Shown: piece by piece, positions 1-21,418 of the stretch | How the letters are laid out: each line of letters begins with the position of its first letter | How positions within the stretch are numbered: the first letter of the stretch is position 1 | IMG/VR virus record: IMGVR_UViG_3300044716_000487 | Coordinates: 1-21,418 of that record | Reading direction: 5' to 3' (one strand) | Source: a virus | Length of the DNA: 21,418 bases | Made by a program: the position numbers and the translations under genes | Notes under the pieces: model-generated | Databases searched by the model: none | What the model was told of the DNA's origin: nothing | Seen by the model: only the letters and a program-made list of their open reading frames with translations

Positions 1-1
1 T

Positions 2-745
2 GGTACTTATGATGCTGGATTCGATTTTGTTATACCATGTACAAAATCAACAGTTATGTTTATAGGAAGTGGATATGTAAATAGACCATTTCCGACTCCA
101 GCTAGATCCGTCGCATTTTGGGATTATTGGATTGGTAGGTCGCTTCCATGGAGTGTTCACATTCAACCAGGGTTTTATATAGGACAGACTCTTAATATAG
201 TAAGTATGGGATGGCAATCACCTATAGTCATTTCTAACAATCCTAGATTGGGTAGAAGAACTGGAGCTGGACCATTTATTAAATTAGATGATCCATATTC
301 AGATTATCATTGCCTAGCTTTAGAATCCAATATTCCTATTTCTGGTTCACTTGGAGGTCAAGCTATAGGATCAATTGCTCTTTATGGATGGACTTTACAA
401 GATGCTCCATATCCATTTCCTTACGGAGCTACTGCTGGAACTAATTCAGCTGCTACTATAGCAGGATATCAAGCTTCTATAACTAGGTCTAATTGGACTC
501 CTAGAGGTCAATTCACTATTAGAGATTATAGATCTATAACTCTTCAATGGTTGCCTTTTGTCAATCCGATACAAGACGCTAATGGAACTACCGGTCCTGT
601 AGTATATAGATGGGTAGAAATTTCTAGAACTATAAATAATTATAGATTTTTTGAACAAAATAGTGTAGAACCAATTGAACGTGATTTTGGTGGTGGATCT
701 GGTGGATCTGGAGGAGGTGGAGAAGCTCCGATTGGTGAAAGATAA
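2..745 (+). CDS. Virion structural protein, 3' fragment (5' end outside window)
   Basis: The reading frame is open from base 2, so the ATG at 56 is probably internal and the gene starts before the window. About 247 codons are visible. The sequence is rich in Gly, Pro, Trp, Tyr and Ser with short beta-like stretches and no catalytic motif I recognise. It ends in a flexible Gly/Ser-rich segment (GGGSGGSGGGG) followed by EAPIGER. Low-complexity Gly tails of this kind occur on phage fibre, adhesin and other surface proteins. It is followed 25 nt later by a membrane-anchored coiled-coil gene, then large structural genes, which supports a virion role. The family is not recognised; a fibre-tip or baseplate-associated component is the best guess. 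Confidence 0.5.
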   Translation, partial: GTYDAGFDFVIPCTKSTVMFIGSGYVNRPFPTPARSVAFWDYWIGRSLPWSVHIQPGFYIGQTLNIVSMGWQSPIVISNNPRLGRRTGAGPFIKLDDPYSDYHCLALESNIPISGSLGGQAIGSIALYGWTLQDAPYPFPYGATAGTNSAATIAGYQASITRSNWTPRGQFTIRDYRSITLQWLPFVNPIQDANGTTGPVVYRWVEISRTINNYRFFEQNSVEPIERDFGGGSGGSGGGGEAPIGER

Positions 746-770
746 AACATAGTAAAAAATAAAAACTTTT

Positions 771-1574
771 ATGAAAAATACAATTGAATGGATATCCGAT
801 TCTAAGAATCAACGAAATCTGCTTGTAATAGCAGTTCTTGTTTTGATTTTTTGTCTTAGGAGTTGCGGACCTTCTAAAGGAGAAATTAATTCTCTAGAAC
901 AAAACGTTTTTGCTCTTAATGATTCTCTTAGAACGTACCAAACCAAAAATGGACAGCTTATATATGAAAAGGGATCTTTGATAACTTCAAAAAATGATCT
1001 CGAGAAATACAATAAAGCTTTATATGATGAGATAAAATACCTCAAAGACAATCCTATTGTAGTTATTAAACCGGAGATTCGTATAGTCGAAGTACCTAAA
1101 TACATACCAATTTATGTAAAAGATCCAATTAAAAATTCGGATGGATCAATAACTCGATCTTTAGAATGGTCATATGATACTACATATTCAGTCGGAAATT
1201 CTAGAAAAATACACGGAGACTTTAAGGCAACTGTTGATTCTATGTTGAACCTTACTACTACTCCTATGCATATAAGTAGAGACGAATTTGCAATGTCATT
1301 GACAACTGGATTGACTGAAAATAAAGATGGACTTTTAGAGATATTCGTAACTAGTAAATATCCTGGTTTCTCAGTAACGGATTTGAATGGTTCTCTTATA
1401 GATCCTGCAAAATCAGATGTTCTAAAAAAATACTTTCCGCCAAAAAGATGGGCATTAGGTGTTTATGGAGGTTATGGAGTTTACTTCGATCCAGCAAAAA
1501 TAAGAGTAGGTACCGGTATACAATTAGGAATAGGTATTCAATATAACATCTTTCAATGGAATTTCAAAAAGTAA
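771..1574 (+). CDS. Membrane-anchored coiled-coil protein, spanin-like candidate
   Basis: The 267-aa product has one hydrophobic segment at about residues 17-29, preceded by basic residues, so it is probably an N-in signal anchor. A heptad-like, polar coiled-coil region follows at about 36-95. A middle region is rich in Val/Pro (around residues 97-120), and the C-terminal 45 residues are aromatic/Gly-rich (RWALGVYGGYG, then GIGIQYNIF), resembling short beta strands. Bacteroidota phages and prophages commonly carry proteins of this layout near lysis genes. A bitopic protein with a periplasmic coiled coil is consistent with an inner-membrane spanin or a host-envelope factor. No endolysin or holin lies next to it here, so lysis involvement is only inferred. 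Cys32 follows Leu-Arg-Ser, a poor lipobox. Confidence 0.5.
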   Translation: MKNTIEWISDSKNQRNLLVIAVLVLIFCLRSCGPSKGEINSLEQNVFALNDSLRTYQTKNGQLIYEKGSLITSKNDLEKYNKALYDEIKYLKDNPIVVIKPEIRIVEVPKYIPIYVKDPIKNSDGSITRSLEWSYDTTYSVGNSRKIHGDFKATVDSMLNLTTTPMHISRDEFAMSLTTGLTENKDGLLEIFVTSKYPGFSVTDLNGSLIDPAKSDVLKKYFPPKRWALGVYGGYGVYFDPAKIRVGTGIQLGIGIQYNIFQWNFKK

Positions 1575-1579
1575 TATAA

Positions 1580-3835
1580 ATGGCAACATCATCTAAATAC
1601 ATACAACTTTCATCATCAGTTTTGATGGAATATATTTATTCTGACCAGAATCAGATTAATGTTCCTGGGAATGAGTTTAGAATTCCTACATCGACTGCTC
1701 CTCTATGGAAGACAAAAAATCTTCATAGTAAAGAAGACCAGATATTGAATTCAGATTCATCTGAAGTGGTACAAGATGGATTGCCAATAGGAACTGGTAA
1801 TGTTAGAAATAGATCTTTTGCACCAGTAGAACCCTACAAAGTTGCACTTTTAGATATCGACAAACTCGTATTCTATAATGATTATGATTCAGATTTAACT
1901 CCAACTCCTCAATTACCAATAGTCTTTACAGGTCCTCAATCTCCAGTTTATGATACTATTCGTTTACACCTGGTTCAAGGATTTAATTTTGAAGATAATG
2001 AAGCTTTGATTTTAACGATTAAAGCTAGAAAGAAAGACGGTTCAAATTTTGTACTTTGTAATTTAGTTTACAATCGAGAAGATACATGGGAAACTATGAA
2101 CCCAAATCCATTCTTTTTTGGTGGACGAGTTTATAACTCATACTTAGAAGTTAGAGTTCTTTCGCTATACAATCTAATTTATGATTATTGGTTAGGCGTT
2201 CTAACCGGAGATACGGTTGCCGAAAGAATAACAGATTTTAACGGAATTCTAAGAAATCAACAAATACAAACTTTCTTTTCTTGGATTGATAAAAAGGAAA
2301 CTGTAGATCAACAAACTTATTTGTTCCTAAACGGAACCAAATCGGTTGATTTGCCAGTTAGAGATCAATTCGAAACTATTTCCGCTTATATTTCAGAAGC
2401 TTCTAACGGAGATTATGTTGAATTTTATGCAACATATGGAGGAAAGATTATTGAAAACTACATATTAGATTTGAATAGCAGTGGATACGATTTTATACTT
2501 TTACATGATTTAGTAGTTTCTGAATATGTTTACGATCCTAGCACCGCAACTTATAATTGGATAAAAACTGACGATCTTCAAATATCGCAGACTAATGAAT
2601 ATGATAAACCAAATCTGTATAGACCTATAATAAAGAACAATAATGCAGTTTCATATAAAATAGATTATGTAGTTAGGATGTATAATCGAAATGATAATAC
2701 TCAAGTTTGGAAAACTGCATCTATGATTTCTACTTCTGCTGCTAAATATGGAAGAAAGTTAAAAGCTATAAATTTAGGAAGTAATCCTGTACAGACTAAA
2801 ATATACAATCAAAATGTCGTTAAAGATATTTCGATTAATAGAATAACTGAACCGGTAGTAAACAACATTAGGTATATCACTTCATTAACTGATAGCGCAA
2901 ATATATCGATATCTGCTGAATCGATTAATGAGGTTGCCGGAGCAACTTCAGGAACTTTAGTTACTACTCCAACGAATTTACAAAATACAGGAAATCAAAA
3001 TGCTCAAATTTTCGATAATGGTTTAGCAAAATTACTTATTCCAAATTCTACTTCTTATTTGAAATTGACTATGTATCAAAAAATAAATGGTCAAAACAAA
3101 AGAATGAATCTATCCGGATTAGGTAATCTCTACATATCGTTTACATCAAATGATGAGGAGGATATTGACTTTATAGAATGGCCAAACCCTTACAATTCAA
3201 AGGTAAGTGGTGAAATCGTATTTAGATTATCTGCACCAGAAGCAAAAAGAATTTTGAAATTAACAAATAGAGAATTCAGAGTATTTTTAGAAAACGAATC
3301 TAAAGATAGAACTTTCCTATATGCCGGAACTTTCTATGATGTTAAAGGATATCAAGAGGCTAAAGCTAAGGATAAAATAACTTCACTAGAAGAACAAGTT
3401 AAAAATCTATCTACTCAAATTTCGACTCTTACCACGTTAACAACAACACAGCAAAAAGCTATATCAACGTTGACTATAGATAACAATAAATTTGCACAGA
3501 CTGTTCAAAATTTAACTACTATAAATTCAACAACTACATCCAAAAATTCAAAATCGGATCTACAAAAACAAGAGATTATCAATTCTCAAAACGAAATGAT
3601 TCAGAATTTGAAAACTCAGATTGAACAATTAAATGAAGCAGTGAAACAATTAACTACTTCATTAAATACATCGATGAATGCGTTGGCTCAATCGAATGGA
3701 TTCCCATCGCCTACCAAGAACCAATTTAAACCGGTAATTCCAACAAAAGCTCCTATGCAATTGAAGAAAGAAATTGATTCTAAATTAGCAAACATTAAAA
3801 CAACTAGAGCTAGTAATCAAAATCCTGAAGCTTAA
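1580..3835 (+). CDS. Large virion structural protein with C-terminal coiled coil
   Basis: At 751 aa this is the largest gene in the window. Residues 1 to about 585 are beta-rich, with many Asn, Tyr, Asp and Thr and few Cys, typical of phage tail or baseplate proteins. Residues about 590-710 form a long Gln/Asn/Thr-rich coiled coil with heptads such as ITSLEEQVKNLSTQISTL. The tail is Pro/Lys-rich (PTKNQFKPVIPTKAP). It starts 5 nt after the upstream gene and ends 2 nt before the tail-tube-like gene, so the three are probably co-transcribed with virion genes. I do not recognise the family. A trimeric baseplate or fibre-connector role would fit the coiled coil, but nothing in the sequence identifies the exact T4 counterpart. 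Confidence 0.6.
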   Translation: MATSSKYIQLSSSVLMEYIYSDQNQINVPGNEFRIPTSTAPLWKTKNLHSKEDQILNSDSSEVVQDGLPIGTGNVRNRSFAPVEPYKVALLDIDKLVFYNDYDSDLTPTPQLPIVFTGPQSPVYDTIRLHLVQGFNFEDNEALILTIKARKKDGSNFVLCNLVYNREDTWETMNPNPFFFGGRVYNSYLEVRVLSLYNLIYDYWLGVLTGDTVAERITDFNGILRNQQIQTFFSWIDKKETVDQQTYLFLNGTKSVDLPVRDQFETISAYISEASNGDYVEFYATYGGKIIENYILDLNSSGYDFILLHDLVVSEYVYDPSTATYNWIKTDDLQISQTNEYDKPNLYRPIIKNNNAVSYKIDYVVRMYNRNDNTQVWKTASMISTSAAKYGRKLKAINLGSNPVQTKIYNQNVVKDISINRITEPVVNNIRYITSLTDSANISISAESINEVAGATSGTLVTTPTNLQNTGNQNAQIFDNGLAKLLIPNSTSYLKLTMYQKINGQNKRMNLSGLGNLYISFTSNDEEDIDFIEWPNPYNSKVSGEIVFRLSAPEAKRILKLTNREFRVFLENESKDRTFLYAGTFYDVKGYQEAKAKDKITSLEEQVKNLSTQISTLTTLTTTQQKAISTLTIDNNKFAQTVQNLTTINSTTTSKNSKSDLQKQEIINSQNEMIQNLKTQIEQLNEAVKQLTTSLNTSMNALAQSNGFPSPTKNQFKPVIPTKAPMQLKKEIDSKLANIKTTRASNQNPEA

Positions 3836-3837
3836 AT

Positions 3838-4404
3838 ATGATTTTACAAAATAGAAATGATCTTTTTAAGATCGAATTACCAAGGATTTTTGTTCCTAAA
3901 GACGTAAAAGAAAGATATCAGCCATACCTTTTTAGAATGCCTACGCCTATCACTGACGTGATGGATGTTATTAATTACTCAATACAATCAATAACAATTC
4001 CTAATTTTAACTTTTCACCGATTGAACAAGTTAAACCAGGAAATCAAGCTCAAGCAAAAGGTACCACGAGAAAATGGAGAAATTCAATGTCTCAGGAGAT
4101 GCTTATTGATAGAAACTTTACAATAACATTTCAATTACTAGACGGTAATGTTAATTATTGGATAATGTTAGAAACCTTCTTTCATTGGTATGGGTTTGAA
4201 ACCACAGAACCATTTACATTAGATATACCTCTTCATATTTTTGATGCCGAAGGTATGAGAATGTATACTGTTCAATTTCATGATTGTTTGTTTACCGGAT
4301 TGAATCAATTCACACTTTCATATTCGGAAATTACTCCTGAATTTAGAACATTTGAATGTACTTTTTCCTTTAATGAAATGAAAATCGACTTTTCTTTGCA
4401 ATAA
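3838..4404 (+). CDS. Tail tube-like / baseplate tube-fold protein
   Basis: The 188-aa product is about the size of T4 gp19-type tail-tube proteins (about 163 aa). The order of features fits that fold: an N-terminal strand carrying a membrane-protein-like phrase INYSIQSITIPN (45-56), a central WRNSMSQEMLIDRNFTITFQLLDG stretch beginning at residue 80, an aromatic helix (WIMLETFFHWYGF, 108-120), then alternating strands ending in EFRTFECTFSFNEM (168-181). Tube and tube-initiator proteins typically end in such an F-x-x-x-F-x-F strand. It lies directly after a large structural gene. It could be the main tube protein, a tube-initiator or a baseplate-hub paralogue; the sequence alone does not separate these. 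Confidence 0.5.
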   Translation: MILQNRNDLFKIELPRIFVPKDVKERYQPYLFRMPTPITDVMDVINYSIQSITIPNFNFSPIEQVKPGNQAQAKGTTRKWRNSMSQEMLIDRNFTITFQLLDGNVNYWIMLETFFHWYGFETTEPFTLDIPLHIFDAEGMRMYTVQFHDCLFTGLNQFTLSYSEITPEFRTFECTFSFNEMKIDFSLQ

Positions 4405-4405
4405 G

Positions 4406-4419
4406 GATAAATATAAAAA
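4406..4419 (+). promoter_or_regulatory. Candidate promoter element GATAAATATAAAAA upstream of tagged gene
   Basis: This 14-nt string is repeated exactly at 19743-19756. Both copies lie in a short intergenic gap, 11-12 nt before the ATG of a gene encoding an N-terminally tagged protein. It contains GATAAATA, one base from the T4 late-promoter octamer TATAAATA. It may be a late promoter, or only an A/T-rich start context of the sort seen at many genes here. Confidence 0.3.
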
Positions 4420-4430
4420 TTAATGACAAA

Positions 4431-4799
4431 ATGAGAACCTTCAAAGAATATCTTATAGAGACAGGAACTTTTTCTGAAATAGAACTTCAAATGTTAAATG
4501 AAAATTTGAAATCCGAGCTGACACCTGAAGAAGAAGCCAAAGTTGATGAAGCAGTTAAAAAATTCTGTGAAGAATATCTTGAGAAAAACAAAGGAATGAA
4601 AGAATTTAATGAGGAACTAACAAATGAAGGATTTTTAGGATCGGTAATTGGTGGTTTAACTGGTTATGCATTAGGTTCATCTATTGGTAAAGTTATTGCA
4701 AATGTACTCGGTATCCAAAAAGGCGTTGTCTATGATTTACTAACTAGTAAACTAGTTGGAGCTGCATTAGGTGCTGCCCTTGGAAAACGAATGATATAA
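4431..4799 (+). CDS. Tagged small glycine-zipper protein, possible internal head/core protein
   Basis: The 122-aa product begins MRTFKEYLIE-TGT, a variant of the tag found on many proteins in this window, with LIE matching an (I/L)-x-E prohead-protease site. Residues 25-60 are strongly acidic and helical. Residues 63-122 are hydrophobic with Gly/Ala every few residues (GSVIGGLTGYALGSSIGK, later KLVGAALGAALGKRM), a glycine-zipper arrangement that could pack against or insert into membranes. T4 places small head-core genes (67, 68) after the tail-tube and portal genes; this one follows a tube-like gene, so an internal head protein is plausible. A pore-forming or DNA-entry role is an alternative. 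Function is inferred from layout only. Confidence 0.5.
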   Translation: MRTFKEYLIETGTFSEIELQMLNENLKSELTPEEEAKVDEAVKKFCEEYLEKNKGMKEFNEELTNEGFLGSVIGGLTGYALGSSIGKVIANVLGIQKGVVYDLLTSKLVGAALGAALGKRMI

Positions 4800-4804
4800 A
4801 TTAT

Positions 4805-5419
4805 ATGATAACAGTTGGTATAGATTTTTCTATAAATTCGACCGCAATGGCCATAAAGATGGGTTCTAAAACTCATCTTTTTTCGTATGTGCCAAATTAC
4901 ACTAAAGGTAAAGCCGCATTCAAAACTCATGACTACTTTGATTCTAATATACTTGTTCAAGGCTATACTAAAGCATCTACCTCTAAAGACTCAATCGAAG
5001 ATCAATCAAATAAGTTACTTAATGCGGACTATCTCTCCGATGTCATTATGGATACTTTTACGTATTTAGGAATAACTCAAGTTGATGAAATCCGAATAGA
5101 AGGATTTTCTTACATGTCTAAGGGAAACAGCTTTATAGATTTAATAACCTATAACACCTACCTCAAAGTAAAGCTAATTCAAAAATTTGGTCATTGTATC
5201 AAAGTGGTTCCTCCAAAGACTCTTAAAAAAGCCTACACAGGAAATGGTAACGCTACCAAATGTGATATGATGAGAAAATATATCGAAGATAACAATAATA
5301 AGATAACGGAAAAAATAAAAGAGCTGGGATTTATAAAGGAAGTAGAATTCAATATACCTAAACCGTTAGATGATATTATAGATGCAATTGCATTAACTTC
5401 AATATGGGATGAGAATTAA
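4805..5419 (+). CDS. RuvC-like Holliday junction resolvase (RNase H fold)
   Basis: The 204-aa product has the layout of phage and bacterial RuvC-like endonucleases. The first strand carries MITVGIDFSINSTA with catalytic Asp7, a central strand has Glu99 (RIEGFSY), and the C-terminal helix has LDDIIDAIA (Asp189, Asp190, Asp193). Together these give the four-carboxylate site of the family. The segment KVVPPKTLKKAYTGNGNATK (133-152) matches the basic region seen in RuvC relatives. Its likely role is resolving branched recombination or replication intermediates before packaging, the job T4 gives to gp49. It lacks the N-terminal tag carried by its neighbours, as expected for an intracellular enzyme. 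Its stop codon sits inside a 19-bp tandem repeat. Confidence 0.85.
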   Translation: MITVGIDFSINSTAMAIKMGSKTHLFSYVPNYTKGKAAFKTHDYFDSNILVQGYTKASTSKDSIEDQSNKLLNADYLSDVIMDTFTYLGITQVDEIRIEGFSYMSKGNSFIDLITYNTYLKVKLIQKFGHCIKVVPPKTLKKAYTGNGNATKCDMMRKYIEDNNNKITEKIKELGFIKEVEFNIPKPLDDIIDAIALTSIWDEN

Positions 5420-5447
5420 GCAGTAACTGGAGAATTAAGCAGTAACT
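5411..5447 (+). repeat. 19-bp tandem duplication over a stop codon
   Basis: An 18-nt unit, GAGAATTAAGCAGTAACT, occurs at 5411-5428 and again at 5430-5447 with one base between (period 19). The first copy contains the last Glu-Asn codons and stop of the resolvase gene, so the duplication copies the gene end. It looks like a recent slippage or recombination scar. Confidence 0.85.
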
Positions 5448-5512
5448 ACCTGAAAAACTATATTATTTCAACTGTTTCAACCAGTAATGGTTATATGATT
5501 ATTTGATCAGGT
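5448..5512 (+). other. Candidate structured RNA element in intergenic gap
   Basis: The gap between the resolvase and cyclase genes holds an outer inverted repeat ACCTGA (5448-5453) / TCAGGT (5507-5512) and an inner hairpin AACCA-GTAA-TGGTT (5479-5492) closed by a GNRA-type tetraloop. There is no U-tract after it, so it is not a standard terminator. It could be a 5' leader structure of the cyclase gene, which starts at 5534. Confidence 0.35.
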
Positions 5513-5533
5513 CAGTTTCAAGATAAATAACTT

Positions 5534-6169
5534 ATGAAAACTTTTATAGAATTTATTAACGAATCAAAAAACGAGGAAACTCAAGCTCCTATTAGATCCG
5601 AAAGGCTCCTTACACAAGAACAAAAGATGTGTAATGAATTATATGAGGGAAAGAGAGGATATCCTGCCGTAATGTTTACGGATGTGGTTGGATCTTCACA
5701 AATGTGGTCAGATGATACTCTATCAATGAAGAAGCGAATCGATTCACACTTTGAGCTAATAAATGATATAGCTAAGAATTATAATGGATTCGTGGTTAAG
5801 TCTATTGGAGATGCATTTATGATCTATTTTAAAGAATCTGATGATACTTTAGATCGAGCTATAAAATGTGGAATTGATATACTCAAATCAGAATCTCTTC
5901 CTTTACGTGTTGGAATCTGTGAAGGTCATATGCAAGAAAAAACTTATGTCCTACAAAATGCCAGACTTAAAGATTTTTTTGGTAACGTAGTTAATGTAGC
6001 TTCTAGAATGGAATCTAAAGTTGCTGATCCTGAAGGAATTGCTTTCTCTTCAGTAGATAAAGTTCCTCAATACATATTAGATAAATACGAACCTCAAGTT
6101 CTAGGACCTAAACAAATACCAGATCTTAAAGGAGCTAGTATAGAAACGGTGTTCAAAATAAAACCATAA
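5534..6169 (+). CDS. Tagged class III adenylate/nucleotide cyclase
   Basis: The 211-aa product starts with the tag MKTFIEFINE-SKN, then has one class III cyclase catalytic domain (about 43-210). The metal-binding aspartates are Asp50 (FTDVVGSS) and Asp93 (SIGDAFMIYF). The substrate-selecting pair is Lys89 and Asp147 (DFFGNVVNVASRM), the combination known for ATP rather than GTP. The transition-state residues Asn154 and Arg158 are present in the N-x-x-x-R spacing. All catalytic positions are intact, so cAMP synthesis is the prediction, probably as a homodimer; uridylate or cytidylate cyclisation is possible because Pycsar cyclases belong to this superfamily. There is no membrane segment or sensor domain. 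The tag suggests the enzyme is packaged in the head and delivered on infection, where it could disturb host signalling or nucleotide-based defence. Confidence 0.9.
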   Translation: MKTFIEFINESKNEETQAPIRSERLLTQEQKMCNELYEGKRGYPAVMFTDVVGSSQMWSDDTLSMKKRIDSHFELINDIAKNYNGFVVKSIGDAFMIYFKESDDTLDRAIKCGIDILKSESLPLRVGICEGHMQEKTYVLQNARLKDFFGNVVNVASRMESKVADPEGIAFSSVDKVPQYILDKYEPQVLGPKQIPDLKGASIETVFKIKP

Positions 6170-6170
6170 A

Positions 6171-6740
6171 ATGTTCTTAAAATATAAAGAGTTTCTTAAC
6201 GAGAAACAAAAACATCACCCAGGAGATCCTCCAGAAATCGGTCTTTATTCTAAAGGAGGTAAAGAAGCCCTTAAAGGAACTGGATATTCAGATAAAGAAA
6301 AAGCAGAATCTACGTGTAAGCAACTTGATGGTTTAAAAAAGAAAGGTGAACATAAATGGGCTATGTCAATAGCTACTACTATGGAATCTCGAGCTAAAAA
6401 GCATCAACATCAAACCGATGGTATGAGAGATGCTATTAAAGTATTCCGTGAATGGATTGACAAGAATAGAACAACTGAATCTGTCGATGAGGCTGAAAGT
6501 AAAACTTTATTTCATCCAGGAGAAGGGGATAAAGTTGAAGGTACTGGATACGCTGATGCGGAAGCGGCTAATAAAACAATAGCTATTATCAATAAATTAA
6601 AGAAGGAAGATCATAATCATGCAATGGCTATAGCTACTACTATGGAAAATAGAGCTAAAACTCATAAATTTAGCACTCCTGATATGAAAGAGGCTGCTAA
6701 GATATTTAGAGAATGGATAGATAAAAACAAAAAAAGCTAA
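6171..6740 (+). CDS. Tagged protein with two tandem copies of a helical domain
   Basis: The 189-aa product begins MFLKYKEFLNE-KQK, the tag. The rest is an internal duplication: residues about 34-99 and 121-187 each run GTGY[SA]D...AM[SA]IATTME[SN]RAK[KT]H...FREWIDKN. Both copies are His/Lys/Ala-rich and helical. At the DNA level an identical 18-nt string (6369-6386 and 6630-6647) lies in equivalent positions 87 codons apart. Similar GTGY...A..Ta..M..RAk.H...GM..A repeats occur in hypothetical phage proteins, but I know no function. The short linker ESVDEAES between copies resembles ES-x-x-NE-A linkers in other tagged proteins here. It starts one base after the cyclase stop and overlaps the HNH gene by one base. 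Confidence 0.65.
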   Translation: MFLKYKEFLNEKQKHHPGDPPEIGLYSKGGKEALKGTGYSDKEKAESTCKQLDGLKKKGEHKWAMSIATTMESRAKKHQHQTDGMRDAIKVFREWIDKNRTTESVDEAESKTLFHPGEGDKVEGTGYADAEAANKTIAIINKLKKEDHNHAMAIATTMENRAKTHKFSTPDMKEAAKIFREWIDKNKKS

Positions 6741-7093
6741 TGGCTCTGAATCCAAACTTAATTAACTTTGAGACTTATAGAGATAATTACGATGATCTTC
6801 TAGAAAATAAGGAAGATTATTTTATTTTTGTTAGAGCACTAACCGAAAGAAACTATGATTTGTTTAAGACTAGAATCAATCCAAAGAATCTCAAAAGATC
6901 TTGGAAGGCCAATCATTTAGATCATATATACTCGATATCTCAAGGATTTAAAGATGGCATAAATCCATTTTGGATTGCTCATCCATGTAACCTTCAGATG
7001 CTAAAAGCTAAGGAAAACAAAAAGAAGAACGCCAAATGTGGACATACTCAAGAGGAGCTTTTTGAGAAAATAAAAGAACTTGGAGAAATATGA
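6740..7093 (+). CDS. HNH endonuclease-like protein
   Basis: The 117-aa product has a compact HNH pattern: NHLDHIYSIS (His59, Asp61, His62), then PCNLQML (Asn84) and KENKKKNAK (Asn93 with flanking Lys). The segment DHIYSISQGFKDG then IAHPCNLQML matches HNH nucleases of T4-type phages, including free-standing homing enzymes and host-DNA nucleases. No zinc-binding Cys pairs are evident; only Cys83 and Cys100 occur. The N-terminus (MALNPNLINFETYRDNYDDL) is not a clear tag, although NFETY and DLLE are faintly similar. It sits inside a run of translationally coupled tagged genes (1-nt overlap before, 4-nt overlap after). It could be a homing endonuclease that inserted here or part of the accessory set. 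Confidence 0.72.
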   Translation: MALNPNLINFETYRDNYDDLLENKEDYFIFVRALTERNYDLFKTRINPKNLKRSWKANHLDHIYSISQGFKDGINPFWIAHPCNLQMLKAKENKKKNAKCGHTQEELFEKIKELGEI

Positions 7094-7488
7094 GTAATTT
7101 CCTAAAATACGAAGAGTTCATAAATAAAAAAGAACCTCTGATTGAATCAGAAGATCTTTCGTTTTTGAATTACGAAGAATTTCTATTAGAAAAGAAATGG
7201 AATAAGGATGTTGAATCTAGTCATTTGAAAAATCTTAAATATGATTCAGATACCAGAGTTCTAGAAATTGAATTCAATAATGGTTCAGTTTATCAATACC
7301 AAGAAGTTCCTAAAGGAGTTTTTAGAGACCTATCGATGGAGCATAATATACTTCAGAAAATAGGTAAAGGGATCGCAAAAGGGGCTAGAAAGCTATTTGG
7401 TAGAGACGCGGTAGACGAAGGTACTTTCGGTACTAGATTTTGGGACCTTATCCGAAGAGGTGGTTACGAATATAAAAAAGTAAGATGA
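7090..7488 (+). CDS. KTSC-domain protein with two tags and a cationic helix
   Basis: The 132-aa product has two consecutive tag-like segments: residues 1-19 (MSNFLKYEEFINKKEPLIE, ending in LIE) and 25-34 (FLNYEEFLLE). A KTSC domain follows: SSHLKNLKYDSDTRVLEIEF (43-62), GSVYQYQEVPKGVF (65-78), and a C-terminal FWDLIRRGGYEYKKV (117-131). KTSC is a small domain related to the C-terminus of lysyl-tRNA synthetase and is thought to bind nucleic acid. Between its halves sits ILQKIGKGIAKGARKLFG (87-104), a strongly cationic amphipathic helix not in the usual short KTSC form. The double tag may reflect a tag duplication. ATGA overlaps with both neighbours suggest translational coupling. The KTSC call is fairly secure; the function is unknown. 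Confidence 0.75.
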   Translation: MSNFLKYEEFINKKEPLIESEDLSFLNYEEFLLEKKWNKDVESSHLKNLKYDSDTRVLEIEFNNGSVYQYQEVPKGVFRDLSMEHNILQKIGKGIAKGARKLFGRDAVDEGTFGTRFWDLIRRGGYEYKKVR

Positions 7489-8156
7489 GAAACCTAATAG
7501 ATTACGATCAATTCCTATTTGAGGAACGTAGAAAGATGATATTTAGAAATAGAGGTAATGCTGAAATTACATCAGCTGATTCCGATATTATTGATGCAAT
7601 TACCGAATGGATAGATCAAAAAACGCCTCCTCATAAAGCTGACAAAATTGGAGATTTTTTGAACCAAAATCGCGATAGAATAAAAGGTTTGATGAAAACT
7701 AAACCAGAAATTTATGCTCCTCCATTTGGAGATGTTTGCTATAGAGGACTTGAAAAAGTTTCTAATATGGAACAAGTTATAGACCTTGTAAGTAAAGGAC
7801 GCTTCAAACAAGTTAAAGCTCCTGGATATGAAGGTATGATATCAGCTATAAAAATAGAAAATTACGATTATTCACCAAGAAGACTTGCTCAATCTTGGTC
7901 AATAGATCCTGATGTTCCGTGGAGATTTTCGAATTCAGGTATAATTTTAGAAGCCGAAATTGACGGAGACTTTATAATGAATCCTTCATATACATCCAAT
8001 ATAAATAAGACAATTAATCGGTCTGGACCTAGCGAAGGCTTAACCGAAGAAGAGGTTATTCACTTAGGTAAGAAATATAAAAAAGTTACTCTTTATATTG
8101 ATATCGGTAGCGTAGAAGACGATAGTCCTTTATTTCCTTTTGTGAAAGATCTTTAA
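7485..8156 (+). CDS. Tagged ADP-ribosyltransferase-like protein (Alt-like role)
   Basis: The 223-aa product starts MRNLIDYDQFLFE-ERR, a tag ending in LFE. The body carries the signature order of R-S-E mono-ADP-ribosyltransferases: Arg87 in CYRGLE after a helical region, Ser137-Trp-Ser139 in AQSWSID, and a C-terminal Glu188-Glu-Glu190-Val-Ile (TEEEVIHLG) matching the E-x-E-V-I/L end motif. The strand after it, KKVTLYIDI, is the usual closing strand. The spacing is normal for the fold. In T4, Alt is such an enzyme: packaged in the head, trimmed by the prohead protease and injected to modify host RNA polymerase. A tagged enzyme of this fold would be a strong analogue. The assignment rests on motifs by eye; sequence similarity to Alt itself is not apparent. 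Confidence 0.6.
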   Translation: MRNLIDYDQFLFEERRKMIFRNRGNAEITSADSDIIDAITEWIDQKTPPHKADKIGDFLNQNRDRIKGLMKTKPEIYAPPFGDVCYRGLEKVSNMEQVIDLVSKGRFKQVKAPGYEGMISAIKIENYDYSPRRLAQSWSIDPDVPWRFSNSGIILEAEIDGDFIMNPSYTSNINKTINRSGPSEGLTEEEVIHLGKKYKKVTLYIDIGSVEDDSPLFPFVKDL

Positions 8157-8190
8157 TGAATACAATTTCAAATAGTATCATAAAATACTT

Positions 8191-9276
8191 ATGAGTAATC
8201 AACCTTCTATTCCCAGCTACTTTTCATTGGAATCTCAAAGGCGAGAAATTCAAAATCTATTTAATTCTGAAGATAGTATAAAGTATATCGGTCACGAATT
8301 GATGGTTCCTAACAAAAATGATTACCGAGTCATTCCCTGCACGTCCGATAGATGGACTCTTTTCAATAACGATGGAGATACTAATTTAATCTCAAATGTG
8401 TGTCTGCACCGTCAATCTAAGTTACTTAATGGTAGTGGAAATAAGAAAATTATCGGATGTAAAGTACATTGTTGGTCTTATGAAAACACCGGCAAAGTTA
8501 AGTCTACTCCTTTCTTTAAAGATCCAAAGGTAACCGAATTAAAAAGCAAAAAATTAAGCAATTGGAATGGATTGCTTTTTGATGGGCGTACTCCAGATCT
8601 AGATCTTAAAGCTGCTGGAGTTGACCAATATATCAATTTTGACGGATTCTTCTTTCATTCCTCAACTACAACCGAATATAACTTCAATTGGAAAACATTT
8701 TCTGAAATCTATTTAGAGAACTATCATGTTTTTGGTATGCATCCAGGTCTTAAAGATTTTGTCAATCCGACTGATCTAGAATGGGTTGTTGATAAAGATT
8801 ATTCTCTTCAAAAGGTTGGTATAAATTCTGCACTTAGAATGAGAAGTGGAACTCCTAAATATGCTGAATGGCATAAAGCAATTTCTGAAGCATATCCAAG
8901 CGAACTTCCTAGATATGGAGCTATTTGGATATACATTTATCCAAACATTATGATTGAATGGTATCCGAATGTTTTAGTCGTTTCAACCATACATCCTATA
9001 GAACCTCAAAAATGTGTTAATCATGTAGAGTTTTACTATCCAAAAGCCATGTACGAGGCAAATCCTGATTATTTTAGAATTGAACAAGAAGTATATGAAG
9101 AAACTGCAATAGAAGATGAAGAAGCCTGTTTACTTTTAGATGCTGGAAGAAAATCTCTTTTTGCTGAAGGTGGATATGAATATGGTCCAGTTGAGCCATT
9201 CCTAGAAATGGGAGTAAATGAATTTTATGAGTATCTGAAAAAATCACAAATGGACTCAGATACATATAATAACTAA
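8191..9276 (+). CDS. Rieske-type non-heme iron oxygenase (ring-hydroxylating family alpha-like)
   Basis: The 361-aa product has an N-terminal Rieske domain with Cys71-x-His73 and, after 16 residues, Cys90-x2-His93 (CLHR...CKVHCWSY), the complete [2Fe-2S] ligand set. A catalytic domain follows with NWKTFSEIYLENYHVFGMHPG, giving the mononuclear iron ligands His179 and His184 (H-x4-H). A later acidic helix, AIEDEEACLLLDAG, supplies the likely carboxylate ligand (Asp309 or a nearby Glu). Length and order match alpha subunits of Rieske oxygenases such as choline, carnitine or aromatic hydroxylases. Substrate cannot be read. No reductase or ferredoxin gene is nearby, so host electron donors would be needed. 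There is no tag. A metabolic gene between the tagged cassette and SSB is probably a host-derived acquisition. Confidence 0.92.
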   Translation: MSNQPSIPSYFSLESQRREIQNLFNSEDSIKYIGHELMVPNKNDYRVIPCTSDRWTLFNNDGDTNLISNVCLHRQSKLLNGSGNKKIIGCKVHCWSYENTGKVKSTPFFKDPKVTELKSKKLSNWNGLLFDGRTPDLDLKAAGVDQYINFDGFFFHSSTTTEYNFNWKTFSEIYLENYHVFGMHPGLKDFVNPTDLEWVVDKDYSLQKVGINSALRMRSGTPKYAEWHKAISEAYPSELPRYGAIWIYIYPNIMIEWYPNVLVVSTIHPIEPQKCVNHVEFYYPKAMYEANPDYFRIEQEVYEETAIEDEEACLLLDAGRKSLFAEGGYEYGPVEPFLEMGVNEFYEYLKKSQMDSDTYNN

Positions 9277-9429
9277 TAACCTAAAAATTATTAGCCAAGT
9301 AAGTAACGTGAATTTAAGTTAAGAGAAGTTAACGAACTATTTGTTAGTCCGGAATCTCAAAAAGTAAGTGAATCTGATATTAAAGTAAATTCATATATTA
9401 ATAACAACGTAAATTAAAAGTAAGTAAAA
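9277..9429 (+). promoter_or_regulatory. SSB leader region with repeated AAGTAAGT
   Basis: This 153-nt gap before the SSB gene is the longest non-coding stretch in the window. It is A/T-rich and contains AAGTAAGT three times (9297-9304, 9362-9369, 9418-9425), the last ending 4 nt before the ATG. T4 gp32 represses its own translation by binding an unstructured leader, so these copies may mark a promoter or an autoregulatory site. No clear hairpin is seen. The role is inferred. Confidence 0.35.
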
Positions 9430-10377
9430 ATGGAAAACAATTTCGACATTTTCAATTTGAGTTTAGACAACTTCAAATCTGAAGAAAAACCAACAAGAGG
9501 ATCAGATGTTTACAAAACAGATCCTAAACTTTCAAAAGATTCGGTTTACCGATCAATCGTTAGATTCGTTCCGAATCTCAACAATCCCAAAAAATCAATC
9601 ATTCGTAAATTTTCTTATTGGCTGGAAGATGCTTCTGGTGCTGGATTCTACGCTGATTGTCCGTCTTCTAATCCTGGAGACAAATCAATTATCCAAGATA
9701 CATTCTGGAAATTATTCAAATCTGAATCAGCTTTCGAAAAGAAACAAGCTGAACGTATGAAACGTAAAGAGTATTACTACTCTTATGTGTTGATCGTTAA
9801 AGATCCACAACGTCCAGAAATGGAAAACACCGTTCAAATTCTTCGTTTTCCAAAAGCGGTTAAGAAAATGATTGATGCACAAATTCAACCAAGTGCAGAA
9901 GATATCGAAATGGGTGTAGACCCAACAAATATCTTTGACTTCTTCAATGGTAAAGACTTCTCATTAAAGGTAACTCTTAAAGGTGGTTATTGGAATTACG
10001 ACGAATGTAAATTCGCTGCTTCCTCTACTCCGGTAACGTTAAGTGGTGCTAAAATGGATAATAACGAAGAAGGAAGAAAAATGATTATGGGTATTTACGA
10101 AAATGTAAATGCACTAGAAGATCACGAATTCAAACCTTGGTCTCCAGAAATTCAATCTAAAGTTTATGCATACTTGCAAGAACTTACTGGTAATCCAGGA
10201 TCTGCTTATGCTGCAGTAACTGCTCCTAAAGCAGATATTCCTTCAACTCCTTTAGCAGGAACTACAGTTAATCATGTAGCTACTGAAACTCCATCTATCG
10301 AATCTGCATCATCTGATGCTGCAAAAGGTACTGATGGTGAAATCGAAGATTGGTTGAAAGAATTCGACATTAAATAA
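9430..10377 (+). CDS. Single-stranded DNA-binding protein, T4 gp32-like
   Basis: The 315-aa product is close to T4 gp32 in length (301 aa). An N-terminal segment (1-25) for cooperative self-interaction is followed by an OB-type core with SIVRFVPNLNNPKKSIIRKF (42-61) and FDFFNGKDFSLKVTLKGGYW (169-188) then YDECKF. A linker rich in Ala/Pro/Thr/Ser (255-300) leads to an acidic tail, DGEIEDWLKEFDIK, which in gp32 recruits replication partners. Only two cysteines (Cys77, Cys193) are present, so the gp32 zinc module is missing. It should coat ssDNA for replication and recombination alongside the primase, UvsY and UvsW encoded downstream. Codons are more C-ending and use CGT for Arg more than neighbours, consistent with high expression. 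It has its own leader and terminator. Confidence 0.88.
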   Translation: MENNFDIFNLSLDNFKSEEKPTRGSDVYKTDPKLSKDSVYRSIVRFVPNLNNPKKSIIRKFSYWLEDASGAGFYADCPSSNPGDKSIIQDTFWKLFKSESAFEKKQAERMKRKEYYYSYVLIVKDPQRPEMENTVQILRFPKAVKKMIDAQIQPSAEDIEMGVDPTNIFDFFNGKDFSLKVTLKGGYWNYDECKFAASSTPVTLSGAKMDNNEEGRKMIMGIYENVNALEDHEFKPWSPEIQSKVYAYLQELTGNPGSAYAAVTAPKADIPSTPLAGTTVNHVATETPSIESASSDAAKGTDGEIEDWLKEFDIK

Positions 10378-10390
10378 TCAAAAAACATAC

Positions 10391-10420
10391 AGAGCACTCC
10401 CTAAAAGAGTGCTCTTTTTT
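10391..10420 (+). terminator. Intrinsic terminator after SSB gene
   Basis: A perfect 9-bp stem, AGAGCACTC (10391-10399) with GAGTGCTCT (10407-10415), encloses a 7-nt loop and is followed by an unbroken T run to 10420. It begins 13 nt after the SSB stop and 26 nt before the ATG of the next gene. This is the only strong rho-independent terminator I see in the window, so it isolates the SSB transcript from the operon that follows. Confidence 0.92.
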
Positions 10421-10445
10421 AAGCATAAATTTACACTAAAAGTAT

Positions 10446-11354
10446 ATGAAAGGCATAGTACTAGCAGGTGGAAGAGGAACTAGACTCCACCCCATCACAA
10501 TACCACAAGTTAAACAATTACTTCCGGTCTATGATAAACCCATGATTTATTATCCAATATCGATATTGATGTTGGCAGGTATTAGGGACATCATGATTAT
10601 CACAAATCCCGAGGATGTTGAATCTATGAGAAGATTACTCGGTGATGGTTCCGACTTAGGTTGCCGTTTCGAATTTGATGTTCAGGCTGAACCTAAAGGA
10701 ATTGCAGATGCATTTATTATTGCAGAAGATTTTATTGGATCAGATCCAGTATGCCTTATTTTAGGAGATAACATTTTTTATGCTTCCGGTCTCGGAGGAC
10801 TTCTTAGATCTCGAGTTCTTGAATGGAAAGGACATCGAGGAATAGCTCCAGCTCAAGGTGCATGTGTATTTGCATATCATGTATCTGATCCTGAAAGATA
10901 TGGAGTTGTTGAATTTAATTCAAACAATAGAGTTTTATCTATTGAAGAAAAACCTAAAAACCCAAAATCTAACTATGCAATTCCAGGTCTATACTTCTAC
11001 GATAATAAAGTAGTTGAATATGCTAAAAATCTTAAGCCATCTGATAGAGGTGAACTTGAAATTACTGATATCAATAAGATTTATTTGGATAAACAACGAT
11101 TACATGTTACTAAATTCCAAAGAGGAACTGCATGGTTAGATACCGGGACTTTTGATTCATTAATGCAAGCTGGTCAATTCATACAAACAATTGAAGAACG
11201 ACAAGGACTTAAAGTTGGTTGTATTGAAGAAATTGCTTATAAAAACGGATGGATCGATGTTGAACAAATTACTAATTTAGCCGAAAAATACTCAAAAAGC
11301 GGATATGGAGAATATCTGAAAACTTTAGCAATTAACGAACCAATAACTTTTTAA
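10446..11354 (+). CDS. rmlA: Glucose-1-phosphate thymidylyltransferase
   Basis: The 302-aa product is full length for RmlA/RfbA (about 290 aa). It makes dTDP-glucose from dTTP and glucose-1-phosphate. The signature [11 protein letters not shown] (8-18) and [19 protein letters not shown] (21-39) bind nucleotide and phosphate. LGDNIFY (107-112) carries the metal-binding Asp108, and later [29 protein letters not shown] and [12 protein letters not shown] cover the sugar and second metal sites. All are intact. No RmlB, C or D gene is present, so the product presumably feeds a host pathway or a phage glycosyltransferase elsewhere, for example for surface glycan or DNA modification. The gene starts just after the terminator and is 2 nt from the ClpP gene, so it probably heads a new operon. 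Confidence 0.95.
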
Positions 11355-11356
11355 TT

Positions 11357-11929
11357 ATGTCAAGTACAATATCGTTACCACAACCGAAAGAGCGAAATTT
11401 ATTTTTAGCTCAACAAGTAGATCAATCTTCTATTAATTCTCTTTCAAAAGATATTATTGCTATTGAAGAGGATGACGAATACCTACAGAAGATATACGAT
11501 GTTCATGGAATTAATTATGTACCAAAACCCATCAAAATCTATATTGATTCATATGGAGGTGCAGTTTATCAATGTTTAGGTCTTTTAGGAATTATAAAAG
11601 CATGTAAAACTCCAATACATACAATTGTTACTGGATGTGCAATGTCTTGTGGATTTTTAATTTCGATAACTGGACATAAACGTTTTGGTTATCCAAAATC
11701 CACTTATTTGTATCATCAAGTATCTTCTGTTACATGGGGAAAAGCAAAAGATATTGAAGAAGATTTTGCTGAAACTATGAGACTTCAATCAATAATCGAA
11801 GAACACACAATTGAACATACTAAAATTCCAAAAAAGAAATTAGAAAGGATATTCAAATCCAAGAAAGATTGGTTTATGAATACTGAAGAAGCTTTGAAAT
11901 TACATGTTATTGATGAAGTCATAAAATAA
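11357..11929 (+). CDS. clpP: ClpP-like serine protease (family S14)
   Basis: The 190-aa product matches ClpP in length and order. The oxyanion-hole motif is SYGGAVYQ (65-72). The catalytic triad is Ser97 (CAMSCGF), His120 (YLYHQVSS) and Asp171 (KKDWFMNTEEA), followed by the family's closing phrase HVIDEVI. All three residues are present, so activity is expected. Phage S14 proteases serve either as prohead maturation proteases or as a ClpP subunit working with host unfoldases. Here the gene lies between RmlA and primase rather than beside capsid genes. It could process head proteins at the (I/L)-x-E sites noted on tagged proteins, but that specificity belongs to the T4 gp21 family, so I do not assign it. 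Confidence 0.92.
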   Translation: MSSTISLPQPKERNLFLAQQVDQSSINSLSKDIIAIEEDDEYLQKIYDVHGINYVPKPIKIYIDSYGGAVYQCLGLLGIIKACKTPIHTIVTGCAMSCGFLISITGHKRFGYPKSTYLYHQVSSVTWGKAKDIEEDFAETMRLQSIIEEHTIEHTKIPKKKLERIFKSKKDWFMNTEEALKLHVIDEVIK

Positions 11930-11931
11930 AT

Positions 11932-13011
11932 ATGGAAATTACAGAATCACAAAAAAATCAAATCATCCACCGAGTAGAGCTAGTTCTACGAGATACTTTT
12001 AACGGACCAAAATCCGAAATTAAATTACATAGAGATCGATTAAATTTTGCATGTCCTTATTGCGGTGATTCAACAAATGTCCATAAGAAAAGAGCTAACA
12101 TCTATTGGAAAAATCTCATCTATCATTGTTTTAATGATGGATGTGCTAAACATACAAACCTTGTAAGCTTTCTAAAAGATCATAACAGATCAGTAACTAA
12201 TACCGATGATATTACTTTCTATCTTGATTATATTCGAACTAATCAAGTTGTTGTAGCTACTAAGGAGTATTTAGAAATAAATGTATTCCAATCGTTAAAA
12301 GATTATTCAATTCCTTTAGATGTTGTTAAAAGTAAATTAGGACTTGTAAGTGCAAATGAGAATATGAGAATTGAAAAATATCTTAAAGCTCGTTTTATGC
12401 ATAATCGATTAGATCACTTCATGTATTCACAAAAAGCTGATCAATTGTATATCTTCAATTTATCACCAGATAAAAAAAGCACGGTTGGTTGGCAAATTCG
12501 TAATTTTGCTTCAGGAAGAACTAAATATGTTTCATTTAATGTTGAGAAAATTAATCATCTAATTCTAGATAAAAAGATTGAATTAAGTGAAGAAGAAATC
12601 ATAAAAATGAATACATTAAGTCTTTATTTCGGAATCTTTTATACTGACTTCTCAAAACCAGTAACTATATTTGAAGGTCCTATTGATTCATTTTTAGTAT
12701 CAAATTCTATTGCAATTACTGGATCTGATAAACCAACTGATATGTTCGATGATATATCAACAATCCGTTATTTGTTTGATAATGATAATGCAGGTCGTCG
12801 AATTATGGAATGGAAATTAAAGAAACGTAAAAAAGTATTTATGTGGAACAAACTAATGCGAGATTATAAGATTCAACCTCGATTAGCAAATATGAAGCAA
12901 GTAAAAGATCTTAGCGAATTAATAGAATACTGCTGGAAAACAAAAAATGATGCAATCAAAAACCTCGATAAATACTACACCGACAATCCACTGGATATCC
13001 GAAGTGTATAA
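11932..13011 (+). CDS. DNA primase, DnaG/gp61-like
   Basis: The 359-aa product has an N-terminal zinc-binding domain with Cys41-x2-Cys44 (CPYCGDS) and Cys66/Cys71 (YHCFNDGCAKH), as in the CHC2 and gp61 families. The TOPRIM core follows: IFEGPIDSF with Glu248 and LFDNDNAGRR with Asp283-x-Asp285, then a Lys-rich strand KKRKKVFMW. Length fits T4 gp61 (342 aa). It should synthesise RNA primers for lagging-strand replication, working with a helicase encoded outside this window. It begins 2 nt after clpP. It has no head tag. The TOPRIM DxD and zinc ligands make the assignment firm. Confidence 0.93.
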   Translation: MEITESQKNQIIHRVELVLRDTFNGPKSEIKLHRDRLNFACPYCGDSTNVHKKRANIYWKNLIYHCFNDGCAKHTNLVSFLKDHNRSVTNTDDITFYLDYIRTNQVVVATKEYLEINVFQSLKDYSIPLDVVKSKLGLVSANENMRIEKYLKARFMHNRLDHFMYSQKADQLYIFNLSPDKKSTVGWQIRNFASGRTKYVSFNVEKINHLILDKKIELSEEEIIKMNTLSLYFGIFYTDFSKPVTIFEGPIDSFLVSNSIAITGSDKPTDMFDDISTIRYLFDNDNAGRRIMEWKLKKRKKVFMWNKLMRDYKIQPRLANMKQVKDLSELIEYCWKTKNDAIKNLDKYYTDNPLDIRSV

Positions 13012-13015
13012 AAAA

Positions 13016-13219
13016 ATGGAAGACGAAAAAGACAAATTTGATTCCAGGATAGAAGAACCCAAGAATCTTAAATTGATCGTGGATTTTGAATCCACCGATC
13101 TAAATTTGCCTGAGAAACATATGGAGATTCCTGTCATAAAATATAAAACTAAAAAGATCTACAAAATAGAAGAAGTAGATCTTAAGAGAAAATCCAAATC
13201 TAAAAACGATCTATTCTAA
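13016..13219 (+). CDS. Small hypothetical protein between primase and UvsY
   Basis: The 67-aa product, starting MEDEKDKFDSRIEE, is very highly charged with a Lys/Arg-rich C-terminus (KRKSKSKNDLF). The frame is open further up to an ATG at 12947, but that start would overlap the end of the primase gene by 65 nt; the ATG at 13016, 4 nt after the primase stop in an A-rich context, fits the spacing of neighbouring genes better. The middle part (NLKLIVDFESTDLN) may form a short strand and loop. It overlaps the next start by one base, so it belongs to the replication operon. I recognise no family. A small helicase loader or recombination accessory is possible only by position. Confidence 0.6.
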   Translation: MEDEKDKFDSRIEEPKNLKLIVDFESTDLNLPEKHMEIPVIKYKTKKIYKIEEVDLKRKSKSKNDLF

Positions 13220-13665
13220 TGACCGAAGACGAAATAAAAGTTAACGAAATAGAAGATGCTCTTGATAAAGAGCGTAAAGAGTATTCGGATAAAATTGCTG
13301 AGGTAATTAAAATGATTGGTAAGATCGATCAAATATCCGAAGCTCAGGTACTTATGCTTTCTTTTAGACACATGATGGTTGATAAGATCATCAAATATCG
13401 AGCAGCGGTTTATAAGAAAAAAGCCAATGACCAAAATTACCGAAAACTTCGCTTTGAGTATTACAAAACTCAACATGATGTTAGACTAGATTATCGAGAA
13501 ATTAATCAATTTATAGATTCAGATATGTCACTGAGAACTAGACAAACAGAACTTCTCGAAAATCACATAAATTACTTCGTACAATGTACTGATACTCTTG
13601 ATAAGCTAGGTTTTGCTGTTAAGAATAAAATACAGGTGGAAGAATTCAACCAAAGAAATTTTTAA
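13219..13665 (+). CDS. uvsY: UvsY-like recombination mediator
   Basis: The 148-aa product is close to T4 UvsY (137 aa) in length and layout: almost all helix, Lys-rich, with a long central stretch including KYRAAVYKKKANDQNYRKL and a C-terminal phrase KLGFAVKNKIQVEEFNQ that parallels the SRGFAIKHIQDMRAFE end of T4 UvsY. It lies directly before the UvsW helicase gene; the two are also neighbours in T4. UvsY loads the UvsX recombinase onto ssDNA coated by gp32. No UvsX gene is in this window. The identification rests on C-terminal similarity plus synteny, so it is probable rather than certain. Confidence 0.7.
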   Translation: MTEDEIKVNEIEDALDKERKEYSDKIAEVIKMIGKIDQISEAQVLMLSFRHMMVDKIIKYRAAVYKKKANDQNYRKLRFEYYKTQHDVRLDYREINQFIDSDMSLRTRQTELLENHINYFVQCTDTLDKLGFAVKNKIQVEEFNQRNF

Positions 13666-13666
13666 G

Positions 13667-15193
13667 ATGAAATGGACCTTAACACATAATGATAGAATTC
13701 TTACATTGACGGAAGCTACCGAAATGGAGCTAGATCAATTAAATTTATCATTCAAGAAACAAACAGCTAATGCAAAATGGGATCCTCGTGTAAAGAAAGG
13801 ATGGTGGGATGGATATATCTCATACTTCAAATCAGATAGGTATTTGCCATCTGGTTTATGGAGTGATGTTGTAGATTTGTGTAAAGCCTATAATTTTGAA
13901 CTTAAAATTGAAGGAATTGAAAACAAATTTGATAGATCTATTGACTTAGAAGAACTTCAAAAATGGGTAGACGAAAAATGGGCTGATGCTAAAATGAAAC
14001 CTAGAGATTATCAAGTCAATACAGTTTATAACATCATCAAATATCAAAATTGTTTAGCTGAATTAGCCACATCGGCAGGTAAGACCCTGATAACTTACAT
14101 GTCCATTGCTTATTTGTTAGAAACTCAAAAAGCAAGAAAGGTATTAATGATTGTTCCTACGGTAGACCTTGTAGTTCAAGGATCGGAAGATTTTTATCAA
14201 TACAACGAAGAGTCTTGTAATTTGCGTTTAGATATTCAACAAATCTTTGCAGGTTCTGTAATTAGAGAAAAATCAAACGTAGTTATAGGTACATATCAAT
14301 CATTAGTTAAGAAATCTAAAGAGTATTTCGATCAATTTGATACTGTTATTGTTGATGAAACTCATAAAGCAAAATCAGCTTCTATTAAAACTATTCTAGA
14401 AAAATGTGAAAACGCCACAAGAAAATTTGGTTTATCAGGGACTATTCCAAAACCAGGAACTCTAGATAGATTGACTCTTATGGCATATACAGGTCCAGTA
14501 ATTACATCAATTAGAGCTGATTATTTGATGGAACAAGGACATATTACTCCATGTGAAGTTTATGTTATTGAAATGGACTATGCCAGAAAGGAAGTTAAAG
14601 ATGGATTCAAAGATCTGTTCCAACGAACCGAAGAAGACCGAAAACGTCTACTTAATTTAGAACAGCAATATGCAATTCAATCGGATATGAGATTAGAATT
14701 CATTACTGATATGATTCTTAAGAATCAAAAGAATGCTCTTGTTCTTTTCTACAGAATCGAATATGGTAATAAACTTTATGAAAAACTTCGTCAAAAAACC
14801 GATAGAAAGATATTCTATATTGATGGTGGAACCGATAAAGACCTAAGAGAACATCAAAAAGATCACTTGGAAGAAGGAGAAGGAAAAATTATGATTGCAT
14901 CTTTTGGTACCTTCTCGACAGGTATTAACGTAAAAAATATACATACCATCTACCTAACAGAATCCTTCAAATCAGAAGTTATCATTCGTCAATCAATAGG
15001 GCGTGGTCTTCGTCTTCATAAAGACAAAAAGAAATTGATTATTATTGACTTTGTTGATGATTATAGAGCTGGAAAATTCAAAAATTATTTGTACAAGCAT
15101 TCAGAAGCTCGCCAAGAAATCTATCGAGAACAGAATTTCCCTTTCTCCGTTAGACAGGCCGATCTAAACAAGATATATAGTAAAAAAGAATGA
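13667..15193 (+). CDS. uvsW: UvsW-like recombination helicase (SF2)
   Basis: Starting at 13667 the product has 508 aa, against 503 for T4 UvsW. An upstream in-frame ATG at 13613 would overlap uvsY by 53 nt and is unlikely. The N-terminal DNA-binding domain contains WDPRVKKGWWDGYI and YLPSGLW, paralleling the NPRF-YGNWDGRIR and LLPFGL phrases of T4 UvsW. Helicase motifs follow in order: Walker A LATSAGKT (133-140), motif Ia MIVPTVDLV, DETH (230-233), SGT (257-259), motif V FSTGINVKNI and motif VI RQSIGRGLRLH. UvsW unwinds branched DNA and R-loops and promotes the switch from origin- to recombination-dependent replication. It begins 1 nt after the uvsY stop. Confidence 0.95.
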   Translation: MKWTLTHNDRILTLTEATEMELDQLNLSFKKQTANAKWDPRVKKGWWDGYISYFKSDRYLPSGLWSDVVDLCKAYNFELKIEGIENKFDRSIDLEELQKWVDEKWADAKMKPRDYQVNTVYNIIKYQNCLAELATSAGKTLITYMSIAYLLETQKARKVLMIVPTVDLVVQGSEDFYQYNEESCNLRLDIQQIFAGSVIREKSNVVIGTYQSLVKKSKEYFDQFDTVIVDETHKAKSASIKTILEKCENATRKFGLSGTIPKPGTLDRLTLMAYTGPVITSIRADYLMEQGHITPCEVYVIEMDYARKEVKDGFKDLFQRTEEDRKRLLNLEQQYAIQSDMRLEFITDMILKNQKNALVLFYRIEYGNKLYEKLRQKTDRKIFYIDGGTDKDLREHQKDHLEEGEGKIMIASFGTFSTGINVKNIHTIYLTESFKSEVIIRQSIGRGLRLHKDKKKLIIIDFVDDYRAGKFKNYLYKHSEARQEIYREQNFPFSVRQADLNKIYSKKE

Positions 15194-15197
15194 TCTG

Positions 15198-15419
15198 ATG
15201 TCGTTAATGAAATTTCGTGCTTTTAATAAGATCCGCAAGGAGGTTAAAGAGCAAAAATTCAGAGAGGCTAACGCCACTAAATTCAAGAAAGCTTTCCTAG
15301 AAAACCTTTCTAAATATGGAGCAAAAGATGCTTCTGAATTAGATGAAGAGCAACTAGCCGAATTCCTAGAAACCATGAAAAATTACAAAAATAATCTAAA
15401 TAGCAATGAAACTTTATAA
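15198..15419 (+). CDS. Small helical hypothetical protein
   Basis: The 73-aa product follows the helicase gene by 4 nt and overlaps the next gene by 14 nt. It is charged and helical: an N-terminal Arg/Lys-rich stretch (MKFRAFNKIRKEVKEQKFRE), then FKKAFLENLSKYGAKDASEL and acidic DEEQLAEFLETM. The second half resembles short phage segments of the form KF...L.kyGv.s..eLs.ee...F, often joined to unrelated domains, with no known function. A start at the next Met (15207) is equally possible. The frame and compact spacing support a real gene; no function is claimed. Confidence 0.55.
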   Translation: MSLMKFRAFNKIRKEVKEQKFREANATKFKKAFLENLSKYGAKDASELDEEQLAEFLETMKNYKNNLNSNETL

Positions 15420-16431
15420 CTTTGAAGAGTTCCTTAATGAAATGAAATTTAATGAAGAACATGAAATGCTCCTAACCGAAGCATTCAATTCAAGCATCAT
15501 ACAAAATATGACTGCAAATAAAAAAGGTGGCCTCGGAAAAACATTTTACGATGCGCTATCTAAAATGGGAATTGCTGCATCAACCCTAACAAATGCAGAT
15601 CTAACACCGGTTACGCCTCAAGATGCAGAAAAATTAACAAAACAAGATCCTAATCTAATTTTAATTTACTATTCGTCAAAGGAAAAGAAAAATCCATATA
15701 CTAACGATTCTTGGTATAGCAAAGTTGATGGTGATTGTGTTCTTGCAGTTGTTAAAGGTAAGTTATATATGGCTCTTAAATACGACAGATATGCAAGTAA
15801 AGGAGGAAAGGCTGAATATAATTTGGTTCCTGCTATCGATAAAAACGCAGGACAAGCTCTCGGAGGTGTAGAAAAAACCGGTGGTAAATACGGATCTGGT
15901 TTAACTTCCCTTAAGAGAATGGCTGATGTTACTGATGTTGTTTATGTTATCAATCCATCTGAACTTGAAGTTGATAGTAAAAAAATGAGAACCGAAAGAG
16001 CTGAGGCTAAAAAAGGTGCTGCTGCTTTTAAAGATGACAAGCAATTCAAAGCAGAAAACATGTCTAGATACGAAGCTATTTTAAGAGAAAGAGCTTCAAA
16101 TGATGATATCGATTCTATTGTTAGAGATTCAATTGATAAAATAACCGATCAAATTAAAGCAGCGTTAACTTCCGGTAAAAAAGGATCCTATGGAGATATT
16201 TTAGTTGGTGAAGATCCTAAAGGAAGAGAAGTTAGAATGTCGGATGCTACTCGTTTGATGGAAAAAATGCTAGATAACTATGCACGTTATACTCAATATA
16301 TAGATACCGCACAAAAATCAGAAGAGCGTCATGGTTTAGAAGATAGCTACTACAAAAGAGAAGCTGCTTCTAAAGCAAAAGACATTAAAGATGCAGCTAA
16401 GAAGATAGAAAATTTTAATTACGCTTGGTAA
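15406..16431 (+). CDS. Tagged protein of unknown function, candidate virion cargo
   Basis: The 341-aa product begins MKLYNFEEFLNE-MKF, a clear tag with LNE before the predicted cut. A second acidic stretch, FNEEHEMLLTEAF, follows directly. Residues about 25-190 look alpha/beta (LILIYYSSKEKKN, DCVLAVVKGKLYMALKYDRY, VTDVVYVINPSE), and the rest is Lys/Glu/Ala-rich helix (for example ERAEAKKGAAAFKDDKQF and a KAKDIKDAAKKIENF end). I recognise no domain. The long basic-acidic helical C-terminus would suit a protein packed with DNA. It overlaps the preceding gene by 14 nt, so the two are probably coupled. Confidence 0.6.
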   Translation: MKLYNFEEFLNEMKFNEEHEMLLTEAFNSSIIQNMTANKKGGLGKTFYDALSKMGIAASTLTNADLTPVTPQDAEKLTKQDPNLILIYYSSKEKKNPYTNDSWYSKVDGDCVLAVVKGKLYMALKYDRYASKGGKAEYNLVPAIDKNAGQALGGVEKTGGKYGSGLTSLKRMADVTDVVYVINPSELEVDSKKMRTERAEAKKGAAAFKDDKQFKAENMSRYEAILRERASNDDIDSIVRDSIDKITDQIKAALTSGKKGSYGDILVGEDPKGREVRMSDATRLMEKMLDNYARYTQYIDTAQKSEERHGLEDSYYKREAASKAKDIKDAAKKIENFNYAW

Positions 16432-16450
16432 ACCACTTCATATAAATTAA

Positions 16451-17671
16451 ATGGCTGAGATACTTTCTTTACGAGAAATCTTCCGAAAGGAAGGTATGCA
16501 ATTTGTCAAAAAATTGTTAGATGAATTTGTTGTAATTAGTGAAAAACTAAATGCAACTAGATTTTGTTTTGAACGAACTGAAGACGGTATTAACTTTTAC
16601 AAAAAAGACGGAAAAATAACAGCCATAGATAGAACTATGGCTGCTTTATATGAACATCCAATTAAGTATATTGAATCTCAACCAAAAGATATTATTGAGA
16701 AGCTTCCTATTGGATTTCGTTATGGATTTCGTTACTTTCATACCGAAAAACCTGCTAATATAGCATATGACGAGATTCCATTAAATGGACTTGTTTTAAC
16801 TGATATTCGAACTCCAAAAGGCAAAATTGTAGATGATGTTTCTATTCTTAATGCAATATCTGACTTATTAAGAGTTGAAAAACCACCAATTATTTGGTAT
16901 GGCAGATTAGATGATGCTCAAAAGACACGAATAATGGAGTATTTAAGAACTCCAGAAGATCAACTTCAGAATCGTTTCAAAACCACATCTTTTACTAAAT
17001 ACATCATTTCTATTCTCAATCCAGAGATTAAAAAGACTGCTTTAAAATCAGATATTGAAAAACCAATAGATTCTATTATCTTCAAATTTGTAATGGATGG
17101 AGATAACGATATAGTTCATGCAAAAGTAATAGATCCGGTTATCACACAAATTAATAGAACTAATGATGTTGATAGAGAACCTCAAGATCTATACGGTATC
17201 ATATTATCGGATGTTGCAGAATATATCAAAGTAACCGGTCTTCAGAAATATGGTTTATCTAAAGGATCTTTTGATGAAAGATATTTAGAACTAATTTGTC
17301 AGATTTACAATTCATATATGAAGAAGAATTCTTACAAATATGATGGTATAGAAATCGATCCTTTATCATTTGCATCGGTTCCGCAATTCGATTTGAATAC
17401 TGGATTCATAACTGACATAAAAACTCGAGATCTAATTAAAGAATCAACAATAAACAAACACATCTTCAAAATAATGATGAGTTCTTTTTCAAAACCGAAA
17501 AAGAAACCTAGTGGTACTATGACTCAATTATTAGTTGATGATGTTATTGACCTAACTAAAAAAATTAAAGAGAAAGTTGAAGCTACTCCTGAAGTTAAGG
17601 AGTCTTCATTTCCAACTTTTGAAGAGTTTTTTGTAAAGAAGACACAATCTTCGTGGAAGATTCAAGATTGA
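16451..17671 (+). CDS. Possible covalent nucleotidyltransferase (ligase-like) with C-terminal tag
   Basis: The 406-aa product has features of the RNA/DNA ligase and capping-enzyme fold. SEKLNATRFCF (30-40) resembles motif I, K-x-[DN]-G-x-R, with Lys32, Asn34 and Arg37 but Ala in place of Gly. FRYGFRYFH (89-97) sits where motif III is expected and IPLNGLVLTDI (109-119) resembles motif IV. Similar proteins in marine T4-like phages have an IDRT phrase, also present here (59-62). No N-terminal tag is seen; instead the C-terminus carries SSFPTFEEFFVKKTQ, a tag-like segment at residues 385-399. A role in RNA repair or nucleotide transfer is tentative, since key motif residues deviate and no end-processing partner is nearby. 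Confidence 0.4.
   Translation: MAEILSLREIFRKEGMQFVKKLLDEFVVISEKLNATRFCFERTEDGINFYKKDGKITAIDRTMAALYEHPIKYIESQPKDIIEKLPIGFRYGFRYFHTEKPANIAYDEIPLNGLVLTDIRTPKGKIVDDVSILNAISDLLRVEKPPIIWYGRLDDAQKTRIMEYLRTPEDQLQNRFKTTSFTKYIISILNPEIKKTALKSDIEKPIDSIIFKFVMDGDNDIVHAKVIDPVITQINRTNDVDREPQDLYGIILSDVAEYIKVTGLQKYGLSKGSFDERYLELICQIYNSYMKKNSYKYDGIEIDPLSFASVPQFDLNTGFITDIKTRDLIKESTINKHIFKIMMSSFSKPKKKPSGTMTQLLVDDVIDLTKKIKEKVEATPEVKESSFPTFEEFFVKKTQSSWKIQD
17603..17641 (+). other. Tag-like motif at a C-terminus
   Basis: Codons for SSFPTFEEFFVKK in the protein at 16451-17671. TFEEF matches the core of N-terminal tags such as MKNIKTFEQF, but no (I/L)-x-E cut site follows. It may be a degenerate or C-terminal sorting version. 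Confidence 0.4.
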
Positions 17672-17697
17672 TATATACAAAAAAATAAACAAAACTA

Positions 17698-18525
17698 ATG
17701 AACACTAGACAAATTTTTGAAGCTAGAACTCAAGTTAAAAGAAAATACGGTGAGCACGCTTCTATTAGAGTAAATGAAAAAACTCCAGTAAGAAATAAGG
17801 TTATTGAATTCGTAGGAAAACGATTTGTAACTGAAACCGAAATGAAATCCTATTTAACTCAATTGAGTGAATCAAGAGGTAAAGAGCTTAATCAAAAACA
17901 GTGGTTTGCGCGTAATCAAAAATTCTTTGAATCTTTTGAGAACCGAGGACAAAAAGTTTGGACTTTATCTAAATATGGTAAAAGAGTTCATGAGATGATA
18001 ACTAAAAGCGCTCAAAAGCAAATGGTTAGTGAATCTATCGGACTTTTCAAATCTCAAATTTTTGAATCTGCTATTAATGAAGGAGTTTCCATCAATAATC
18101 TTGGAGATTATAGTTTCCCGGAAAATGGTAATTTTTCTATAGAAACTCCAGAAGAACAAGAAGCTATTATGAAATTCCTCAATGTTAGATCTATGGATGA
18201 GCTTTATAATTTCGGCGGTGAAGTTGAAAATGATTCTGAAAGAGGTGGAGATGAAGCAGATGGATTGAATCTTTATGACGATTATAATGAAGGACCTGAT
18301 GGAGAATTTAATCAATTCGCATTTTTTGAATTGAGAAGAAGAATGTTAGGAGGAAAAAGACCTGATGCATTACCAGATATATTAGACACTAACGGAATGG
18401 GTCATATCATCGAAGGAGCAATCAAAGGAGTTTGCTACTGGGGTAACGATTACGGATATGAATATATTTACGTTAACAAGAAGACAGTAATGGAGCTACT
18501 TAAAGAATTTAATGCAAATAATTAA
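17698..18525 (+). CDS. Protein with winged-helix-like N-terminal domain and internal tag-like linker
   Basis: The 275-aa product has a basic N-terminal part (residues 1-100) whose segment PVRNKVIEFVGKRFVTETEM...WFARNQKFFE...KVWTLSKYGKRVHEMI has the helix-turn-strand rhythm of a winged-helix DNA-binding domain. Residues 113-129, SIGLFKSQIFESAINEG, are nearly repeated at the start of the gene at 21085 and end in INE-G, an (I/L)-x-E site. The C-terminal half is acidic (an EVENDSERGGDEADGL stretch) and ends in an alpha/beta segment GVCYWGNDYGYEYIYVNKK. It may be made as a precursor and cut at the internal site. Function unknown; the DNA-binding suggestion is from pattern only. It overlaps the next gene by one base. 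Confidence 0.5.
   Translation: MNTRQIFEARTQVKRKYGEHASIRVNEKTPVRNKVIEFVGKRFVTETEMKSYLTQLSESRGKELNQKQWFARNQKFFESFENRGQKVWTLSKYGKRVHEMITKSAQKQMVSESIGLFKSQIFESAINEGVSINNLGDYSFPENGNFSIETPEEQEAIMKFLNVRSMDELYNFGGEVENDSERGGDEADGLNLYDDYNEGPDGEFNQFAFFELRRRMLGGKRPDALPDILDTNGMGHIIEGAIKGVCYWGNDYGYEYIYVNKKTVMELLKEFNANN
18034..18084 (+). other. Second-class tag, internal copy (SIGLFKxQIFES...NEG)
   Basis: Encodes SIGLFKSQIFESAINEG inside a 275-aa protein. The same motif opens the protein at 21085 as SIGLFKNQIFESVRLNEG. Both end in (I/L)NE-G, compatible with prohead-protease cleavage. Confidence 0.5.
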
Positions 18526-18800
18526 TGATAAACCTAATCTCATATGAACAATTTATTCTAAACGAAGCTTTAGATACATCTAAGATCTCAGAGATTAAAA
18601 AGTTAGTCTCTGAGAAACTTAGAACTGAAGTAGAATATACGGAATCTTCCGGAGTATTCACATGTAATGGTCTTTCATTATGTGATTTTTCTATACTAGA
18701 AGATATACTTAAAGACGCAGGTTTTGAAGCTAAAAATATCAAATTGAACGGAACTCTTATTTCCGGTTCTACTGAATTTGAAATAAAAGAGAAAAAATGA
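18525..18800 (+). CDS. Tagged small alpha/beta protein
   Basis: The 91-aa product begins MINLISYEQFILNE-ALD, the tag with one extra residue before LNE. The remaining 75 residues read helix (TSKISEIKKLVSEKL), strand (TEVEYTESSGVFTC), helix (DFSILEDILKDAGF) and two strands (NIKLNGTLIS, STEFEIKEK), a small compact alpha/beta fold. Two Cys are present (Cys48, Cys53). No family is recognised. It overlaps the upstream stop by one base and the next gene by four (ATGA), so it sits in a coupled run of tagged genes. Size and tag together suggest a small internal head protein comparable in scale to T4 IPI-IPIII. Confidence 0.6.
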   Translation: MINLISYEQFILNEALDTSKISEIKKLVSEKLRTEVEYTESSGVFTCNGLSLCDFSILEDILKDAGFEAKNIKLNGTLISGSTEFEIKEKK

Positions 18801-19393
18801 AAAATTTAATATCATACGAAGACTTCCTAAATGAATCATATGCATATGACACTAAAAGAGGATGTAAGCATATCAAATTTATTTTGAGTGATCCTCTAAT
18901 GTACAAAACACCTTTTTACATTTCCTTCAAAAAAGGAACGACTGAAAAAGAAGTTGAAAATCTTATTAAAGAAATCGAAAAGGAAAATAAGTCAATTTCT
19001 AAAATGAAAAGAACTTATGGACCTGGACCTTTTGGTCAATTAAGTCTCCAAATCGAAAAACCTAATTATGCAGGACTTACTTGGATATTTAAGGCCCTTG
19101 ATGAATTTTACGGAAACAACGGAGATTCAATGGGTTGGTTCGGTGGTATCGGTGAATCAATTACCGAATCAGAACTTAACGAAATGAAATTTACTTCTGC
19201 TGGAGTTAAAGAATTACTAAGTGCAATCTATTACAATTGGAATAAATTGAAAAAGGAGATGAAAGAACAAATGTACTTTAACGACTTTAAGCAAATCCTT
19301 GATTATATGAAAGATGCTGATCAGGAAGAACAAAAAGAATTAGAAGACTTTGTAAAATCTCAAGGTATTGAAATTTTAGCATTAGACAAATAA
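18797..19393 (+). CDS. Tagged two-part protein of unknown function
   Basis: The 198-aa product begins MKNLISYEDFLNE-SYA, close to the consensus of all tags here. Residues 20-110 look alpha/beta (GCKHIKFILSDPL, then Lys/Glu helix, then QLSLQIEKPNYAGLTWIF). A linker GGIGESITESELNE-MKF at about 116-132 contains a second LNE site followed by MKF, the same three residues that follow the tag in the protein at 15406. The last 65 residues are a helical, acidic domain (YYNWNKLKKEMKEQ...DQEEQKELEDF). The second site suggests that the protein could be cut into two mature pieces. Function unknown. Confidence 0.6.
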   Translation: MKNLISYEDFLNESYAYDTKRGCKHIKFILSDPLMYKTPFYISFKKGTTEKEVENLIKEIEKENKSISKMKRTYGPGPFGQLSLQIEKPNYAGLTWIFKALDEFYGNNGDSMGWFGGIGESITESELNEMKFTSAGVKELLSAIYYNWNKLKKEMKEQMYFNDFKQILDYMKDADQEEQKELEDFVKSQGIEILALDK

Positions 19394-19401
19394 GTAACAA
19401 A

Positions 19402-19743
19402 ATGAAGAATCTTAAAACTTACGATCAATTCATAAATGAATCCAGTCTTCCTTTAGAGATTGAAAAGATCATGAAAACCACTAAAATGGAGTGGAAAGAA
19501 GATGAGGAAATGACTGATGAATTAATGGATGAGCGAGGAGGAGATACCTCAGATGCGTATGTTTATGTTGCAGTTAACAAATCTAGAGATCGTGAATATG
19601 TATTCAAAACTTGGTTAAATGATAGAATGTATAACATCCAATTAGAAGAGGATGAAACTGTTATCTTTACCGGGCAATACAACAGAAATGATAAAAAATA
19701 CTATGATCGAGACTGTGAAAACATTCTTGGTTTTTCCTTTTAG
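19402..19743 (+). CDS. Tagged small acidic protein
   Basis: The 113-aa product begins MKNLKTYDQFINE-SSL, the tag. The mature part is acidic: EWKEDEEMTDELMDERGGDTSD (51-70 region is charged), then a beta-rich half with AYVYVAVNKSRDREYVFKTW, MYNIQLEEDETVIFTG and a final NDKKYYDRDCENILGFSF. This could be a small beta-barrel or DNA-mimic-like protein; the negative charge is notable but not diagnostic. No family recognised. The next gene follows after a 25-nt gap containing the GATAAATATAAAAA element. Confidence 0.6.
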   Translation: MKNLKTYDQFINESSLPLEIEKIMKTTKMEWKEDEEMTDELMDERGGDTSDAYVYVAVNKSRDREYVFKTWLNDRMYNIQLEEDETVIFTGQYNRNDKKYYDRDCENILGFSF

Positions 19744-19756
19744 ATAAATATAAAAA
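19743..19756 (+). promoter_or_regulatory. Second copy of GATAAATATAAAAA upstream of tagged gene
   Basis: Identical to the 14-nt string at 4406-4419 and ending 12 nt before the ATG at 19769; the first base is the last base of the preceding stop codon. Possible late promoter (compare T4 TATAAATA) or start-context sequence. Confidence 0.3.
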
Positions 19757-19768
19757 CACATAAAATAG

Positions 19769-20518
19769 ATGAAAAATATCAAAACTTTTGAACAATTTAT
19801 CAATGAAACTACTCTTAATGCATCTTACAACAATGCTTTAAGATCTGCTGGCGAATTGGAAAAGAAATTAGGAATTATGCTCCAAACTCAATGGAATTCT
19901 ATTGACGGAGGAACATCTCACTTAGAAAGAGAAGAACAAGATGCAGTTAAAAAACATGGTCAATTTGCAGTATTCACAATTGAATCTCTTCCTAAAGGAA
20001 CCGCATTTTCAAAGTCTATAAATGATTTGAAAGAAAATCTTTTCTTGTTAATATGGGAAGATGGAACCTACCAATTTAGAAAGGGTATGCAACCTATTGC
20101 AACTCCTCTACATTCTAGCGCTGAAAGATCTAAAATCAAATCAGGAGCTTACATTCCAAGACCATTAAAAGAACTTGATTTACAATGCTTAAATCATTGC
20201 TTGTCTATGGCAGTTAATGAATCTGTTAACGAAGGTAAATCTTATAAAGGAAGAGAAGTTCTTCCTAATTGGATTGATCCTAATAGAGATTTTGGTAAGC
20301 CAGTGAAGAATAGAAGAGAACTTAAGTCTGGTGCTGAATATATCCTTTGGGAACCTGGAATGGACACTTGGCAAGCTGAATACATCTACCAAGGTCAAAC
20401 CGGAGGTAAACATATATTCAATTCATCAACTCAATTCGGAGATGGAGAACCAATGGAATTTACTGATGCTGAGATAGATGAATACATCAAATCTGGTGAC
20501 ATAATTAAACAAAACTAA
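19769..20518 (+). CDS. Tagged two-domain protein of unknown function
   Basis: The 249-aa product begins MKNIKTFEQFINE-TTL, the tag. Domain 1 (about 20-145) is mixed alpha/beta, with AVFTIESLPKGTAFSKSI and LFLLIWEDGTYQF. A linker, MAVNESVNEGKSYKGRE (147-163), has two NE-S/NE-G steps like those in other tagged proteins. Domain 2 (about 165-249) looks beta-rich (ELKSGAEYILWEPGMDTW, AEYIYQGQTGGKHIF) and ends in an acidic helix. If VNE-G is also cleaved, two separate polypeptides would result. I recognise no family for either domain. It ends one base before the next ATG. Confidence 0.6.
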   Translation: MKNIKTFEQFINETTLNASYNNALRSAGELEKKLGIMLQTQWNSIDGGTSHLEREEQDAVKKHGQFAVFTIESLPKGTAFSKSINDLKENLFLLIWEDGTYQFRKGMQPIATPLHSSAERSKIKSGAYIPRPLKELDLQCLNHCLSMAVNESVNEGKSYKGREVLPNWIDPNRDFGKPVKNRRELKSGAEYILWEPGMDTWQAEYIYQGQTGGKHIFNSSTQFGDGEPMEFTDAEIDEYIKSGDIIKQN

Positions 20519-20519
20519 T

Positions 20520-21083
20520 ATGCCATCAACCACTCCGGCTCAACAAAGACTTATGGGTCAGGCTTATGCAGTTAAGACTGGTAAATTAAAACCAACCGAT
20601 TTAGATCCTGAATATAGAGATCAAATTGTTAAATTAGCTGACTCTATGACCGCTAAAGATCTAAAAGACTTTGCTGAGACTAAACATTCAGAAATGGAAG
20701 AAGAGGAAGAAGAAACTATATACGAAATGAAAAATATACCGACATTCGAAAATTTCATTAACGAATCAATAGTTAATGAAGCTAAAGCTATTAAATGGAA
20801 GCCTTCTCAAAATCCAAATGCTGAAGGATGGACTGGAAAATCTTTTCCTCATGGATCTAAAGGAGATAGGCTGCTATCTCGTGCAGAATTCATTAAAAAA
20901 TGGTCTACTAGAATAGAAAGTTGGATTGGAGTTAAGCCGAATTTAGATGCGGTTGAAGAATTCTTTCCTAATCACTCTATAGATTTTAATTTTGCAGGTT
21001 CAGATGGACAAACATATCGAATCTATTCACCAGGTGAAGGTCCTAGATCTAAAGAATATCACATACAAAAATTAAAGAAATAA
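20520..21083 (+). CDS. DUF3008-like domain fused through an internal tag to a second domain
   Basis: The 187-aa product starts MPSTTPAQQRLMGQAYAVKT and continues to MTAKDLKDFAETKH (43-56), the pattern of DUF3008-like phage proteins. An acidic hinge (EMEEEEEETIYE) leads to Met70, which opens a complete tag, MKNIPTFENFINE-SIV. The last 100 residues form a second, basic alpha/beta domain (AIKWKPSQNPNAEGW, LLSRAEFIKKWSTRIESW). The tag belongs at an N-terminus elsewhere, so either two genes fused here or a second translation start operates at 20727. The second domain is unrecognised. A frame join is intact with no frameshift. Confidence 0.6.
   Translation: MPSTTPAQQRLMGQAYAVKTGKLKPTDLDPEYRDQIVKLADSMTAKDLKDFAETKHSEMEEEEEETIYEMKNIPTFENFINESIVNEAKAIKWKPSQNPNAEGWTGKSFPHGSKGDRLLSRAEFIKKWSTRIESWIGVKPNLDAVEEFFPNHSIDFNFAGSDGQTYRIYSPGEGPRSKEYHIQKLKK
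20727..20765 (+). other. Complete tag at an internal Met (possible internal start)
   Basis: Encodes MKNIPTFENFINE within the protein at 20520-21083, in frame. The ATG at 20727 sits in an A-rich context (tacgaaATGaaaaat) like genuine starts here, so it may be used as a second start as well as being a fusion junction. Confidence 0.5.
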
Positions 21084-21084
21084 G

Positions 21085-21418
21085 ATGAAAAACAGATCAA
21101 TTGGTTTATTCAAGAATCAAATTTTTGAATCAGTTAGATTAAACGAAGGAGTTGATCAGGAAGTAAAAAGAAGTTGTATAGAACGTCTATCTCAATTTTT
21201 TAGAGTTCCTGCAAATAACCTATCAAAGTTTAAGTTCGATGGAACAGATAATATCAAAGAGCTAACTAAGGCTCTAAATTCTACTTCGGATGCAGGTACA
21301 AAAGCCTATTATGAAGTTGCCATTAAGGTTGGTAAACAAGATGCTGGTATTTATGAATCGGAAGAAGTAAACGAAAAGGCAATGGATACTAAGTATTGGG
21401 CAGATTATAATGATGATA
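21085..21418 (+). CDS. Protein with second-class tag (3' end outside window)
   Basis: The gene starts 1 nt after the previous stop and runs off the window end with 111 complete codons. It opens MKNRSIGLFKNQIFES then VRLNE-G, repeating the segment seen inside the protein at 17698-18525. LNE-G fits the (I/L)-x-E cut site. The next part, SCIERLSQFFRVPANNLSKF then STSDAGTKAYYEVAIKVG, looks alpha/beta, and a second NE step occurs in ESEEVNEKAM. No family recognised from the visible part. Confidence 0.6.
   Translation, partial: MKNRSIGLFKNQIFESVRLNEGVDQEVKRSCIERLSQFFRVPANNLSKFKFDGTDNIKELTKALNSTSDAGTKAYYEVAIKVGKQDAGIYESEEVNEKAMDTKYWADYNDD

Follow-up and report, generated by a model that had tools for sequence, protein, structure and literature searches.

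The locus analysed here raises the question of what a phage does with a nucleotide cyclase that starts with a tag of the head-cargo type. The stretch of DNA under study (the window) is a tailed-phage fragment that makes up a complete IMG/VR virus record (21,418 bases), and the gene lies at 5534–6169 on the plus strand, where a 211-aa, stand-alone class III nucleotide cyclase with an ATG start was assigned from the PF00211 match, the catalytic hexad and a structure model. The reading that we favour, with a probability of about 0.55, is that this tagged cyclase would be made late, packaged into the head, trimmed and injected, and would then make cAMP in the next host.

In the profile search, PF00211 matched the ORF with E=2.5e-16 (60.3 bits, cut-off 21.9) and was above the cut-off in 13 of 13 related records. 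The ORF consists of a single catalytic domain, without a membrane or sensor part. In an alignment of 14 phage members (43–71% identity), D50, K89, D93, D147, N154 and R158 form invariant columns; these are the two metal aspartates (D50 and D93), the substrate Lys/Asp pair (K89 and D147) and the transition-state residues (N154 and R158). Profile searching recovered 22 viral loci, with distinct proteins in 12 of them. Two IMG/VR contigs encode a protein of 71% identity flanked by matching neighbours, and the cyclase of the 634,780-base phage LR745206 is 46% identical to that of the window. Pairwise dN/dS was mostly ∼0.1 among the phage cyclases, and between the window and its nearest relative (L002) it was 0.198/2.00, indicating at the sequence level that the cyclase is under purifying selection. 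We take the ORF to be real because its translation reads as annotated, PF00211 matches it, homologues with the same neighbours exist and dN is far below dS in that comparison. The initial annotation had proposed a class III cyclase and named six catalytic positions; the class is borne out by the profile, the conservation and the structure model, and all six positions are present and invariant in the 14 members.

The AlphaFold model of the cyclase had a mean pLDDT of 79.6. The cyclase fold occupies residues 41–211 (5654–6166, plus strand), mostly with pLDDT >80; residues from about 40 to 211 are well predicted save around 51–60, and residues 1–39 are poorly predicted. The structure search gave Z scores of ∼20 over ∼165 residues against solved adenylate and guanylate cyclases (RhGC, 6sir, Z 20.5; CyaB, 3r5g, Z 20.1; 166–168 residues). 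PycC was not among the best 50 matches listed in either structure search, from which no exclusion of PycC follows.

With this set of residues the protein is very probably catalytically active, and ATP is likely to be its main substrate. In class III cyclases a Lys/Asp pair selects adenine, and in a profile alignment K89 and D147 align with the K and D of rhodopsin guanylate cyclases engineered to use ATP (5oyh and 6aoa). The specificity residues of the Pycsar cyclases are Y50/D94/R97 in BcPycC, F100/R142/Q144 in EaPycC and F60/K104/F109 in AnPycC (PMC11224242). At those positions, with equivalence judged by the distance to the metal aspartates, the phage cyclase has F48, K89 and A94, a combination that fits an ordinary adenylate cyclase and less than fully excludes the AnPycC set. 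ATP is therefore likely rather than certain, and the preference for it proposed earlier is supported by the K89/D147 pair, short of proof. Membership of Pycsar, a system whose cyclases were pointed to as belonging to the same superfamily, is not supported; the BcPycC and EaPycC residue sets are unmatched.

A Pycsar-like pyrimidine cyclase making cCMP or cUMP is a very unlikely identity for the protein. Weak PycC profile matches were obtained (best 3.6e-6), and clade D PycC also has F and K at the equivalents of F48 and K89, again by spacing; F and K fit ordinary adenylate cyclases too, however, and the equivalent of F109 is A94. PF00211 fits far better (2.5e-16), neither the F, R, Q set of EaPycC nor the Y, D, R set of BcPycC is matched, and no effector bearing a cyclic-nucleotide-binding domain was found in the 13 related records searched. 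Assembly roles are known for some T4 internal proteins, IPIII for example (PMC9026906), which lends something to the notion of a catalytically idle head-core protein retained for its fold. The six catalytic residues are nevertheless invariant where identity elsewhere falls to ∼43%, and we regard an idle protein as extremely improbable.

The cyclase starts with a capsid-targeting-type tag, MKTFIEFINE (5534–5563, plus strand), identical at 7 of 10 positions to MKTYQEFIAE of T4 IPII and IPIII; one residue further on, the two starts read MKTFIEFINES and MKTYQEFIAEA. For the T4 capsid targeting sequence (CTS), it has been shown that the ten N-terminal residues of IPIII are sufficient to bring about packaging, that positions 4 and 7 count for targeting and 8 and 10 for processing, and that the prohead protease cleaves at L/I-x-E (PMC9026906). 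The cyclase has F4, F7, I8 and E10 at these functional positions, within the stretch MKTFIEFINESKNEE: aromatics stand at 4 (Y-to-F) and 7, as in the T4 CTS, and I8-N9-E10 forms the L/I-x-E site. A prohead-protease cut is predicted after E10, and the mature protein would then start SKNEE. In all family members the N-terminus contains an aromatic residue and closes with [ILVF]-x-E just ahead of a conserved RSxR-L segment; variants of the tag include MKWINNFKIFE-D, MKHINNFRLFE-A and MKYLSNWKQINE-A, among others.

The tag pattern was observed in 10 of the 29 predicted window genes compared with 3 of 127 internal Met positions, and in LR745206 a tag is seen in about 111 of 854 genes, compared with 0.7% for internal Met; these controls rule out a chance tag. 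The tag can be recognised as related to the T4 CTS of the literature, a name that the initial annotation did not give it, and the cargo tag ascribed to the cyclase there has held up, given the 7/10 match to IPII/IPIII and its non-chance occurrence in the window.

The other tagged genes of the window are all on the plus strand, and an L/I-x-E site lies within or near the tag in every tagged ORF listed. Upstream of the cyclase is a gene for a small glycine-zipper protein with the tag MRTFKEYLIE (4431–4799); its cAMP-phosphodiesterase label (phrog_767, E=0.0065) covers only a stretch including the glycine-zipper, and we distrust it. The cyclase gene is followed by one for a tagged protein without assigned function (6171–6740, MFLKYKEFLNE), a tagged homologue of which also follows the cyclase in L002 and L003, by a tagged KTSC-domain protein (7090–7488; PF13619, E=3.7e-14) and by another tagged protein without assigned function (7485–8156, MRNLIDYDQFLFE). 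A further tagged protein is encoded at 15406–16431 (MKLYNFEEFLNE), and four tagged genes stand in a row at 18525–20518 (starts at 18525, 18797, 19402 and 19769). The recognisable replication, tail and metabolic genes (RuvC-like, SSB, tail-tube-like, Rieske, NTP-transferase) are untagged. Some additional features were seen. The KTSC protein has two successive tag-like stretches, the second ending FLLE. The ORF at 20520–21083 encodes a DUF3008 domain and then, near residue 70, a full in-frame tag, MKNIPTFENFINES, which may be internal or else mark a second start. The Rieske protein (8191–9276) is a phage-encoded ring-hydroxylating oxygenase alpha subunit (PF00848, 3.9e-30). The gap ahead of the cyclase gene contains two near-perfect direct copies of GAGAATTAAGCAGTAACT (5410–5460).

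The T4 late promoters read TATAAATA, with a weak first T (PMC1524935). A similar element, GATAAATA, is located at 5522–5529 on the plus strand, 12 nt ahead of the cyclase ATG, and at the same distance in L002 and L003. The cyclase message may be leaderless, because the +1 would fall close to the ATG. The element also precedes the tagged genes 4431 (at 4406) and 19769 (at 19743) by 25–26 nt, and L003 keeps it ahead of the cyclase and the 4431 gene at the same distances, together with the tag of the latter. Three of the five window copies sit 10–30 nt ahead of genes (P=2e-4); as a window-wide motif it shows no overall enrichment (5 versus 3.2 expected), so position alone is notable. In LR745206, AATATATA/TATATATA was found directly upstream of 41 of 111 tagged genes compared with 65 of the 743 genes without a tag (p=3e-13), and the TAnnTTTG motif (Bacteroidota-type −7) is depleted ahead of the tagged ones. 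Occurrences of AATATATA in that genome peak at about −13 and about −30 from the ATG, which suggests leaderless and leadered transcripts from one promoter class. The upstream motifs fit late expression, which packaging requires.

Head genes were not recognised in the window, and as it is a 21-kb fragment without them, the phage's own protease is unseen. In the relatives the head machinery is T4-type, judged from profile matches: the contig L067 encodes a portal (PF07230, 2e-57), a head maturation protease (phrog_207, 4e-29) and a Gp23 major capsid protein (2e-28). By PF03420 the gp21-type protease was detected in 8 of 12 related records, weakly and below the curated cut-off, the PHROG match being strong. 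The cyclase gene lies 7–9 kb from the protease gene in seven contigs, so that in those phages the presumed tag-cutting protease has its gene close to that of the cyclase. Between the portal and protease genes of L067, an RNase R/II-type ribonuclease (RNB, 1e-110) is encoded on the opposite strand (L067:11480–13399).

Taken together, the gene would encode a minimal class III adenylate cyclase, probably homodimeric, that serves as head cargo of a T4-related phage. The enzyme would be made late, its N-terminal decapeptide would dock it on the prohead core, and a gp21-type protease would trim it after Glu10. The mature enzyme (SKNEE...) would be loaded along with the genome and, on ejection, reach a new host, where it would turn host ATP into cAMP ahead of any phage gene expression. 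Packaging and injection of the cyclase appear probable; delivery with the genome, as initially proposed, stands as a well-supported inference from the CTS-type tag, the cleavage-type site, the T4-type head and protease genes of the relatives and the late-type motif. An effect of cAMP on the host is modestly favoured. T4 heads carry 20–200 foreign fusion proteins each (PMC9026906), and we estimate that 100 copies working at 1 per second would bring a 1-fl cell to ∼10 micromolar within a minute, a physiological level. No PF00027 match was obtained in 13 related records, the 634-kb genome among them, and by this profile a phage-encoded cyclic-nucleotide receptor in the relatives was rejected. Since no cyclic-nucleotide-binding protein was found in these relatives, the receiver of the signal is probably a host protein, belonging to host regulation or to a cyclic-nucleotide-gated defence. 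Host reprogramming and counter-defence may be the two main purposes, and we prefer neither.

CTS-like starts in LR745206 (L006–L037) include MKYLKxFNES, MKHLKTYKIFES and MIKKYxxFIKES. Few family matches were obtained among the 92 tagged proteins scanned; the tagged set includes primase-like and endolysin-like domains. One tagged protein is Acb1-like, with two HxT-type motifs and a fused exonuclease (MKLKKYKQFIKES); at 1e-5, its match to Acb1 is a weak one and extends over part of the profile only. This fusion, of an Acb1-like 2H phosphoesterase part to a DEDD-type exonuclease, is encoded at L028:8260–9573 (LR745206 448257–449573), and a tagged fusion of the same kind at L158:265–1971 (MKIKNYIQFIKES); it is possible that such fusions are injected anti-CBASS cargo. 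A tagged SMODS-associated NUDIX protein (MILDFLSFINES) is encoded at L023:827–1435 (LR745206 340824–341435; PF18167, 1.5e-30), a domain known from CBASS loci. A tagged Acb1-like protein occurs in G002 too. In LR745206 at least, the Acb1-like and NUDIX proteins thus place the cyclase in the company of proteins connected with cyclic-nucleotide immunity.

The same kind of tag on the Acb1-like and NUDIX proteins of LR745206 and on the Acb1-like protein of G002 gives some weight to the proposal that the cyclase is counter-defence cargo, one of several injected anti-defence proteins, whose cyclic mononucleotide (cAMP or other) would occupy, desensitise or mislead a cyclic-nucleotide-gated immune receptor; T4 injects proteins directed against host defence, namely IPI and probably IPIII. 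We know of no immune receptor antagonised by cAMP, however, and the cyclase is also found in relatives whose examined fragments showed no Acb1. Other cNMPs, moreover, failed to activate PycTIR at up to 1 mM (PMC11224242). This purpose is rather unlikely on present evidence. We consider it unlikely also, and slightly more so, that the late cyclase stays in the producing cell, with the tag used for core binding without ejection or for another localisation and cAMP acting late. Such a course would agree with the late-type motif upstream of the cyclase and with the very large number of tagged proteins in LR745206: ∼100 in one phage is far above the packaged number of T4, in some of them the tag may serve something else, and if all were cargo the virion protein load would be exceptional. 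Yet the tag matches the experimentally defined targeting and processing positions of T4, it is kept over deep divergence beside a cleavage-type site, and the tag is missing from those window genes that can be recognised as DNA-replication or tail genes.

In a tree with cellular cyclases, the phage cyclases formed one clade (support 99) on a long stem, with long branches and an unsure cellular root; from the single clade and the stem, phages have probably carried the gene for a long time. An initial search of GTDB with the phage profile gave no relative, and a broader one recovered cellular cyclases of ∼27–36% identity, with other domains and without the tag in those inspected. The low cellular identity, the lack of a tag in the inspected cellular cyclases and the single phage clade all speak against a recent host capture. 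Upstream regions of LR745206 contain the Bacteroidota −33/−7 promoter (24 versus 1.8), which is absent from the window. In G002 (L070:5217–9565), genes for a SusC-like TonB receptor and a T9SS-sorted (Por_Secre_tail) protein adjoin the cyclase. The five huge phages >634 kb of one survey had predicted Bacteroidetes hosts (PMC7162821).

The closest known systems each share part of this picture. The T4 proteins IPI, IPII, IPIII and Alt are alike in the N-terminal decapeptide (7/10 to IPII/IPIII), the L/I-x-E site and a tag ahead of an unrelated mature domain, and the phage relatives have gp20/gp21/gp23-type head genes; unlike in T4, the predicted cargo here is a nucleotide cyclase, and there are many more tagged proteins per genome. 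Cellular class III cyclases (the Ma1120, CyaB, Rv1625c and RhGC domains, and transmembrane or multi-domain bacterial enzymes) have the same fold, metal Asp pair, K/D purine pair and transition-state N/R. The phage clade, in contrast, is on a long branch (best identity ∼36%), without a membrane or sensor domain, and has the CTS-type tag and the invariant RSxR-L segment in front. Pycsar PycC, of the same superfamily, is a host gene whereas the cyclase is a phage gene; the specificity residues of two characterised PycC clades are unmatched, and no effector gene was found in the relatives. Acb1 (anti-CBASS) and Apyc1 (anti-Pycsar) are also phage enzymes acting on cyclic-nucleotide signals, but both destroy signals and the window cyclase would make one. 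Cyclases were initially considered rare in phages, which needs the caveat that adenylate cyclases have been annotated in pelagiphage genomes, in curli (T8SS) clusters (PMC9599517). Set beside it by description, the pelagiphage enzyme is a partner of secretion genes and is not described as head cargo (PMC9599517). In the open papers searched we found no report of a phage adenylate cyclase as virion cargo; both the enzyme class and this way of delivery have precedents, and what is new is that they are combined.

Large T4-like phages may thus switch on a host signal, most likely cyclic AMP, at entry. Among the injected proteins of T4, Alt modifies RNA polymerase and IPI blocks restriction; an injected second-messenger synthase, if confirmed, would add chemical signalling at the instant of infection. 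More tentatively, and with considerable doubt, the phage cyclases could be a phage-only lineage of virion-packaged enzymes that bring a signal in with the DNA to deceive cyclic-nucleotide immunity, or to take control of host regulation, while no phage gene has yet been read; the former would be counter-defence by making a signal and not by destroying one. If the reading is true, the capsid targeting sequence would also provide a readout of the cargo lists of uncultured huge phages, in which most genes are without known function; here, such a list has Acb1-like and SMODS-associated NUDIX proteins beside the cyclase.

What the first reader, a model, noticed from the sequence alone, without database searches (positions are those of the whole stretch)
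7485..8156. Tagged ADP-ribosyltransferase-like protein, a probable functional analogue of T4 Alt
The R-S-E motif order (Arg87, Ser137-Trp-Ser139, Glu188-x-Glu190-Val-Ile) sits behind a tag ending in LFE. T4 Alt is also an R-S-E transferase that is packaged, trimmed and injected. Finding the same enzyme class with the same predicted delivery in a probable Bacteroidota phage supports the cargo hypothesis independently of the motif itself.
Basis: partly seen in the sequence, partly recalled or inferred. Interest (0 to 1): 0.75.

Follow-up and report, generated by a model that had tools for sequence, protein, structure and literature searches.

The report
Capsid-tagged phage enzyme, likely ADP-ribosyltransferase
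This phage gene makes a small protein that begins with an address tag like the one phage T4 uses to pack proteins into its head, followed by the active-site pattern of enzymes that attach ADP-ribose to host molecules, so it is probably a weapon packed in the virus and injected with its DNA; related phages carry dozens of different proteins behind the same tag.

Summary
ORF 7485-8156 (223 aa) has Arg87, Ser137-Trp-Ser139 and Glu188-x-Glu190 behind the leader MRNLIDYDQFLFE. The leader is a T4-type capsid-targeting sequence: positions known from T4 IPIII (4, 7, 8, 10) map with identical spacing to Tyr7, Phe10, Leu11, Glu13. A strict DNA pattern for it hits 5 genes in the window and 89 places in 10 related records, with none for the reversed control. 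Ten of ten larger relatives encode the T4-type prohead protease (S77) and gp23. The cleavage triplet recurs at the capsid protein's N-terminus and 4-10 times in the protease-scaffold fusion. Four R-S-E candidates were found among 1167 phage proteins; all four are tagged.

The ADP-ribosyltransferase assignment is good by motif but not proven. Arg, Ser and both Glu are invariant in relatives at about 30% identity, one with the same tag and two with a different leader. No Pfam, NCBIfam or PDB sequence match exists, comparison with Alt found only the YRG stretch, and two AlphaFold runs (pLDDT 40 and 46) were too poor to show a fold. It most likely works like Alt, but is not shown to be an Alt relative. 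Packaging, injection and catalysis are inferred.

The parts
7485..8156 (+). ORF of the tagged R-S-E protein (P0001, 223 aa); its ATG overlaps the stop of the upstream gene (ATGA at 7485-7488)
7485..7523 (+). N-terminal capsid-targeting tag MRNLIDYDQFLFE; predicted prohead-protease cut after Glu13
   Evidence: strict tag pattern hit at 7485-7523, reversed control 0; tag composition; T4 CTS mapping (PMC9026906)
7524..7727 (+). probably helical N-terminal part of the mature protein (residues 14-81)
   Evidence: alignment A10; helices in low-confidence models
7743..7745 (+). Arg87 of the R motif (CYRG), predicted NAD binding
   Evidence: invariant in A10 and in core alignment A5
7893..7901 (+). 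Ser137-Trp138-Ser139, S motif (S-x-S/T)
   Evidence: Ser137 invariant in A10
8046..8054 (+). Glu188-Glu189-Glu190, E-x-E motif; Glu190 predicted catalytic
   Evidence: Glu188 and Glu190 invariant in A10 and A5
7090..7488 (+). upstream gene with a doubled tag-like leader and a KTSC domain, stop overlapping the start of P0001
5534..6169 (+). tagged class III nucleotide cyclase (MKTFIEFINE leader, 7 of 10 residues as T4 IPIII MKTYQEFIAE)
   Evidence: PF00211 E 2.5e-16; T4 sequence
4431..4799 (+). tagged glycine-zipper-like protein, family in 15 records
6171..6740 (+). tagged protein of the commonest tagged family (26 copies in 18 records)
15406..16431 (+). tagged 341-aa protein
18525..18800 (+). 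tagged 91-aa protein
18797..19393 (+). tagged 198-aa protein
19402..19743 (+). tagged 113-aa protein
19769..20518 (+). tagged 249-aa protein
20727..21083 (+). tag inside ORF 20520-21083, after a DUF3008 domain; a second start or an internal tag

Best explanation
P0001 is a head-packaged effector of a T4-related phage. Its first 13 residues are a T4-type capsid-targeting sequence that draws the precursor into the prohead core, and the T4-type prohead protease removes them after Leu-Phe-Glu13. The 210-residue mature protein travels in the head and enters the cell with the DNA, where it works as an R-S-E class mono-ADP-ribosyltransferase: Arg87 and Ser137 hold NAD, Glu190 drives its cleavage, and Glu188 at the E-x-E position favours arginine as the acceptor. 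The host target is unknown. Shown here: the tag, its recurrence, the protease and the cleavage triplets in head proteins of relatives, the conserved R, S and E-x-E. Inferred: packaging, cutting, injection, NAD chemistry and acceptor.
For: Tag: T4 IPIII needs residues 4 and 7 for targeting and 8 and 10 for processing (PMC9026906); T4 ipII and ipIII begin MKTYQEFIAE, and the same spacing is met by Tyr7, Phe10, Leu11, Glu13 here. 239 strict tags are 86% F/Y at -6, 83% F/Y at -3, 94% L/I/V at -2, and LFE is used by 8. Strict DNA pattern 94 hits, control 0. Protease S77 and gp23 in 10 of 10 relatives. [LIV]NE occurs 4-10 times in the protease-scaffold fusion against about 1.3 expected, and INE is invariant at residues 4-6 of the major capsid protein. 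The scaffold part carries the tag-like heptad Y-x-x-x-[LIV]-x-E 7-11 times, often 14 residues apart, against 1.1 expected. Enzyme: invariant R, S, E, E in relatives at about 30% identity, E-value 1.7e-4 for the relative in a 254-kb record; R-S-E pattern hits 4 of 1167 proteins, all tagged; a tagged protein in another relative shows weak ART-PolyVal similarity, E 0.0011. E-x-E as arginine type follows PMC7827354.
Against: AlphaFold models were unusable (pLDDT 40 and 46) and the fold searches on the better one empty. No ART family matched in Pfam, PHROGs, NCBIfam or PDB sequences. Comparison with Alt profiles gave only the YRG stretch at E 0.02-0.08, and an Alt profile does not rank P0001 at all. 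The aromatic residue usual at position 3 of the ARTT loop is Gly185 here. The window itself holds no S77 protease or gp23; both come from relatives.
Confidence: 0.64

Rival explanations
1. The protein is a genuine tagged head cargo, but not an ADP-ribosyltransferase: the R, S and E residues are conserved for another reason, and it acts for example as an inhibitor of a host defence, as T4 IPI does.
For: No ART family match and no confident fold. Of 130 clusters of tagged proteins only about a dozen match any Pfam family, so orphan inhibitors may be common among the cargo.
Against: R, S, E and E invariant at about 30% identity, in the right order and spacing, followed by hydrophobic strand-like residues; the R-S-E pattern is found in four proteins only, all tagged.
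Confidence: 0.24
2. The tag is a core-assembly signal only: tagged proteins take part in building the prohead core and are digested or expelled during maturation, without being delivered to the host.
For: The tag resembles the 14-residue repeats of the scaffold part of the protease fusion, and T4 core fragments do leave the head (PMC5694885).
Against: About 45 tagged genes per genome in 130 largely unrelated clusters, including cyclase, RimK-like, glycosyltransferase and AAA domains, is not what a scaffold needs; in T4 a protein with this tag stays in the head and is ejected (PMC9026906).
Confidence: 0.12
3. The protein is an R-S-E enzyme that uses NAD but serves another end than modifying host proteins: it may simply cleave NAD, or modify RNA, DNA or a small molecule.
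For: ARTs are known that modify DNA, RNA and antibiotics (PMC7827354); the substrate cannot be read from the sequence, and the usual aromatic residue of the ARTT loop is missing here.
Against: E-x-E is the form seen in arginine-specific protein ARTs (PMC7827354), and the packaged phage precedent, Alt, modifies host RNA polymerase.
Confidence: 0.2

Closest known systems
Phage T4 Alt (packaged mono-ADP-ribosyltransferase)
   Same: R-S-E order with YR, S-x-S and E-x-E; short N-terminal leader ending in [IL]xE; predicted packaging, trimming and injection
   Different: 223 aa instead of 682; no detectable sequence or profile similarity beyond YRG; longer leader of the IPIII type; target unknown
Phage T4 internal proteins IPII and IPIII with their capsid-targeting sequence MKTYQEFIAE
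   Same: targeting and cutting residues at identical spacing; varied bodies behind a shared leader; T4-type prohead protease in relatives
   Different: 13 residues instead of 10; about 45 tagged genes per large relative genome against three internal proteins and Alt in T4; the leader echoes repeats in a protease-scaffold fusion, which T4 gp22 lacks
Head-packaged phage ARTs (MuF-fused, N4-type and polyvalent-protein ARTs; PMC9503650)
   Same: ARTs predicted to be packaged and injected early; strong bias to contractile-tailed phages
   Different: delivery there was inferred from fusion to head proteins or from gene position; here from a separate cleavable leader
Ejection proteins of giant phage SPN3US (PMC5694885)
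   Same: dozens of proteins in the head, some cut by a gp21-related protease
   Different: other cleavage motif (AxE), and only eight head proteins found cut there

Membership tests
T4-type capsid-targeting sequence (CTS) proteins | short N-terminal leader with the targeting residues at the T4 positions 4 and 7 | tested here: met
   Tyr7 and Phe10 at the T4 spacing; T4 sequence, function of positions in PMC9026906
T4-type capsid-targeting sequence (CTS) proteins | cleavage triplet (I/L)-x-E at the end of the leader | tested here: met
   LFE at 11-13; used by 8 of 239 strict tags, LNE/VNE/INE by 176
T4-type capsid-targeting sequence (CTS) proteins | phage encodes a gp21-type (S77) prohead protease | tested here: inconclusive
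   10 of 10 larger relatives do; the 21-kb window is a fragment and shows none
T4-type capsid-targeting sequence (CTS) proteins | protein found cut in purified virions | not testable with these tools
   needs mass spectrometry
R-S-E class ADP-ribosyltransferases | R, S-x-S/T and E-x-E motifs in order, conserved among relatives | tested here: met
   (invariant R87, S137, E188, E190)
[quoted passage not shown]
   AlphaFold pLDDT 40 and 46, no meaningful fold match
R-S-E class ADP-ribosyltransferases | aromatic residue at position 3 of the ARTT loop (usual, not universal) | tested here: not met
   Gly185 in P0001, Leu in the relative L142; PMC7827354 names exceptions
R-S-E class ADP-ribosyltransferases | NAD cleavage or transfer dependent on the catalytic Glu | not testable with these tools
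   needs assay
Alt family (phrog_802 and kin) | sequence or profile similarity over the catalytic domain | tested here: not met
   hhalign E 0.02-0.08, YRG stretch only; Alt profile search does not rank P0001; no Alt PHROG match
Alt family (phrog_802 and kin) | modifies host RNA polymerase alpha | not testable with these tools
   needs experiment
ADPrib_exo_Tox (PF03496) | match over the curated cut-off | tested here: not met
   no match in P0001 nor in 23 related records

The most novel reading that the evidence does not exclude
A whole clade of large phages uses one short, interchangeable leader, modelled on the repeats of its own protease-scaffold fusion, to load some 45 different proteins into the head, among them several unrelated lines of R-S-E and perhaps H-Y-E ADP-ribosyltransferases and a nucleotide cyclase; bodies move between phages and swap leaders. 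P0001 is one exchangeable warhead of that system and belongs to a new ART family.
Probability: 0.45. Interest if true: 0.8.

Novelty: new variant of a known kind. Interest (0 to 1): 0.64.

Why it matters
T4's packaged Alt and internal proteins are the classic case of phage proteins delivered with the DNA, and packaging of other phage ARTs has been inferred from gene fusion or position. A readable leader with a matching protease and matching sites in the scaffold gives a direct, sequence-based list of what a phage probably injects: about 45 proteins per large genome here, most without any known family. It offers a way to find new host-takeover and anti-defence enzymes, and a testable idea of how the targeting sequence works, by imitating the scaffold.

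Tried and rejected
AlphaFold2 for P0001 with one relative (pLDDT 40) and for the relative L142 with three others (pLDDT 46): too poor; Foldseek on the second gave nothing below E 0.1, and nothing was read from them. Adding the distant ART2 sequences to the alignment was dropped because MAFFT misplaced their R or S motif. Direct homologues of P0001 or its family in phage records, plasmids and bacterial genomes: none; in IMG/VR only through the relative. A third 'relative' in G018 turned out to be a primase, and G016:113523 shares only the tag. Membership in the Alt family was tested by hhalign and by an Alt profile and not met. The A10-A11 profile match (probability 78, E 1.8e-5) between P0001's family and ART2 includes the tag and misplaces the R motif, so it is support for kinship but not counted as proof. 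The strict 13-residue tag is absent from PTm1, pT24, MA9V-1, Lak-B5 and T4, so no cultured phage with it was found.

Full report
What was checked. ORF 7485-8156 translates as described, with Arg87, Ser137-Trp-Ser139, Glu188-Glu-Glu190-Val-Ile and a leader ending in LFE. Its start codon overlaps the stop codon of the upstream gene. The window is a 21,418-base viral record, probably a fragment. Its genes include a gp32-like single-strand binding protein, a UvsW-like helicase, a primase, a tail-tube-like protein and a ClpP-like protease, so it is a T4-related phage. Capsid relatives with named hosts are mostly phages of Prevotella, Tenacibaculum, Chryseobacterium and Flavobacterium, which fits a Bacteroidota host without proving it.

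The tag. Searching with the gp32-like gene gave 51 related loci. Large relatives were read piecewise. In G012 (254 kb) 44 and in G016 (294 kb) 52 ORFs carry the leader by a broad regex (a few are chance hits, such as the protease itself). Across the set 317 of 2465 N-termini fit against 45 of 7324 internal methionines. In T4 the same regex fits 5 of 217 ORFs, two of which are the internal proteins IPII and IPIII, MKTYQEFIAE. The 239 strict tags show F/Y, two mostly acidic residues, F, L/I/V, mostly N, then E, followed by S, A or G. A strict DNA pattern gives 94 hits in 11 records (5 in the window) and none with the reversed pattern; one hit is the start of P0001. T4 experiments place targeting at residues 4 and 7 and cutting at 8 and 10 of the IPIII leader (PMC9026906). 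These map without a gap to Tyr7, Phe10, Leu11 and Glu13 of P0001. The window's tagged cyclase has MKTFIEFINE, seven of ten residues as in T4.

The protease and its sites. All ten larger relatives encode a Peptidase_S77 protein (the gp21 family, over Pfam's cut-off) and gp23. The protease is fused to a long C-terminal part that looks like scaffold. [LIV]NE occurs 4-10 times in these fusions against about 1.3 in shuffles, while the whole proteome is up only 1.7-1.9 fold. INE is invariant at residues 4-6 of seven major capsid proteins. The tag-like heptad Y-x-x-x-[LIV]-x-E occurs 7-11 times in the fusions, many 14 residues apart, against 1.1 expected and 1.13 per 600 aa elsewhere; T4 gp22 has none. 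I infer that the tag imitates the scaffold repeat, which would explain both targeting to the core and cutting by the same protease. Coiled-coil periodicity could produce part of this.

The enzyme. P0001 has no match in Pfam, NCBIfam, PDB sequences or phage records, and only weak PHROG matches without meaning. A relative was found in G012/G013 at E 1.7e-4, 31% identical, tagged MKNIQTYESFLNE, with YRG, SWT and EKE. Two more, about 64% identical to that relative, lie in other phages (L234, L235) behind the leader MIRLIDLL[QR]E; in L235 the neighbouring genes share yet another leader, MKDIIRMxQLAGIITE. The body is thus kept while the leader changes. R87, S137, E188 and E190 are invariant in the four (chance about 8e-4). 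A more distant tagged protein, ART2 (G012:222063-222845, also L140), has LYRG, SFT and EFE; profile comparison links it to P0001's family at probability 78 with reservations. An R-S-E regex over 1167 non-redundant proteins returned four: P0001, the relative, ART2 and a 589-aa protein of G027 with Q-x-E; all are tagged, at a background of 13.4%. A tagged protein of G016 has weak similarity to ART-PolyVal (E 0.0011, below the curated cut-off).

What could not be shown. Two AlphaFold runs had too few relatives and failed. Alt-family profiles align only at YRG, at E 0.02-0.08, and an Alt profile search does not pick up P0001. The usual aromatic residue of the ARTT loop is missing. So P0001 is not filed as an Alt relative, and its place in the ART superfamily rests on motifs and their conservation.

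How it most likely works. The precursor joins the prohead core through its leader, is cut after Glu13, stays with the DNA, and is ejected into the host; there it transfers ADP-ribose from NAD, most likely to arginine given E-x-E (PMC7827354), on an unknown target. Packaged phage ARTs are thought to act early against host machinery or defence (PMC9503650). Shown: tag, conservation, protease and sites in relatives. Inferred: everything that happens in the virion and the host.

Standing. Packaged ARTs and targeting leaders are both known. New, as far as the searches here reach, are the orphan family, the joining of such a body to a separable leader outside the T4 group, the size of the tagged set, and the likeness of leader and scaffold repeat. 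Of 130 clusters of tagged proteins about a dozen match a Pfam family at all.

Noticed in passing
window 5534-6169: A class III nucleotide cyclase domain (PF00211, E 2.5e-16) sits directly behind the leader MKTFIEFINE, the window's closest match to the T4 targeting sequence; its tagged cluster spans three records. A cyclase packed in a phage head would be unusual.
   Followed up: partly
window 7090-7488: KTSC-domain protein with two tag-like stretches in a row (NFLKYEEFINK and SFLNYEEFLLE) before the domain.
   Followed up: no
window 20520-21083: The tag pattern lies inside an ORF, after a DUF3008 domain, at 20727; either a second start or an internal tag. A similar arrangement is seen in G027:4268-4981.
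   Followed up: no
L235:4000-5697 and L236: Two neighbouring genes share another leader, MKDIIRMxQLAGIITE, followed by a second LNE; next to an ART relative with the leader MIRLIDLLRE. Looks like a second leader type in other phages.
   Followed up: partly
L061:1682-3583 (G012:101682-103583) and homologues: Prohead protease fused to a scaffold-like region with 14-residue repeats that resemble the tag.
   Followed up: yes
L074:9751-10218 and L074:10221-10610 (G016): Two neighbouring tagged small proteins with YHG/YHT motifs; the first has weak ART-PolyVal similarity (E 0.0011), so H-Y-E type ARTs may also be cargo.
   Followed up: partly
L066:17410-17784 (G012:217410-217787): Tagged 125-aa protein next to the ART relative that looks ParB-like by eye (HDGSHRMLAL); no significant Pfam match.
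   Followed up: no
window 8191-9276 and 10446-11354: Untagged Rieske ring-hydroxylating oxygenase (PF00848, PF00355) and, by eye, a sugar-nucleotide transferase next to the cargo island.
   Followed up: no
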